Origin: Pseudomonas sp. N3-W
GTDB taxonomy: Bacteria > Pseudomonadota > Gammaproteobacteria > Pseudomonadales > Pseudomonadaceae
Direction of reading: 5' to 3'
Length of the DNA: 64,000 bases
Assembly (NCBI RefSeq): GCF_024970185.1
Contig: NZ_CP103965.1
Coordinates: forward strand, 1,422,001-1,486,000
Shown: positions 1 to 64,000 of the stretch, one piece after another
Position numbering within the stretch: the first letter of the stretch is position 1
Layout: every line of letters begins with the position of its first letter
Program-made: the position numbers and the translations under genes
The notes under the pieces: generated by a model
What the model saw: the letters and a program-made list of their open reading frames with translations, nothing else
Databases searched by the model: none
Told to the model about the DNA's origin: nothing

Positions 1-162
1 TGTGTGGCGAGCAAAAATTGACTGGTGCGCATGGTTGGCCGTTGTCGGTTGCTGATGACGAGAAATGACGGAGCATTGTACGGGCGAGATCCGCTGGCGT
101 ACAGGCGTGTGGCCGGCGGTGAGGCAGGAAGGGCGGAAATCTCCGGCCCTTCAGGACATTTC
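1..162. other. Left edge, no gene assigned
   Basis: Non-coding or edge sequence downstream of ampG. An imperfect GC-rich hairpin (GGGCGGA/TCCGGCCC, about 139-156) lies just past the ampG stop and could end its transcript. The short frames here show no family features. Confidence 0.4.
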
Positions 163-1734
163 CTACGACTCTTCCGCGACCTGGGTGGGTACCCGCTCGG
201 GTGCCGGCTGCGGCTCGGAGTTGGGGCCGTTGCGGCGGTTTTCCTGATACCAGTGCAGGGCAATCAGCAATAGCGTCGGAACGCCAAGCAGGGCGGTGAT
301 GATGAAGAAATTATGGTAGCCGAACTTTTCCACCATGACCCCCGAGTAGCCGCCGATCAGGCGTGGCAGCAAGAGCATGATCGAGCTGAGCAGGGCGTAC
401 TGGGTGGCCGAAAACTTCAGGTTGGTCAGGCTCGACAGGTAGGCGACGAACGCCGATGTCGCCATGCCTGAGCTGAAGTTGTCCAGCGAGATGGTGACGA
501 TCAGCATCTGCAGGTTGGCGCCCATGTCGGCGAGCATCACGAACAGCAGGTTGGTGGCGGCCGAAGCCACGCCACCGATGAACAGGATCGGCAGGATGCC
601 GAAGCGCACGATCAGCAGGCCGCCCATGCCGGCACCGATCAGGGTCATGATCAGGCCGAAGATCTTGCTGACACCGGCGATCTGATCCTTGGTGAAGCCC
701 TGGTCGATATAGAACACGTTCGCCATGACGCCCATGACCGTATCGGACATCCGGTACGTGGCGATCAGGCCGAGCAGCAGGAACGCTTGCCAGCGGTAGC
801 GCAGAACAAAATCGTTGACCGGGGTTAGCACCGGCGCCAGGCCTCGGCGGCCCATGGTCGAGAGGCACAAGGCGGTCAGGAGGCCGTAAAGGATGGCCCG
901 CAGGAATGCGCGGTCTTCGAGCAGCAAGTCCAGCGGGCTCGCACCGCCGAACAATACACTGGCGAAGTCGGTGTTGTAGAGCTGCGTCCCCAGGGCCGGT
1001 ACCGATACCAACAGTACGATGAGTACAAATACCGACGCCAGTTGATGCCCAAAGCTGTAGCGCCCGGCCTGCAATTGCGTGCGCAGAGGCACCGGCGGTT
1101 CGCGCATGAACAGGGTGGTCAGCAGGGCCGGGATCATCAGGGCGCCAAACAGCACATAGGTGCCGGTCCAGGCCGAGTGTTTGTAATTGAAACCGGTAGA
1201 GCCGAAGCCTTCAGCGAAGAACAGTGCACCCGCCGTTGCCAGCAGTGCCGCGACCCGATAACCGGACATATAGCTGGCTGCCAGTGCTGCCTGTCGGCTG
1301 TCGTCGGCAATTTCCAGTCGATAGGCATCCACCGCAATGTCTTGCGTCGCCGAGGCGAAGGCGACGACCACGGCAATGGCGATCAGCCAGGAAAGGTGTT
1401 TTTGCGGGTCGCAGAAGCCCATGCCGATCAAGCCGAAGATCACCAGGGTCTGGGAGAGCACCAGCCAGGAGCGGCGACGGCCAAGTTTGCCCAGCAATGG
1501 CAGGCGCCATTGGTCGAGCAGCGGGGACCACACCCATTTAAAGGCGTAGGCGAGGCCGATCAGACTGGCATAGCCAATCGTTTCGCGAGCCACACCGGCT
1601 TCGCGCAGCCAGACCGAAAGTGTCGAAAACACCAGCATATACGGCAAGCCGGCGGCGAAACCAAGGAGCAACAGCACGAGCGTCGAGGGGCTGGCATAGG
1701 CGGCGAGCGCGGCGCGCCAGGTTTTACGGGGCAT
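163..1734 (-). CDS. ampG: AmpG-type muropeptide permease (MFS)
   Basis: A 523-residue inner-membrane protein with many hydrophobic segments, matching AmpG, the MFS permease that imports GlcNAc-anhydroMurNAc muropeptides for peptidoglycan recycling and so influences ampC induction. The N-terminal stretch with 'GFAAGLPYMLVFSTLSVWL' and the 'SATQDIAVDAYR' motif are characteristic of AmpG. The C-terminal tail is hydrophilic (about residues 500-523). The ATG follows a TGAGG ribosome site. It lies 44 bp downstream of the alkyltransferase-like gene on the same strand, so co-transcription is possible. Family identity is firm; substrate is inferred from family. Confidence 0.9.
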   Translation of the reverse strand: MPRKTWRAALAAYASPSTLVLLLLGFAAGLPYMLVFSTLSVWLREAGVARETIGYASLIGLAYAFKWVWSPLLDQWRLPLLGKLGRRRSWLVLSQTLVIFGLIGMGFCDPQKHLSWLIAIAVVVAFASATQDIAVDAYRLEIADDSRQAALAASYMSGYRVAALLATAGALFFAEGFGSTGFNYKHSAWTGTYVLFGALMIPALLTTLFMREPPVPLRTQLQAGRYSFGHQLASVFVLIVLLVSVPALGTQLYNTDFASVLFGGASPLDLLLEDRAFLRAILYGLLTALCLSTMGRRGLAPVLTPVNDFVLRYRWQAFLLLGLIATYRMSDTVMGVMANVFYIDQGFTKDQIAGVSKIFGLIMTLIGAGMGGLLIVRFGILPILFIGGVASAATNLLFVMLADMGANLQMLIVTISLDNFSSGMATSAFVAYLSSLTNLKFSATQYALLSSIMLLLPRLIGGYSGVMVEKFGYHNFFIITALLGVPTLLLIALHWYQENRRNGPNSEPQPAPERVPTQVAEES

Positions 1735-1778
1735 GGGCTGGAGTCTGCCTCAAGAGTTACGGAAACAAAGCGCGCACT

Positions 1779-2132
1779 CTAACCGCTGTGCTCTACCGGG
1801 CGCCAGCCATGACGCTGAATATCAACACGATTGTTCAGGATACTGACACCTTCATCGCGCAATCGGGCGCGTTGTTCGTCCCCGGAAGCACTGCCGGCGG
1901 GCAGGCTGATCCTCCCGCCAGCGCCGAGTACGCGGTGCCAGGGCAATTTGGTATCGCCGGGTAGCTGACTCAGCGTCCGTCCCACCCAGCGGGCGGCGCG
2001 GCCCAGGCCCGCCAGCTCGGCCAGTTGCCCGTAACTCACGACTTTGCCTTGCGGCACTTGTGCAAGAGTGAGGTAGAGCGCCGTGCGTCGGATTTGCGCC
2101 GGGCTTTCGGTTTCGGTGGTCGGGTCTGTCAC
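1779..2132 (-). CDS. Alkyltransferase-like (Atl/YbaZ) DNA-binding protein
   Basis: About 117 residues from a GTG start at 2132, preceded by an AGGA ribosome site. A longer upstream frame exists but its extra N-terminus is not protein-like. The fold is that of the C-terminal DNA-binding domain of O6-alkylguanine-DNA alkyltransferase ('GKVVSYGQLAELAG', 'AARWVGRTL'). The active-site PCHRV motif reads PWHRV, so the acceptor cysteine is replaced by Trp, as in Atl proteins. Known Atl proteins bind O6-alkylguanine and recruit nucleotide excision repair rather than repairing directly. It is divergent from the ydiY-like gene and upstream of ampG. Confidence 0.85.
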   Translation of the reverse strand: MTDPTTETESPAQIRRTALYLTLAQVPQGKVVSYGQLAELAGLGRAARWVGRTLSQLPGDTKLPWHRVLGAGGRISLPAGSASGDEQRARLRDEGVSILNNRVDIQRHGWRPVEHSG

Positions 2133-2297
2133 GTACGCAGTTCCTGAAGAAGTTCCCGTAGCTGACTTGCAGACTAGGTCCTGGATTGCCAGTTGAGTAA
2201 TGAACTCAATAGAAATAGTCGGGTCAGTGCTTGCTGAAGCGTTAATCCTACGGATAATGCCGACTTTTTTTCGCAAACCAGAGCTTTCCATTCGCCT

Positions 2298-3305
2298 ATG
2301 TTGTCCAGAACCTTGCTGTGCCTCGCTGTTGTCAGTGCGTCCACCCCCTTGCTTGCCGATACCGTCTGGTTGAAAAACGGTGACAAGTTGAGCGGCAAGA
2401 TCACGGTTTTCGATGGCGGCAAACTGTTGATCCAGACCCCCTACGCGGGTGCCGTTTCCATCGACTGGAAGCAAGTCAAGACTCTGGAGAGTGATCAGGA
2501 GTTACTGGTCAAGCAGGATGCGTACAGCGGCGAGAAAGCCAAATCGTTGAAAGCGGCCGAGGATGGCAAGGTGACCCTGGCCAACGGCGAGGCACCGAAG
2601 ACTGTCGAATTGGCGAGTGTCCAGCAGATACTCAAGCCCAAGCCTGTGATCGAGGATCTGGTGTGGAAGGGCAATGTCGATCTGGCGCTCGACTATCAGC
2701 GTGCGGAAAGGGACACCGACGACTACGACATCGGTTTCAAAACCTCGGCACGTCATGGCCAATGGCGACACACCGCGCAAGGCGAGTACAACCGTGAGTT
2801 CCAGGATGACGTGGTCACCACCGACAACTGGCGCGCCGAATATTCCCTCGACCGTTTCCTGACCGAGCATTGGTTCTGGCAGGGGCGCCTGAGCTACAAG
2901 CGCGACCATGTCGAAGATCTGTCTCGTCAGCGTGTAGTCGGTACGGGTCCGGGTTATCAGTTCTGGGACGATGAGCTGGGCGCGTTCTCTCTCGGCTCTC
3001 TGCTCAACCGCACCGATTACGAATACCGGGATGGCGGCAAGGACAACTTCTATTCCGTGGCCATGAAGTGGAGCTACAACCGCTACCTGATTGGCAAGCG
3101 CGTCGAATTCTTCACCAATGGCGAGGTAGGTAAGCCGCTGTCGGACGTGGCCAATTTCTCCCTCGATTCCGAGGTGGGCCTGCGCTACAAGGTGACGGAC
3201 TGGGCTTCGCTCAATCTCAAGGCCGAGCGCGACATCATCAGCGGGACCAAGGATGCCGATTTGAACAAGACCCGTTATACGGCAGGGTTTGGGGTGGCTT
3301 GGTAA
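2298..3305 (+). CDS. YdiY-type DUF481 outer-membrane protein
   Basis: A 335-residue exported protein. Residues 1-20 form a Sec signal peptide ending LLADTVWL. The N-terminal third carries 'TVWLKNGDKLSGKI' and 'GAVSIDWKQVKTL', typical of the small beta domain found before DUF481. The remainder alternates hydrophobic and aromatic residues and ends in a C-terminal 'TAGFGVAW' aromatic terminus, consistent with an outer-membrane beta barrel. The physiological role of YdiY/DUF481 proteins is not settled. It is monocistronic: divergent from the Atl gene and followed by a REP-like hairpin and a terminator shared with the cold-shock gene. Confidence 0.85.
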   Translation: MLSRTLLCLAVVSASTPLLADTVWLKNGDKLSGKITVFDGGKLLIQTPYAGAVSIDWKQVKTLESDQELLVKQDAYSGEKAKSLKAAEDGKVTLANGEAPKTVELASVQQILKPKPVIEDLVWKGNVDLALDYQRAERDTDDYDIGFKTSARHGQWRHTAQGEYNREFQDDVVTTDNWRAEYSLDRFLTEHWFWQGRLSYKRDHVEDLSRQRVVGTGPGYQFWDDELGAFSLGSLLNRTDYEYRDGGKDNFYSVAMKWSYNRYLIGKRVEFFTNGEVGKPLSDVANFSLDSEVGLRYKVTDWASLNLKAERDIISGTKDADLNKTRYTAGFGVAW

Positions 3306-3318
3306 TACGCTGGAAATC

Positions 3319-3396
3319 AAAAGATCGCAGCCTGCGGCAACGCCTGCATTGGAGTGTGAATTCCCTGTAGGTGCTGCCGCAGGCTGCGATCTTTTT
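3319..3396. repeat. REP-like inverted repeat (GATCGCAGCCTGCGGCA type)
   Basis: Two arms, AAAAGATCGCAGCCTGCGGC at 3319 onward and its complement ending near 3395, flank a roughly 35-bp spacer. The GATCGCAGCCTGCGGCA core is a dispersed element familiar from fluorescent pseudomonads. It lies between ydiY-like and cold-shock genes and differs from the REP families elsewhere in the window. Confidence 0.75.
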
Positions 3397-3421
3397 TTGC
3401 GCCGCAAAAACACACAGGCAC

Positions 3422-3454
3422 AAAAAAGCCCCGCTTTTGAGGGCGGGGCTTTTT
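3422..3454. terminator. Bidirectional rho-independent terminator
   Basis: AAAAAAGCCCCGC stem, GCGGGGCTTTTT complement. A-tract before and T-tract after the stem let it act for both the ydiY-like gene (+) and the cold-shock gene (-). Confidence 0.85.
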
Positions 3455-3471
3455 ACTAAAGCAAGTACAAG

Positions 3472-3681
3472 TTAGATAACTTGAACTTCTTCAGCTTGCA
3501 TGCCTTTCTGACCGCGGGTAGCGATGAAAGAAACCTGTTGGCCTTCTTTCAGGCTTTTGAAGCCGTCGGATTGGATAGCTTTGAAGTGAACGAACAGGTC
3601 GTCACCGGATTGTGGAGTGATGAAGCCGAAGCCTTTTTCATCGTTGAACCACTTAACGGTACCGGTTTGGCGATTAGACAT
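3472..3681 (-). CDS. Cold-shock protein (CspA family)
   Basis: 69 residues, the usual CSP length. It is a single OB-fold domain with RNP1 'KGFGFI' at residues 16-21 and RNP2 'LFVHF' at 29-33. These bind single-stranded RNA/DNA, and the family acts as RNA chaperones and antiterminators. The sequence closely resembles the Pseudomonas CapB/CspA group. The ATG is preceded by AAGGAGT. The roughly 350-bp region upstream is long enough for the extended 5' leader typical of cold-shock genes, but I cannot demonstrate its structure. A strong terminator follows. Confidence 0.93.
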
Positions 3682-4035
3682 GGTGTAACTCCTTGAACAA
3701 AGATAACTGCGACGCAGGAAGAACCCTGGCCGAGACTGAGTGCAAAGAGCAGGAAAAATTCTTGTAGATGGTTGGATCGAAATTCAACATATCGTGTAGA
3801 GATTCTCAGTGACACAAGCAGCACAGTGGCGCCACCTTAACCCTTTTTCCGGAACGTGCCAATGTTTCTTGCGAAGGTTTCTCTGTTTTCGTGACTGACG
3901 GTGCATCTGATCGTCGTCACGGCCCGGAAAACCGGGGGCAGAGGCGAGAATTGTACCTCGCGCTTTGAACCCGGAGCGCGCGCCTTGTAAGATGCCGGAC
4001 AGATTTTTTCCACCTCGCTATTCAGGACACCCGCC
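3682..4035. other. Divergent intergenic region csp/dcd
   Basis: About 350 bp without a gene. It should hold the cold-shock promoter and leader (minus strand) and the dcd promoter (plus strand). No convincing operator or small ORF was seen. Confidence 0.5.
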
Positions 4036-4602
4036 ATGAGCATCAAATCGGACAAGTGGATTCGCCGCATGGCGCAAGAGCACGGCATGATCGAGCCCTT
4101 TGTAGAGCGCCAGATGCGTGGCGAAGGCGCCGAGCGGCTGATTTCCTATGGTGTGTCGAGCTACGGCTACGACGTGCGTTGCGCCGATGAATTCAAGGTG
4201 TTCACCAACATCAATTCGGCGACCGTCGATCCGAAAAACTTCGATGAAAAGAGCTTCGTTGACGTCAAGAGCGACGTCTGCATCATCCCTCCTAACTCCT
4301 TCGCCCTGGCGCGTACCGTGGAATTCTTCCGCATTCCGCGCAACGTGCTGACGATTTGCCTGGGTAAAAGCACCTACGCCCGCTGCGGCATTATCGTCAA
4401 CGTGACGCCGCTCGAGCCCGAGTGGGAAGGGCATGTGACCCTGGAATTCTCCAACACCACTACCTTGCCGGCGAAAATCTACGCCAACGAAGGCGTCGCA
4501 CAGATGCTGTTCTTCGAATCCGATGAAGAATGCGAAGTCTCCTACAAGGACCGTGGTGGCAAGTACCAGGGCCAGCGCGGCGTCACCCTGCCACGCACCT
4601 GA
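4036..4602 (+). CDS. dcd: dCTP deaminase
   Basis: 188 residues, the normal length. It deaminates dCTP to dUTP, feeding dTMP synthesis. Family hallmarks are '[13 protein letters not shown]' near residue 40, the '[10 protein letters not shown]' nucleotide-binding stretch, and '[16 protein letters not shown]', which contains the catalytic Glu. The ATG start with upstream 'CACCCGCC' has only a weak ribosome site, but it starts at the family's standard MSIKSDKWI. Cytosolic, trimeric in known members. Followed after about 106 bp by a tiny ORF. Confidence 0.95.
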
Positions 4603-4708
4603 TCCGTTCATCTGACGGACAGCGGGAATTCTTCAGCGGGCAGACACTCTATTGGGTGTACTGCCCGGTTTGCGCAAAGCGGACCGGGCCACCGCTCAGG
4701 AGTGCTCC

Positions 4709-4918
4709 ATGAAGATCGATCCGCGAATAACTGCCGAACTGGCAAGGCTTGAGCCCAATCAGATTGGCGTTCTCGCCTGGTCCTTGCTGGCGCATCCGCC
4801 CATCAGCATGGCCGGCGGCATCCCCGGTCAGCCGGACCCCGACACACCCAATGAACAACCCACCGAGCCCGGTGAGCCGACCCTGCCGGACGAGCCGCCG
4901 CCGGCGCCTGTTGCCTGA
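4709..4918 (+). CDS. Small proline-rich hypothetical protein
   Basis: 69 residues from ATG at 4709, with a good CAGGAG ribosome site 6 bp upstream. The first 30 residues could form a short helical segment ('ITAELARLEPNQIGVLAWSLLAHPP'). The rest is a disordered Pro/Glu/Asp-rich tail. I do not recognise a domain. A hairpin-capable repeat (GGCAGACAC...GTGTACTGCC, about 4639-4666) sits upstream, and a perfect 15-bp-arm hairpin follows. Coding is supported by the ribosome site and the sensible N-terminus; function unknown. Confidence 0.6.
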   Translation: MKIDPRITAELARLEPNQIGVLAWSLLAHPPISMAGGIPGQPDPDTPNEQPTEPGEPTLPDEPPPAPVA

Positions 4919-4938
4919 CAAGCGCCTGTAGCAACGCA

Positions 4939-4982
4939 TGGCCAGTCAGCTGATGTCTGTGAAGACCTCAGCTGACTGGCCA
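4939..4982. terminator. Long perfect hairpin at convergent gene ends
   Basis: TGGCCAGTCAGCTGA (4939-4953) and its exact complement (4968-4982) form a 15-bp stem with a 14-nt loop. The right arm is the last codons and stop of pdeM. There is no strong T-tract, so termination is likely but not certain. Confidence 0.6.
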
Positions 4983-5624
4983 TATTTCGTTATCGCCAAT
5001 GACAAAAATCCTGCTGCGGTCATTTCGTTCGACCTGAAAGCCGCCGGTAAAGGCGCCGAACGCCGGTAGCAGGCTGACGTCCAGGCCCAGCCGGAAACAC
5101 GCCAGTCGCAAACTTTGCCGACCCCGGCCATTGAGTCGATAGACCGGATGCACGTGTCCTGCCAGCACATGCCGGTCCGGATGCGGCGCCGGTTCGTGCT
5201 GCAAGGCGAATGGCCCGACCAGCAACGGCTCGGGCACCACCCGGATGTTCAGCGATAAAGGCGGGTCGCCCGCGCGCTTGTCGTGGTTGCCGCGAATCAG
5301 CGTCATCGGCAGATCCGCGTGTCGCGCGCGCCACTGGGCCAAGGCGTTCAACGTGGCCGTGGCATGGGAGCCAGGCCCATGAAGAAAGTCCCCAAGAAAA
5401 ATCAGTTGGCGACAGGGCAGGGCCGCCAGCAATCCGTCCAGCACGGCGATATTGCTGGCGGTGGTGCCCTGCGGCACGGGTTGGCCGAGGCTTCGATAAG
5501 CGGCGGCCTTGCCGAAATGCACATCGGCGATCAGCAAGGCTTGTTGTGCGGGCCAGTAAATGGCTTTTTCCGGCAGCAGCCACAGTGCTTCACCGGCCAG
5601 TCGCACAGGGTATGGCGTACTCAT
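4968..5624 (-). CDS. pdeM: Ligase-associated DNA damage response endonuclease PdeM
   Basis: 218-residue calcineurin-like metallophosphoesterase. The two-metal motifs are in order: 'LIADVHFGK' (DxH), 'LGDFLHG' (GDxxH), 'IRGNHDK' (GNHD) and 'LAGHVHP' (GHxH). PdeM proteins co-occur with a DEXH helicase, an ATP-dependent ligase and an MBL exonuclease in a repair cluster. Here its ATG overlaps the helicase stop by one base (TGATG), implying translational coupling. The other two partners lie about 7 kb away on the same strand. Cytosolic; the DNA substrate in vivo is inferred. Confidence 0.9.
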   Translation of the reverse strand: MSTPYPVRLAGEALWLLPEKAIYWPAQQALLIADVHFGKAAAYRSLGQPVPQGTTASNIAVLDGLLAALPCRQLIFLGDFLHGPGSHATATLNALAQWRARHADLPMTLIRGNHDKRAGDPPLSLNIRVVPEPLLVGPFALQHEPAPHPDRHVLAGHVHPVYRLNGRGRQSLRLACFRLGLDVSLLPAFGAFTGGFQVERNDRSRIFVIGDNEIWPVS

Positions 5625-8110
5625 CAGGCTTTTCCTGAGTCGGCGGTTTTTTCAAGATCGCTGACCATGCGCCGGATACGGTCGGCGAGTTTTTCCGAAC
5701 TCATGCTCTCGCGAAAGCGTTCCACCAGCAGCGGAAACCCCAGCGGTGTAGGACGTTTGATCTGATGCAGGTCCAGTTTCAAGCGATTGATGCGCTCCAG
5801 CGTCTGTTCCAGGCGACGAATATCCAGTTCTTCGCGCAGGACTTCTTCCCCGGCCTGAGCCAGCAGTAGATTGCCGGCGTCGTATTGTTTGAACACTTCA
5901 AAAAACAATCCGCTCGACGCTTGCACCTGGCGGGTGCTTTTCGGCGCGCCGGGATGGCCGGCGAACACCAGTCCGGCAATGCGCGCAATTTCACGAAAAC
6001 GGCGCAACGCGAGTTCGCCCGCATTCAGGCTGGCGAGTACATCCGTCAACAAGTGTTCCGGGCTCAACAGTTCGGGATTCAGTTGCTGCGCCCAGTCAAC
6101 AGGGGTGGCGCTGAGCAGTTCCAGCCCGTAATCGTTGACCGCGATGGAAAACGTCACTGCCTGGCGCTGGCTGACGCGCCACGCCAGCAAACTCGCCAGC
6201 CCCAGATGCACCTGACGGCCAGCGAAGGGATAGAGAAAAAGGTGCCAGCCTTCGCGCGACTTCAGCGCTTCGGCCAGCAGCGTGCTGTCGGTCGGCAAGC
6301 CGGAGTCGTGTTGTTGCACAGCCAGGAGCGGCCGCAGGGCCTGCATTTCCGGCCCCTCGAACCGGCCCTGCGCCGCTGCGCTGAAACGGCTGACCACTGC
6401 ACTGGCCAATTCGCTGGACAGCGGCATGCGCCCGCCATTCCAGCGTGGCACTGCGGCTTTTTTCGCGGTGCTGCGTTTGACATAGGCGGTCATGTTTTCT
6501 ACCCGAACCAGCTCCAGCAGCCGGCCGCCAAAGAGGAAGCCGTCACCCGGTTTGAGCCGCGCAATAAAGCCTTCTTCGACACTGCCCAACTGTTTGCCAC
6601 CACCGCCCTTGCTCCAGAACTTCAACTGGATGCTCGCGTCGCTGACGATGGTACCGATGCTCATGCGATGCCGCCGAGCCAAACGTGCATCGGGCACACG
6701 CCACACGCCGTGTTCATCCGGTTCGACCCGGCGATAGTCCGGGTAGGCTGTCAGGGAAAGCCCGCCGTGGCGTACGAAAGCCAGCGCCCAGATCCAGTCT
6801 TCGGGTGTCAGGTCACGATAAGCCCAGGCGCCGCGTACTTCTTCGTACAACTCATCGGGCAGAAAACCGCCGCCCAGCGCCATGCTGACCAGATGCTGCA
6901 CCAGCACATCCAGTGGTTTATGCGGTGACTCGCGCGGTTCGATGTGTCGCTGGGCTACCGCGTCCTGCGCGGCGGCAGCCTCGATCAACTCCAGGCTGTG
7001 GGTCGGCACCAGCGTTACCCGTGACACGCGTCCTGGCGCGTGGCCCGAGCGTCCGGCCCGTTGCATCAGCCGCGCCACGCCTTTGGCCGAGCCGATTTGC
7101 AGCACCCGCTCTACCGGCAGGAAATCCACACCCAAGTCCAGACTGGAGGTGCAGACCACCGCTTTGAGTTGGCCGTCCTTGAGCGCCCGCTCCACCCAGT
7201 CGCGGGTGTCCCGTGACAGCGAGCTGTGATGCAAGGCGATCAAGCCGGCCCAGTCTGGGCGCGCCTCAAGCAGGGCCTGATACCAGATCTCCGATTGGGC
7301 GCGGGTGTTGGTGAACACCAGGCTGCCGGGGCTGGCCTCGATCTCGGCGACCACCTGCGGCAACATCTTCAGGCCGATGTGCCCGGCCCAGGGGAAACGC
7401 TCGATGACGGGCGGCAGCAGGGTGTCGACCCGCAGCGTCTTGTCGGTCTTGCCCTGCACGCTGAGGCCGCCGCCCTGCGGGATCAGCACCTGTTCGGCGT
7501 GGGCCTGATTGCCGATGGTGGCCGACACGCCCCAGACGATCAGTTCCGGGTTCCAGCGACGCAGGCGGGCCAGGGCCAGTTGCAGCTGCACGCCGCGTTT
7601 GTTGCCGAGCAGCTCGTGCCATTCGTCAACCACCACCATGCGCAGCGTCGCCAATGCCGTTTGCGCATCGGCGCGGGCGAGCAGCAGGGTCAGGCTTTCC
7701 GGGGTGGTGATCAGTGTTGTGGGCAGACGCCGACTCTGGCGTGCACGCTCGCTGCCGCTGGTGTCGCCGGTGCGCAGGCCGACGCTCCAGGGGATCTGCA
7801 AGTCGCCCAGCGGCGCCTCCAGCGCACGAGCGGTGTCGGCAGCCAGGGCGCGCATGGGGGTTATCCACAGGACGGTCAGCGGTTCTGCGGGTGGTTTGCG
7901 CTTGCGCGATGTTTCAACTGGAGGGACAGAAGAGGCGAAGCGGTTGAGTGCGGCAAACCACACCGCATAGGTTTTGCCGGCGCCGGTGCTGGCATGCAGC
8001 AGCCCGGACTCGCCGCGCTTGACGGCCGCCCACACCTTTTTCTGAAAGTCGAACGGCTTCCAGCCGCGGGCGCGGAACCATTGTTTTGCGTAGTCGGGGG
8101 AAGTGCCCAT
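5624..8110 (-). CDS. Ligase-associated Lhr-type DEXH-box DNA helicase
   Basis: 828-residue SF2 helicase. Walker A is 'STGAGKT' near residue 45, Walker B/DEXH is '[15 protein letters not shown]', and motif VI is 'QRAGRSGH'. A winged-helix and Lhr-core C-terminus follows. Length and the DEWH box fit the bacterial 'ligase-associated' short Lhr clade rather than full-length Lhr. It is the first gene of a pair with pdeM. The start at 8110 lacks a clear ribosome site, so a slightly different start is possible. Role inferred: unwinding or remodelling DNA during repair with the ligase, exonuclease and PdeM. Confidence 0.9.
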
Positions 8111-8230
8111 GCCGGCCGTGTGCGCTCTGAAAGGTCTCTTTCAGTGACCACGGCAAGTGGCGACTAGTTTTATTGCCATGTTGTTTGTCGAGGCAGGCTT
8201 GCCTTGATTCCAGGAATTCAAGCGAACCAA

Positions 8231-8320
8231 TGTGGGAGCGAGCCTGCTCGCGAAGACGGTGTGTCAGCAAAATTTAATGCTGACTGACACGCCCCCTTCG
8301 CGAGCAGGCTCGCTCCCACA
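8231..8320. repeat. REP doublet (BIME)
   Basis: TGTGGGAGCGAGCCTGCTCG and its inverted copy enclose about 40 bp. It lies between the helicase and the transporter operon end and may act as a 3' hairpin. Confidence 0.85.
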
Positions 8321-8350
8321 CGTGTTTTGTGTAATCCGTTGTTTCGGCGG

Positions 8351-9115
8351 TTACTTGAGATTACCACTCAGGAACTGCTTGAGGCGTTCGCTCTTCGGAT
8401 TGCCCAGCACATCTTCCGGTGCGCCTTCTTCTTCCACCAGGCCCTGGTGCAGGAACAACACCTGACTCGACACTTTACGGGCGAAGCTCATTTCGTGGGT
8501 CACCATGATCATGGTCCGGCCTTCTTCGGCCAGGCCCTGAATCACTCTCAGCACTTCACCGACCAACTCCGGATCGAGCGCCGAGGTCGGTTCGTCGAAC
8601 AGCATCACTTCCGGTTCCATGGCCAACGCCCGGGCAATGGCTACCCGTTGTTGCTGGCCGCCGGAGAGGAACGCCGGGTACTGATCCGCCACTCGCGCCG
8701 CCAGGCCGACCTTGTCCAGATAACGCCGGGCGCGGTCCTCGGCTTCCTCCTTGCTGCAACCCAGCACCCGGCGCGGGGCCATGGTGATGTTTTCCAGCAC
8801 GGTCATGTGGCTCCACAGGTTGAAATGCTGGAACACCATCGCCAGGCGCGTGCGGATGCGTTGCAGTTCGTCCGGGTCGGCCACGTGCATGCCGTGCCGG
8901 TCGCTGATCATGCGGATGTTCTGGCCGTCGAGGCTCATCGCACCGTCATTGGGTTGTTCGAGAAAGTTGATGCAGCGCAAAAAGGTGCTTTTACCCGAGC
9001 CGCTGGCGCCGATCAGGCTGATCACGTCGCCGGTTTTGGCCTTGAGCGAAACGCCTTTGAGCACCTGATGATCGCCATAGCTTTTATGCAGGCCTTCGAT
9101 GGTCAGTTTGTACAT
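8351..9115 (-). CDS. Basic amino-acid ABC transporter ATPase (AotP/HisP-like)
   Basis: 254-residue ABC ATPase of the polar amino-acid family. Walker A is 'GASGSGKST', the signature is '[15 protein letters not shown]', and Walker B is '[14 protein letters not shown]'. It is the last gene of a five-gene minus-strand operon (binding protein, two permeases, an M14-type hydrolase, ATPase). This order matches the Pseudomonas aotJQMOP operon for arginine/ornithine uptake. No argR follows, unlike the P. aeruginosa locus as I recall it, so this may be a paralogous system for a related basic amino acid. Confidence 0.9.
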
Positions 9116-9128
9116 GGGGCATGCATCC

Positions 9129-10247
9129 TCAAGGCGAAAGTAGGTAGCCGCTGCGATAGGCTTCGGTGCCCGCGACGTGGGCGATCACCATGCCGGCAGT
9201 GGCCATGCGCCGCAGCGAGCGGGCATACATCAGGCCGGCGGCGGTGCAATGAACAGGGGTGACGCGATCATGGATCGGGTCGATGATTTCGGCGACCAGT
9301 TGTCCGGCTTCGAGGTATTCCCCCGGCAGCGCACAGAACACCAGTAGTCCGCCTACGGGCGTTGATACTGGCTCGACGCCGGCCAGCGGCGTGGCCGGGT
9401 AGGGCAGGTCGGGCAGCGCGGCCGGTTCGCCGGCGATGGCGCCGAAGTGAATCAGGTAGTCGATCAGCGCCTGGCAGTCGAGGCTGGCCAGCGGGTGATT
9501 GACGTCGCCCTGACCGCGCAACTCGACGGTCACCGAGAAACTGCCCAGTGGAATGTTGAACTGTTCGCCGAAGCGCTCCTTCAACTGCCACCACAGCAGG
9601 GTGAAGCATTCATCGAACGACTGACCGCCGGAATCGGTGGCCAGCAGGCTCGCCTCGGCACCGATGTAGCGCGCCAGCGGCTCGACCTGCGGCCACGCCT
9701 CAGGCGTGGTGTACAGGTGCGCGACGGCTTCGAAATCGCAATGCAGGTCCAGCACCATGTCCGCATCGCAGGCCAGCCGTTGCAGGGTCAGGCGCTGGGA
9801 TTGCAGTTGCGTGGCGGCGGTCTGCCGGGCCAGGGCCTGACGCAGGCTGGCGCGAATCAATTCGAGGTTGTGCTGAGGATCATCATCCAGCCGACCTTCG
9901 ATCTGATTGCCGACTTCTTCACTCAGGTCGACAAACCAGCGGTTGAAGTTCTGCCCGCTTTCCATCTCGTAACGGCCCAGCGGCACATCCATCAATACTT
10001 GTTCGAGGCCGACCGGGTTGGCGACCGGCACCAGCACGATCTGGCTGTGCAGGCGGCCGGCAGCTTCCAGCTCCTTCAGGCGCTGCTTGAGGTGCCAGGC
10101 TACCAGCATGCCGGGCATTTCGTCGGCATGCAGGGATGACTGGATGTAGATCTTGCCTTTGGCCGTCGCGGGGCCGAAGTGAAAACTGTGGATCTGTCGT
10201 GCGGTCCCCGGCAGAGGGGCCAGCAGGTCATGAATCTGGTGGCGCAT
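9129..10247 (-). CDS. Succinylglutamate desuccinylase/aspartoacylase family protein (AotO-like)
   Basis: 372-residue M14-like zinc hydrolase. The candidate zinc ligands are in '[10 protein letters not shown]' (HxxE) and '[13 protein letters not shown]', with the catalytic Glu in '[10 protein letters not shown]'. It sits between permease and ATPase genes of the transporter, the position occupied by aotO in the P. aeruginosa aot operon. Family members cleave N-acyl or N-succinyl amino acids, so it may act on acylated basic amino acids that enter by this route. That substrate is inference. There is a 10-bp gap from the upstream permease and 13 bp to the ATPase. Confidence 0.8.
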
Positions 10248-10257
10248 TGCAAAGTTC

Positions 10258-10968
10258 CTAGTGGGTCGGCCCGAGGAAGGCCAGCCATCGCCGTTCGGCG
10301 AGGCGGAACAGGCCGACCAGCGCGAAGGTCACGGTCAGGTAGATCAGTGCGGCGATGCCGAACGACTGAAAGGTCAGGAAGGTCGCCGAGTTGGCGTCCC
10401 GAGCGACTTTCAGGATGTCCGGGATGGTCGCGGTGAACGCCACGGTGGTCGAGTGCAGCATCAGAATCACTTCGTTGCTGTAATAAGGCAACGAGCGACG
10501 CAGGGCTGAAGGCATGATTACGTAGGCATACAGCTTCCAGCCTGTCAGACCATAGGCCTTGGCCGCTTCGACTTCACCGTGGTTCATGCTGCGAATCGCC
10601 CCGGCGAAAATCTCCGTGGTGTAGGCGCAGGTGTTCAGGGCAAAGGCCAGGATAGTGCAGTTCATCGCATCGCGAAAAAATGCATCCAGTACCGGTTGCG
10701 CGCGCACGGCGGCGAGGCTGTAGATGCCGGTGTAGCAGATCAGCAGCTGGATGTAGAGCGGCGTGCCGCGGAACAGGTAAGTGTAGAACTGCACCGGCCA
10801 GCGCACGTAGAAGTTCGGTGAGACCCGGGCGATGGACAGCGGGATCGACACCAGGAAGCCGATGAAGATCGAGGCGCTGAGCAGCCACATGGTCATCGCC
10901 AGGCCGGTAATGTGGTAGCCGTCGGTATAAAGGAAAGGTTTCCAGTATTCCTGCAAGAGTTCGATCAT
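10258..10968 (-). CDS. Amino-acid ABC transporter permease (HisM/AotM-like)
   Basis: 236-residue inner-membrane permease of the His/Glu/Gln/Arg family. The EAA-type cytoplasmic loop 'GEVEAAKAYGLTGWKLYAYVIMPSALRRSLP' region contacts the ATPase. Five or so membrane segments are visible. Its start overlaps the stop of the other permease by 4 bp (10965-10968). Pairs with the HisQ-like protein to form the pore. Confidence 0.9.
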   Translation of the reverse strand: MIELLQEYWKPFLYTDGYHITGLAMTMWLLSASIFIGFLVSIPLSIARVSPNFYVRWPVQFYTYLFRGTPLYIQLLICYTGIYSLAAVRAQPVLDAFFRDAMNCTILAFALNTCAYTTEIFAGAIRSMNHGEVEAAKAYGLTGWKLYAYVIMPSALRRSLPYYSNEVILMLHSTTVAFTATIPDILKVARDANSATFLTFQSFGIAALIYLTVTFALVGLFRLAERRWLAFLGPTH

Positions 10969-11693
10969 CGTACGGCCTCCCGGGAGCCGGCAGCGTAACG
11001 GCGTTCAAGCCTGCGCAGGACGAAGTTGGAAGCACTGGTAATCAGCAGGTAAATCAGCGCTGCCAGCACCAGGAAATAAAACAGTTGGTAGGTGCTCTTG
11101 CCCGCGTCCTGGGCAGCCTTGACCAGATCGGCCAGGCCGATGATCGACACCAGTGCAGTGGCCTTGAGCATCACCATCCAGTTGTTGCCGATGCCCGGCA
11201 GGGCGAAGCGCATCATTTGCGGGAACACCACAAACCGGAAGCGCTGGCCGCGTTTGAGGCCATAGGCGGTGGCGGCTTCAACCTGACCACGCGGCACGGC
11301 AAGGATCGCCCCGCGAAAAGTCTCGGTGAAGTACGCGCCGTAAATGAAGCCCAGGGTAATGACCCCGGCGCTGAACGGGTTGATCTCGATGTATTCCCAT
11401 TCCATGAAATCGGTGAACGAGGTCAGCCAGGTTTGCAGGCTGTAGAAAATCAGCAGCATCAGCACCAGGTCCGGCACCCCGCGAATCAGCGTGGTGTAGA
11501 GCTGGGCCGGCACGCGCAGCAGTTTGACCTTGGACAGTTTGGCAGTGGCGCCCAGCAGGCCGAGCAATACGGCCACCAACAGCGACAGCACCGATAATTT
11601 GATGGTCATCCAGGTGCCTTCCAACAGCAACGGACCGAAGCCCTTGAGGCTGAAGGCTGAGAGCCCCAGATTTTGTAAGAGGTTTTCGAACAT
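10965..11693 (-). CDS. Amino-acid ABC transporter permease (HisQ/AotQ-like)
   Basis: 242-residue permease of the same family. The EAA loop is 'GQVEAATAYGLKRGQRFRFVVFPQM', and 'RGVPDLVLMLLIFY' is typical of HisQ. Several hydrophobic segments are present. It follows the binding-protein gene after 56 bp that contain an intrinsic-terminator-like hairpin, so it is probably expressed at a lower level than the binding protein. Confidence 0.9.
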   Translation of the reverse strand: MFENLLQNLGLSAFSLKGFGPLLLEGTWMTIKLSVLSLLVAVLLGLLGATAKLSKVKLLRVPAQLYTTLIRGVPDLVLMLLIFYSLQTWLTSFTDFMEWEYIEINPFSAGVITLGFIYGAYFTETFRGAILAVPRGQVEAATAYGLKRGQRFRFVVFPQMMRFALPGIGNNWMVMLKATALVSIIGLADLVKAAQDAGKSTYQLFYFLVLAALIYLLITSASNFVLRRLERRYAAGSREAVR

Positions 11694-11715
11694 AAATCAG
11701 CAACCTGATCGGATG

Positions 11716-11743
11716 AAAAAAGCGCCCATCGCGAGATGGGCGC
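11716..11743 (-). terminator. Intercistronic hairpin between binding protein and permeases
   Basis: On the minus strand GCGCCCATC-TCGC-GATGGGCGC is followed by six T. This looks like a partial terminator that sets the high binding-protein to permease ratio usual for ABC importers. Confidence 0.75.
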
Positions 11744-11749
11744 CGGGCA

Positions 11750-12532
11750 TTATTTGCCGCTGTACAGATTCAGATCGCCAAAGTGTTTCTTCTGAATGGT
11801 GGCGTAGGTGCCATCGTCGTGTAACGCTTTGATACCTTTATCCAGAAGTGCTTTCAGGTCTTTGTTACCTTTCGAGATACCGACAGCTGTCTTGGCTGGC
11901 AGCAGAGGATCATCAACCGGCTTGCTGACTTCGTAGTCGGCACCTTGTGGCGACTTCAAAAAGCCCAGTTCGGCTTGCAGCATGTCCTGGATCGAGGCGT
12001 CCAGACGGCCGGAGGTCAGGTCGGCATACACCTGGTCCTGGTTGGCGTAGGCCTGGGTGGTCACGCCCGCCTTGTCCAGCACGGCTTTGGCATAGGCTTC
12101 CTGGATGGTGCCTTGCTCGTAACCGACTTTTTTGCCTTTCAGCGAAGCGACGTCAGTGGTGATGCCGGAGCCTTTCTTCGACACAAAGGACGTCGGGCCG
12201 GAGAACAGCTCGCTGGAGAAGTCGATGACTTTTTCGCGGGCCTGGGTGACGGTCATCGAAGAGATCACACCGTCGAATTTATTGGCCTTGAGGCCCGGAA
12301 TCATGCCGTCAAAGTCGCTTTCGACCCATTTGCACTTGACCTTCAGCTCGGCGCAGATCGCGTTGCCCAGGTCGATGTCGAAGCCCACCAGGCTGCCGTC
12401 GGCTGCTTTGGACTCGAACGGTGCATAAGAAGGGTCAACGCCAAAACGCAGCTCTTTGTATTCCTTGGCCAGCGCGGAGCCGGCGGCCATGCACAACGCC
12501 AGTGCAGAAAGGGTCAGCAATGCTTTTTTCAT
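11750..12532 (-). CDS. Basic amino-acid ABC transporter periplasmic binding protein (AotJ/ArgT-like)
   Basis: 260 residues. Signal peptide 1-22 ends SALAKEYK. The mature part is a type II periplasmic binding protein with 'LRFGVDPSYAPFESKAADGSLVGFDIDLGNAICAEL', where the ligand-contacting YAPFE and GFDIDL motifs are those of the lysine/arginine/ornithine/histidine group. It is the first gene of the operon, and about 200 bp upstream should hold the promoter. Exact ligand (arginine, ornithine, histidine or lysine) cannot be read from sequence alone. Confidence 0.9.
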   Translation of the reverse strand: MKKALLTLSALALCMAAGSALAKEYKELRFGVDPSYAPFESKAADGSLVGFDIDLGNAICAELKVKCKWVESDFDGMIPGLKANKFDGVISSMTVTQAREKVIDFSSELFSGPTSFVSKKGSGITTDVASLKGKKVGYEQGTIQEAYAKAVLDKAGVTTQAYANQDQVYADLTSGRLDASIQDMLQAELGFLKSPQGADYEVSKPVDDPLLPAKTAVGISKGNKDLKALLDKGIKALHDDGTYATIQKKHFGDLNLYSGK

Positions 12533-12742
12533 TATTCAATCCCTAAGAACCAAAATGAGCGCTTGTGGCGCAGAATTATTGTTACTGGAAGCGTAAGACC
12601 TAATGAAAGTAGCAATTTCCGAACCAGAGTCCCGAACAAGCGTTTTAAAAGGTGAAGAAAGATTTGGGGGGAGGGGATTTGTGCCCGAAAACGGGCGCGA
12701 AAAATTAGCTGCACCACTATGGATCGGGTTCACACAAAAACG

Positions 12743-12831
12743 GTGGGAGTGAGCCTGCTCGCGAAGGCGTCGTATCGGTCAATATCATTGTTGACTGGCA
12801 CACCGCTTTCGCGAGCAGGCTCGCTCCCACA
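12743..12831. repeat. REP doublet (BIME)
   Basis: GTGGGAGTGAGCCTGCTCGC and its inverted partner with about 40 bp between. One arm has T for C (GAGTGAGC). It lies between the transporter promoter region and the 3' end of the ligase gene. Confidence 0.85.
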
Positions 12832-12841
12832 GGGTTTCGTG

Positions 12842-14530
12842 TTACCCGAGCAGGTCCTGGAGTGTCCCCAGGTTGTCCGCCTCCTCGATAGTCTTGTCCT
12901 GCCGCCAGCGCAACATCCTGGGAAACCGCACGGCAATCCCGCTCTTGTGCCGTCTGGACAGGGCAATCCCTTCAAATCCCAGCTCAAACACCAGACTCGG
13001 TTTCACGCTGCTCACCGGGCCGAACTTCTCCACCGTGGTTTTGCGCACGATGCTGTCGACCTGACGGATTTCCTCGTCACTGAGGCCCGAATACGCCTTG
13101 GCGAACGGCACCAGCGTCCGTTCGCTGGCGTGGGCCGGGCCGTCCCATACGGCGAAGGTGTAGTCGCTGTACAGGCTGGCGCGGCGGCCATGGCCACGTT
13201 GCGCGTAAATCAGCACGGCGTCGACGCTGAACGGGTCGACTTTCCATTTCCACCACACGCCCATGTCCTTGGTACGGCCGACGCCGTACAGCGCATCCCG
13301 GGCCTTGAGCATCATGCCTTCAACCCTCAGTTGCCGAGACGCTTCCCGCTGCCTGGCGAGGTCGAGCCAGCCCTCACCGACCAGAACCGGTGACAGCAAC
13401 AGCGCCGGGTTGCTGCAGGCCGCGACGACTTGCTCCAATTGCGTGCGTCTTTCGCTCTGAGGTCGGTTGCGCCAGTCTTCGCCCTGCCATTCCAGCAAGT
13501 CGTAGGCGAGCAGCACCACCGGCACTTCATCGAGGATCTTGCGGTCCAGCGTCTTGCGCCCGATGCGTTGTTGCAGCAAACCGAACGGTTGCACCGCCGG
13601 TGGCGCTGACGACTGCGGATCGAAGGCCTCCTCGGTGGCCGGCCGATCGGCTTTCCAGGCGACGATTTCGCCGTCGATCACTGTGCCGTCGGGCAAGCCA
13701 TGGACCAGGCTGTCCAGCTCTGGAAAGCGCTCGCTGACCAGTTCTTCTCCCCGCGACCAGACCCATAATCGTCCATCGCGCTTGACCACTTGGGCGCGGA
13801 TGCCGTCCCACTTCCATTCCACTTGCCATTGGCTGGCCGGGCCGAGCAAGGCTTCGAACTGCTCGACCGGTTGCGCCAGGGCATGGGCGAGGAAAAACGG
13901 GTACGGCTGGCCGCCCCGTTGTGCGTGCTCATCGGCGCAGGGCGCGGCGATGAGTTTCAGGTAGCTGTCGGCACCGGGGCGGTTGGACAGGTCGGTGTAG
14001 CCCACCAGCCGCTGGGCCACGCGTTTGCTGTCGAGCCCGGCCATGGCGGCGAGGGCTCGGGTCACCAGCAATTTGGACACGCCGACCCGGAAGCTGCCGG
14101 TGATCAGTTTTATGCACAGCATGACGCTGCTGCGATCCAGTTGCGCCCAGAGCGCCGGTAGGCGCTCGCCGAGAACCTCCGGCGTTGCGCCTCGCAGCGG
14201 CAGCAGTTTTTCCTCGATCCACAGAGCCAGCCCTTCGGTAGACGTGTGGGGCGATTGCGGGAGTACCAGCGAAATGGTTTCCGCCAGGTCACCGACCGCT
14301 TGATAGCTTTCTTCGAACAACCAGGCAGAGAGCCCTGAAACCTGCACCGCCAGTTCCCGCAGGACGCGCACCGGCACCAGTTGCCGAGGCCGTCCGCCGC
14401 AAAGGAAATACACCGCCCAAGCGGCGTCTTGCGGCGCGGCCTGGGCAAAGTAGTGTTGCATCGCTGCCAGTTTGGCGTTGCTGGAAGTGGTTGCATCGAG
14501 GTCGGCGTATAACGCGGCGAAGTCTTTCAT
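12842..14530 (-). CDS. ATP-dependent DNA ligase (ligase-associated repair cluster)
   Basis: 562-residue ligase. An N-terminal DNA-binding domain occupies about residues 1-200. The adenylation domain has the nucleophilic Lys240 in 'WKWDGIRAQVV', and an OB-fold domain includes 'GIALSRRHKSGIAVRFPRML' near the C-terminus. It overlaps the upstream exonuclease by 4 bp (ATGA). It belongs to the ligase-exonuclease-helicase-PdeM set, usually contiguous; here an ABC operon separates it from the helicase. Such ligases supplement NAD-dependent LigA in repair. Confidence 0.92.
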   Translation of the reverse strand: MKDFAALYADLDATTSSNAKLAAMQHYFAQAAPQDAAWAVYFLCGGRPRQLVPVRVLRELAVQVSGLSAWLFEESYQAVGDLAETISLVLPQSPHTSTEGLALWIEEKLLPLRGATPEVLGERLPALWAQLDRSSVMLCIKLITGSFRVGVSKLLVTRALAAMAGLDSKRVAQRLVGYTDLSNRPGADSYLKLIAAPCADEHAQRGGQPYPFFLAHALAQPVEQFEALLGPASQWQVEWKWDGIRAQVVKRDGRLWVWSRGEELVSERFPELDSLVHGLPDGTVIDGEIVAWKADRPATEEAFDPQSSAPPAVQPFGLLQQRIGRKTLDRKILDEVPVVLLAYDLLEWQGEDWRNRPQSERRTQLEQVVAACSNPALLLSPVLVGEGWLDLARQREASRQLRVEGMMLKARDALYGVGRTKDMGVWWKWKVDPFSVDAVLIYAQRGHGRRASLYSDYTFAVWDGPAHASERTLVPFAKAYSGLSDEEIRQVDSIVRKTTVEKFGPVSSVKPSLVFELGFEGIALSRRHKSGIAVRFPRMLRWRQDKTIEEADNLGTLQDLLG

Positions 14531-15561
14531 GCCGGCACCTCGGCGTTCTGTTGTTCGCCATGGGCGTGATCCTCTTCGTCGTCGCCGTACTCGGTGTTGA
14601 AGCCCTGAGCGTCGAGACCCTGTTCGCGCAGATGCCGGACCAGCACGGCGATGGAGCCGTGAGTGACCATGACCCGCTCGGCCCCGGTCTGCTCAATGGC
14701 CCAGAGCAGGCCGGGCCAGTCGGCATGATCCGACAGCACGAAGCCCCGATCCACGCCACGCCGACGCCGGGTGCCGCGCAAACGCATCCAGCCGCTGGCA
14801 AAGCCGTCGCTGTAGTCGCCGAAGCGGCGCATCCAGCTGCTGCCGCCCGCCGAGGGCGGGGCGAGCACCAATGCCTGGCGCATCATCGGGTCGTTTTTTG
14901 GAACATCGCCCGCGTAAATCGTCGGCGGCAGGTCAATCCCGGCTTCGCGATAAACCCGGTTCAACGGTTCGACCGCGCCATGCACCAGAATAGGGCCGAT
15001 GCTGGCGTCGATGCCGTGCAGGATCCGCTGGGCTTTGCCGAAGGAGTAACAGAACAACACACTGGCTTTACCGGCAGCGATATTGGCTTGCCACCACTGG
15101 TTGATCTCGGCAAATACCTGCGCCTGGGGCTGCCAGCGGTAGATGGGCAGGCCGAAGGTCGACTCGGTGATGAACGTGTTGCAACGCACCGGTTCGAACG
15201 GTGCACAGGTGCCATCTGGCTCGATCTTGTAATCCCCCGAGGCGACCCAGACTTCGCCGCCGTATTCCAGACGCACCTGAGCCGAACCGAGGACATGGCC
15301 GGCGGGATGGAAACTCAGGGTCACGCCATGATGACGCAGCGGTTCGCCATAGGGCAGGGTTTGCAGATTGATGTCCTGGCCCAGGCGCGAGCGCAAAATC
15401 CCTTCGCCGGCGCTGGCCGCCAGATAGTGTTGATTGCCGCCACGGGCATGATCGCCGTGGGCGTGGGTGATCACCGAGCGTTCGACCGGCCGCCACGGAT
15501 CGATATAGAAATCTCCGGCGGGACAGTACAAGCCTTCGGGACGGGCGATAACAAGATCCAT
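14527..15561 (-). CDS. Ligase-associated DNA damage response exonuclease (MBL fold)
   Basis: 344 residues, metallo-beta-lactamase/beta-CASP-type nuclease related to SNM1/Pso2. The HxHxDH motif is 'THAHGDH' (H33, H35, D37, H38), followed by 'FHPAGHVLGSAQV' and 'LSDHADW' with later metal ligands. It is first in the pair with the ligase and shares a 4-bp overlap. Predicted cytosolic DNA 5' processing activity comes from the family; direct biochemical evidence for this clade is limited as far as I know. Confidence 0.9.
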   Translation of the reverse strand: MDLVIARPEGLYCPAGDFYIDPWRPVERSVITHAHGDHARGGNQHYLAASAGEGILRSRLGQDINLQTLPYGEPLRHHGVTLSFHPAGHVLGSAQVRLEYGGEVWVASGDYKIEPDGTCAPFEPVRCNTFITESTFGLPIYRWQPQAQVFAEINQWWQANIAAGKASVLFCYSFGKAQRILHGIDASIGPILVHGAVEPLNRVYREAGIDLPPTIYAGDVPKNDPMMRQALVLAPPSAGGSSWMRRFGDYSDGFASGWMRLRGTRRRRGVDRGFVLSDHADWPGLLWAIEQTGAERVMVTHGSIAVLVRHLREQGLDAQGFNTEYGDDEEDHAHGEQQNAEVPA

Positions 15562-15651
15562 GTCGAAGCCTGAATGGAGGACTTGCTAGCTATGAGGTTT
15601 GCGCGGGGCGAGAAGTTCTACTTTATTTTTGGCAGGCAGACGACAGTCCAT

Positions 15652-15740
15652 TGTGGGAGCGAGCCTGCTCGCGAAAGCGGTGTGTCAGCCAGAATTTTAT
15701 CGACTGAAAGTCCGTATTCGCGAGCAGGCTCGCTCCCACA
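15652..15740. repeat. REP doublet (BIME)
   Basis: TGTGGGAGCGAGCCTGCTCG and its inverted copy. It lies between the exonuclease start and the acylase stop, about 10 bp after the acylase. Confidence 0.85.
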
Positions 15741-15750
15741 TGGGCGGGGC

Positions 15751-18201
15751 TTATTTACCCGGTGTCAGGGTCAAGCGTGTCTTGCCATACGCCTTGTCGA
15801 GGTTTTGCGGCTGCATTGGCAGGCTCATGTATTGCGCCTTGAGCCATGGATCGATGCTGTCCAGATAATTCGGGCTCGCCGGGTTGCCCGACTGGCCCGT
15901 GCCGTTCTGGCCCATCAACGGTTCAGCCTGGCCGAAATCGACAATAAAACGCATCGATGGCACCAGCGTGGTGTTGAAGTCCTGGCCCCAGGCGAAGGCC
16001 GCGGTGTTCAGCGTCGTGTGGTCGCCACCCGCCATGACCGGGCCACGCACGGCCTTGCCGTTGGCGTTTTTCCACACATAACTGTGCAGTTTGCCCCACT
16101 GCCAGGCTTTGTGATCGCCACCCAACTGACTGTCGCCGGCGGTAATGGCGGCGGCCAGGCTGCGGGCGAGGATCGTCGGCTTGTCTTCTTTCTGTGGCGT
16201 GCGAATGTCATCCCAGAACGGGCTGTCCTCGCGCCCCAGCAAGTGATCGGCCTGGGCCGAGTAGGACAACGTGCCGTTGGCGACAAAGGCTTTCCACGCC
16301 GGGCTGTTTTCCGGGCCAAGTTCGTCGAGGAAGATCTGCTTCATGCTTTCTTGCAGGAACAGCTCGTAAATCGCCGCGTCGGCCGACGTCGCGCTGAGCT
16401 TGCCGTCGAAGGCCATCAGCCGGGTAAGGGCCTCTTGCGCCTTGGCACGGTCAGCCACTGGCAAGGCTTCGATTGCCTGTTTTAGCGGCTGAGACATGCC
16501 CGGCGCTGCAAACATCTTCTTCAGTTTGGCGGCGAAGGTGGTGGTCTGGTCGTATTGCATGGCGATCAGGCTGCGGCTGTCATGTTTACCCGCGCCCGCC
16601 AGTTCGGCCATGCGCTCACCGCGCTCCGGCGCCGCCCAGGAGTTGGACAGCTGCATGCCGTAACCGTGGGGGATAACCCGCTGGTTGGCGGTGCCGAGCC
16701 AGCCTTGTGCCGGGTCCTGGTCGTAAGGATGCAGCATCGGGTCGGCATACCCGTCCCAATCGTAGCGCCCGTCCCAACCCGGCGATGGCAGCAGGCCTTC
16801 GCCTTCGCGGCGGTTCGGGTAACGGCCGGTGACTTGCCAGCCAATGCTGTTGGCGTCGGCAAACACCAGATTGAGGGCGATGGCGCGGATTTCACGGCTT
16901 GCGTCCGAGGCTTTCTCGACGGTCTGCGCGCGAGTCAGGTCGAAGAATGCGTCCAGGGTCTTGTCGTCGGTGAAGCTCGGCGTCTGCAAGGCCAGGCCGA
17001 AACCATTGGCGATTGTCAGGCCTTGGGCGCTATTGAGCAGTGGACCGTGACGGGTCTCGAACACCGCCTCACGAATCGGTCGCTGGCCTTTGGCGAAAAA
17101 GGTTTCGTTGCGCACCGCCACTGGCAGCCATTTGCCATTGGCCTCGTAAGTCAGGCTGTTGCCCTGGCGTTTGATTTTTTCCAGGAACAGGTCCTGGTTA
17201 TCGCCCATGACCGTGGTCATGCTCCACGCCACTTTGCCGTTGAAACCACCGAGTACCATCGGTAACCCGGCAATCGACACGCCGGCAGCCTGGTATTTCG
17301 GCGCGCGAATCTGCACGTAAGTCCACAGCGACGGCACACCCAGCGGGCCATGACTGTCGCTGGCCAGCAGGCTTTTGCCGCTGCGACTGCGTTGCGGGGC
17401 AATCGCCCAGTTGTCCGATGAAGTGGCGCCCAGCAGATTCAGCTCCGACAGTTGGCCGGTGGCTTTGGTCAGTTGCGCCAAACCGGGAATCGCTCCGTTG
17501 AGCTTGATGCCCTGGAGTTTTTCCGTTTCGCCCACCGGCAGTTTTTCGTCGGGAGCGGACGGCGTCAGCCATGCCAGTTTGTCGGTGCTGACGGTTTGAG
17601 CCAGCACCAGCGAGGAGATTTCTTCCGGCAGGTTGGCCGACTGGCTGAAATTCAACAGGCAGAAAATCAGCGCCGAGTCTTCCGGTGTCCAGTATTCAGG
17701 CTTGTAGCCGGTGGCCGCGAGATCTGCAGGCAGCTTGTCGCGGTAGCGGAACAGGTAGGCGTTGACGCCCCGGGCATAGACTTCGAAGAAGCGTTTGATA
17801 CGTGGCGAAGAGGCCTTGTACAGCTCGCCGGCGCTTTTCTTCAGGTTGACGGCGCGCATGTAGCGGTCGGCATCCAGCAGGTCCGGGCCCGACATTTCGG
17901 CCAGACGCCCTTCGGCCAGCAGGCGCATGGTCACCATCTGGGTGATGCGGTCGCTGGCGTGGACGTAGCCGAGGGTAAACAGCGCGTCATGGAAGCTGTT
18001 GCTTTCGATCAACGGCATGCCCAGGGCATTGCGTCGTACCGAAACGTTCTGCGCCAGACCCTTGAGCGGCTGCACGCCAGAGGTGGGCGGGAGGGTGTCC
18101 TGGGTGTTCCAGGTCTGACAACCGGTCAGGCTCAAAACACCGGCCACTGCTGCGGCAACGCCGAACCGGGGAAGAAAATGTGTGAGGGCTGGCGAGGCCA
18201 T
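15751..18201 (-). CDS. Penicillin acylase family lipoprotein
   Basis: 816 residues from the ATG at 18201, chosen because GCAGGAG lies 7 bp upstream and a lipoprotein signal follows (lipobox LTGC). The upstream frame extension to 18270 is unlikely. It belongs to the Ntn-hydrolase penicillin amidase family. The autoprocessing/nucleophile region reads '[12 protein letters not shown]', with the Ser of SDNW expected to become the N-terminal nucleophile of the beta chain. Relatives cleave penicillins, acyl-homoserine lactones or other acyl amides. A lipid anchor is less usual than a free periplasmic form. Substrate unknown. Confidence 0.85.
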
Positions 18202-18270
18202 GGCAAAGCTCCTGCGGGGGTGGTAACGCGATAAAGGCGCTACGTTAGTGAGCAGGAGGTGGGCGCGCAA

Positions 18271-18457
18271 GCGGGGTGGGGGGTTATTTCAAGAAATGTC
18301 TGATAAACCCCACACTCACCGACGCCGAATAACCCTGTGGGCGCAACGGCCTTACCCATACCATTCGTCAGCCACCCTTGTCGTTGACTGACCCACCGCC
18401 TTCGCGAGCAGGCTCGCTCCCACAGGGTTTGTGTGTATATCCTGGAGGCAAGCGTTC
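18271..18457. other. Intergenic region with a single REP
   Basis: Contains one REP unit, TTCGCGAGCAGGCTCGCTCCCACA at 18401-18424, without an obvious inverted partner. Otherwise nothing recognised. It includes the acylase promoter region and the 3' end of the GST transcript. Confidence 0.6.
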
Positions 18458-19102
18458 TCAGGATTTCGGCGGATTTATTTTCGCCGCCAGCGCATACGCC
18501 CTTACCGTCGCCGGCCGGTCCTTGATGTGATTGAACCAGCGCAGCACGTTGGGGAAGTCTTCAAGGTTCTGGCTCTGCCACTTGTGAGAAACGATCCAGG
18601 GGTAGATCGCCATGTCGGCGATGCTGTATTCGCTGCCGGCGACGAAGGCGTTGTTGGCCAGTTGCTTGTCCAGTACCCCATACAGACGGGCAGTTTCGTC
18701 GATGTAGCGCTTGATCGCGTAGGGGATTTTTTCCGGGGCGAACTGGCTGAAGTGATGATTCTGCCCGGCCATCGGCCCCAGGCCGCCCATCTGCCAGAAC
18801 AACCATTGCAGCGCTTGCTGCCGACCACGCAGGTCCTTGGGCAGGAACTGGCCGGTTTTCTCCGCCAGGTACAGGAGGATCGCCCCGGACTCGAACAGCG
18901 ACAACGGTGCGCCGCCATCGGCTGGCTCATGATCGACGATGGCCGGGATTTTGTTGTTCGGCGAGATCTTCAGGAATTCAGGCTTGAACTGATCGTTCTG
19001 GCTGATATTGATCGGGTGGACGTCGTACTTGAGCCCCGCCTCCTCAAGGAATATCGAGATTTTGTGGCCGTTGGGGGTGGTCCAGTAATACAGGTCGATC
19101 AT
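18458..19102 (-). CDS. yfcG: YfcG-like glutathione S-transferase/disulfide reductase
   Basis: 214 residues starting at the ATG at 19102, with GGAG 7 bp upstream. A thioredoxin-like N-terminal domain ('MIDLYYWTTPNGHKISIFLEEAG', 'SPNNKIPAIVDH', 'SLFESGAILLYLAEK') is followed by a helical domain with 'LQWLFWQMGGLGPMAGQNHHF'. These are close to E. coli YfcG, a Nu-class GST-fold protein with glutathione-dependent disulfide-bond reductase activity that lacks the usual catalytic Cys/Ser/Tyr chemistry. Cytosolic. Single gene, divergent from the isochorismatase-like gene. Confidence 0.88.
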   Translation of the reverse strand: MIDLYYWTTPNGHKISIFLEEAGLKYDVHPINISQNDQFKPEFLKISPNNKIPAIVDHEPADGGAPLSLFESGAILLYLAEKTGQFLPKDLRGRQQALQWLFWQMGGLGPMAGQNHHFSQFAPEKIPYAIKRYIDETARLYGVLDKQLANNAFVAGSEYSIADMAIYPWIVSHKWQSQNLEDFPNVLRWFNHIKDRPATVRAYALAAKINPPKS

Positions 19103-19248
19103 GGAGTGCTCCAGAAAATAGACGTCGTCAGAATACGGACAGCAACCGCTCGCATTAGGTCGTCCTGTTTGCACGGGATGGCTTGCCTATAGGAAGAGGT
19201 AATGCTCAAGTGCGTGAAATTCAATGACCCGACGTGAGAAATACCGGC

Positions 19249-19806
19249 ATGGAGCTCAAAAACAACGCGGCGTTGATCATCATCGATCAACAGAAAGGCA
19301 TCCTGCACCCCAGGCTGGGCCGGCGAAACAACCCGCAGGCTGAGGAACGGATGCTGGAATTATTAAGCCATTGGCGCTTGACCGGGCGCCCGGTGATTCA
19401 CGTCCAGCATCTGTCTCACTCGCCGGACTCGGTGTTCTGGCCAGAGCAGTCGGGCGTTGAATTTCAGCAACGCTTTGCGCCGCAGGCTGGCGAGCAGCAT
19501 GTTCAGAAGCGCGTGCCGGATGCGTTTTGTGCAACGGGGCTGGAGGCGGGGTTGCGCGAGGCGGGGATTGATCAGTTGATCATCGTTGGCGTGGCGACCC
19601 ATAACTCGGTCGAGTCCACGGCACGCACGGCCGGTAATCTGGGGTTTGCGGCGTGGGTGGCGGAGGATGCGTGCTTTACCTTCGACAAGGCTGATTATTT
19701 TGGCGGGGCGCATTCAGCCGAAGCGGTGCATGCGATGTCGTTGGGGAATTTGCACGGGGAATATGCGACGGTCACCAGCACTGCGCAGATTCTGGCAGAC
19801 AGCTGA
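19249..19806 (+). CDS. Isochorismatase-family hydrolase-like protein with Ser at nucleophile position
   Basis: 185 residues from the ATG at 19249; a GTG at 19234 is an alternative. The family core is clear: 'ALIIIDQQKGIL' (catalytic Asp), 'KRVPDAFCATGLEAGLREAGI' (Lys), and the loop 'GVATHNSVESTARTAGNLGF'. In active cysteine hydrolases the residue before V in this loop is Cys. Here the codon is TCG, Ser. The protein is therefore either inactive for the usual chemistry, a Ser variant, or a binding protein. A tandem REP array starts about 10 bp after the stop. Confidence 0.85.
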   Translation: MELKNNAALIIIDQQKGILHPRLGRRNNPQAEERMLELLSHWRLTGRPVIHVQHLSHSPDSVFWPEQSGVEFQQRFAPQAGEQHVQKRVPDAFCATGLEAGLREAGIDQLIIVGVATHNSVESTARTAGNLGFAAWVAEDACFTFDKADYFGGAHSAEAVHAMSLGNLHGEYATVTSTAQILADS

Positions 19807-19815
19807 GATACCTGT

Positions 19816-20775
19816 GGGATCTGCGGTGTACACAAAGACTGTGCATGCGCCGTTCAAATGTGGGAGCGAGCTTGCTCGCGATAGCGGCGTCACTGCCATA
19901 TGAATGTTGAATGTGCCGCCGTCATCGCGAGCAAGCTCGCTCCCACAGTGTCCCGTGGCGAATACAGACTTGCGTCCACCACCACCCCGGTAGGAGATTC
20001 CTGAGGGATCTGCGGTGTACACAAAGACTGTGCACAGCGCCGATCAAATGTGGGAGCGAGCTTGCTCGCGATAGCGGCGTCACTGCCACATGAATGTTGA
20101 ATGTGCCGCCGTCATCGCGAGCAAGCTCGCTCCCACAGTGTCCCGTGGTGAATACAGACTTGTGTTCACCGCCACCCGATAGGAGATTCCTGACGGATCT
20201 GCGGTGTACACAAAGACTGTGCACAGCGCCGATCAAATGTGGGAGCGAGCTTGCTCGCGATAGCGGCGTAACTGCCACATGAATGTTGAATGTGCCGCCG
20301 TCATCGCGAGCAAGCTCGCTCCCACAGTGTCCCATGGCGAATACAGACTTGTGTCCACCACCATCCCGGTAGGAGATTCCTGACGGATCTGCGGTGTACA
20401 CAAAGACTGTGCATAGCGCCGATCAAATGTGGGAGCGAGCTTGCTCGCGATAGCGGCGTAACTGCCACATGAATGTTGAATGTGCCGCCGTCATCGCGAA
20501 CAAGCTCGCTCCCACAGTGTCTCGTGGCGAATACAGACTTGTGTCCACGACCACCCGGTAGGAGATTCCTGACGGATCTGCGGTGTACACAAAGACTGTG
20601 CATAGCGCCGATCAAATGTGGGAGCGAGCTTGCTCGCGATAGCGGCGTAACTGCCACATGAATGTTGAATGTGCCGCCGTCATCGCGAACAAGCTCGCTC
20701 CCACAGTGTCCCGTGGTGAATACAGATGTTGTGTCCACCATCCACCCTGTGGGAGCGAGCTTGCTCGCGAAGGCG
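19816..20775. repeat. Tandem array of five ~189-bp REP-doublet units
   Basis: The motif GGATCTGCGGTGTACACAAA recurs at 19817, 20006, 20195, 20385 and 20574, giving periods of 189, 189, 190 and 189 bp. Each unit holds a TGTGGGAGCGAGCTTGCTCG REP, a spacer with GAATGTTGAATGTG, an inverted REP and a roughly 65-bp linker. A sixth, single REP closes the array at about 20749-20772. Shared variants (GTCACTGCC in units 1-2, GTAACTGCC in units 3-5; GAACAAG in units 4-5) show stepwise duplication. Frames through it are repeat artefacts. Confidence 0.95.
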
Positions 20776-20809
20776 ATTGTTCAGGCGAAAAAAGTCGTCG
20801 CCCGAATCA

Positions 20810-21016
20810 TCAAGCGCCGTGGCACTTCTTGAATTTCTTGCCGTTGCCGCATGGGCAAGGGTCGTTGCGGCCGACGTCTTTCAGGGCGTTGCGCACCGGT
20901 TCCTGGTGAGCGTGGCCGCAGTTCGGGCCGTGGACATGGCCGTGGTCGTGATCGTGATGGTCGTGCTCGTGCTCGTGGTTGCAGTCAGGGCCATGGACAT
21001 GGGGTTGCTGGGTCAT
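20810..21016 (-). CDS. Histidine-rich SEC-C motif small protein
   Basis: 68 residues from the ATG at 21016; its ribosome site (GGAG) sits in the last codons and stop of the upstream LEA-type gene. The N-terminal half is a His/Asp/Glu-rich metal-binding-like stretch with CNH and CGH pairs (residues 6-40). The C-terminus is a canonical SEC-C zinc motif, '[19 protein letters not shown]', as found at the end of SecA and in many small proteins. Role unknown; metal binding is likely from composition. Probably translationally coupled to the lipoprotein gene. Confidence 0.85.
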
Positions 21017-21021
21017 GCGGG

Positions 21022-21507
21022 TCACTCCGGAATTAAATCGGCGGGGATTATCACGCCATTGCGCTCCAGGTGCACGTAGTGTGCGATGAATAAACCGGTT
21101 TCAAGCTCACCTTCCAGTCGGTAAGGGATAGGCCGGTCCGGGTTTTTCAGCATGTTCACCAGGTCCCGCACCTGAGGCCACAGGTTGGTGCGGACTCGAA
21201 CCTTGAAGTACCCGGTTTGCTTGGGGCCGATCGTGAACCAGTGTTCGTGCTCGCCTTCGGTCAGCAGCAGATCGCCCAGGTGAATGCGGTATTCCAGGCT
21301 GCGAACGGTCAGGTCGCTGTCGTTGGGATTGTCGATGCGAAAGTGCAGCAGGAATTTCTGTTCCAGCAGTTTGGCGCGGATCACTTCGATCTTGACCAGT
21401 CGTACTTGCGGTTCCGGCTCGTCGTCACCGAACCAGGACGCGCAACCGCCAAGGCTCAGCAGCAGGAGCAGGGTAAGCAGGTGTCTGACGTGGCGCTGGC
21501 TGGGCAT
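21022..21507 (-). CDS. LEA type 2 (WHy-domain) lipoprotein
   Basis: 161 residues. Residues 1-22 form a lipoprotein signal with lipobox LGGC. The mature region ('[43 protein letters not shown]') is a WHy/LEA-14 beta-sandwich domain, recognisable by the IDNPND motif. Bacterial homologues are envelope proteins linked to desiccation or stress tolerance, though function is not well defined. Its stop codon overlaps the start region of the SEC-C protein downstream. Confidence 0.85.
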
Positions 21508-21578
21508 GGGGTGTTTCTCCTTTGGGACCCAGTCTAGCCTCAGTTTGTCGGTACGCTGCCTTGGCCTGCCGCGTCATC

Positions 21579-22055
21579 TCAAACGCCGAAATACCCCGCA
21601 CAACACTTCTTGAATTTCTGCCCGCTGGCACACGGACAGGCGTCGTTGCGCCCGGTCTTGAGCTGCACCGTAGGGTCGATGAAATACCAGCGCTCACCGT
21701 TTTGCACGAACGAAGAGCGCTCGCGGTGGCTGTGTTCGCCCTGGCTGTCATGCCAGCGAGCGGTGAACGTGACAAAGGCGTGCTCCGGCTGGCCGCCCAG
21801 TACCTCGGAGTTTTCTACCTCAAGGCCCAGCCAGGTACTTTGCGCGCTCCAGTCGCTGATGGACTGCCGATCCAGACCGGTCTGTTGGGCCGGCAGGGTG
21901 GTCGCCACCAGATAGTCCACCAGGCCCAACACATAGGCGCTGTAGCGCGAGCGCATCAGGGCCTCGGCGCAGGGGGCTGGATGGCCGGCGTGGTAGTGAC
22001 CGCAGCAGGCATCGAGCAGGGTGCCGCTGCCACAGGGGCAAATGGATGTACTCAT
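21579..22055 (-). CDS. YchJ family SEC-C protein (UPF0225)
   Basis: 158 residues from the ATG at 22055. It has two SEC-C zinc motifs: N-terminal '[17 protein letters not shown]' and C-terminal '[18 protein letters not shown]'. An NTF2-like central region ('[23 protein letters not shown]', 'VTFTARW') lies between. This is the UPF0225/YchJ architecture; function not established. It starts immediately after the stop of the upstream gene (TAATGCAATG), so the two form an operon. An in-frame upstream start exists but would lie inside the neighbour. Confidence 0.88.
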
Positions 22056-22059
22056 TGCA

Positions 22060-22557
22060 TTACCACCAGTATTTCCCGAAGTTTTCCGGATTGGCCCAGA
22101 ACCTTGAATTGAGCCAGTCGGGGACTTGTTTGTAGTCAAGCAGATCATAGGTGAACAGGGTCAGTACCTGATCATCGCGCTGAAAGCGTTCACTGGCCTG
22201 CAGGGCCAGGGAGAAAAAGTCGGTTTCCTGCCAGCCACTGACTGGCAAGTCCGCCAGCACCGCGATGCGGCTGGCATTGAGGTTGCGAATGCCGCCGAGC
22301 AGATTCAGCCCGTCGCGCTTGGGCAGGTGTTCCAGGCAATCGACCACCAGCGCCAGGTCAAAGCGCTGCGCCGCCAGATCGGCAGGCAAGGGGCCCGGTG
22401 GTGCAAACGCGACACGACTGTCCGGGTGGGCCAGCTTGAACGCCTCCAGCGCAGGGAACTCGCTGGCGCCAATCAACAACAGGCGCGCCGGCGCATAGCG
22501 ATCAAGCAGCGCGGCCAATGCCTGCTGGGGCGTACGGGAAGAAATACCTGCAATCAT
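22060..22557 (-). CDS. Methyltransferase-like hypothetical protein (DUF6231-type)
   Basis: 165 residues. The layout resembles a truncated Rossmann methyltransferase: '[17 protein letters not shown]' in place of the usual GxGxG motif I, and '[28 protein letters not shown]' where class I enzymes have their motif IV and following helix. The SAM-binding glycines are not intact, so enzymatic activity is doubtful. It matches my recollection of a Pseudomonas family with a DUF6231 label. Operon with the YchJ-type gene downstream. Confidence 0.65.
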
Positions 22558-22748
22558 CGAAGATCCTCAATCAGAGTCGCCAAGACTAGCCTGCCCGAGG
22601 AGCCGGGCCTAGAGCCTGTGTCTGATGAAAGTGCCGATGTGCCCTGAATACGGGACAAAACAGCACTGGCCTATTGCTGGCGGAGATTAAAACTCCGGTC
22701 TTTACTCCCTGAATCGGTTCTAAGCCGATCCCTCAGGAGAAAAACTAG

Positions 22749-23417
22749 ATGAGCATAGTCCGGACAGCATTACCCTTGGTTCTGCTAACCAGTGTGTTGA
22801 CTGGTTGCGCAGATTTGCAGAAAAGCGACTGGCCAACCTGTGCGGCGGTTGGCGGTGTCGTCGGTGCGGGTATCGGCGCGACCGAAAGCTCGGCGTGGGC
22901 CGGCTATGGCGCACTGTTGATTGGCGGCACCACGGCAGCCTACTGCTGGGTACACGGCGCAGCACCCGAGAAGTGCCCGGGCACCCCCAAAGGCGTACCG
23001 GTCGATAAAGACGGTTGCCCGGTTGCCGCCCCTGCGCCACCGGTGGTTGAGGAGGTCGTCGTCGTCAAGGAAGAGGTCATTGTTATCCGTGACGTTCACT
23101 TCCAGTTCGACAAAGCCACGTTGACCCCTTCCGACAAGGAAGTGCTCGACAAGATCGCCACGCGCCTGAAACAGGAATCGTCGACCGCCCAACTGTCCGT
23201 CACCGGCCACACCGACAGCGTCGGCAAGGCGTCCTACAACCAGAAACTGTCTGACAGACGTGCGCACTCAGTGGTGGACTACCTGATCAGGGATGGTGTG
23301 CCACGCAGCAGTTTCGTCTCGGTTACCGGTAAAGGTGCAAGCGAGCCAGTCGCTGACAATAAAACCGCTGATGGTCGGGCGATGAACCGCCGTACGGAAA
23401 TCAAGATCAACCGTTGA
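22749..23417 (+). CDS. OmpA-family lipoprotein
   Basis: 222 residues. Lipoprotein signal with lipobox LTGC (residues 16-20), a glycine-rich hydrophobic segment 'VGGVVGAGIGATESSAWAGYGALLIGG' that could associate with membrane, and a thrombospondin-3-like 'CPGTPKGVPVDKDGCP'. The C-terminal OmpA domain is 'FQFDKATLTPSD' to 'GRAMNRRTEIKI', with the peptidoglycan-binding 'GHTDSVGKASYNQKLSDRRA'. It anchors the outer membrane to peptidoglycan. A perfect hairpin follows and then DUF1145 and collagen-like genes on the same strand. Confidence 0.9.
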   Translation: MSIVRTALPLVLLTSVLTGCADLQKSDWPTCAAVGGVVGAGIGATESSAWAGYGALLIGGTTAAYCWVHGAAPEKCPGTPKGVPVDKDGCPVAAPAPPVVEEVVVVKEEVIVIRDVHFQFDKATLTPSDKEVLDKIATRLKQESSTAQLSVTGHTDSVGKASYNQKLSDRRAHSVVDYLIRDGVPRSSFVSVTGKGASEPVADNKTADGRAMNRRTEIKINR

Positions 23418-23446
23418 TATGTGCTGCGCAACCTTGAGCTAGAGCC

Positions 23447-23473
23447 CCCGGGTGACGATTTTCGTCACCCGGG
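23447..23473. terminator. Perfect hairpin after OmpA-type gene
   Basis: CCCGGGTGACGA-TTT-TCGTCACCCGGG: a 12-bp stem and 3-nt loop. No long T-tract follows; it could be a partial terminator or an mRNA-stabilising end. Confidence 0.6.
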
Positions 23474-23577
23474 CGGTCATTCGGCGGCTTGCCGAAGATT
23501 TTTCCGTTTCCCCTCTGGCTTATCCCGTGCGCAAGCCGTTACTGTGCGCGCAAAGAATAATGCTGCAAGGGGGCTGT

Positions 23578-23856
23578 ATGAAGGTGTTTTGGGCGCTGGG
23601 GAAGGTGCTCACCTGCCTGTTCTGGCTGGTGGTGCTGGTCAATGTGCTGGATCCGTTTATCAAACCGTTGCACCTGCTGGTGAATCTGGCCGGGGCGCTG
23701 TTGCTGCTCGTCCACCTGCTGGAACTGGTGCTGTGCAACGCCAGCCTCAAAGGTCGTGCGCGTCCGTGGCGTGATCGTCTGCAAATCCTCTTTGTTGGCA
23801 TCTTTCATCTGCAAACCATCCCGGCCCCGGCCGTACCGGAGGCTCCCCATGCGTAA
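23578..23856 (+). CDS. DUF1145 small inner-membrane protein
   Basis: 92 residues from the ATG at 23578, with AAGGGGG 6 bp upstream. Two hydrophobic segments, about 5-25 ('LGKVLTCLFWLVVLVNVLD') and 32-52 ('LLVNLAGALLLLVHLLELVL'), indicate a two-pass membrane protein. The features fit DUF1145 (YhhL-like), whose function is unknown. Its last codons overlap the start of the collagen-like gene by 8 bp, so the two are co-translated. Confidence 0.8.
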   Translation: MKVFWALGKVLTCLFWLVVLVNVLDPFIKPLHLLVNLAGALLLLVHLLELVLCNASLKGRARPWRDRLQILFVGIFHLQTIPAPAVPEAPHA

Positions 23857-24607
23857 ACTCTGTCTGCTCGCTGCACTTGTCAGCCCATTGGCCTGCGCGC
23901 AGGTAGTGAGTGTCGAAAGCAATTCGCTGATGCGTTTGCCCAACACTGCCAGCACCTTGCAGCTGGAACGCCTGGACGTTGCCGATTACGGCACGTTGCT
24001 GATCCCCGCAAACGTGACCGAAGTCACCGTCGGCCAATTACATCTGGGCCGTGAAGCGCGGATCGCGATCGTGCCGAGCGAGCAACCGCTGGAACTGAAA
24101 GTCAGCCATGCCGAGTTGGCCGAGGGCAGCCTGATCACCTCACGCGGCGCACCGGGCACTTATCAGAAGGCCGCCCGTTCCGGGCGCAATCTGACGCTGC
24201 AGATCAAGGCGTTGAACGCGCCGCAATTGTTCGTCGATGCCCGTGGCGGTGCCGGTGCGCCGGGTTTTGTCGGTCTTGATGGCGGCAATGGCGAGGAACC
24301 GGGTTGCACCTGGGGCGAGGCCGGTCACGGATTTGACGGCAGCAATGGCACCGATGGCCAGCCTGGCGCGCCAGGTGCATTGGTGCGTCTGCAAGTGCCA
24401 CGGGACTTCCCGGCGGCGTTGATCAAGGTTCAAGTGGCCGGTGGCGCGGGTGGCTTGGCCGGGCCTGGCGGCAAGGCAGGGGCGGGCGGCAAGGCCAAGG
24501 GTTGCATCGTCTACACCACTGACGGCGGCAAGAATGGCCGTCCCGGGGCTGATGGTCAGCCAGGGCCAGCCGGTGCAGCGGGTGCGGTGTCGATTCAACG
24601 TCTTTAA
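23849..24607 (+). CDS. Secreted collagen-like (Gly-X-Y rich) protein
   Basis: 252 residues from the ATG at 23849 with GGAGG upstream. Sec signal 1-18 ends ACAQVVS. Residues about 20-125 are a beta-rich region ('LQLERLDVADYGTLLIPANVTEVTVGQLHLG') reminiscent of domains in surface proteins. Residues about 130-250 contain two Gly-rich blocks with GAP, GLD, GSN, GTD, GQP and GAP triplets, plus Cys pairs. The triplets are interrupted, so a regular triple helix is uncertain. It overlaps the DUF1145 gene. Likely periplasmic or surface; function unknown. Confidence 0.8.
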   Translation: MRKLCLLAALVSPLACAQVVSVESNSLMRLPNTASTLQLERLDVADYGTLLIPANVTEVTVGQLHLGREARIAIVPSEQPLELKVSHAELAEGSLITSRGAPGTYQKAARSGRNLTLQIKALNAPQLFVDARGGAGAPGFVGLDGGNGEEPGCTWGEAGHGFDGSNGTDGQPGAPGALVRLQVPRDFPAALIKVQVAGGAGGLAGPGGKAGAGGKAKGCIVYTTDGGKNGRPGADGQPGPAGAAGAVSIQRL

Positions 24608-24658
24608 TTCCCACGGACAATCCTGTGCTGGAGGAGTGTTCGTGATGAGCAGGTTATC

Positions 24659-24750
24659 TGTGGCGAGGGAGCTTGCTCCCGCTGGACTGCGCAGCCGTCC
24701 CAAGGTAAGGGCCGCTTCGCGCCCCCGCGGGAGCAAGCTCCCTCGCCACA
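24659..24750. repeat. REP doublet, second family (TGTGGCGAGGGAGCTTGCTC)
   Basis: TGTGGCGAGGGAGCTTGCTC...and inverted GAGCAAGCTCCCTCGCCACA, different from the GTGGGAGCGAGC family. Copies also occur at 29988 and 63743. Confidence 0.85.
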
Positions 24751-24763
24751 CACGCTATTCGCC

Positions 24764-25228
24764 TCAGAACATCGGCCGAGCCGCCGCAATCGCCACCAGC
24801 ACCAGCCCGACAATCAGGTTGATCCCCACCAACCGGCGGATTTTCCCGAGCACCGCCGCACCCGCTGGCCAGTCCTGAGCCGTCACCGCTGTACGCAACT
24901 GCGGCAGCAACAACGCCTGGATCCGGATAAATAGCGCCGTCATCACCAGGTACAAGCCCATCATCACCTGCACATAACGCGGCGCCATCTCAAAGCCGGC
25001 GAATTGCAGATGAATCATCCCCACACCGCTGATCGGCAAAAGCACCACCGCGACCCAGACCCAGCGGAAAAAACCTTGAAACACTTCCACCCACAGCTTC
25101 AATCGGCCAGGGCCTTCCAATGCCTTCATCGCCGCGGGGCGCAGCACCATCCAGGCGAAAAACATGCCGCCGACCCACACCAGGGCGGACAGGACATGCA
25201 GGGTATAAACGAGGCTAAAGGCGGTCAT
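24764..25228 (-). CDS. CopD-like inner-membrane protein
   Basis: 154 residues with four hydrophobic segments and His residues in 'VYTLHVLSALVWVGGMFFAW' and 'GVGMIHLQFAG', matching the CopD-type (copper resistance D) domain family of small membrane proteins. Such standalone proteins are often of unknown role and need not confer copper resistance. It is divergent from dinG. Confidence 0.75.
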   Translation of the reverse strand: MTAFSLVYTLHVLSALVWVGGMFFAWMVLRPAAMKALEGPGRLKLWVEVFQGFFRWVWVAVVLLPISGVGMIHLQFAGFEMAPRYVQVMMGLYLVMTALFIRIQALLLPQLRTAVTAQDWPAGAAVLGKIRRLVGINLIVGLVLVAIAAARPMF

Positions 25229-25327
25229 TGAGGTACTCCGTTCTGCGCGGGATTAATTAGCGGGGTATGATAGCGGCCGATCCGAACCACTGAAAATTTA
25301 TCCAGCGTTTTTTGCGCCCGACAATCC

Positions 25328-27472
25328 ATGATCAGCACCGAACTCAAAACCACGATCCAGGGCGCCTATTCGCGTTTTCTCGAAGCCAAGAGCCTCAAGC
25401 CGCGCTACGGCCAACGCCTGATGATCGCCGAAATTGCCAAAGTCCTCGGTGACATCGACACCGACGACGAAGGCCGGCGCAGTGGCGACCCCGCGATTGT
25501 CGCGGTGGAAGCCGGCACCGGTACCGGCAAGACCGTGGCCTACAGCCTGGCCGCGATCCCGACGGCCAAGGCCGCCGGCAAACGCCTGGTGATCGCCACG
25601 GCCACCGTGGCCCTGCAAGAGCAGATCGTCTACAAGGACTTGCCCGACCTGATGCGCAACAGCGGGCTGAATTTCAGCTTTGCGCTGGCCAAGGGGCGTG
25701 GGCGCTATATGTGCCTGTCCAAGCTCGACATGCTGTTGCAGGAAGGCCACGCACAAACCGCTACCGCGCAGCTGTTCGAAGAAGAAGGCTTCAAGATCGA
25801 GGTCGACGAGGCCAGTCAGAAGCTGTTCACCAGCATGATCGAGAAGCTCGCCGGCAATAAATGGGACGGCGATCGCGACAGCTGGTCCACCGCCCTGGAG
25901 GACGCCGACTGGGCGCGCCTGACCACCGACCACAGCCAGTGCACCAATCGTCATTGCCCCAACTTCGGCCAGTGCGCCTTCTACAAGGCCCGCGAAGGCA
26001 TGGGCAAGGTTGACGTGATCGTCACCAACCACGACATGGTCCTGGCTGACCTCGCGCTGGGCGGCGGCGCCGTGCTGCCGGACCCGCGCGACACTATCTA
26101 CGTGTTCGACGAAGGCCACCACCTGCCGGACAAGGCCATCGGCCACTTCGCCCATTACACGCGCCTGCGCTCCACCGCCGACTGGCTGGAAACCACCGCC
26201 AAGAATCTCACCAAGTTGCTGGCCCAGCACCCGCTGCCCGGCGATCTGGGCAAACTGATCGAGCAAGTGCCGGAGCTGGCCCGCGAGATCAAGACTCAGC
26301 AGCAGTTCATGTTCACCGCGTGTGAACAGGTGGCCGACTTCAAGCCCGGCGAAGACGTCGAAGGCCGCGAGCGGCCGCGTCACCGTTTCGTCGCCGGGGT
26401 AATTCCCGAGCACATGCGCGAAATGGGCGTCGAGCTGAAAAAAGGCTTCGCCCGTCTGACTGATCTGTTCACCCGGCTCACTGAACTGCTCAAGGAAGGC
26501 ATGGACGGCGAGGTCAACATCGGCATCGCCAGCAATCAGGCCGAAGAGTGGTATCCGCTGTTTGGCAGCCTGTTGTCCCGCTCGTCGGGCAATTGGGAGC
26601 TGTGGACGGCGTTCACCGCTGAAGACCCCGAAGACAACCCCCCCATGGCCCGCTGGCTGACCTTGGCCGAAAGCGGCTCGCTGTTCGACATTGAGGTCAA
26701 TGCCAGCCCCATCCTTGCGGCGGAAATGCTTCGCCGCAACTTGTGGAACGTGGCTTATGGCGCGTTGGTGACCTCTGCAACGCTGACCGCGCTGGGCACC
26801 TTCGACCGTTTCCGCATGCGTGCCGGGCTGCCGAAAAAAGCCGTCACCGCCGTCGTGCCCAGCCCGTTCCATCACGCCGATGCCGGCGTGCTGCGAGTGC
26901 CGGACCTCAAGGCCGACCCGCGTGACGCGCCGGCCCACACGGCGGCGATCATTCGTGATCTGCCTGCGCTGGTCGAAGGCTCGCGCGGCACGCTGGTGCT
27001 GTTCTCCTCGCGCAAACAGATGCAGGACGTGTTCGACGGTCTGGACCGCGACTGGCGCAAGCAAGTGTTCATTCAAGGCAACCTGTCGAAACAGGAAACC
27101 CTGAACAAGCACAAGGCGCGTGTTGATGGCGGGGATTCCAGCGTGCTGTTCGGCCTGGCGAGCTTTGCCGAAGGCGTGGATTTGCCCGGTGCCTACTGCG
27201 AACACGTGGTGATTGCCAAGATCCCGTTCTCGGTGCCCGATGATCCGGTAGAGGCCGCGCTGGCTGAGTGGATCGAGGCCCGTGGCGGCAATCCGTTCAT
27301 GGAAATCTCGGTGCCGGATGCTTCGCTGAAACTGGTCCAGGCCTGCGGTCGACTGCTGCGCACCGAAGAAGATCGCGGCACCATCACCTTGCTTGACCGG
27401 CGTCTGGTCACCCAGCGCTACGGCAAGGCGATCCTCAATGCGTTGCCACCATTCCGTCGTGAAATTTCCTGA
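25328..27472 (+). CDS. dinG: ATP-dependent DNA helicase DinG
   Basis: 714 residues, close to the usual DinG length. Walker A is 'GTGTGKT' with K68, and Walker B is 'VFDEGHHLPD' (a DEGH rather than DEAH box). The iron-sulfur cluster cysteines are 'YMCLSK' and 'CTNRHCPNFGQC'. C-terminal motifs V/VI include 'FAEGVDLPG' and 'QACGRLLRTEEDRG'. This 5'-3' XPD-like helicase resolves R-loops, D-loops and G-quadruplexes in known homologues. It stands alone, divergent from the CopD-like gene. The C-terminal 'RRLVTQRYG' matches typical DinG. Confidence 0.93.
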   Translation: MISTELKTTIQGAYSRFLEAKSLKPRYGQRLMIAEIAKVLGDIDTDDEGRRSGDPAIVAVEAGTGTGKTVAYSLAAIPTAKAAGKRLVIATATVALQEQIVYKDLPDLMRNSGLNFSFALAKGRGRYMCLSKLDMLLQEGHAQTATAQLFEEEGFKIEVDEASQKLFTSMIEKLAGNKWDGDRDSWSTALEDADWARLTTDHSQCTNRHCPNFGQCAFYKAREGMGKVDVIVTNHDMVLADLALGGGAVLPDPRDTIYVFDEGHHLPDKAIGHFAHYTRLRSTADWLETTAKNLTKLLAQHPLPGDLGKLIEQVPELAREIKTQQQFMFTACEQVADFKPGEDVEGRERPRHRFVAGVIPEHMREMGVELKKGFARLTDLFTRLTELLKEGMDGEVNIGIASNQAEEWYPLFGSLLSRSSGNWELWTAFTAEDPEDNPPMARWLTLAESGSLFDIEVNASPILAAEMLRRNLWNVAYGALVTSATLTALGTFDRFRMRAGLPKKAVTAVVPSPFHHADAGVLRVPDLKADPRDAPAHTAAIIRDLPALVEGSRGTLVLFSSRKQMQDVFDGLDRDWRKQVFIQGNLSKQETLNKHKARVDGGDSSVLFGLASFAEGVDLPGAYCEHVVIAKIPFSVPDDPVEAALAEWIEARGGNPFMEISVPDASLKLVQACGRLLRTEEDRGTITLLDRRLVTQRYGKAILNALPPFRREIS

Positions 27473-27567
27473 TACACGGGTGGGCGGTTTCGCCCACCGC
27501 GTTGTCTATTTCTGCGCCACCGCTTTTCCATTGGCCATTGTTGGTCGCAAGGGAGAATTTCGTTCTC

Positions 27568-29973
27568 ATGATTCGCCGTTCGTTGCCCGCTGTTTTTGCC
27601 CTGATGTTCGCTACACCGTTGTTGGCCGCCCCCGCCGGTCAGCAGACGCTGTTCAACTTTGTGCGCCCCGCCGATGTGGTCAAGGTGGCGACGCAGGACG
27701 CCAGCCTGCCGCAATCCAACGCCGAGCAAACGGCCGAAGGCGAGGTGCTGCGCCGGGTGACGTTTAATCCGGTGGCCCGGCCGACCCTGAGCCTGGCCCC
27801 GCAAACCGGCGCCTGGGACTGGTCACAGTCGGGCATGATGAGCTTGCGCCTGCAAAGCGCGATGAACTGGGCTGTGACCCTGTACGTGACGATCCAGAGC
27901 AACGACGGCCGGACCCTGACCAGCCGCGTCGACCTGCCAGCCGGCCCTGCGCAAACCCTGCTGGTGCCGCTGGTGGCGAGTTCGCCGTTGAGCCAGGGCA
28001 TGAAGGCCGGGCCGCCAATGCCGATGACGTTCGAGGGGCAACGCGTGTTGCTCGCCAGCAGTACCGGTGAGATAGACCGCAGCCAAGTGGTGTCGGTCAG
28101 CGTGTCGATGGACCAGCCGAAAGTCGCCCAGAGCATTCTGCTGGAGCGCTTCGGCGTGCAGGACGGCGAGGCCGTGACCAAAGCAGCCTATGGCGCTCTG
28201 GTTGATGCCTACGGTCAATCGACGCGAGCCAAATGGCCGGAGAAAATCAGCAGCGACGAGCAACTCAAAGCCGCCGCCGCCAAGGAACAGCAACAGCTGA
28301 AAACCTGGCTGGCCGAGCGCGAAAAGTCCTCACTGGACAAATTCGGTGGCTGGAGCAAAGGCCCGGCGTTCAAGGCCAGCGGCTTTTTCCGTACAGAGAA
28401 GCGTGACGGTCGCTGGTATCTGGTGACCCCGCAAGGCCATCCGTTCTACTCACTGGGCGTCAACACCGTCGCACCGGATGCCGACCAGACTTACATCGCC
28501 GGGCGCGAGTGGATGTTCGAATCCCTGCCCAAGGCCGATGAACCACTGGCCAGCCACTATGGCGAAGGCGATAACCGTGGCGGCAACGGCGTCGATCAGG
28601 GCCGCGCCTACAACGCCGGTCGCTGGTATGACTTCTATGGCGCCAACGTGCAGCGGCTTTATGGTCAGCCGTGTGTGGTGACCAGCGAAACCAAGGCGGG
28701 CGTGGCCGATGCGGCCAAAGCGGATGCACAGACCGCCGAGAAACCGGCTGCCGCGCCTTGCAAACCCGATGCAATCGATGAGAAAAACTGGGCCAGCCAT
28801 ACCCTGGATCGCCTGCAAGCCTGGGGCTTCAACACCGTCGGCAACTGGAGCGCACCGTCGTTGGCCGAGGCTGACCGCGTTCCGTACACGCTGCCGCTGT
28901 CGATCGTCGGTGATTACGCCAGCATCAGCACCGGCACCGACTGGTGGGGCGGCATGCCCGACCCGTTCGACCCGCGTTTCGCCATGGCCACCGAACGTGC
29001 CGTGGCCATTGCCGCGCGCGACCACCGTGACGATCCGTGGCTGATCGGCTACTTCGCCGACAACGAGCTGGCCTGGGCCGGTCCTGGCGACGATCCGAAG
29101 GCCCGTTATGCGCTGGCCTACAACACCTTGAAAATGACCACCGACGTGCCGGCCAAACGGGCGTTTCTCAAGCAATTGCGCGACAAGTACCGCAATCAGG
29201 CCGGTTTGTCGAAAGCCTGGGGCATTGACCTGCCAGCCTGGGAACTGATGGAAGACCCGGGCTTCGTGGCCCCGCTGCCAAGTGCCGAACACCCGGAAAT
29301 CGAAGCTGACCTGAAATATTTCCAGAAGGTCTTTGCCGACACGTACTTCAAGACCATCTCCGATTCGCTGAAATGGCACGCGCCGAACCAGTTGCTGCTT
29401 GGCGGTCGTTTCGCCATCAGCACCCCGGAAGCGGTGGAGTCTTGCGCACAGTATTGCGACGTATTGAGCTTCAACATGTACACCCTGCGGCCGCAGGACG
29501 GTTATGACTTCGCCAAACTGCGCAGCCTGGATAAACCGGTGCTGATCACCGAATTCAACTTTGGCTCGGCGGATCGCGGCCCGTTCTGGGGTGGCGTGAC
29601 GCAGTTGGCCAGGGAAGAGGATCGCGGGACGGCATACGCCAACTTCCTCAAACAGGCGCTGAGTGAGCCATCGATTGTCGGGGTGCACTGGTTCCAGTAC
29701 CTCGATCAGCCGGTGACCGGGCGCCTGCTGGATGGCGAGAATGGCCATTTCGGTCTGGTGGGCATCACAGATCTGCCGTTCCAGGGCTTCGTCGAGAGTG
29801 TGCGCAAGAGCAATCTGGCGACCGTTGATCAGTTGGGCAAAGAGGCCGAAAAGGCCAAGGCCGAAGCGGACAAAGCCAACCAGGAAACCGCAGGCGGGCG
29901 CAAAGCCGATGCGGGCAAAGGCGCGGGGCAGGGCGCCGGGCACGCCGGTGGGCATTCCGGCAATGGCCATTGA
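27568..29973 (+). CDS. GH50-like (beta-agarase family) secreted glycosidase
   Basis: 801 residues from the ATG at 27568. Signal 1-20 ends LLAAPAG. An N-terminal beta-sandwich region occupies about residues 20-270. A (beta/alpha)8 catalytic domain follows with 'AWGFNTVGNWSAPSL', the probable acid/base Glu in 'YFADNELAWAG' and the probable nucleophile Glu in 'LITEFNFGSADRGPF'. The later 'VGVHWFQYLDQPVTGR' matches GH50 agarases as I know them. A low-complexity Lys/Ala/Gly/His tail ends the protein (last about 40 residues). Agarose is an unlikely natural substrate in this genus; the true glycan is unknown. Confidence 0.75.
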   Translation: MIRRSLPAVFALMFATPLLAAPAGQQTLFNFVRPADVVKVATQDASLPQSNAEQTAEGEVLRRVTFNPVARPTLSLAPQTGAWDWSQSGMMSLRLQSAMNWAVTLYVTIQSNDGRTLTSRVDLPAGPAQTLLVPLVASSPLSQGMKAGPPMPMTFEGQRVLLASSTGEIDRSQVVSVSVSMDQPKVAQSILLERFGVQDGEAVTKAAYGALVDAYGQSTRAKWPEKISSDEQLKAAAAKEQQQLKTWLAEREKSSLDKFGGWSKGPAFKASGFFRTEKRDGRWYLVTPQGHPFYSLGVNTVAPDADQTYIAGREWMFESLPKADEPLASHYGEGDNRGGNGVDQGRAYNAGRWYDFYGANVQRLYGQPCVVTSETKAGVADAAKADAQTAEKPAAAPCKPDAIDEKNWASHTLDRLQAWGFNTVGNWSAPSLAEADRVPYTLPLSIVGDYASISTGTDWWGGMPDPFDPRFAMATERAVAIAARDHRDDPWLIGYFADNELAWAGPGDDPKARYALAYNTLKMTTDVPAKRAFLKQLRDKYRNQAGLSKAWGIDLPAWELMEDPGFVAPLPSAEHPEIEADLKYFQKVFADTYFKTISDSLKWHAPNQLLLGGRFAISTPEAVESCAQYCDVLSFNMYTLRPQDGYDFAKLRSLDKPVLITEFNFGSADRGPFWGGVTQLAREEDRGTAYANFLKQALSEPSIVGVHWFQYLDQPVTGRLLDGENGHFGLVGITDLPFQGFVESVRKSNLATVDQLGKEAEKAKAEADKANQETAGGRKADAGKGAGQGAGHAGGHSGNGH

Positions 29974-29987
29974 GTTCTGATTGCCCC

Positions 29988-30087
29988 TGTGGCGGGGGAG
30001 CTTGCTCCCGCTGGACTAAGCAGCAGCCCCTTCTTTTTAAAGAAAGGGCCGCTTCGCTGCCCAGCGGGAGCCAGCTCCCTCGCCACA
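29988..30087. repeat. REP doublet, second family
   Basis: TGTGGCGGGGGAGCTTGCTC with inverted AGCTCCCTCGCCACA partner; arms carry mutations relative to the copy at 24659. Confidence 0.8.
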
Positions 30088-30205
30088 ATGGCTTTTTGAA
30101 CAGATTCATGGGCATAACCGCCTGGCCCGCAACTGTTCCCAAAACCTTCAACTACTGGAACAATGCGAGCCAATTTGTAACCGTTAATCCGGGGGAGCGT
30201 CGCGG

Positions 30206-31351
30206 GTGCTGATTCAAGGTCATTACGAGCTTAAATTCGAAGCCGTGCGCGAAGCTTTCGCGGCGTTGTTCGAGGATCCTCAGGAGCGCGGCGCGGCTTT
30301 GTGTATTCAGATCGGCGGCGAAACTGTTCTCGATCTCTGGGCCGGCACGTCCGACAAGGACGGCAGTGAAGCCTGGCACAGCGATACCATCGCCAACCTG
30401 TTCTCCTGCACCAAAACCTTTACCGCCGTCACCGCGCTGCAACTGGTGGCCGAAGGCAAGCTGCAACTCGATGCGCCTGTTGCCCGCTACTGGCCTGAAT
30501 TCGCGGCGGCGGGCAAAGAATCCGTTACGCTGCGCCAATTGCTCTGCCATCAGGCCGGTCTGCCAGCCTTGCGCGAGCTGCTGGCGCCAGAGGCGCTGTA
30601 CGACTGGCAAACCATGGTCGATGCGCTGGCTGCCGAGGCGCCCTGGTGGACGCCAGGAGAAGGCCACGGTTACGCGGCGATCACTTACGGCTGGCTGGTT
30701 GGCGAGTTGTTGCGCCGTGCTGACGGTCGCGGGCCGGGGGAATCCATCGTCGCGCGGGTTGCCAGGCCGCTGGGGCTGGACTTCCATGTCGGCCTGGCCG
30801 ACGAAGAGTTCTACCGCGTGGCGCATATCGCCAGGGGCAAGGGTAATGCAGGGGATGCAGCGGCTCAGCGCTTGCTGCAAGTCACCATGCGTGAGCCGAC
30901 GGCGATGACGACACGGGCATTTACCAATCCGCCGTCTATCATGACCAGTACCAATAAACCGGAGTGGCGGCGTATGCAGCAACCGGCGGCCAACGGCCAT
31001 GGTAATGCTCGCAGCCTGGCGGGGTTCTACACGGGATTGCTGGACGGTAGTTTGCTGGAAGGCGAACTGCTGGATGAACTGACCCGCGAACACAGCCTTG
31101 GCGAAGACAAGACTTTATTGACCCGGACCCGTTTTGGCCTGGGGTGCATGCTCGATCAACCAGACGTTGCGAACGCCACCTACGGCCTCGGCCCACGGGC
31201 ATTCGGACATCCGGGGGCTGGTGGCTCCATCGGTTTTGCTGATCCAGAACATGATGTAGCCTTTGGCTTTGTGACAAATACCTTGGGGCCTTATGTATTG
31301 ATGGATCCGCGAGCACAGAAACTTGTGCGGGTTCTTGCAACTTGTCTGTAA
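30206..31351 (+). CDS. Serine hydrolase of the beta-lactamase (EstB/class C) family
   Basis: 381 residues from a GTG start preceded by GGGGGAG. The nucleophile motif SxxK is 'FSCTKTF' (S67, K70), and the Tyr motif lies in 'GHGYAAITYGWLVGELL'. A third motif near the C-terminus is 'GHPGAGGSIGFADP'. This is the esterase VIII/EstB class, related to penicillin-binding proteins and AmpC, typically with esterase rather than lactamase action. No signal peptide is seen, so it is probably cytosolic. Substrate unknown. Confidence 0.85.
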   Translation: MLIQGHYELKFEAVREAFAALFEDPQERGAALCIQIGGETVLDLWAGTSDKDGSEAWHSDTIANLFSCTKTFTAVTALQLVAEGKLQLDAPVARYWPEFAAAGKESVTLRQLLCHQAGLPALRELLAPEALYDWQTMVDALAAEAPWWTPGEGHGYAAITYGWLVGELLRRADGRGPGESIVARVARPLGLDFHVGLADEEFYRVAHIARGKGNAGDAAAQRLLQVTMREPTAMTTRAFTNPPSIMTSTNKPEWRRMQQPAANGHGNARSLAGFYTGLLDGSLLEGELLDELTREHSLGEDKTLLTRTRFGLGCMLDQPDVANATYGLGPRAFGHPGAGGSIGFADPEHDVAFGFVTNTLGPYVLMDPRAQKLVRVLATCL

Positions 31352-31464
31352 TGCTTTGTTGATAGTTCCTGAACAGGAATTACGTAACTTTTTTTGATTC
31401 AATGCGTCTGTTATGCGGTCCGATTCGGGCCTGATTGTTCATTACTTCATTTTGTGGAAATCCA

Positions 31465-32679
31465 ATGTCATACAACAAATCTCTCGCTTTGGCAGTGTGC
31501 TTCGCTATCACGGGTTGCGCGCAAACTCCGCAAAATGACGCCGACGGCGGCCACTGGTGGCAGTTCGGTTCCACCGACAAAGTGACGGTCAAGGACACGG
31601 GCGCTGTGGCGGCGGCTTCGACCGCTCCTGCCGCTCCTGCCGCACCGGCCAAGCCTGCCACCGCTGCAACACCGGCGCCGGTGAAAACCGCTGCTGCTGG
31701 CGCCGCTGCTGCGCCGGCACCGCTGCAACCAGCGGCAACCGCGCCAGTGGCTGCGACGGACAGTGGCACTCGTTGGTACTGGCCTTTCGCTTCCGCAGAC
31801 AGCGCAGCCAAGCCGGCCGCTACGCCGGACGCCAAAGCTGCCGTTGCGCCAACGCCAGCCGCCCAGCCTGCTACCGTGGCCAAGGCCGATACCGGTGGCA
31901 ACTGGTGGTGGCCGTTCGGTGCCAAGGACCAAGGCGCGGCCAAGGGCCAGCCTGCTGCCAAGGCCATACCGATGCCGGATCCAAAAGTTACCCAGGCCTG
32001 GCTTGACGACTATGAGCCACGCCTGCGCGCCGCCATCAAGGACAGCAACCTGCAACTTGAGCGTCGTGACAATGTGCTGGTCGTGATCGCGCCGGTAGAA
32101 GGCTCGTTCAACCCGAAACGTCCGACCATGCTGCTGCCTGTGACCCTTGGCCCGTTCAGCCGTGTCGCGAAAATCCTTGAAGTCGATCCGAAAACCGCCG
32201 TGCTGATCCTGGGCAACAGTGACACGACCGGCGCTGCACCTGATAACCAGAAACTGAGCATGCAACAAGCTCAGTCCGTCGCGGCGATCTTCAGCCTCAG
32301 CGGTCTGAAACGTGATCGCCTGATGATGCGTGGCCTGGGCGGTGATGCCCCGCGTGCCGCCAACGACAGCGAGCAAGGCCGTGCCTTGAACCGCCGTGTG
32401 GAAATGCTGGTGACTCAGCAAAACACCATGGTGGCATTGTTGAGCAAGTACAACATGCCGATGCCGGCACCGGTGATGATTGCCGCTCAGGACGTCAAGC
32501 CGGCGACGGCACCTGCTCCAGCGCCAGCAGCCAAAAAAGCCGCCGCGACCAAAAAGGCTCCAGCCAAGAAAGTCGCAGCCAAGAAAGCCCCGGCCAAAGC
32601 AGCAGCGAAGAAAACTGCTCCAGCCAAGGCTGATGCCGATACTAAGAAAGTCGCAGCAACGGACGCCGCGAAGAACTGA
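31465..32679 (+). CDS. OmpA-family lipoprotein with W-rich repeats and histone-like tail
   Basis: 404 residues from the ATG at 31465. Lipobox ITGC follows the signal. The N-terminal half is an Ala/Pro-rich linker with three aromatic repeats: 'GGHWWQFG', 'GTRWYWPFA' and 'GGNWWWPFG'. The OmpA C-terminal domain spans about residues 205-335 with '[13 protein letters not shown]' and '[12 protein letters not shown]'. The last about 50 residues are Lys/Ala/Pro repeats ([18 protein letters not shown]) like histone H1 or AlgP tails. pdxH follows after 23 bp on the same strand. Confidence 0.85.
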
Positions 32680-32702
32680 TCGTCAACCAGAAGGAATGTG
32701 CC

Positions 32703-33350
32703 ATGAGCCAGGCCCTGGCTGATATGCGTCGCGACTACACCCGCGACGGCTTGACCGAGGCGCAAGCCCCGGCCGAGCCGTTCGCGCTGTTCCACCAATG
32801 GTTCGCCGACGCGGTGAAAACCGAGCAGGCGCCGGTGGAGGCCAACGCCATGACCCTGGCCACGGTCGATCAGGACGGTCGCCCGCATTGCCGGATTCTG
32901 CTGCTCAAGGGCCTGGACGCAAAGGGCTTCACCTTCTTCACCAACTACGACAGCGCCAAGGGCCAGCATCTGGCCGCGAACCCGTTCGCGGCCATGACGT
33001 TTTTCTGGCCGACGCTGGAGCGTCAGGTACGCATCGAAGGTCGGGTGGTGAAGGTCACGCCTCAAGAGTCCGACGCTTACTATCAGGTCCGTCCGCTGGG
33101 CAGCCGACTCGGCGCCTGGGCTTCGCCCCAGAGCCGGGTGATTGCCGGTCGCGGCGAGCTTGAAGAACTGCTCAAGGCCACCGAGCAGCGCTTCAGCGAC
33201 AGCCAGCCTGATTGCCCCGAACACTGGGGCGGTTATCGCTTGTTGCCGGAGCGCATCGAATTCTGGCAGGGCCGGCCAAGCCGCCTGCACGACCGCCTCA
33301 ACTACCGTCAGCAGGGCGCCGACTGGATTCTTGAACGCCTGGCGCCTTAA
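32703..33350 (+). CDS. pdxH: Pyridoxamine 5'-phosphate oxidase
   Basis: 215 residues, the standard length. It oxidises pyridoxamine/pyridoxine 5'-phosphate to PLP using FMN. Motifs: '[22 protein letters not shown]', '[38 protein letters not shown]' region (FMN/substrate), and the C-terminal '[17 protein letters not shown]' signature with the PLP-binding Arg and His. It has an AAGGAATGTGCC ribosome site region. It is close behind the OmpA-type gene and convergent with a small membrane-protein gene. Confidence 0.95.
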
Positions 33351-33355
33351 GCAGT

Positions 33356-33592
33356 CTACCGACCGCAATAGCCTGCTTCAGCGGCTTCAAGCCACTGAGG
33401 CAGGTCCCGACGCTTGATCTTCTGCACCCTGGCGTGCGCCAATTGTTGGAGCATGAAGGCTTTTTTCGCTTCATCCTGACCTGCCAGCGACAATGCCAGA
33501 TCGCGGTCCATCCAGCGTTTGATCCGCACGTACAGCCACCAATGGAAGTACAAACCGGCCACGGTCGTGATGGCAATGATGAAGTAATCCAT
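33356..33592 (-). CDS. Small single-pass membrane protein, hypothetical
   Basis: 78 residues. One hydrophobic helix at about 3-20 ('YFIIAITTVAGLYFHWWLYV') is followed by a basic, helical cytosolic tail rich in Arg/Lys and Gln. It converges with pdxH only 5 bp away, and has a GGATTTTC-type weak ribosome site. I do not recognise a family. Coding is likely because it fills the gap and has sensible topology. Confidence 0.65.
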   Translation of the reverse strand: MDYFIIAITTVAGLYFHWWLYVRIKRWMDRDLALSLAGQDEAKKAFMLQQLAHARVQKIKRRDLPQWLEAAEAGYCGR

Positions 33593-33759
33593 GAAAATCC
33601 TTGGGTTTACGGGGCAAATTTCGTCATTTGACGCTACTGTGTTGTGACATCAGAAGGCCTGTACCGGGCCTGAATGAAACCAATTTTATCCGGGCCATGT
33701 CGTGACAGGCATCAGGCTGCGGAGTTTAATGAATACCTGTCCTTATGGAGTTTGATGCT

Positions 33760-34224
33760 ATGCGTAAGTCTGTTCTGCTGGTTGCTTCCTTTTCCACGAT
33801 GGCGATGTTGCTCACCGGCTGCCAATCCAGCCTGACCGGTGACTCCTACTCCCGTGACGAAGCGCGTCGGGTGCAGACGATTCGCATGGGCACCATCGAA
33901 TCCCTGCGTCCGGTGAAAATCGAAGGCACCAAGACCCCAATCGGCGGCGTTGCCGGTGCTGTGGTCGGCGGTGTCGGCGGCAGCGCCATCGGTGGCGGTC
34001 GCGGCAGTGTTGTGGCCGCAGTGGTGGGCGCCGTCGCTGGCGGCCTGATCGGCTCCGCCGCCGAAGAAGGCCTGACCCGCACCCAGGGCGTTGAAATCAC
34101 CGTCCGCGAAGACGACGGCAGCATGCGCGCCTACGTCCAGGAAGTTCAGCCAAACGAAGTGTTCCGCGTTGGCGAACGTGTACGGATTTCCACTGTTGGT
34201 GGGACTAGCCGCGTTTCGCACTAA
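33760..34224 (+). CDS. Glycine-zipper (SlyB/2TM) lipoprotein
   Basis: 154 residues from the ATG at 33760, chosen for GGAG 9 bp upstream; a second ATG 15 bp earlier is in frame. Lipobox LTGC. Residues about 60-105 form a glycine-zipper two-helix domain ('GGVAGAVVGGVGGSAIGGG', 'VVAAVVGAVAGGLIGSAA'). The C-terminal beta region 'GVEITVREDDGSMRAYVQE' is typical of SlyB/PcpA-type outer-membrane lipoproteins that stabilise the envelope. Followed by a strong terminator. Confidence 0.9.
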   Translation: MRKSVLLVASFSTMAMLLTGCQSSLTGDSYSRDEARRVQTIRMGTIESLRPVKIEGTKTPIGGVAGAVVGGVGGSAIGGGRGSVVAAVVGAVAGGLIGSAAEEGLTRTQGVEITVREDDGSMRAYVQEVQPNEVFRVGERVRISTVGGTSRVSH

Positions 34225-34243
34225 GCGTTACGGGTAGAAAAAC

Positions 34244-34278
34244 AAAACCCCCGACCGGGTGACTGGTCGGGGGTTTTT
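34244..34278 (+). terminator. Rho-independent terminator
   Basis: AAAACCCCCGACC...GGTCGGGGGTTTTT: strong GC stem and T-tract just after the SlyB-like gene; A-tract on the other side allows use from either direction. Confidence 0.9.
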
Positions 34279-34334
34279 ATTTGGGATGAGAGAACATTTT
34301 CAGTCTTCATATACAACGGTATGTTGATAGGGTT

Positions 34335-34565
34335 TCAACCATTGCCTGTGAGCTGGAAATAATAGAGAGGGTTTTGGAGCGGTTTTCCTGTCAGCGTCTC
34401 AAGCGCTGATAGCTGCACATGGGTCAGATCATATCCTTCCCATCCTTGCTGTTCTGTCGTCCAGCCCATTATGGTTTTTATTTGCTCATCGCAACCATGC
34501 GGTAGCCCAATCGCATAGGCTTGGAAATCTGTTTTTTTGTCAAAGGCGGGCGTTGTCTCTGTTTC
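34335..34565 (-). pseudogene. C-terminal remnant of an immunity-like (DUF7683-type?) protein
   Basis: Directly after the nhaA stop (34566-34568), the minus strand stays open for 76 codons in the same frame, but has no start. It reads 'ETETTPAFDKKTDFQAYAIG...' through 'IMGWTTEQQGWEGYDLTHVQ' to 'YYFQLTGNG' and a TGA at 34335. Its composition is protein-like and it ends in a natural-looking C-terminus. The 'GYDL...LSALETLTGK...YYFQLT' pattern resembles small immunity-type proteins I associate with DUF7683. The 5' part is missing, cut where nhaA ends. Base composition is lower in GC than the neighbours. Confidence 0.55.
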
Positions 34566-35753
34566 TCAGGACGGCAGCGCCGTGTTTTTACGGCTCGCCA
34601 TCGCGGTCACCGTGTACCCGATCAGTGCCGCCAGAATCGAACCGGTGAGAATGCCCATGCGATCCATGCCGGCGTAGTCACTGACGCCCGGCTCGAAAGC
34701 CAGGGAACCGACAAACAGGCTCATGGTAAAGCCGATCCCGCAGAGGATCGCCACACCCAGTACCTGGCCCCAGTTGGCGCCTTGGGGCAGGGCGGCGATG
34801 CCGGTTTTTACCGCGAGCCAGGTCAGGCCGAACACACCCAGCGTCTTGCCCAGCAACAGGCCGACCGCGATGCCCATCGGCACGTGGTGGGTGAAGCTTT
34901 CCAGGGTTACGCCGGTCAGGGACAGGCCGGCGTTGGCGAAGGCGAACAGCGGCAGGATGCCGTAGGCGACCCATGGGTGCAGGGCGTGTTCCAGGGTCAG
35001 CAATGGCGAAGGTTCGGCATTTTTCGTGCGCAAGGGAATGCAGAAGGCCAGGGTCACACCGGCCAGCGTGGCGTGGACGCCACTCTTGAGCACGCAGACC
35101 CAGAGGATCAGGCCGATGATCAGGTACGGTCCGAGCTTGACCACGCCCAGCCGGTTCATCGCAATCAACGCGACGATGCAGGTCCCGGCCAGCGCCAGCG
35201 ACAGGGTCGACAGCGTGCCGGAGTAGAAGATCGCAATGACGATGATGGCGCCCAGGTCGTCGATGATCGCCAGCGTCATCAGGAACAGCTTCAGCGACAC
35301 CGGTACACGCTTGCCCAGCAGGGCGAGTACGCCGAGGGCGAAGGCAATGTCGGTAGCCATCGGAATGGCCCAGCCGCCAAGTGCTGCGGGGTTGTCACGG
35401 TTGAGGAACCAGTAGATCAGCGCTGGCACCACCATGCCGCCAATCGCTGCGGCGCCGGGCAGGACAATCTGCGACGGCTTCGACAGCTGACCGTCGAGGA
35501 CTTCGCGTTTGACTTCCAGGCCGATCAGCAGGAAGAACAATGCCATCAGGCCATCGTTGATCCACAGCAGCGCCGGTTTGGCGATTTGCAGCGCACCGAC
35601 CTGCGCCACCACCGGCGCGTCGAGGAAGTTGGCGTACAGCCACGACAACGGCGAATTGTTGATGATCAGGGCAAGCGCTGCAGCGGCGATCAGTAACAGA
35701 CCGCTGGCGGCTTCCAACTGGAAGAAACGCGTGAAAGTGCTACGCAGAGGCAA
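34566..35753 (-). CDS. nhaA: Na+/H+ antiporter NhaA
   Basis: 395 residues from a TTG start, matching family N-termini ('[20 protein letters not shown]'), with GGAG about 9 bp upstream. Twelve-helix inner-membrane antiporter exchanging two H+ for one Na+. Key acidic residues are present: the 'ATDIAFALG' Asp (E. coli D133) and the tandem Asp of '[11 protein letters not shown]' (E. coli D163/D164). It is divergent from the Cds1-like gene across an unusually AT-rich spacer. A decayed gene fragment lies immediately past its stop. Confidence 0.95.
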
Positions 35754-36003
35754 GGTCGCTCTCCATCGATAAATTCAAAAGGTGGCACACCCTAACCCGT
35801 ACCGTTAGTTGTTAAAACAAAAGTTATATTCTTTTTTGTTATAAGCCATTGCCACAGGCCCGGCCAGACTGGAGATGAGCCTAGCAGTTGGCCGGCATAT
35901 TGAACCTCAGCTGTATCTGTGCGGGGTGTAGGATTTTTCCTAAGCTTGTGGGCTGAGCCTTGTCACGAGGCCGATTCTTGCCCGATTCAACGAGAAGACC
36001 ACC
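35754..36003. promoter_or_regulatory. AT-rich divergent promoter region nhaA / PLP enzyme
   Basis: About 250 bp separate the divergent starts. A conspicuously AT-rich core at about 35814-35845 (ACAAAAGTTATATTC, TTTTTTGTTATAA) stands out from the GC-rich surroundings and is the likely promoter and regulator-binding zone. No specific operator was identified. Confidence 0.4.
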
Positions 36004-37098
36004 ATGAGCGACAACCGACAGTGGGCCCGCGAAGCCATCCGCATTATCGAGGCTGACTTCCAGCGCAGCGCCGATACCCACCTGATTCCCCTGCCGCTGC
36101 CGGGTTTGCCGGGCATCGAGTTGTACTTCAAGGATGAGTCCAGCCACCCCACCGGCAGCCTGAAACACCGGCTCGCCCGTTCGTTGTTTCTCTATGCACT
36201 GTGTAACGGCTGGCTCAAGCCCGGTGCGCCGGTGATCGAGGCGTCCAGCGGTTCGACGGCGATTTCCGAGGCGTACTTCGCAAGGTTGCTGGGGCTGCCT
36301 TTTATTGCGGTGATGCCGGCGACCACGTCCAAAGAGAAGATCGCACAGATCGCCTTTTACGGTGGCAAGAGCCATCTGGTGGACGACCCGACGCAGATTT
36401 ACGCCGAGTCCGAGCGTCTGGCTCGCGAACACGACGGGCATTTCATCGACCAGTTCACCTACGCCGAACGCGCCACCGACTGGCGGGCGAACAACAATAT
36501 CGCCGAATCGATCTTCCAGCAGATGCGTTTCGAGCAGCACCCGGAGCCGAGCTGGCTGATTTCCAGCCCCGGCACCGGCGGCACTACGGCGACCCTGGGT
36601 CGTTACGTGCGTTATCGCCAGCACTGCACCCGCGTGCTGTGCGCCGATGCCGAACGTTCGGTGTTTTTCGAGTACTACCAGACCGGTGACGCCAGCCTTC
36701 GTCTGGATTGCGGTTCGCGGATTGAAGGCATTGGCCGGCCACGGGTGGAAGCGTCGTTCCTGCCCAAGGTGATCGATGCGATGGTCAAGGTGCCGGACGC
36801 TTTGTCACTGGCGGCCATGCATTACCTGGCGCAGCGCCTGGGGCGTCGTGTGGGAGGCTCAAGCGGGACCAACCTGATCGGTGCCTTGATGGCGGCGCAG
36901 CAGATGGTGGCGGCAGGGGAGTCGGGGTCGATCGTGGCGATCCTGTGCGATGGTGGCGAACGTTATGCCACCACCTATTACGATCAGGACTGGCTCAAGG
37001 CCCAGGGGTATGAATTAAGCGGCTTGATGGCGGCTGTGACGGCGAGTGTCGAGCGTGGCGAGCCGCTGCCGGCCTCTGTATTACGAGCGAACATCTGA
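36004..37098 (+). CDS. PLP-dependent cysteine synthase/desulfhydrase family protein (Cds1-like)
   Basis: 364 residues, fold type II PLP enzyme. The PLP Lys is K54 in '[13 protein letters not shown]'; the substrate loop is '[22 protein letters not shown]' and the phosphate-binding glycine loop is '[15 protein letters not shown]'. These features fit the clade related to CysK/CysM that includes the Cds1 cysteine desulfhydrase better than true cysteine synthases. Direction of the reaction (cysteine breakdown to sulfide versus synthesis) is inferred. Monocistronic, followed by a single REP. Confidence 0.8.
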
Positions 37099-37115
37099 CA
37101 CACCGCAGAACAAAA

Positions 37116-37140
37116 TGTGGGAGCGGGCTTGCTCCCACAA
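37116..37140. repeat. Single short REP hairpin
   Basis: TGTGGGAGCGGGCTTGCTCCCACAA, a compact self-complementary unit between the PLP-enzyme and FAD-dehydrogenase gene ends; may serve as their shared 3' hairpin. Confidence 0.7.
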
Positions 37141-37163
37141 TTTTTTGTTGCCAGGAGTGCGTG

Positions 37164-38777
37164 TCAGGCCTCGAGACCGAGGATGTCGCGCGCCACGGCT
37201 TCAGCGATGCGAATCCCGTCCACACCCGCCGACAAAATCCCCCCCGCATAACCTGCGCCTTCGCCCGCCGGGAACAAGCCTTTCACGTTCAGGCTCTGCA
37301 TCGACTCGTTACGGGTGATACGCAGTGGTGACGAAGTGCGGGTCTCGATCCCGGTCAACACCGCGTCATGCAGTGAATAGCCGCGAATCTGCTTCTCGAA
37401 CGCCGGCAAGGCTTCGCGAATGGCTTCAATGGCAAACGCCGGCAACGCCAGGGCCAAGTCACCCAAGGCTACGCCGGGTTTGTAGGACGGCTCGACGCTG
37501 CCCAGCTCGGTGGACGGCTTGCCCGCAATAAAGTCGCCCACCAGTTGCGCAGGCGCCTCGTAGTTGCTGCCGCCCAAGACAAAGGCGTGGGATTCCAGGC
37601 GTTCCTGCAACTCGATCCCGGCCAGCGGACCGCCCGGATAATCCACTTCCGGGGTGATGCCGACGACGATCCCGGAGTTGGCGTTGCGCTCGTTACGCGA
37701 ATATTGGCTCATGCCATTGGTCACGACGCGATTCGGTTCGGACGTCGCTGCCACCACCGTGCCGCCCGGGCACATGCAGAAGCTGTAGACCGAACGGCCG
37801 TTCTTGGCGTGATGCACCAATTTGTAATCGGCGGCCCCCAGTTTCGGGTGACCGGCGTACTTGCCCAGGCGGGCGCGGTCGATCAACGATTGCGGGTGTT
37901 CGATGCGGAACCCCACCGAAAACGGTTTGGCTTCCATGAACACGCCACGGCCGTGGAGCATGCGGAAGGTGTCGCGAGCGCTGTGACCGAGGGCCAGAAT
38001 CACGTGTCTGGAATGAATCTGTTCGCCGCCATTGAGCTCGACGCCGACCAGTTGCCCGTCTTCGATCAGCACGTCGGTGACGCGCTGCTGGAAGCGCACT
38101 TCGCCGCCCAGTGCGCGAATCTGCTCACGCATGTTCTCCACGACGCCGGTCAGGCGGAACGTGCCGATGTGCGGTTTGCTGACGTAGAGAATTTCATCCG
38201 GCGCGCCCGCTTTGACGAACTCGTGCAAGACTTTGCGGCCGATGAATTTCGGGTCCTTGATCTGGCTGTACAGCTTGCCGTCGGAGAACGTCCCCGCGCC
38301 GCCCTCACCGAATTGCACGTTGGATTCCGGGTTGAGCACGTTTTTACGCCACAGGCCCCAGGTGTCCTTGGTGCGCTGACGCACTTCGGTGCCGCGTTCG
38401 AGGATGATCGGCTTGAAGCCCATTTGCGCGAGCAGCAGGCCGGCGAAGATCCCGCACGGGCCGAAACCGACGACTATCGGGCGTTGTTGCAGATCCGCCG
38501 GCGCCTGGCCGACAGGTTTGTAGCTGACATCCGGTGCTTCGTTGACGTTACGGTCATCGGCGAACTTGTGCAGCAGCGCCGCCTCATCTTTGGCGCTGAG
38601 GTCGATGGTGTAGATGAAGCACAGCTCGGAGGACTTTTTGCGCGCATCGTAGCTGCGCTTGAACAAGGTGAAATCGAGCAAGTCATCGCTGGCAATGCCC
38701 AGGCGCTGCACGATGGCAGGGCGCAGGTCTTCATCGGGATGGTCGATCGGCAGCTTGAGTTCAGTGATTCGTAACAT
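37164..38777 (-). CDS. FAD-dependent dehydrogenase (COG2509 type)
   Basis: 537 residues. An N-terminal domain of about 95 residues precedes a Rossmann FAD-binding segment, 'IVVGFGPCGIFAGLLLAQMGF' (GxGxxG variant), then 'ERGTEVRQRTKDTWGLWRKNVLNPESNVQFGEGGAGTFSDGKLY'. This arrangement is that of the uncharacterised FAD-dependent dehydrogenase group. The FAD-binding C-terminal 'GLFPAGEGAGYAGGILSAGVDGIRIAEAV' supports it. Substrate unknown. Ordinary neighbours; single gene. Confidence 0.85.
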   Translation of the reverse strand: MLRITELKLPIDHPDEDLRPAIVQRLGIASDDLLDFTLFKRSYDARKKSSELCFIYTIDLSAKDEAALLHKFADDRNVNEAPDVSYKPVGQAPADLQQRPIVVGFGPCGIFAGLLLAQMGFKPIILERGTEVRQRTKDTWGLWRKNVLNPESNVQFGEGGAGTFSDGKLYSQIKDPKFIGRKVLHEFVKAGAPDEILYVSKPHIGTFRLTGVVENMREQIRALGGEVRFQQRVTDVLIEDGQLVGVELNGGEQIHSRHVILALGHSARDTFRMLHGRGVFMEAKPFSVGFRIEHPQSLIDRARLGKYAGHPKLGAADYKLVHHAKNGRSVYSFCMCPGGTVVAATSEPNRVVTNGMSQYSRNERNANSGIVVGITPEVDYPGGPLAGIELQERLESHAFVLGGSNYEAPAQLVGDFIAGKPSTELGSVEPSYKPGVALGDLALALPAFAIEAIREALPAFEKQIRGYSLHDAVLTGIETRTSSPLRITRNESMQSLNVKGLFPAGEGAGYAGGILSAGVDGIRIAEAVARDILGLEA

Positions 38778-38871
38778 GACAGGGTCCGGTTCGCGGGGCG
38801 CACAACTGCGCCAAGGCGTTTGAAGGGCGCAATTATAGGCCCCAAAAGCCGGCCCCGTGAGGCAAAAACGA

Positions 38872-39537
38872 TCAGTCGTTACGCCCGCCGCCGAAATAGC
38901 CGCAACCGCGCTGCACCTGACCGTCGATACGCAGCTCGGCCGTCATGTGCTGGACGCTGCCGGTCGTGCTGTCGACGCAACGTTGCGGTGCCACCCAGAG
39001 TTCGATGTGCTTGCCATTGGCTTCGCTGCTGAGATTGAAGCGGCCGTCGCCCAGTTGTTCTTCAACATAAGGCACCGCCAGCGCTGGCTGACCGGCCTGA
39101 TCGATGACCATGCCCTTGCCGCTGACTTTGACATTCCATTCAGGTGCATGGCCGCTGGCGCGCAGGATCAGCAGTTTGAAATTGGGGTCGTCGCATTGCG
39201 CGCCTGAACGTTCGACGCGGTACAACTGCTCCAGGTCGAGGCTGCTGTCGGCGCCACTGGTTTTGATACGGCCACGCACGTCGGCGAACAGCTTGCCCTG
39301 TTGATCGGCCAGGTGCGCGAACTCTTGCAGCACACTGGTGCCACCGGTGTCGTTGACCGCATAGCTGCGCTGTTCATTGCAGGGCTGGAACTGCAGCTTG
39401 CCGCCTACCGCCATCAGTTGACCCTGCATACGGGTCTGGCCGACGTGTGAGGCGCTCTGGCGCGGGCCATCGAGCAACTGGCAGGCGGCGAACAGCGGAA
39501 GCAGGGCAATAACGATCAAGGAACGGGCAACACGCAT
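38872..39537 (-). CDS. Lipoprotein, COG3650/META-like hypothetical
   Basis: 221 residues from the ATG at 39537 with CTGGAG upstream. Lipobox FAAC at 16-19. The mature part contains 'VGGKLQFQPCNEQRSYAV', 'FADVRGRI', and a second domain with 'HAPEWNVKVSGKGMVI' and 'CVDSTTGSVQHMTAELRIDGQVQRGCGYFGG'. The last two are the hallmarks of the COG3650/NlpE-like envelope protein group with conserved Cys. Function unknown; probably outer-membrane anchored. Confidence 0.75.
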   Translation of the reverse strand: MRVARSLIVIALLPLFAACQLLDGPRQSASHVGQTRMQGQLMAVGGKLQFQPCNEQRSYAVNDTGGTSVLQEFAHLADQQGKLFADVRGRIKTSGADSSLDLEQLYRVERSGAQCDDPNFKLLILRASGHAPEWNVKVSGKGMVIDQAGQPALAVPYVEEQLGDGRFNLSSEANGKHIELWVAPQRCVDSTTGSVQHMTAELRIDGQVQRGCGYFGGGRND

Positions 39538-39624
39538 CTTTGGCTCTCCAGACAAGTGCCGCCACGTTACTCAGCCTGACCGCGCATCACAACCCGTTAT
39601 CGCATCCGGTTCAGGTAGTCGGGC

Positions 39625-40224
39625 TTAACCGACGTGAAATGTTTGGCCGGTTTGCAGGCCTTCCACACTTTTGGCGTAAGCCAATGCCACATCCGCCGCA
39701 GGCACTGGTTTGTAGCCACGGAAGTACGGCGCGTAGCTGCCCATGGCTTCGAGCAGCACGGTCGGGCTGATCGAATTCACGCGCAGGCCGCGCGGCAGTT
39801 CGATGGCGGCGGCGCGCACGAAGCTGTCCAGCGCACCGTTGACCAGCGCCGCCGATGCACCCGTGCGAATCGGATCGTGGCTCAGGACGCCAGTGGTGAA
39901 GGTGAACGAGGCGCCGTCGTTGGCGAACTCACGGCCGATCAGCAACAGGTTGACCTGGCCCATCAGCTTGTCTTTCAGGCCCAGGGCGAAGCTGTCTTCT
40001 GTCATCTCGCCGAGCGCGGCGAAGGTCACGTTGCCGGCAGCGCAGACCAGTGCGTCGAATTTACCGGTCTGTTCGAACAGTTTTCGGATCGAGGCACTGT
40101 CGCTGATATCCACATGGTAATCGCCGCTGCTGCGACCAATCCGAATGACTTCGTGACGTTGGGACAGCTCTTTGTCGACTGCCGAACCGATGGTGCCGCC
40201 TGCGCCTATCAAAAGAACTTTCAT
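39625..40224 (-). CDS. Short-chain dehydrogenase/reductase
   Basis: 199 residues, a short SDR. NAD(P)-binding 'VLLIGAGGTIGSAVDKELSQRHEVIRIGRSSGDYHVDISD' with GxxGxxG and 'VCAAGNVTFAAL' in place of the classical NNAG. The usual YxxxK catalytic pair is not obvious: 'SAALVNGALDSFVRAAAIELPRG' occupies that position, as in several atypical SDRs. It is divergent from a LysR gene 105 bp away, its probable regulator. Confidence 0.85.
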   Translation of the reverse strand: MKVLLIGAGGTIGSAVDKELSQRHEVIRIGRSSGDYHVDISDSASIRKLFEQTGKFDALVCAAGNVTFAALGEMTEDSFALGLKDKLMGQVNLLLIGREFANDGASFTFTTGVLSHDPIRTGASAALVNGALDSFVRAAAIELPRGLRVNSISPTVLLEAMGSYAPYFRGYKPVPAADVALAYAKSVEGLQTGQTFHVG

Positions 40225-40329
40225 CGTGCTGTTTCCTCAAGTGCGTGAACGAGGTTTCAGTCTAGAGTGGTTTTTTCCGTGGATAAGCGTGCTAATAGGC
40301 AACCTTTGGTTTTCTATTGGAAACAATCC

Positions 40330-41244
40330 ATGAGCGAAATGGATGATCTGGCGGCGTTCGCGGTGTTGATGGAAGCCGGGAGTTTTACCCTGGCGGCCCA
40401 GCAATTGGGCTGTAGCAAGGGGCAACTGTCCAAACGCATCAGCCTGCTGGAAACGCGGTTTGGCGTGGTGTTGCTGCAACGCACCACCCGTCGCCTGAGT
40501 CTGACGGCGGCAGGTGCGGCGTTGTTGCCGCAGGCACAAGCGCTTGTCGTCCAGGTCGACAGGGCGCGTCAGGCCCTGGCTCGATTGAAGGACGACATGG
40601 CCGGCCCGGTGCGTATGACGGTGCCGGTTTCACTGGGGGAAACGTTCTTCGAAGGGCTGCTGCTGGAATTTTCCGGCAAGTACCCAGAGGTGCAGATCGA
40701 GCTGGACCTGAGCAACCACTTCCATGATTTGTCCCGGGACGGATTTGACCTGGCGATCCGCTCCGACGTGGGCAATGACGAACGCCTTGTGGCTCGCCCG
40801 TTGCTGGCCTGGCACGAGATGACGTGCGCCAGCCCGGCCTATCTTGAACAATATGGCGAACCGCATACGCCGGCGGCGCTGGCTGAACACCGTTGCCTGC
40901 TCAACAGCCACTACAGCGGTCGTGAAGAATGGCTTTATCACCAGCAACACGAGTTGTTGCGGGTGCGCGTATCGGGGCCGTTTGCCAGCAATCATTACAA
41001 CCTGCTGAAGAAAGCGGCATTGGCCGGCGCCGGCGTTGCGCGGTTGCCGTCGTACCTGCTGCAAACGGAATTGGCTGATGGGCGTTTGCGCTGGCTCCTG
41101 CGTGATTATCAGACGCGGCGCATGCCGATGTACCTGGTTCATCCATATCAGGGCGGCTTGCCAAAACGCACGCAGGTGTTGGCGGATTATCTGATTGGCT
41201 GGTTCAAGCGCAGTGGCGAGGCGTTGGACAGGCTGCAACGTTAA
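40330..41244 (+). CDS. LysR-family transcriptional regulator
   Basis: 304 residues from the ATG at 40330. N-terminal winged HTH ('LAAFAVLMEAGSFTLAAQQLGCSKGQLSKRISLLETRFGVVLLQRTTRRLSLT') and a C-terminal substrate-binding domain ('DLAIRSDVGNDERLVARPLL'). It belongs to the group with short, CrgA-like sequences that commonly regulate an adjacent divergent oxidoreductase, here the SDR. Effector unknown. A longer in-frame GTG start at 40267 exists but family alignment favours this one. Confidence 0.92.
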   Translation: MSEMDDLAAFAVLMEAGSFTLAAQQLGCSKGQLSKRISLLETRFGVVLLQRTTRRLSLTAAGAALLPQAQALVVQVDRARQALARLKDDMAGPVRMTVPVSLGETFFEGLLLEFSGKYPEVQIELDLSNHFHDLSRDGFDLAIRSDVGNDERLVARPLLAWHEMTCASPAYLEQYGEPHTPAALAEHRCLLNSHYSGREEWLYHQQHELLRVRVSGPFASNHYNLLKKAALAGAGVARLPSYLLQTELADGRLRWLLRDYQTRRMPMYLVHPYQGGLPKRTQVLADYLIGWFKRSGEALDRLQR

Positions 41245-41251
41245 CCCTGGT

Positions 41252-41411
41252 TCACCTCCCCCTGCCGGACTTTTGTGGATCAATCTGCTCCAGCGCCTGA
41301 TTCACCGCCAGCTCACCGAGCATGATATTGGCTATTTCCCAGCCCATAGACACCGTGCGCGATTTTGATTCATGTCCCTGAATACTGGGGCTTTGTCTTG
41401 TGTTTTTTCAT
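41252..41411 (-). pseudogene. Possible frameshifted 52-codon small gene
   Basis: From an ATG at 41411 the minus strand reads 'MKKHKTKPQYSGT' and stops. If one G of a GGG run is ignored, the frame continues 'HESKSRTVSMGWEIANIMLG...ALEQIDPQKSGRGR' to a TGA at 41252. The second part looks protein-like. No clear ribosome site. Either a recently broken small gene, a sequencing difference, or chance. Confidence 0.3.
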
Positions 41412-41481
41412 GTAGAACAGTGAATTGTAAGTTGAACAACGCCTGTTTTCCGGTTGCGATCGTCAGTAAGGTGCCTTGAGT

Positions 41482-42774
41482 GTGAAGAACCGATTTGCAG
41501 ACTTTTTCATTAGCAGAAACTTTTCACTCTTGTGGCTGGCCCAGGCGCTCTCTTCTTTTGGCGAGTTTGTGTTCGAGAGTACGGTCGTCGTCTGGCTGGT
41601 CGCCGATATGTTTCGCGACAGTGCCTTTTTACCGAGTGCCGTCGGGTTGGCAGTCGCCGCCTCGGCCATCCCACGGGTGCTGGTAGCGCCGTTGGCCGGG
41701 GCCTGGGTTGATCGCATGACACCGCTCTACGTGATGATGGCGGCAGACGCCATCAGGGTGACCAACTTCCTGATTTTCGTCCTGGTCTACTCGCTGTTCG
41801 ATCTCGACAAGATGCAGGTGCTTTTTGGTGTATTGGCCGTGTTGCTCCTGAACAGCAGCGCTGCGCAGTTTTTCAACCCCTCGCGTCAGGCGGTCATGCA
41901 AGTGGTCATCCCGCCGGCCAAACGGGTGGGTGCATCGGCCAAGGCGATGTTTTCCCTGACGGGCATCGCCGTGCTGTCGGCGTCTTTGGGGCCTGCGCTG
42001 TATGCCTCGGTCGGGCCGGCGTGGGCGCTGATGATCAATGTATTGGCCTTTAGCTGTTCGGCGCTGTGTATCGTCGCCACCCGAGGCCTTCGGAACACGT
42101 TGCTGGTGCAACAGGAACGGCCTTCATTCTGGGGTGGGGTGTCGGCAGGCCTGCGGTTTTCATGGGGGCATGCGTCGATTCGCACCTTGCTGATCGGTAT
42201 CGCGTTGTATGGCTTTTCGCTCGGGATCAACAGCGTCGCTTTATCCTTGTATGCCTTTAAAACACTGGGGTTAAGCCCCTATGAGTTCGGTCTGATTCTG
42301 GCTGCGTTTCCCATTGGCGGGTTGATTGCGGCGTTGCTGGTGGGGCCGATATTGAAGTTTCTCAGCATTCATCAAGTGTTTGTCGCTTCCATTGTGTGCA
42401 TGGGCCTGGGTTATCTGGGGTATTCGCTCACGCCACCGTTCTACCTGGCATGGGCGCTGATGTTCTGCTGCGGGTTGTTCTTTGCGATGTTTGCCGTTGT
42501 CCAGGGGCCGATGCTTCAGGAAGCCGTCCCGGCTGGTTACATGGGGCGAGTGTCCGCAACCATCACCCCCATCCTGGCGATTGCGTCGCTTGCCGGGACG
42601 CTGGTGTGCTCCCAGACTCTTTATCTGGCGCAAGAGCTGAACGAGCGTTTTGACGCTCATCTGGACGTCTATGGCTGCTACATCCTGATTGCTGCCTGCC
42701 TGTTACTGCTGGGCGGAGGCTTGATGTTGAGGGGGCAGCGGGTTGCAAGAGGCCAGGTTGCCGAGGCGCTCTGA
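41482..42774 (+). CDS. MFS exporter (EntS/MFS_3 type)
   Basis: About 430 residues from GTG at 41482, which has AAGG at a good distance; a TTG 6 bp earlier is possible. Twelve hydrophobic segments, beginning 'FSLLWLAQALSSFGEFVFESTVVVWL', match the MFS_3 group that includes enterobactin and macrolide exporters. 'AALLVGPILKFLSIHQ' lies at the centre. No siderophore genes are nearby, so its substrate is not indicated. Followed by a REP doublet and terminator. Confidence 0.8.
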   Translation: MKNRFADFFISRNFSLLWLAQALSSFGEFVFESTVVVWLVADMFRDSAFLPSAVGLAVAASAIPRVLVAPLAGAWVDRMTPLYVMMAADAIRVTNFLIFVLVYSLFDLDKMQVLFGVLAVLLLNSSAAQFFNPSRQAVMQVVIPPAKRVGASAKAMFSLTGIAVLSASLGPALYASVGPAWALMINVLAFSCSALCIVATRGLRNTLLVQQERPSFWGGVSAGLRFSWGHASIRTLLIGIALYGFSLGINSVALSLYAFKTLGLSPYEFGLILAAFPIGGLIAALLVGPILKFLSIHQVFVASIVCMGLGYLGYSLTPPFYLAWALMFCCGLFFAMFAVVQGPMLQEAVPAGYMGRVSATITPILAIASLAGTLVCSQTLYLAQELNERFDAHLDVYGCYILIAACLLLLGGGLMLRGQRVARGQVAEAL

Positions 42775-42785
42775 CACCACACACC

Positions 42786-42874
42786 TGTGGGAGCGAGCCT
42801 GCTCGCGAAGGCCGTTTCACATTCAATAGAGATGTGGATTGATCCACCGCTTTCGCGAGCAAGCCCGCTCCCTC
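42786..42874. repeat. REP doublet (BIME)
   Basis: TGTGGGAGCGAGCCTGCTCG and a degenerate inverted partner (AAGCCCGCTCCCTCA). Confidence 0.8.
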
Positions 42875-42912
42875 AGGGGGATCTTCATTGTTTTTGAGGT
42901 GTGTGCAAGGCA

Positions 42913-42942
42913 AAAAAAACGGCCCGCGAAGGCCGTTTTTTT
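42913..42942. terminator. Terminator for the liv operon
   Basis: AAAAAACGGCC-CGCGAA-GGCCGTTTTTTT, symmetric with A and T tracts, immediately past the livF stop on the minus strand; can also act for the MFS gene. Confidence 0.85.
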
Positions 42943-42957
42943 GTTTACTGCAAAGGT

Positions 42958-43659
42958 TTAGCCACCCAGATACGCTTCGCGCACTTTCGGGTCGGTCAGC
43001 AGTGCTTCACCGGTGCCTTCCATCACGACCCGGCCGTTTTCCAGCACGTAGGCACGGTCTGCGATTTTCAGGGCCTGGTTGGCGTTCTGCTCTACCAGGA
43101 ACACCGTCACACCGTCCTTGCGCAGTTGTTCGATGATGTCGAAGATCTGCTGGATGATGATCGGTGCCAGACCCAGCGACGGCTCGTCGAGCAGCAACAG
43201 CTTGGGCTTGCTCATCAGCGCACGGCCGATGGCGAGCATTTGCTGTTCGCCGCCGGACATGGTGCCGCCGCGCTGGCTGAAGCGCTCTTTCAGGCGTGGG
43301 AAAAGTCCGAGAACCTTGTCCATCTGTTCCTGATAGTCGCCCTTGTCGGTGAAGAATCCGCCCATGGCGAGGTTCTCTTCCACGGTCAGGCGGGCAAACA
43401 CCCGACGACCTTCCGGCACCACCGCAATGCTCTTGCGCATGATCTGCGCCGAGCTCTGCCCCACGAGCTCTTCACCCATGTACGTGATGCTGCCGCTGTG
43501 AGCCTGGGGCGAACCGCAGAGCGTCATCAACAGGGTGGATTTGCCAGCGCCGTTGGCCCCGATCAGGGTAACGATTTCGCCCTGGCGGATTTCCACGTTG
43601 ACGTTGTGCAGGGCCTGGATCTTGCCGTAGAAGGTGGAAACGTTTTCGAATTGCAGCAT
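42958..43659 (-). CDS. livF: Branched-chain amino-acid ABC transporter ATPase LivF/BraG
   Basis: 233 residues. Walker A 'GANGAGKST', signature 'MSGGEQQMLAIGRAL', Walker B 'LLLLDEPSLGLAP'. One of two ATPases of the leucine/isoleucine/valine importer. Its ATG directly follows the livG stop. The 'MLQFENVSTFYGKIQALHNVNVEI' N-terminus is typical of LivF. Last gene of the operon. Confidence 0.95.
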   Translation of the reverse strand: MLQFENVSTFYGKIQALHNVNVEIRQGEIVTLIGANGAGKSTLLMTLCGSPQAHSGSITYMGEELVGQSSAQIMRKSIAVVPEGRRVFARLTVEENLAMGGFFTDKGDYQEQMDKVLGLFPRLKERFSQRGGTMSGGEQQMLAIGRALMSKPKLLLLDEPSLGLAPIIIQQIFDIIEQLRKDGVTVFLVEQNANQALKIADRAYVLENGRVVMEGTGEALLTDPKVREAYLGG

Positions 43660-44427
43660 TTACGCTTCCCCCAGGTAGGCTTTGATCACTTCAGGATTGT
43701 CGCGGATCTGTTCCGGCGTACCGTCGGCCAGGGGCGTGCCCTGGTTGATCACGACGATGTGGTCGGAAATGCTCATGACCAGTTTCATGTCGTGTTCGAT
43801 CAGCAGCACGGTGACGTTGTGCTCTTCGCGCAGCATGCTGATCAGCGCCTTGAGATCTTCGGTTTCCTTGGGGTTGAGGCCGGCAGCCGGTTCGTCGAGC
43901 ATCAGGATCCGCGGGCGGGTCATCATGCAGCGAGCGATTTCCAGGCGACGTTGCTGACCATAGGCCAGGGTGCCGGCCGGGCGGTTGGCAAACGCGGTGA
44001 GGTTGACCTTGTCCAGCCAGTACTCGGCAAACTCCATGGCCTCGCGTTCGCTCTTGCGAAACGCCGGGGTCTTGAACAGACCGGCCAGGAAATTGGTGTT
44101 CAGGTGACGGTGCTGGGCGATCAACAGGTTCTCGACCGCCGTCATGTCCTTGAACAACCGTACGTTCTGGAAGGTGCGCACCACGCCTTTGCGGGCGATC
44201 TCATGGCCCGGCAAGCCCTCGATGGCTTGCCCGTCCAGCAGGATGCTGCCGCCGCTTGGCCGGTAGAAACCGGTCAGGCAGTTGAACACGGTGGTCTTGC
44301 CCGCACCGTTGGGGCCGATCAGTGCCACGACCTGTTTTTCCATAACGGTCAGGGCCACGCCGTTGACCGCCAGCAGGCCGCCGAAGCGCATGCTCAGATT
44401 GTCGACTTTAAGAATCTCGCGGCTCAT
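43660..44427 (-). CDS. livG: Branched-chain amino-acid ABC transporter ATPase LivG/BraF
   Basis: 255 residues. Walker A 'GPNGAGKTT', signature '[15 protein letters not shown]', Walker B '[15 protein letters not shown]'. LivG features include the long insertion between Walker A and the signature ('[23 protein letters not shown]'). Overlaps livM by 4 bp. Confidence 0.95.
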
Positions 44428-45680
44428 TTTCGCAACTCCATGTGTGGGCGTTGCATCGGCAGCAGACCTTGAGGACGCCAGATCATCATCAGCACCATCA
44501 AGGCGCCGAACATCAACATGCGGTATTCACTGAACTCACGCATCATTTCCGGCAACAGGATCATCACCACGGCAGCGAGAATCACGCCCAGTTGCGAGCC
44601 CATGCCACCCAGCACCACGATGGCGAGGATGATCGCCGACTCGATGAAGGTGAACGACTCCGGCGTTACCAGGCCTTGGCGGGCGGCAAAGAAGCTGCCG
44701 GCGAAACCGGCGAAGCTGGCGCCCAGGGTGAAGGCCGAGAGCTTGATGACGGTAGGGTTGAGACCCAGTGCGCGGCAAGCGATTTCGTCTTCACGCAACG
44801 CTTCCCAGGCACGCCCGATGGGCATGCGCAGCAAACGATTGATGACGAACAGGGCCAGCAGCGCCAGCAACAGGGCCACCAGGTACAGGAAAATCACCTT
44901 GTTGACCGGGTTGTAGGTCAGGCCGAAGAACTCGTGGAACGTTTGCAGGCCATCGGCGGCGGTGCGCTCGAAACTCAGGCCGAAGAAGGTCGGCTTGGGA
45001 ATGTTGCTGATGCCGTTCGGGCCACCGGTGAGGCCGGTCAGGTTACGCAGGAACAGACGGATGATTTCACCGAAGCCCAGCGTCACGATGGCCAGATAGT
45101 CACCACGCAAGCGCAGTACCGGAAAACCCAGCAGGAAGCCGAAGGTGGCCGCCATCATCCCGGCAATCGGCAGGCAGATCCAGAAGCTCAGGCCAAAGTA
45201 ATGCGACAGCAGCGCATAGCTGTAGGCGCCGACGGCATAGAAACCGACGTACCCCAGGTCGAGCAGACCGGCCAGACCGACCACGATGTTCAGGCCCAGG
45301 CCGAGCATCACGTAGATCAGGATCAGCGTGGCGATGTCCACCGCACCGCGAGAGCCGAAGAACGGCCACACCAGGGCGCCGGCGATCAACGCGATGATGA
45401 CCCAGCGCTGGGTGGTTGGCAGGGTCAGGAAGTTACTGGCCCTGGCCGGTATCATCGGTATGCTTGGCGAGGACTTCCACGCCGCGCTGATCGGATCGTT
45501 GAACAGCACGCGCAGGAACATCAGCACCGAGCAGATCGCGATGATCGCCAGCGTGGTGTTGCTGGTGCCGTGGACTTCCAGGTTGATGCCGACGATGGTC
45601 AGTTTCAGACCGAGTACCGGGTAGGCCACAGCCCACACCAGCAAGGCGCTGAACAGCGCCTGTTTAATATGTTTAGTCAT
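44424..45680 (-). CDS. livM: High-affinity branched-chain amino-acid permease LivM/BraE
   Basis: 418 residues. A LivM-type inner-membrane permease with an N-terminal extension (about 100 residues, including an extra hydrophobic segment) and the conserved '[32 protein letters not shown]' motif. The cytoplasmic loop '[21 protein letters not shown]' contacts the ATPases. Overlaps livH and livG by 4 bp each. Confidence 0.95.
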
Positions 45681-46600
45681 ACCTTCTCAACCTCCGGACG
45701 GCCCAGAATGCCGGTCGGCCGGAACAACAGCACCAGAACCAACAAGCCGAAAGCCACGACGTCCTTGTACTGGTCGCCGAAGATATCGGCACCAAAGGCT
45801 TCCGCCACCCCAAGCACCAGCCCGCCGAGCATGGCGCCGGGAATGCTGCCGATACCGCCCAGTACTGCTGCGGTGAAGGCCTTGAGGCCGACGAGGAAAC
45901 CGGCGTTCGGATTGATCACGCCATATTGCATGCTCAGCAAAACGGCCGCGACCGCCGCCAGCGCTGCACCGATGACGAAGGTCAGGGCGATGATGTTGTT
46001 GGTGTTGATACCCAGCAGGTTGGCCATCTTGATGTCTTCGGCACAGGCGCGGCAGGCGCGACCCAGACGAGAGCGGGAGATGAACATTGTCAGGCCGAGC
46101 ATGGCGATCAGCGTCACCACGAACACGACGATCTGCATGTACGAAATCAGCACTTCATGTGCGCCACCTGGCCCGAAGGAGATGTTGCCGGGGATCAGGT
46201 TGGGAATGGATTTGTCCTTGGAGTCTTGCGCCAGCAGAACCGTGTTCTGCAGGAAGATCGACATGCCGATGGCGGAAATCAGCGGGATCAGACGGTTGCT
46301 GCCGCGCAAGGGGCGGTAGGCGATCCGTTCGATGCTGTAACCGTAGGCACTGGTAACGACGATGCTCGCGAGGAAAGCCGCGGTCATCAACAGCGGGACA
46401 CTGTCGAGTCCCATCATGGACAGCCCGGCGATGGCGATGAACGCCACGTAGGAGCCGATCATGTACACCTCGCCGTGGGCGAAGTTGATCATTCCAATGA
46501 TGCCGTAAACCATCGTATAGCCGATGGCGATCAGGGCATACGTGCTGCCAACGGTCAGGCCGTTAACCAGCTGTTGGAAAAAGTGATAGATGTCAGGCAT
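45677..46600 (-). CDS. livH: High-affinity branched-chain amino-acid permease LivH/BraD
   Basis: 307 residues. LivH-type permease: '[38 protein letters not shown]' at the N-terminus and '[27 protein letters not shown]' at the C-terminus. Forms the pore with LivM. Separated from braC by 232 bp that include a terminator, so a lower or independent expression level is expected. Confidence 0.95.
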
Positions 46601-46832
46601 TACAGCGCTCCTAAAAACCTGATACGCATTTCACTGGTGGAGTCATTTTCCCGCTCGGAGCCCGTGGATCTGCATCCACTTCGGTTTCGAGGTTTGCCAG
46701 CGAACCGCTGATGACGGTTTTGAGATTTTCAGGTGGGGAGACTTGCGGATCACGCAAGCGCGGCCCAGTACATTCGTAAAACAAAGCCCACGGCACGCCG
46801 TGGGCTTTATTGGCAGTCAGTCAGGCAGCGCC
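46601..46832 (-). other. braC-livH intercistronic region
   Basis: 232 bp between the binding-protein and permease genes. It holds the terminator at 46782-46810 and may carry a secondary promoter; none is obvious. Confidence 0.5.
46782..46810 (-). terminator. Hairpin terminator after braC
   Basis: AAAGCCCACGGC-AC-GCCGTGGGCTTT: 12-bp stem after the braC stop; likely partial termination giving excess binding protein. Confidence 0.85.
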
Positions 46833-47960
46833 TTACTGAGGCGAAGCTTCAGTTTTAGGTTTGCCGAAGTGCCACTCGTAGACCACGAACTTGAAGTCTT
46901 TCAGGTCGCCCTTGGCGTCGAAGCTCAGGTCGCCAGTCGGGGTCTTGAAGGTGCCTGCGTGAATGGCTTCGGCCACTTTGGCAGGGTCTTCGCTCTTGGC
47001 AGCTGCGATACCACCGGCAATGACTTCAACAGCCGAGTAGGAAGGGAATACGAACGGGCCGCTCGGGTCTTCTTTCTTGGCTTTGAACGCGTCAGCCAGG
47101 GCGACGTTGGCCGGATCCTGGTCGAAGGATTTCGGCAGGGTCACCAGCAGGCCTTCGGAAGCGTCTTTGGCGATCTGCGAAATGGAGTCGTTACCCACGC
47201 CTTCCGGACCCATGAACTTGGCTTTCAGGCCTTTTTCCTGGGCTTGACGCAGGATCAGACCCAGCTCCGGGTGGTAGCCGCCGTAGTAGACGAAGTCGAC
47301 GTTGGCTTGCTTGAGCTTGGAAATGATCGAGGAGAAGTCTTTGTCGCCAGCGTTGATGCCTTCGAACACGGCGACTTTCACGCCATCTTTCTCGAGGGTC
47401 TGTTTAACGGCGGTGGCGATGCCTTCACCGTATTGCTGTTTGTCGTGCAGGACAGCAACGATTTTCGGTTTGACGAACTTGGCGATGTAGTTACCAGCGG
47501 CAGGGCCCTGGGCGCTGTCCAGGCCGATGGTGCGGAACACCATTTTGTAACCACGGGCGGTGATGTCCGGGCTGGTGGCAGCCGGGGTGATCATGATCAC
47601 GCCTTCGTCTTCGTAGATGTCGGAAGCAGGTTGAGTGGAGCTGGAGCACAGGTGACCGACCACGAACTTGACGCCGTCGTTGACGACTTTGTTCGCAACA
47701 GCCACCGCTTGTTTCGGATCGCAGGCATCGTCGTATTCAACGGCTTCGAGTTTCTTGCCGTCGACGCCGCCCTTGGCGTTGATCTGTTCGATGGCCATTC
47801 TGGCGCCACTGAACTGCATGTCGCCGTATTGGGCTACAGGACCGGTTTTAGGGCCGGCGATGCCGATCTTGATGGTGTCGGCTGCGAACGAATGGCTGGC
47901 AACCCCGGCCAGAACCATAGCGGCAAACAGTTTGGAAATCTGCTTAGTAGCCTTAGTCAT
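46833..47960 (-). CDS. braC: Branched-chain amino-acid binding protein BraC
   Basis: 375 residues with a signal peptide (about 1-26, ending SFAADTIK). Type I periplasmic binding protein; 'IKIGIAGPKTGPVAQYGDMQFSGARMAIEQINAKGGVDGKKLEAV' is the Leu/Ile/Val-binding signature. It supplies ligand to LivHMGF encoded downstream. First gene of the locus, with a GTGGAG ribosome site and a roughly 350-bp upstream region containing a perfect 16-bp palindrome. Confidence 0.95.
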   Translation of the reverse strand: MTKATKQISKLFAAMVLAGVASHSFAADTIKIGIAGPKTGPVAQYGDMQFSGARMAIEQINAKGGVDGKKLEAVEYDDACDPKQAVAVANKVVNDGVKFVVGHLCSSSTQPASDIYEDEGVIMITPAATSPDITARGYKMVFRTIGLDSAQGPAAGNYIAKFVKPKIVAVLHDKQQYGEGIATAVKQTLEKDGVKVAVFEGINAGDKDFSSIISKLKQANVDFVYYGGYHPELGLILRQAQEKGLKAKFMGPEGVGNDSISQIAKDASEGLLVTLPKSFDQDPANVALADAFKAKKEDPSGPFVFPSYSAVEVIAGGIAAAKSEDPAKVAEAIHAGTFKTPTGDLSFDAKGDLKDFKFVVYEWHFGKPKTEASPQ

Positions 47961-48310
47961 AGTGCTCCACTCTTACTGTTGTAGTTTTTATAGTCCTGGC
48001 GCCGTAGCAGCAGAACCGGGTCAGATATCTTCGATACCTTCCGGAAAATGCCCCCGGCAACTGTACCGGTACAGTGTAGAGCGCCAATTGTTGGCCTGGG
48101 AAGCTGGCGCCAGGGGGCAAAACCTGAGGGTGTCGCTATTTTGAAAGAAAAATACAGAATTGCGGCGGGCTGTTAGCTGGCTAATTGCTTGAAACCTCAG
48201 CATTCCCTGGCTTTCCTGCGTTTTTCTTTCGGTGACGCAATTGCATCCGGGTTTTTCTGCCAGACCACCGACGTTATCATTCACGCCGATTTCTTTTCCG
48301 GACAGGACCC
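47961..48310. other. braC / DUF2288 divergent intergenic region
   Basis: 350 bp with no gene recognised. Contains the 16-bp palindrome at 48060-48075 and presumably both divergent promoters. Confidence 0.5.
48060..48075. promoter_or_regulatory. Perfect 16-bp palindrome, candidate operator
   Basis: ACTGTACCGGTACAGT is its own reverse complement. It lies about 100 bp upstream of braC and 235 bp upstream of the DUF2288 gene. It has the form of a dimeric regulator site; the protein is unknown. Confidence 0.45.
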
Positions 48311-48619
48311 ATGACTCAAGAACCTAGCACCCTCTATGCCAAGCTGCTTGGTGAGACCGCATCTATTAGCTGGAAGGAACTGGAACCGTTCTTCGCCAAG
48401 GGTGCCCTATTGTGGGTCGACCCAGCCCTGGATTTGATCGCAGCCGCAGAGGCCGTGGCTCAGGATGAAGGGGAGAAAGTCGCTGCCTGGCTGGCTGCCG
48501 ACAAGGTCGCCAAGCTCTCTGAAACGCGGGCGCTGGATCTTTTCGAGCGCGATCCGGAGCTGTGGGCAGTGGTGGTTTCGCCGTGGATTCTGATCCAGGA
48601 AAGGGCGGCCGCCAAATAG
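48311..48619 (+). CDS. DUF2288 family protein
   Basis: 102 residues. 'LYAKLLGETASISWKELEPFFAKGALLWVDPALDLIAAAEAVAQD' is the DUF2288 pattern. A small, soluble, helical protein of unknown role, widespread in gamma-proteobacteria and cyanobacteria as I recall. Single gene; AGGACCC ribosome site. Confidence 0.85.
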   Translation: MTQEPSTLYAKLLGETASISWKELEPFFAKGALLWVDPALDLIAAAEAVAQDEGEKVAAWLAADKVAKLSETRALDLFERDPELWAVVVSPWILIQERAAAK

Positions 48620-48927
48620 ACTGCGCTTTATTGGTGCGCGTGACTTGCCGGGAAAAGTGTGTAGCCGAGTAGCGTGATGGCATGTTGCCGTGGAGAAAGG
48701 CCACAGAAGGGTCTTGAAGAGGGTGACGTGCGCGTAACGGGAACAGTTTTGCGAGCTGCCTGCGGGCTGCTTAATTGTTTCTGGATGTTTGGATTTGTGG
48801 TGCAGGTGAGGCCGTCATCGCGAGCAAGCTCGCTCCCATATTTGACCGCACTCATTCAGACAGAATGCGGTCAACTGTGGGAGCGAGCCTGCTCGCGATT
48901 GGGGGCAACCCGGTCTCGCGCCGGACC
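48620..48927. other. Intergenic region with two REP units
   Basis: 308 bp. REP units at about 48811-48840 and 48875-48900 are arranged tail-outward, reverse unit first, the opposite order from the usual doublet. No gene recognised. Confidence 0.6.
48811..48900. repeat. Outward-facing REP pair
   Basis: An inverted unit (CGCGAGCAAGCTCGCTCCCA, about 48819-48838) comes first and a forward unit (TGTGGGAGCGAGCCTGCTCG, from 48877) second, spaced by about 35 bp. Confidence 0.8.
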
Positions 48928-51123
48928 TTAAAACGTCTTGCCAGTATGGTTATTCAACGAAATAACCTTGGTCTTGCCAATCCGGTGGCGGTAGATCTCG
49001 CGCAGGTACTTGATCGCCTTCTTCACGCAATCGCGCGACAGGCGAATGTCGTTGATCGAGACGAACTTGTCCTTGTCGTTGATCAGCTCGCGGTACTTCT
49101 TCTCGTACATCGGCTTGATCGCGTACCAGTTGGTGTCGAGGATTTTCGCCGGGTTTTCGAATTCGTTGAGCAGGTCGTCGATCAGGCCTTCGTCAAACTC
49201 TTCATTGATGATGAAGTCGAGGATCGAGTTGTCCAGGGTCTCGTCGAAGCGGTACGGATTTTTCGCAAAGCAGCGCTTGATGAAGGCCACGATCAGGGTC
49301 AGGAAGTCGTCCGACAGGCACGGGCTCTTGGCGATCAAGGTGGTCAGCGACAGGTTGGCCGAAGCGCCGATCACCAGTGCGTAACGCTTGAGCGTGGTGT
49401 TGGGGAACAGGCTGTTAAGGTGGGTCTTCAAGCGGTTGAGGTCCATGTAGGACAGCTTGTAGTCCTTGGGCAGCGAGACGATCGACACCACTGACGAGCA
49501 GTTCTTGAAGAAATGCAGGTCGTGCAACGCGGCCGCGTCGTAGCCGGAATTCTTGTACTGCTCAAGCGAGGCGCGATAGCGCTTGGACTCGATCGGCAGC
49601 AGGCTGATGCCTTCGATGGCCTGGGTGACCTTGTTGAAGTGCGGCAGGTCGATGGAGCGGAAGAACAGGTCGTCGATGTTCAGGCGCTGCGGCTCTTTGT
49701 CGAATACCTTGAACTTGTCGCTGCTCGGCGGCGGCGTTTCCGGCACCACGGATTCGGCATAGGCAATCGCCACCGGGCCGGCGAGGCTCATGAACAGATC
49801 GTTGGCGTCCAGGCGAATGGTTTCGCCGATGTCGATACCGGCACGACGGAAATAGTTCTGGTCGTAGTCAGTGGTGACCGCCTGCGCCGTCAGAATGTTG
49901 AAGATCTGCTGCGAGATGTACTGGTTCGCGTGCTTTTCCATCGCGTTGACGTCGATGTTCTGAATGTTGCCGTCATCGCTTTCTTCGGCATAACGCATGA
50001 TGTCGTTGGAGATCAGCATCATCGCGTTCCATGGACGAATACGGCCCATGACGCTGGCTTCGCTGCTGTCTTCATTGTCGAAGTTGTAGGAAAAGTCCCA
50101 TTCTTCCGACAGGTATTTGCACAGCAGGCGACCGGCGTTGATGTGCAGCGCCTCGGACATTTCGCTGCGGTGATCGGAAATGTTCGGCAGTACACAGATG
50201 CCGCTGGTGAAGATCGGCTCGAAGACGAAGGAGTGGCCGCTCTTGCTGTCGTGCTCGTCCACCGGTTTGGTGTCGAACGTCTTGTTCATGTACGAGTGCT
50301 GCTGGGCCAGGCCGAATTCCGAGGCCATGCCCGAGCCCGTTCCGCCGCCGGCACTGAAGATCGAGAAATACAGGCGCGACTGGTTGGCCTTGATGCCGCA
50401 GCTGTCGATCAGGTACGAGTGAATCATTTTCCAGTCCGGGCTGGAGAAACGCTGGGTGTCCTTGTTCAGGATGATCTTGGCCAGGTACTGGCCGAGGATC
50501 GGCGCGTTACCGGCGCCACCGGCATGGACTTCCGACAAGTCCATGATTTTCATTTTGCTGTAGTCGCGCAAAAAGCCGCTTTTTTCGCCCTTGCGCGAGA
50601 AGCGGATGCGCCCGGCGATGTCCTTGTCCAGGTCGCCCAGCATCACCAGCGGCTCGACCAGGAACACCGGTTTGGTCGCCTTGTTCGGGCCCAGGCGCAG
50701 GTTGTTGCGGATCCACTGTGCCGGGCTGTAGCCCTTTTCGGCGTAGCGTTTGTCCGGCGACAGGCGATCTTCGTTGTTGAATTCGTTGAGGTAGAACTTG
50801 CGGGCGTTGTACACCAACTCCGCCACGTCCAGCGCAATGTTGGAGCCGCAACGGCCCAGGCCGATCAGGCACACCGAGGGGAATTCCTGCTCGTTGTGCT
50901 GTTCGCTGTCGCCTTCCTGATGCGGTGGGCGCGGGAACACCATGTCGCGCAGGCCGTCGAGGTTATCGAGGATGCGGTCGGTATTGGTTTCGGTGAAGTA
51001 CAGGTATTGCTGGGTTGCCAGCGGGCGCGATGCAATCAATGGCTTTGACGGGGCGGGGCTGTTGGCCGCGGGGCTCAGGGTCAGATCGGATACCGCAGTG
51101 GCCGGATTGTTCTTGGAAGTCAT
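48928..51123 (-). CDS. Tubulin/FtsZ-like GTPase superfamily protein
   Basis: 731 residues, far longer than FtsZ. A disordered N-terminus (1-35, Ser/Pro/Ala-rich) precedes a GTPase-like core. The T1-like loop is 'LIGLGRCGSN' (87-95), the T3-like loop is 'GGAGNAP' near 202-208, and the tubulin signature 'AGGGTGSG' is at 258-265, all in the order of FtsZ/tubulin. I could not place the catalytic NxDxxD/E loop with confidence. The C-terminal half (about 430-731) lacks recognisable motifs and could be a specific interaction region. No signal peptide or clear membrane segment. It fits large tubulin-like families predicted to remodel membranes. Neighbour upstream is an MHYT-GGDEF-EAL gene on the same strand. 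Confidence 0.8.
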   Translation of the reverse strand: MTSKNNPATAVSDLTLSPAANSPAPSKPLIASRPLATQQYLYFTETNTDRILDNLDGLRDMVFPRPPHQEGDSEQHNEQEFPSVCLIGLGRCGSNIALDVAELVYNARKFYLNEFNNEDRLSPDKRYAEKGYSPAQWIRNNLRLGPNKATKPVFLVEPLVMLGDLDKDIAGRIRFSRKGEKSGFLRDYSKMKIMDLSEVHAGGAGNAPILGQYLAKIILNKDTQRFSSPDWKMIHSYLIDSCGIKANQSRLYFSIFSAGGGTGSGMASEFGLAQQHSYMNKTFDTKPVDEHDSKSGHSFVFEPIFTSGICVLPNISDHRSEMSEALHINAGRLLCKYLSEEWDFSYNFDNEDSSEASVMGRIRPWNAMMLISNDIMRYAEESDDGNIQNIDVNAMEKHANQYISQQIFNILTAQAVTTDYDQNYFRRAGIDIGETIRLDANDLFMSLAGPVAIAYAESVVPETPPPSSDKFKVFDKEPQRLNIDDLFFRSIDLPHFNKVTQAIEGISLLPIESKRYRASLEQYKNSGYDAAALHDLHFFKNCSSVVSIVSLPKDYKLSYMDLNRLKTHLNSLFPNTTLKRYALVIGASANLSLTTLIAKSPCLSDDFLTLIVAFIKRCFAKNPYRFDETLDNSILDFIINEEFDEGLIDDLLNEFENPAKILDTNWYAIKPMYEKKYRELINDKDKFVSINDIRLSRDCVKKAIKYLREIYRHRIGKTKVISLNNHTGKTF

Positions 51124-51399
51124 TGTACGCCATATACCTGGACTGGTTGGCTCGCCGACCTGGTGCGACGAGCCATCACGGAATGGATTCTCGCGACTTG
51201 TAGCGCGATATTTGCCCAGACGTCAGGGACTTGGCCTGAACGTTACTTGGGGGAATCCTTTCCTGAATCATGATGAATCGGCCAATATTCGGCGATCTTT
51301 AATCAAAAGGAGGCAAGATGATGGCAACCCTGTCAGGCGAGTGCCCAAACGTGTGGGAGCGGCTTGACCTGCGGTCATCACCAGGAGTCGCGCGCGCCC
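51124..51399. other. Upstream region of the tubulin-like gene
   Basis: 276 bp between the c-di-GMP gene stop and the tubulin-like start; the promoter of the latter must lie here. A partial REP (GTGTGGGAGCGGCTTGACC) occurs at about 51352. A plus-strand AAAAGGAGG at 51305 precedes a 44-codon ORF that I do not credit. Confidence 0.5.
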
Positions 51400-53682
51400 T
51401 CAGCGGATTGGACGCACAACCGATCCGCCTCCATGGGGGCCAGGGCTTTTAGGAAAAGGATCCGGCGACGTTAGTGCCGTTATACCGCGAGCCAGACTCA
51501 GAGGGCTGACCGAGTGACTGTGTTTGCGTTGGTTGATTTCGTGTAGCACCGGCAGTAACTCCTCCAGTGACACCGGCCGACTGAGCAGATAACCCTGGAC
51601 GAAATCGCAACCGTGGCGCTCCAGGAATTCGTATTGCTCCAGGGTTTCGACGCCTTCGGTAACCACCTGCAAATGCAGGGTGTGGGCCATGACAATGATT
51701 GCCTGGACGATCTCCATGTCCTGGGTGGCCTTGGGGATATCCTGGATGAATGAACGGTCGATTTTCAGCGTATTGAGTGGCAGGCGCTTGAGATAGGCCA
51801 GGGACGAATATCCGGTGCCGAAGTCGTCGATCGACAGGGAAACTCCGAGGGCGCGGATCTGCCGCAACAGCACCAGCGTATTGGCGATGTTGCCCATCAG
51901 CGCGTTTTCGGTCACTTCCAGTTCCAGCCGCTGGGGCGCGACGCCGGCCAGGCGCAGGGCATGTTCGATTTCGTCGGCCAGCTCTTCCCGGGCCAGGTTC
52001 AGCGGCGAACAGTTCACGGCGATTTTCAGCTCCTCGCATCCCTGTCGGGAGAGTGTGCCCAAGTCCTCGCAGGCTTTGCGCAGCACCCAGTTGTCGAGCT
52101 CGGCAATCAGGCCGTTGTTTTCGGCGATGCTGATGAAACGGTCCGGGGGAAGCAGGCCAAGGACCGGATGCTGCCAGCGGATCAGGGCTTCCAGCTTGGT
52201 GACCTGCCCGGTTTTGAGGTCGTAGATCGGCTGGTAGTAGAGCATCAGCCCGGCTTCCTCGCGCAGGGCGTAGCGCAATTCTTCTTCGAGTTGCAGTTCC
52301 AGTGTGGCGCGGGTTTTCATGTTGGAGCTGAAAAAATGCAAGCTGTTACGTCCGCTGCCCTTGGACTGGTACAGCGCCAGATCGGCGTTTTTCAGCAGGT
52401 CCTCGCACGTGTTGCCGTCTTCGGGGAACAGGCTGATGCCGATGCTGGTGGTCATGACCATGCGCCGCCCGGCCAACTCGATCGGCTCTTTCATTTTCAA
52501 CATGATGCGCTGGGCCATGTGTCGCGCTTCCTCGCGCTCGCGCAGGCCGATAAGAATGCAGAACTCGTCGCCGCCGAACCGCGCCACGACATCGTCGTGG
52601 CTGCGTACCGACCCCTTGATGTGATGGGCGATGACTTTGAGCAATTCGTCGCCAGCGTCGTGGCCAAGGCTGTCATTGATTCGTTTGAAGTGATCGATGT
52701 CGAGGAACATCACGGCCAGCATGCCGCCTTCGGTGGTTTTCTCGATGAGCTTTTCGGCAAAGATCTGGTTGAAACCCCGACGATTGATCAGATTGGTCAG
52801 GGCGTCGTAGTGCGCCACCTGTTGCAGCGACATGCGCGCCTGATCAAGCTGGCTGAGCAGGGCATTGACCCGGCGCAGGTCGCGCTCCTTGTTTTGCAGC
52901 TTTTTGTCGGCCAGCGCTGCGCTGATCACGCTGCCGATGATCAGCAGCATGATGACCGCCACCGTCAGCCCCAACTGCAGGTGATTGTTGGCGCTTGGCG
53001 CGATCAGCACGCTACCGACAGGCACCACCAGGTTGAGCGCGGCCATGGCGGTGAAGTGCATGCCGATGATGCCCGCGCCCAGCACCAGGCTGGTGGCGTA
53101 TTTGAGCAATTGATGGAACATGCCGCTGCCGTCGCGAAGGTGCCGGGCAATCGACAACGTGGCCAGGCTGGCAGCGATGCCGATCAGGATCGACAGGACG
53201 AACAACCCGGGTTGGTAATAAGCCTTGGCACTGGATTGCAGGGCGGCCATGCCGACGTAGTGCATGCTGGCGATGCCAAAGCCGATCCAGACCGACGTCC
53301 GGACGTACTGCCAGAGGGTATGCCGGGGCTGGCCAAGGCTATACATCGCCAGCAGCGAAGCGCCGGAGGCGAAGAATAGCGAGAGCAAAATGGTCGGGAG
53401 TCTGTAGTGGACCTCCAGGGGCACCTGAAAGGCCAGCATGCCGATGAAATGCATGGTCCAGAGGCCACCGGCCAGGCATGCGGCGCCGACCCAGCGCCAC
53501 AGTCGCTGCGAGGTGGGGTTGTCTGCATGCCCGACACGCTCGGCGGTGTCCAGGGTCGCAAAACTGGCCGCGCAGGCCACCAGGTAGGCGGCCAGCACCA
53601 AAAACGGATCATGTGTGCAGTTGAGTATGACCTGCCCGCTGCGCGGCAACTCGGTAATAAACTGCAAACCAAGCCAATCCAT
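51400..53682 (-). CDS. MHYT-GGDEF-EAL cyclic-di-GMP signalling protein
   Basis: 760 residues. N-terminal seven-helix MHYT sensor with three motifs: 'MHFIGM' (77-82), 'MHYVGM' (140-145) and 'MHFTAM' (208-213), proposed to bind copper and sense O2, CO or NO. Diguanylate cyclase domain with intact 'GGDEF' (370-374); the residues at the expected RxxD inhibitory-site spacing read SHDD, so product inhibition may be lost. C-terminal EAL domain with 'EALIRW' (498-) and 'DDFGTGYSSL', apparently active. It resembles the MucR/YkoW architecture. Located 276 bp upstream of the tubulin-like gene. Confidence 0.93.
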   Translation of the reverse strand: MDWLGLQFITELPRSGQVILNCTHDPFLVLAAYLVACAASFATLDTAERVGHADNPTSQRLWRWVGAACLAGGLWTMHFIGMLAFQVPLEVHYRLPTILLSLFFASGASLLAMYSLGQPRHTLWQYVRTSVWIGFGIASMHYVGMAALQSSAKAYYQPGLFVLSILIGIAASLATLSIARHLRDGSGMFHQLLKYATSLVLGAGIIGMHFTAMAALNLVVPVGSVLIAPSANNHLQLGLTVAVIMLLIIGSVISAALADKKLQNKERDLRRVNALLSQLDQARMSLQQVAHYDALTNLINRRGFNQIFAEKLIEKTTEGGMLAVMFLDIDHFKRINDSLGHDAGDELLKVIAHHIKGSVRSHDDVVARFGGDEFCILIGLREREEARHMAQRIMLKMKEPIELAGRRMVMTTSIGISLFPEDGNTCEDLLKNADLALYQSKGSGRNSLHFFSSNMKTRATLELQLEEELRYALREEAGLMLYYQPIYDLKTGQVTKLEALIRWQHPVLGLLPPDRFISIAENNGLIAELDNWVLRKACEDLGTLSRQGCEELKIAVNCSPLNLAREELADEIEHALRLAGVAPQRLELEVTENALMGNIANTLVLLRQIRALGVSLSIDDFGTGYSSLAYLKRLPLNTLKIDRSFIQDIPKATQDMEIVQAIIVMAHTLHLQVVTEGVETLEQYEFLERHGCDFVQGYLLSRPVSLEELLPVLHEINQRKHSHSVSPLSLARGITALTSPDPFPKSPGPHGGGSVVRPIR

Positions 53683-53830
53683 AGCATGCCCCGTCTCTGA
53701 GTCATCCTGGCCCGCGCCTTAGATGCTGGCGAATGGATGGAGTATAGAGGCCGTGCCAGGAGCGCAAGGGATGGTGGCACATTGGTGCCAATGATTTTGA
53801 AATTAGCCTGATAGCCGTTGGCGCTAAGGC

Positions 53831-54196
53831 TCAGGCGCTTTGTTCGTAAGGCATGTCGAAGGCTGGTTCCAGTGGTGGCAACCCGAACGCCGCTCGGGCT
53901 GCATCGCAATCGACGTTGGCTTCGCCATGCTCCCAGGATGCTTCGAACTCCCGGCAAGTGCTGGAGCGTTGCGCGTAGATCGAGCATTGCACGGTACTGC
54001 CCACTTCCCCTTTCAGGCTGATGCACCGGGTGGGCTTGCAGTCGGTGCCGAGCATCGCCACGCGGCTGGGACTGATGGAGGCGACCAGCTCATCGGGCAC
54101 CGTTCCCCCGGAAGAGGCGCATTCACCCCAGAAAAAAGACACGCGAAAATGAGAACAGCAGGCACCGCAATTCAGACACGGACTGGCTTCGGACAT
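53831..54196 (-). CDS. YkgJ family cysteine-cluster protein
   Basis: 121 residues. Cys motif 'CLNCGACCSHF' at the N-terminus, then 'CKPTRC' and 'CSIYAQRSSTCREF'. This CxxCxxC...C pattern defines the YkgJ/UPF0153 family, thought to bind zinc or an iron-sulfur cluster. Function unknown. Single gene. Confidence 0.88.
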   Translation of the reverse strand: MSEASPCLNCGACCSHFRVSFFWGECASSGGTVPDELVASISPSRVAMLGTDCKPTRCISLKGEVGSTVQCSIYAQRSSTCREFEASWEHGEANVDCDAARAAFGLPPLEPAFDMPYEQSA

Positions 54197-54569
54197 GGGC
54201 GATTATCTAAGGGGTGGGGACGCAGGGAGGGGGCTGGGAAGGTCGCTATTCTAGGCTTCGCAACGGCGTTGGGAAGGGGGGGCTGAAGGTATTTTTCAAC
54301 GCTTGGTCGGACGGCACAACATCACTGCAAGTCCCCTGTGGGAGCGAGCTTGCTCGCGATGACGGAGTGTCAGCCAACGAATAGGGCGACTGTTACGCCG
54401 CCATCGCGAGCAAGCTCGCTCCCACAGGGTTTTGTGGTGTCCGGAGGCCGGCGAGGGCGCCATGGCCTGCTATCAAACTGGCGAATGATCACAGACAGCT
54501 TTTGCACAGCTGACTAGATTGCAGACTCCGGGGGCAGTGACGCCTCATAACAATAAAAGAGACGGACCC
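54197..54569. other. Intergenic region with a REP doublet
   Basis: About 370 bp with the REP doublet at 54337-54425 (TGTGGGAGCGAGCTTGCTCG and inverted partner). The rest should contain the promoter of the MFS gene; no other feature seen. Confidence 0.65.
54337..54425. repeat. REP doublet (BIME)
   Basis: Two inverted REP units of the GTGGGAGCGAGCTTGCTCGCGA type, the same subtype as the tandem array at 19.8 kb. Confidence 0.85.
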
Positions 54570-55919
54570 ATGCAGAACTCGACCCAAGCGGCGAATGCCT
54601 GGCGCATTCTGTTCCTGTTGTTCCTGGCCAATCTGTTCAACTTCTTCGACCGCACCATCCCCGCGATCATCATCGAGCCGATCCGCCATGAATGGCAGCT
54701 CAGCGATTTTCAGCTGGGCATCATCGGCACCGCGTTCACCCTGGTTTATGCCATCGCCGGACTGCCGTTGGGGCGGCTGGCCGACACCGGTTCGCGCAGC
54801 AAACTCATGGGTTGGGGCCTGGCGGTGTGGAGCGGGCTGACGGCGGTCAACGGGTTGGTGGGCAGTTTCTGGGGTTTTCTGATCGTACGCATGGGCATCG
54901 GTATCGGCGAAGCCAGTTATGCACCGGCGGCCAACTCGCTGATCGGCGACCTGTTCCCGGCTCATCGTCGGGGGCGGGCGATGGGGATTTTCATGCTGGG
55001 TTTGCCGCTGGGGCTGTTGTTGGCGTTCTTCACCATCGGCGCCATGGTCAAGGCCTTCGACAGCTGGCGCGCTCCGTTCTTTATCGCTGCGGTGCCGGGG
55101 CTGATCCTGGCTATTTTCATGTTCTTCATCAAGGAACCGAAACGCGGCGCTGCCGAGAGTGTGCGCGTGTCTCAGGAGCGCGTGGGCCGGCCGATCCGCC
55201 GGGTGTTGGCCGTGCCGACTTTCTTGTGGCTGGTGCTGGCAGGGCTCTGTTTCAACTTCGCCACCTACGCCTGCAACTCGTTTCTGGTGCCGATGCTGCA
55301 GCGCTATTTTCTGATGCCGTTGCAGGAAGCCGCCGTGGCAACCGGGGTGATTGTCGGCATCACCGGCTTGTTCGGCCTGACCCTCGGCGGCTGGGTCGCC
55401 GACAAGATTCACCTGCGAGTGGCCAATGGACGTCTGCTGTTTGCCGCGTTCAGCCTGATCATCTCGACGGTGTGCACCGCTTGGGCGCTGCACGCCGGGC
55501 GGATCGAAATTGGCGTGTTCGTTGCGCTGTTCAGTGTGGGCTGGTTGTTTGCCTACAACTTCTATACCTGTGTGTACACGGCCATCCAGGACGTGGTCGA
55601 ACCACGCCTGCGGGCCACGGCCATGGCGCTGTTTTTTGCCGGGTTGTATTTGCTGGGTGGTGGATTGGGACCGGTGGTGGTGGGCGGTTTGTCCGATCAT
55701 TTTGCCCAGGTGGCGATGTCGCAGGCGGGCGCCGGGCAGATGACCGAGGCGTTCAAGGCGGTCGGATTGCATGACGCGATGTACCTGATCCCGGTGGCGC
55801 TGTTTTTCACCATGGTGTTTCTGTTTTTGGCGGCGCGGTGTTTTGTACGCGATGCGAAGCGGATGAAAGCGGGGTTGGTGGCTGAGGTTGAGCCAGAAGT
55901 TTCTGTGGCAACTGCCTGA
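54570..55919 (+). CDS. MFS transporter (Spinster-like)
   Basis: 449 residues from the ATG at 54570, with AAAAGAGACGG upstream. Twelve hydrophobic segments. 'FNFFDRTIPAIIIEPIRHEWQLSDFQLGIIGTAFTLVYAIAGLPLGRLAD' contains the MFS motif A and the DR motif common in Spinster-type transporters. Motif 'RMGIGIGEASYAPAANSLIGDLFP' is also characteristic. Substrate unknown. No regulator adjacent. Confidence 0.85.
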   Translation: MQNSTQAANAWRILFLLFLANLFNFFDRTIPAIIIEPIRHEWQLSDFQLGIIGTAFTLVYAIAGLPLGRLADTGSRSKLMGWGLAVWSGLTAVNGLVGSFWGFLIVRMGIGIGEASYAPAANSLIGDLFPAHRRGRAMGIFMLGLPLGLLLAFFTIGAMVKAFDSWRAPFFIAAVPGLILAIFMFFIKEPKRGAAESVRVSQERVGRPIRRVLAVPTFLWLVLAGLCFNFATYACNSFLVPMLQRYFLMPLQEAAVATGVIVGITGLFGLTLGGWVADKIHLRVANGRLLFAAFSLIISTVCTAWALHAGRIEIGVFVALFSVGWLFAYNFYTCVYTAIQDVVEPRLRATAMALFFAGLYLLGGGLGPVVVGGLSDHFAQVAMSQAGAGQMTEAFKAVGLHDAMYLIPVALFFTMVFLFLAARCFVRDAKRMKAGLVAEVEPEVSVATA

Positions 55920-55982
55920 TCGCGAAGAGGCAATCCGTTGCCCCGCAAAAAAACAGGCCTGCCACATTTGGAGTGCGTTCCC

Positions 55983-56010
55983 TGTGGGAGCGGGCTTGCC
56001 CGCGAAGAGG
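55983..56010. repeat. Single REP unit
   Basis: TGTGGGAGCGGGCTTGCCCG followed by CGAAGAGG; solitary, between MFS and rapA gene ends. Confidence 0.7.
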
Positions 56011-56042
56011 CCGTCAGCAACGGCACAAAAAATGAAGTGAAT

Positions 56043-56075
56043 AAAAAAGGCCCGCATCGCTGCGGGCCTTCTTTT
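56043..56075. terminator. Terminator downstream of rapA
   Basis: AAAAAAGGCCCGCA-TCGC-TGCGGGCCTTCTTTT, symmetric, between convergent gene ends. Confidence 0.85.
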
Positions 56076-56096
56076 ATAGCGGTGCAGCAGAGGGGA

Positions 56097-58943
56097 TTAA
56101 CCCGCCACCAGCACCCGAATCGCTTCCAGTCGCAGTGCAGCCTTGTCGAGCATGGCCAGGCCTTGCTCGCGCTGGTTGCGCAGGGCCACCAGTTCGCTGT
56201 CGCGCACGGTCGGGTTGACCGCTTGCAACGCGGTCAGGCGCGCCAGTTCTTCGTCGGTATCGGCTGCCAGGCGGCGTTTCGCCTCGGCCACACGCTCGGC
56301 GTGACGCGGGGTGATTTTCTCTTCGCCAGCGTTGATCCGTGGCGTCAGCTGGTCGCGCTGGGCCTGGATGAACTTGTTGGCGCTGGCGCGTGGCACGCTT
56401 TCCAACTGGTCGTTCAGGGTCTCGAACGAGACGCGGCCCGACAAGTCGTTGCCGTTGGCATCGAGCAGGCAGCGCAACGCCGCTGGCGGCAGGTAACGGC
56501 CCAGTTGCAGCGAGCGCGGGGCAACCACTTCGCTGACGTAGAGCAGTTCCAGCAACACGGTACCGGGTTTCAGCGCCTTGTTCTTGATCAGCGCCACGGC
56601 GGTGTTGCCCATCGAGCCGGACAGCACCAGGTCCATGCCGCCCTGCACCATCGGGTGTTCCCAGGTGATGAACTGCATGTCTTCGCGAGACAGCGCCTGG
56701 TTGCGGTCGTAGGTGATGGTCACGCCTTCGTCGTCACCCAGCGGGAAGCTGGCGTCGAGCATTTTTTCGCTCGGCTTGAGGATCAGGGCGTTTTCCGAAT
56801 GGTCTTCGCTGTCGATCCCGAAGGCGTCGAACAGGGTTTCCATGTAGATCGGCAGCGCGAACTGATCGTCTTGCTCAAGGACGTCCTCGACCAGTTGATC
56901 ACCTTCGCCGGCGCCGCCGGAGTTGAGTTCCAGCAGGCGGTCGCGGCCAGTGTGCAGCTCGGCTTCCAAGCGCTCACGCTCGGCGCGGGCCTCATCGATC
57001 AGCGCTTGCCACTCGCCGTCGTCGGCGTTTTCCAGCAGCGGCAGCAGCCGAGGGCCGAATTGATGCTGCAGGGCGTTGCCGGTCGGGCAGGTATTGAGGA
57101 AGGCGTTCAGCGCTTCGTGATACCACTGGAACAGGCGCTCTTGCGGGCTGGTTTCCAGGTACGGTACGTGCACTTCGATGATGTGCTTCTGGCCGATTCG
57201 GTCCAGGCGACCGATGCGCTGTTCCAGCAGGTCCGGGTGCGACGGCAGATCGAACAGCACCAGATGGTGCGAGAACTGGAAGTTGCGGCCTTCACTGCCG
57301 ATTTCCGAGCAGATCAGCACTTGTGCGCCAAACTCTTCGTCGGCGAAGTAGGCGGCGGCGCGGTCACGTTCGAGGATGTTCATGCCCTCGTGGAACACCG
57401 TGGCCGGAATGCCGGAGCGCACGCGCAGGGCGTCTTCCAGGTCCATGGCGGTTTCGGCGTGGGCGCAGATCACCAGCACTTTGGTGCGTTTGAGCATTTT
57501 CAGCTGATCGATCAGCCACTCGACGCGCGGGTCGAACTTCCACCAGCGCTCTTCTTCGTTGGCGTCCGGCTGGGCCTGGAAGCTGACTTCCGGGTACAGC
57601 TCGGCGTGATCGGCCAACGGCAATTCGAGGTACTCGTCGGGGCAGGGCAGCGGGTACGGGTGCAGCTTGCGCTCCGGGAAACCCTGCACGGCGGCGCGGG
57701 TATTACGGAACAGCACGCGGCCGGTGCCGTGGCGGTCCAGAAGCTCGCGCACCAGACGGGCGCTGGCTTCGGCGTCGCCATCGTTGACGGCGGTCAGCAG
57801 TGCTTCGCCTTCGTTGCCAAGGAAACCCTGAATGGTCTTGTGCGCCGCCGGGGACAGGCGGCCCTTGTCCAGCAGCTCCTGCACGGCTTCGGCCACCGGG
57901 CGATAGTTTTCGCTCTCGGCGCGGAAGGCGGCCAGGTCATGGAAACGGTTCGGGTCGAGCAGGCGCAGACGGGCAAAGTGGCTGTCCTGGCCCAGTTGTT
58001 CCGGGGTGGCGGTCAGCAGCAACACGCCGGGAATGACTTCGGCCAGTTGCTCAACCAGCGAGTATTCCGGGCTGGCCTTGTCTTCGTGCCACACCAGGTG
58101 GTGGGCCTCGTCGACGACCAACAAGTCCCAGCCTGCGGCGAACAGTGCATCCTGGGCCTTCTCGTCGTCCACCAGCCATTCCAGAGCCACCAGCGCGAGC
58201 TGGGTGTCTTCGAACGGGTTGGCGGCATCGCTTTCAATGAAGCGTTCTTCGTCGAACAGCGCGACCTGCAGGTTGAAGCGGCGGCGCATTTCCACCAGCC
58301 ACTGGTGTTGCAGGTTTTCCGGCACCAGGATCAGCACACGGTTGGCGCGACCGGAGAGCAGTTGGCGATGGATCACCAGACCGGCTTCGATGGTTTTACC
58401 CAGGCCTACTTCGTCCGCCAGCAGAACCCGTGGCGCGATACGGTCGGCGACTTCACGGGCGATGTGCAGTTGGTGCGCGATCGGCTGTGCACGCACGCCG
58501 CCCAGGCCCCAGAGTGCGGACTGCAGCTGACGGCTGGTGTGTTCCAGGGTGTGATAACGCAGGGAGAACCAGGCCAGAGGGTCGATCTGGCCGGCGAACA
58601 GACGGTCGCTGGCCAGACGGAACTGAATGAAGTTCGACAGCTGGGTTTCCGGCAGGGTGACCACTTCGTTTTGCGCGTTGAGGCCGTGGTAGACCAGCAG
58701 GCCATCGACGTCGTCGACTTCCTGTACGGTCAGTTTCCAGCCTTCGAAGTGAGTGATTGAATCACCCGGGGAGAACCGCACGCGTGTGAGGGGCGCATTC
58801 CGTAGCGCGTACTGGCGAGTGTCGCCAGTGGCCGGGTAGAGCACGGTCAACAAGCGGCCGTCCTGTGCCAGAACGGTGCCTAAACCCAGCTCGGCTTCGC
58901 TGTCACTGATCCAGCGTTGCCCCGGTTGATACTGCTGCGCCAT
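56097..58943 (-). CDS. rapA: RNA polymerase-associated ATPase RapA (HepA)
   Basis: 948 residues, close to the E. coli length of 968. SWI2/SNF2 ATPase that recycles RNA polymerase. An N-terminal Tudor-like region ('[39 protein letters not shown]') is followed by Walker A 'DEVGLGKT' and Walker B '[10 protein letters not shown]'. Motif VI is '[11 protein letters not shown]'. Spacer and C-terminal domains follow. Single gene, transcribed alone with a strong terminator. Confidence 0.95.
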
Positions 58944-59162
58944 GCTGCCTGACTCCCACCTTGAAAAAGCGGGCTATCTTAACGGAATGAGGGCTTGAGG
59001 GCCAAAGGACTCTCATAAAAACTCACACTCTTGCGTCAGTCCCCGGATCGATGGCATGCGGGCCAGGGCACCAATGACTGCCAACCAGGTCACAAGTTTG
59101 CGACCAATGGCTCAAGTCGCCACCGGCGCAGCCGACAGCCTGCTGACAGGAGACCCATAATC

Positions 59163-59504
59163 ATGCTGCCACCGATGCTCCCCTTGAGCGCCGTGCCGAT
59201 CACCTCCCAGCAGGATCCGGTGCGTCCGCGCCCGGACATTGCCCCGGTAGTACCGGTGCAGGAAAGCTCCAACGAAAGCACCATCGATTTGCAGAATCGC
59301 GATCCGGAAGCGGCGGGCCTGCAACTGCGTGAAGAGCAACGCCGCCAGCAAGAGCGTCAGCGCCGTCGGCGTGAAGCCGATGACGACCCCGAAGCGCACT
59401 TGGCTATACCCGGTGACGAACTCAATGCCGACAACACCGTGCCAGTGGCGCCGTTGATAGAAGATGAGCCGCGTCAGGGGCTGTGGGTCGATATCCAGAT
59501 TTAA
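59163..59504 (+). CDS. Hypothetical disordered charged protein
   Basis: 113 residues from the ATG at 59163, with CAGGAG about 11 bp upstream. Pro/Val-rich N-terminus, then a dense Arg/Gln/Glu helix ('REEQRRQQERQRRRREADDD') and an acidic C-terminus. No known domain recognised; predicted largely disordered with one coiled-coil-like helix. The longer frame to 59031 lacks a good start. Confidence 0.65.
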   Translation: MLPPMLPLSAVPITSQQDPVRPRPDIAPVVPVQESSNESTIDLQNRDPEAAGLQLREEQRRQQERQRRRREADDDPEAHLAIPGDELNADNTVPVAPLIEDEPRQGLWVDIQI

Positions 59505-59576
59505 GCGGGCGGCTGGTCAGCACTGCCTTCACCCTGCATTATTAGCGCATCCCTGCCACGCGATGCCCTGCACACC

Positions 59577-59738
59577 ATGAGCCAAGACGACAAACTGATC
59601 GACCTCAACAGCGAACGCGCCAAGCGGGTTCACGACCTCAATGAAAAGCGCCTGAATGAAGTGCGTCAGGCGTTCGAGCAGGCGATGCCGTTGGGTAAAG
59701 CCAAGAAAAAGCCGAAAAACAAACCGAAAAAGCGTTGA
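59577..59738 (+). CDS. 53-residue basic small protein
   Basis: ATG at 59577; 'MSQDDKLIDLNSERAKRVHD' to a Lys-rich end with KKKPKNKPKKR. A charged amphipathic helix and a basic tail suggest nucleic-acid or ribosome contact, but that is speculation. Ribosome site not strong. Coding is judged from composition and from resemblance to small proteins I recall in Pseudomonas. Confidence 0.6.
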   Translation: MSQDDKLIDLNSERAKRVHDLNEKRLNEVRQAFEQAMPLGKAKKKPKNKPKKR

Positions 59739-59882
59739 AGCACCCTGCATCGGTTGATGCAGGTCAGTTTTTCTCCCTCCTTTACGCCCTGTCGTGGGTG
59801 CCATTGATCCCGGTCAATTTTCTCTCCTGCCTGATTGGTTAACTTAGCCCCATCGCAACAGGGCAAGTGCAGGAGGCCAGTC

Positions 59883-59999
59883 ATGTTTTTCGATAACGTG
59901 GTGATCGCCGGAGTGCTGACAGTCGGCCTCATGGTTCTGTTTTTCGCAGGGTTTGGATTTTTTATCTGGAAGGACGCAAACAAGCGGAAAAAACCGTAG
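59883..59999 (+). CDS. 38-residue single-pass membrane protein
   Basis: ATG at 59883 with a strong AGGAGGCC ribosome site 6-7 bp upstream and a TAG at 59997. 'VVIAGVLTVGLMVLFFAGFGFFIW' forms one membrane helix, then a basic tail (KDANKRKKP), giving an N-out, C-in topology. A terminator follows closely. The excellent ribosome site and terminator make it a good small-protein candidate. Function unknown. Confidence 0.65.
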   Translation: MFFDNVVIAGVLTVGLMVLFFAGFGFFIWKDANKRKKP

Positions 60000-60034
60000 T
60001 TCCTTCCAGAGTAATGAGCACGCAAGGCATTTTG

Positions 60035-60060
60035 GGCAACTTCGGTTGCCCTTTTTTTTG
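60035..60060 (+). terminator. Rho-independent terminator after the 38-residue ORF
   Basis: GGGCAAC-TTCG-GTTGCCC followed by eight T; a UUCG tetraloop hairpin of the classic kind. Confidence 0.9.
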
Positions 60061-60128
60061 CCTGCAGAAATCTGACTGCCAACACAAATCCCACAGTGGT
60101 TCTACGGTGTTTGGATGAAGGCAGGCAA

Positions 60129-60165
60129 TAAAAAAGGCGCGACTCTTGCGAGGCGCGCCTTTTTC
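60129..60165 (-). terminator. Terminator of the phosphate transporter gene
   Basis: AAAAAAGGCGCG...CGCGCCTTTTT: symmetric hairpin just past the pit stop on the minus strand. Confidence 0.85.
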
Positions 60166-60179
60166 GTTGCAGCGACGTA

Positions 60180-61652
60180 TCAGCTAAGCGCTTTCGACGC
60201 CAGCCAGAACAAGCCGGCCGACAGGCCCACCGTAGCCGGCAGGGTCAGGACCCAGGCCAGCAGGATGGTTTTCACCGTGCCGCCTTGCAGGCCGCTTTTG
60301 TTGGCGACCATGGTCCCGGCCACGCCCGAGGACAGGACGTGGGTGGTGGACACCGGCAGGCTGAAGATGTTGGCCAGGCCGATCATGCACGCAGTAGTGA
60401 TCTGCGCCGACATGCCCTGTGCGTAGGTCATGCCTTGCTTGCCGATCTTCTCGCCGATGGTCAGCACCACGCGTTTCCAGCCGACCATGGTGCCAAGGCC
60501 CAGGGCCAGGGCGACCGCCAGAATTACCCAGAACGGGGCGTATTCGGTGGTGGTGGTCAGGTCTTTGCGCAGCTTGTCCAGGTCAGCCTTTTCACGGGCG
60601 TCGAGGCCAGGCAGCTTGCCGACTTTTCTCGCGGTGTCATCCAGGCAGAGCAGGTAGCGACGCACTTCGATGCGGCTGTCGGACGTCAGCGAGTGATAGT
60701 CCGCAACACCTTTAAGGGTGCCGAGCAGGGCGGTGATGGTCGGTTCGGTCTGTTGCGGATTGCAACGGAATTTCTCCGGCAGATCGCCTTCCACGCTTTT
60801 GCCCAGCGCCAGGTATTCACCCAGGGTGTCGGCGTTGCGCTTGTAGAACTGGCTCAAGTGCAGGGTCGCATCACGGGTGCGTTCGATCTGGTAAGTGGTG
60901 CTGCTCAGGTCGAGAACGAACTGTGCCGGCACGATGCCGATCAACACCAGCATGATCAGGCCGATGCCTTTCTGGCCATCGTTGGAACCGTGGACGAAGC
61001 TCACGGCCATGGCCGAAATCACCAGTACCAGGCGATTCCAGAACGGCGGGTGCTTCTTGTCATCGAGCTTGCGGCGCTGGTCCGGTGTCTTGTGCATCTT
61101 GGACAGCGGACGCCACCATTTAAGGCCGACCAACACCAGCGCGGCAACAATGAAGCCTGCCATCGGCGAGAACACCAGGGAGGCGCCGATATCGATCGCC
61201 TTCTGCCAGTTCACGCCATCGGCCAACGGAATGTCGTTGATCAAGGCGTTGGCCAGGCCCACGCCGAGGATCGAGCCGATCAGCGTATGGGAGCTGGAGG
61301 CGGGGATACCGAAGTACCAGGTGCCGAGGTTCCAGGTGATGGCGGCGGCGAGCAACGAGAACACCATGGCCAGTCCGTGTCCGGTGTTCACATTGATCAG
61401 CAGCTCTACCGGCAGCAGGTGGACGATGGCATACGCCACGCCCACACCGCCCAGCAGCACGCCGAGAAAGTTGAACACACCGGAAAAGAACACCGCCAGA
61501 TGAGGCGGCATGGCTTTGGTGTAGATAACAGTGGCCACCGCGTTTGCAGTGTCATGAAAGCCGTTGATGAACTCGAAGGCGAGGACAAAGGCCAGGGCGA
61601 GCAAGAGGCTCACAAGCACCCAAGCATCCAGTCCGCTGAATAAATCGATCAT
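60180..61652 (-). CDS. pit: Low-affinity inorganic phosphate transporter (Pit)
   Basis: 490 residues. Pit-family inner-membrane symporter for metal-phosphate/H+. The two repeated signatures are 'GFHDTANAVATVIYTKAM' and 'SVTHVLSSG'-like 'PVSTTHVLSSGVAGTM'. Two hydrophobic halves are separated by a long hydrophilic loop (about residues 190-380). No Pho box was recognised upstream. Size fits PitA/PitB. Single gene. Confidence 0.92.
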   Translation of the reverse strand: MIDLFSGLDAWVLVSLLLALAFVLAFEFINGFHDTANAVATVIYTKAMPPHLAVFFSGVFNFLGVLLGGVGVAYAIVHLLPVELLINVNTGHGLAMVFSLLAAAITWNLGTWYFGIPASSSHTLIGSILGVGLANALINDIPLADGVNWQKAIDIGASLVFSPMAGFIVAALVLVGLKWWRPLSKMHKTPDQRRKLDDKKHPPFWNRLVLVISAMAVSFVHGSNDGQKGIGLIMLVLIGIVPAQFVLDLSSTTYQIERTRDATLHLSQFYKRNADTLGEYLALGKSVEGDLPEKFRCNPQQTEPTITALLGTLKGVADYHSLTSDSRIEVRRYLLCLDDTARKVGKLPGLDAREKADLDKLRKDLTTTTEYAPFWVILAVALALGLGTMVGWKRVVLTIGEKIGKQGMTYAQGMSAQITTACMIGLANIFSLPVSTTHVLSSGVAGTMVANKSGLQGGTVKTILLAWVLTLPATVGLSAGLFWLASKALS

Positions 61653-62028
61653 GAAGGTTTTCTGACCCGGTCATAAGGGGGCGCGATTATGCCAGAAAAG
61701 ACTGCCGATCAATGCACTAGCTGCTCATCGGTAACATTCTTCAACGAATTAATTTGCCACGAGCCCCTAAGCCCCAGGCTTTTACTGGGTTTTGCAACCA
61801 ATTGAATTTAAAAGAAAAATACTGAGGCGCAAGCGATTGTGTCGAGGTTGTGAACACCTCAAACGCTTGTGTGAAATATCTGAGAAGCGAGTCAGACATG
61901 CGCCATTTGCCTCATTCGGTGGCTGAGGTGGCTGCTGCCCGCTCATAGCGGGCGCGAAAGGCATGGTCGATGCACCGCGCTTTTAACGGATGCAGACGTA
62001 GACCCTTGAAGGATTCAGGCCGCGGCGG
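61653..62028. other. Intergenic region upstream of pit
   Basis: About 375 bp. AT-rich patches near 61735-61830 are likely promoter elements for pit. No ORF, repeat or known operator identified. Confidence 0.5.
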
Positions 62029-62229
62029 TCAAGGCTCTTCGGCTTTGAGTTCCTTTTCCATCTTCTGCAGTTCCTGGGTGAAGGCCTGGTCCTGAACGGT
62101 GGCGCGTTTACGCCAGGGCTTGCGTTCCGGTTCGGGCTGAGCGGCGTAGGTGGTGACTTCCCCGCCGTAAACTTCCTTGTAACGTTGTTCCTGGCGCTCA
62201 AGTTCCGCGCGCAGTTCGTCTTTCGTCAC
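62029..62229 (-). CDS. Small charged hypothetical protein
   Basis: 66 residues from a GTG at 62229 with AGGT 8 bp upstream: '[20 protein letters not shown]' then '[20 protein letters not shown]' and an acidic helical end. Two charged helices around a basic, Pro-rich linker. A longer version from ATG 62277 is possible. No family recognised, though similar small proteins occur in pseudomonads. Likely cytosolic. Confidence 0.6.
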
Positions 62230-62887
62230 AGTGCTACCTGTTTGAGTTGAGATAAATTCTGGTGAAACGCGCTGCATCGAGTTTATTGACCGCACTCGTC
62301 GAAAGGACAATACCTGGCAGGCATTGGCCTTTGAATGATTGGGCAATCAACACTTCCATGTTGCAGGCGGCCACGGCACCAGAGAAAACAGCTGACGCAG
62401 CATCAGGTTCTTGTTCCAGCAAGCGCGTTGGCAAGGCATTTGAGATGAGCGCCGGGCGCTGGCTGCTGACAATGGCGATGGAACATCGCATTGCCGGGTA
62501 GCGCGTTCGGCAAGTAAGAAACCGACACGTCGCTGAGATGTATTATAGCGGCCGATCCGAAGAACACTATCACTGAGGAGTTAAAAGTGCTGCTGCGTGT
62601 GTGATGTTTTTGTTACCCGCAACTTTTTAACGGTCGTTAACCCATGTTTGGACGGCACGGTGCAGTGTTTTGTTTCTGGCGCCATTAAGTCGAACAAGTT
62701 ATTGCTGCTACTTCTCAGTTGAAGGTTGCTGCAAGCACCGATGCGTCATTGAGCCTGGCCCAGGGTGAGCGATTGCGATTATCGGTCTGTGGTTCGATAA
62801 TCGCCCAATCTTGATGCGCCCCGGCTTGTACAGGAGCGTGCGAGCCGCTTGTAATAGCCGTTGATCCGTCTAGGAAAAGGACCTGAT
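62230..62887. other. Long intergenic region before pcaR
   Basis: About 650 bp. Short overlapping frames on both strands around 62234-62501 are not convincing as genes. Contains a TTAACGGTCGTTAA palindrome at 62627-62640 and the PcaR-type operators at 62773-62806. Confidence 0.5.
62773..62806. promoter_or_regulatory. Candidate PcaR operator for autoregulation
   Basis: GTTCGATAATCGCCC (62792-62806) differs by one base from the known PcaR box GTTCGATAATCGCAC. An inverted half-site TTGCGATTATCGG lies at 62773-62785. The pair is about 80 bp before the pcaR start, where autorepression would act. Confidence 0.7.
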
Positions 62888-63730
62888 ATGAACGATCAAA
62901 TGCGCAACTCCTTCGCCTCAGTGGCGCCACCGATCGTTGCGTCACCGGCCAAACGGATTCAGGCCCTGACCGGCGACCCGGATTTCATGACGTCCCTGGC
63001 CCGTGGCCTGGCAGTGGTGCAAGCGTTCCAGGAACGCAAACGGCACCTGACCATCGCCCAGATCAGCCATCGCACGGAAATTCCCCGCGCGGCTGTGCGC
63101 CGTTGCCTGCACACCCTGATCAAGCTCGGCTACGCCACCACCGACGGGCGCACGTATTCGCTGCTGCCCAAAGTCCTGACGCTGGGCCATGCCTACCTGT
63201 CGTCCACGCCACTGGCGGTGTCGGCCCAGCCGTATCTGGACCGCATGAGTGAGCAACTGCATGAAGCCTGCAACATGGCCACGCTGGAAGGCGATGACAT
63301 CCTTTATATAGCCCGCTCGGCCACCACCCAGCGGCTGATCTCGGTTGATCTGTCGGTCGGTGGGCGACTGCCGGCCTATTGCACCTCAATGGGCCGGATT
63401 CTGCTGGCGGCGCTGGATGACACCTCTTTGCGCGAGTACCTCGACCACGCGGAGTTTCAAGCCAAGACCAGCCGTACGTTGCACACCCCCGAAACGTTGC
63501 TTGAATGCCTGCAAGAGGTACGGCAGCAAGGCTGGTGCATCGTTGATCAGGAGTTGGAGCAGGGCCTGCGGTCGATTGCCGTTCCGGTGTATGACGCTTC
63601 CGGGCAAGTGGTGGCGGCACTCAATGTCAGCACCCATGCTGGGCGCGTCAGCCGCAGCGAACTTGAGCAGCGTTTCCTGCCCGGGCTGCTGAGCGCCAGT
63701 CGCGACCTCAGCGCGCAGTTGTTCGCCTGA
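62888..63730 (+). CDS. pcaR: IclR-family regulator PcaR (beta-ketoadipate pathway)
   Basis: 280 residues from the ATG at 62888 with AAAAGGA upstream. N-terminal winged HTH ('MTSLARGLAVVQAFQERKRHLTIAQISHRTEIPRAAVRRCLHTL') and a C-terminal IclR effector domain ('MGRILLAALDD', 'CIVDQELEQGLRSIAVPVYD'). The sequence matches P. putida PcaR nearly throughout. PcaR with beta-ketoadipate activates pca genes for protocatechuate and 4-hydroxybenzoate catabolism. Operator-like sites occur before pcaR itself and before the next gene. Confidence 0.93.
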   Translation: MNDQMRNSFASVAPPIVASPAKRIQALTGDPDFMTSLARGLAVVQAFQERKRHLTIAQISHRTEIPRAAVRRCLHTLIKLGYATTDGRTYSLLPKVLTLGHAYLSSTPLAVSAQPYLDRMSEQLHEACNMATLEGDDILYIARSATTQRLISVDLSVGGRLPAYCTSMGRILLAALDDTSLREYLDHAEFQAKTSRTLHTPETLLECLQEVRQQGWCIVDQELEQGLRSIAVPVYDASGQVVAALNVSTHAGRVSRSELEQRFLPGLLSASRDLSAQLFA

Positions 63731-63742
63731 TCGATACGTAAA

Positions 63743-63844
63743 TGTGGCGAGGGAGCTTGCTCCCGCTGGACGGTGCAGCAGGCCCGGTTTTCTGGGGAAC
63801 AGGGGACGCTGCGCGACCCAGCGGGAGCAAGCTCCCTCGCCACA
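63743..63844. repeat. REP doublet, second family
   Basis: TGTGGCGAGGGAGCTTGCTC and its inverted partner, between pcaR and the downstream operator. Confidence 0.85.
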
Positions 63845-63868
63845 GGTCTAGCTGTGTGCATTGAAGAC

Positions 63869-63928
63869 GTTCGATAAACGCACACAGTTGCGTTTGTCGA
63901 ATTGACGCACTTTCCCCCGGCTTATTAA
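63869..63928 (+). promoter_or_regulatory. PcaR-type operator and promoter of the next gene
   Basis: GTTCGATAAACGCAC (63869-63883) and inverted TGCGTTTGTCGAA (63889-63901) resemble the PcaR box. TTGACG at 63902 with a TATTAA/TTAATG about 15-17 bp later forms a sigma70-like promoter overlapping the operator edge. Confidence 0.65.
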
Positions 63929-63987
63929 TGTCGCGCCAGCGTCATCCGGCGCTCTCCGACTGCGTTCTTGCGTGGAATATAAAAATA

Positions 63988-64000
63988 ATGAACCAGCCTC
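63988..64000 (+). CDS. pcaK: Start of pcaK (4-hydroxybenzoate transporter), truncated by the window
   Basis: Only 'MNQP' is visible, starting at ATG 63988 and running off the end. P. putida PcaK begins MNQP, and pcaR-pcaK adjacency is known in pseudomonads. No clear ribosome site is seen. Four residues are weak evidence; the call rests mostly on context. Confidence 0.5.

Follow-up and report, generated by a model that had tools for sequence, protein, structure and literature searches.

A chromosomal tubulin-like protein in Pseudomonas sp. N3-W that fits the FtsZl2 family

The gene and its chromosomal setting

The window analyzed is a 64,000-nucleotide stretch of Pseudomonas sp. N3-W, part of a single-contig genome of 6,674,931 bases. 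It has a minus-strand ORF that encodes a 731-residue tubulin-like protein (Table 1), and the extent given in an earlier, sequence-only reading is exact, with an ATG start. The start codon is supported by an MTSK- or MTNK-like start that is common to many Pseudomonas copies. The gene is found once in the genome, on the chromosome at 1.47 Mb. Comparison with one close Pseudomonas copy shows a pN of 0.007 and a pS of 0.275, and the ORF is therefore a real coding sequence under purifying selection. The largest pN among seven such comparisons is 0.126, with a pS of 0.403.

The flanks are ordinary chromosomal genes. A gene for an MHYT-GGDEF-EAL protein adjoins the tubulin-like gene upstream, and RapA is encoded farther upstream. 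Downstream come a 102-aa ORF and an ABC transporter operon for branched-chain amino acids, which includes a LivK-type binding protein. The sequence-only reading had described the locus as free of phage and plasmid neighbors, and this holds; in addition, searches of 72,556 plasmid records and 50,697 phage records gave no match to the protein, and none of the viral contigs carries a relative. PADLOC, PHROGs and NCBIfam give no match for the 731-aa protein, and NCBIfam shows only scattered weak matches when 40 family members are scanned. A promoter scan revealed nothing over chance level.

A REP pair is present directly downstream of the gene, ahead of the 102-aa gene (positions 48820–48896). REP-type inverted pairs (GCGAGCAAGCTCGCTCCCACA) are arrayed at positions 19859–20768 with a period of approximately 190 bases, and the whole window has 27 matches (two mismatches or fewer) where 0.01 are expected. 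A small ORF of 121 aa at positions 53831–54196 has a cysteine cluster, CLNCGACC, near its start and belongs to no NCBIfam or PADLOC family.

Table 1. Position of the tubulin-like gene, its parts and its neighbors in the window
Feature	Position	Strand	Basis or remark
Tubulin-like protein fitting the FtsZl2 family, 731 aa plus stop codon, ATG start	48928–51123	-	ORF, relatives, passages on the family in PMC2875224
Variable N-terminus, residues 1–40	51004–51123	-	Alignment of copies
T1 loop GLGRCGSN, residues 88–95	50839–50862	-	Paired with FtsZ T1 in profile alignment
T3 loop GGAGNAP, residues 202–208 (FtsZ GAGANP)	50500–50520	-	Paired with FtsZ T3
T4 signature AGGGTGSG, residues 258–265	50329–50352	-	Best Pfam Tubulin stretch is 253–268
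Candidate T6 LISND, residues 370–374 (own FtsZ TIPNE)	50002–50016	-	By eye; computed T4–T7 path does not pair them
Candidate helix H7, residues 391–414	49882–49953	-	By eye
Candidate T7 catalytic loop RLDANDL, residues 437–443 (FtsZ NVDFADV)	49795–49815	-	T4–T7 path
Candidate FtsZ-type intermediate domain (H9-S8-H10-S9), residues 478–600	49324–49692	-	
C-terminal extension, residues 605–731, mostly helical, no relative recognised	48931–49311	-	Model
102-aa ORF, downstream	48311–48619	+	
MHYT-GGDEF-EAL protein, upstream and adjoining	51400–53682		
RapA, farther upstream	56097–58943		

GTPase loops and relation to FtsZ

The GTPase loops T1, T3 and T4 stand in the order of the tubulin/FtsZ superfamily, as the sequence-only reading had it, except that T1 begins at residue 88 and not at 89. 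An alignment of 94 sequences, i.e., the window protein and 93 others that are 55–97% identical to it, shows every residue of the three loops to be invariant except L89 (present in 91), R91 (93) and A204 (80). AGGGTGSG is the same in all 94, with the GGGTG(S/T)G signature present at T4. The spacing from T1 to T4 is approximately 170 residues, compared with approximately 86 in the genome's own FtsZ. The segment LISND and residues A399–N400 of the candidate helix H7 are likewise identical in the 94 sequences.

The T7 loop (NxDxxD/E) could not be located in the sequence-only reading, but a candidate is present and the loop is probably RLDANDL. Residues R437 to N441 are identical in 94 of 94 sequences, and D442 is found in 93, with one gap. 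Both acidic residues of the T7 pattern are kept, but the Asn is replaced by an invariant arginine, Arg437.

Profile searches show the same relation at low scores. Pfam Tubulin (PF00091) gives the window protein 18.3 bits, under the curated cut-off of 33, and Tubulin_2 (PF13809) gives 17.1 bits, under its cut-off of 27. When 40 diverse members were scanned singly at E ≤ 0.1, and not at the curated cut-off, Tubulin matched 35 (best E 3.1e-5) and Tubulin_2 matched 34 (best E 0.0012). On these sequence matches, the tubulin-like loops are judged to be more than chance, and the invariance of the loops together with the Tubulin matches upholds the assignment of a chromosomal protein to the tubulin/FtsZ superfamily. 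Three relatives among the matches listed have the UniProt names "Tubulin like" or "Tubulin-like protein".

The protein was also globally aligned with a profile built from 31 FtsZ sequences, with 300 column shuffles as the control. The stretch from T1 to T4 is equaled by 2 of the 300 shuffles, and T1, T3 and T4 land on their FtsZ counterparts. The stretch from T4 to T7 is equaled by none of the 300, a result that is partly owed to T4 itself. In this path, where the segment ends were chosen by hand, I436-R437-L438-D439 stand on I-N-V-D of FtsZ and D442 stands on the second acidic residue. Alignment of the C-domain alone is unsupported (81 of the 300 shuffles are as good).

Residues 444–731 make up a C-terminal region of approximately 300 aa with helices and strands, as seen in a model of residues 430–731 of moderate quality. 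A fold search with this model, which contains none of T1 to T6, shows FtsZ in 9 of 20 rows, all weak. Hydropathy analysis reveals no transmembrane-like stretch in the protein (the highest 19-residue mean is 1.4), and the hydrophobic moment shows one basic amphipathic stretch near residues 693–715.

Distribution, transfer and empty sites

With its own genome counted in each sample, the gene has a match in 130 of 199 Pseudomonas genomes, 16 of 293 genomes of the order, 2 of 369 of the class and 9 of 398 of the phylum, one of the last as broken pieces. A profile search of the class sample at E up to 0.1 gives 6 of 369, but the four additional matches are taken as chance since they are short and have E values of 0.002 or worse. 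The closest proteins among the matches listed are from Pseudomonas fluorescens and other Pseudomonas. The named loci, 80 of at least 445 confirmed, include Pseudomonas, Marinomonas (the second largest group), Rheinheimera, Alkalimonas, Arsukibacterium, Alishewanella, Paraglaciecola, Marinobacter, Cellvibrio, Colwellia and others. Names look proteobacterial in these 80 loci and in the best 120 of 666, 644 and 647 protein matches.

Division FtsZ coexists with the gene in its own genome and in 14 of 14 further carrier genomes searched. The two proteins were compared in these 15 genomes (105 pairs, frames read stop to stop); FtsZl2 identity is above FtsZ identity in 72 pairs, with a correlation r of 0.32. 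Paraglaciecola marina (Alteromonadales) and Marinomonas hwangdonensis (Oceanospirillales) are 86.1% identical in FtsZl2 but only 57.5% in FtsZ, and the relation is reversed between P. marina and two congeners (69% in FtsZl2, 89% in FtsZ). Sequence identities of this kind show that the gene has moved by horizontal transfer, unless a contig is misassigned.

Incomplete copies are also present. In one genome of the same class (G925, L020–L022) the gene is decayed and its pieces lie apart, with stops and an unrelated ORF in between; the ORFs beside it are presumably succinyl-CoA ligase genes. One Pseudomonas genome (G068) has a partial copy of residues 386–730 only, and another (G076) has residues 90–730 side by side with a 58%-identical stretch for residues 1–92.

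A comparison of neighborhoods (the 80 named loci and the window) recovers the gene itself in 77 of 81, under 18 genus labels. The widest neighbor family is found under 6 of the 18 labels, which means no associated genes by this measure, and no conserved operon partner was found in these loci with rough ORF calls (longest ORF first), where small genes could be missed. The cluster of the MHYT-GGDEF-EAL neighbor is present at 15 of the 80 named loci, and the members listed are Pseudomonas.

Among the 69 Pseudomonas genomes in which the gene has no match, 14 were surveyed for empty sites. The 102-aa gene beside the LivK-type gene is kept in all 14. On the far side of the 102-aa gene, within 1.5 kb, there is the MHYT gene in four genomes, RapA in four, an MFS gene in one and none of these in five, with a 34% GGDEF match in G008 left out of the counts. 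The gap at one empty site is approximately 340 bases. In three carrier controls, the FtsZl2 gene is beside the 102-aa gene in two (G049 and G015) and approximately 1.8 kb off in the third (G014). Since the downstream pair is kept in 14 of 14 gene-less species, the FtsZl2 gene comes or goes singly at this site.

Family assignment and proposed function

The FtsZl2 (FtsZ-like 2) family was named by Makarova and Koonin in 2010, with PFL_1302 of P. fluorescens Pf-5 as the type (PMC2875224). The passages on the family in that paper describe the GGGTG(S/T)G signature, loops T1, T4, T6 and T7, helix H7, and a C-terminus of approximately 300 aa of mixed alpha/beta structure with no known relatives and no coiled coil. 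They also give it no associated genes, an occurrence in Proteobacteria only and coexistence with FtsZ, and a figure legend places Marinomonas sp. beside P. fluorescens, presumably for FtsZl2 (PMC2875224). The window protein fits this family, the comparison being with the published description and not with the PFL_1302 sequence: the species group, the signature, the GTPase loops (T1 and T4 clear, T6, T7 and H7 as candidates), the C-terminus of approximately 300 aa without known relatives, the lack of associated genes and the coexistence with FtsZ are all alike, and no difference from the description was found. The chromosomal position at 1.47 Mb would also suit a locus number near 1302. The family is thus already known, though neglected; divergent FtsZ-like (Tubulin_2) sequences were left out of the main trees according to the excerpted text of PMC9871819, and no experimental study of FtsZl2 was found in the open-access literature, subscription papers and preprints being outside the scope. 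What is added here is the T7 candidate with its invariant arginine, the empty sites that lack just this gene and the evidence for transfer.

The sequence-only reading pointed to large tubulin-like families with a predicted role in membrane remodeling. A known family is indeed involved, but in the passages at hand that prediction concerns FtsZl1, and FtsZl2 is given "no functional clues" (PMC2875224). The membrane-remodeling label belongs to FtsZl1 and its operons and should not be transferred to FtsZl2. FtsZl1 (Tubulin_2, PF13809) is similar in that it belongs to the tubulin superfamily, has a long C-terminal addition and stands apart from division FtsZ. It differs by its coiled coil and by operons that also contain vWA, GTPase and OmpA genes (PMC2875224), whereas none of the nine other scanned ORFs in the window is a vWA or OmpA gene and the Tubulin_2 score remains at 17.1 versus 27 bits.

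Division FtsZ shares loops T1, T3 and T4, and probably T7, with the window protein. However, the genome's own FtsZ has 397 aa compared to 731, and the window protein has the long T1–T4 insert, the helical extension and the T7 change from Asn to Arg. The true FtsZ is the one PF00091 match over the cut-off in this genome, which lies elsewhere, at genome positions 5490457–5490936. This single match elsewhere, together with the single copy of the tubulin-like gene, sustains the earlier claim that the protein is additional to division FtsZ. A role in division was discounted, since the genome has its FtsZ and the tubulin-like gene has no match in 69 of 199 Pseudomonas genomes. TubZ and PhuZ, which are plasmid and phage genes, with PhuZ known from Pseudomonas phages, are also tubulin-like proteins other than FtsZ, but the window gene is chromosomal and matches no plasmid or phage record.

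In FtsZ and tubulin, GTP is bound on T1–T4 and T6–H7, the subunits are stacked head to tail, and each active site is completed by the acidic T7 residues of the adjacent subunit. As the pieces of this arrangement appear to be present, with Arg437 changed, GTP-dependent protofilaments are proposed. The reading that we favor, with some reserve, is that the protein is a soluble GTP-binding member of the FtsZl2 family that self-assembles into protofilaments and works as a single-gene module apart from cell division. It would bind GTP and assemble head to tail, and T7 of one subunit (Asp439, Asp442 and the invariant Arg437) would reach the GTP of the next and trigger hydrolysis, which would be altered relative to FtsZ and tubulin with the one invariant change, Arg437. 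The helical C-terminal extension may present an outward-facing surface to which partners or membrane bind. The data show the sequence, loops T1, T3 and T4, their conservation, the coexistence with FtsZ, the horizontal spread, the empty sites and the absence of conserved neighbors; from these we infer GTP binding, polymerization, T7 catalysis and this membrane or partner role. Filaments were also predicted for FtsZl2 by the 2010 authors, in the passages on the family (PMC2875224).

The best surviving alternative, possible but rather unlikely, is a tubulin-fold switch or scaffold that binds GTP and does not polymerize, in which the inserts and the C-terminal extension would block longitudinal contacts and the T7 arginine would mark a loss of assembly-coupled hydrolysis. 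The wide T1–T4 spacing, the 127 residues of the C-terminal extension and the replacement of the T7 Asn in 94 of 94 sequences are consistent with it, yet the two acidic residues of the candidate T7 are retained, apart from the one gap, which is needless for a pure switch, and characterized members of the superfamily form filaments according to the same passages (PMC2875224). It is more doubtful that a solitary defense or stress gene with a tubulin-like GTPase has been patchily kept and passed between genera. The patchy occurrence, the presence or absence of the gene singly and the horizontal transfer would agree with such a gene, but PADLOC gives no match, plasmid and phage records and viral contigs have no relative, and the sequence is highly conserved and not fast-changing. 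Hardly credible is a protein unrelated to tubulin, with T1- and T4-like glycine-rich loops on another nucleotide-binding fold: a local profile test shows the T4 signature only, with no significant local signal beyond GGGTGSG, a PDB profile search with the window protein has no match, and tubulin is absent among the matches listed for fold searches of a poor full-length model, but the loop order, the Tubulin matches in 35 of 40 members, the T1–T4 and T4–T7 alignments, FtsZ in 9 of 20 weak fold matches of the model lacking T1 to T6, and an HHpred match of the FtsZl2 type protein to PF00091 (E 0.0033, in the portion of PMC2875224 on the family) argue against it.

Within the favored reading of a protofilament-forming protein, a bolder and quite unlikely suggestion is that the invariant Arg437 acts as an arginine finger in trans on the GTP of the neighboring subunit, which would give the superfamily a new kind of catalytic loop. 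If so, hydrolysis and filament turnover would be driven in another way than in FtsZ, tubulin and TubZ. FtsZl2 would then represent a chromosomal one-gene cytoskeletal module that moves between gammaproteobacterial orders, with a helical C-terminal extension that would bind cargo or membrane.

This second tubulin-superfamily protein, mostly called hypothetical, is encoded in approximately two thirds of the Pseudomonas genomes sampled. It may represent a further bacterial cytomotive filament, and because FtsZl2 is solitary and transferable, one deletion or one expressed protein may suffice to learn of it.
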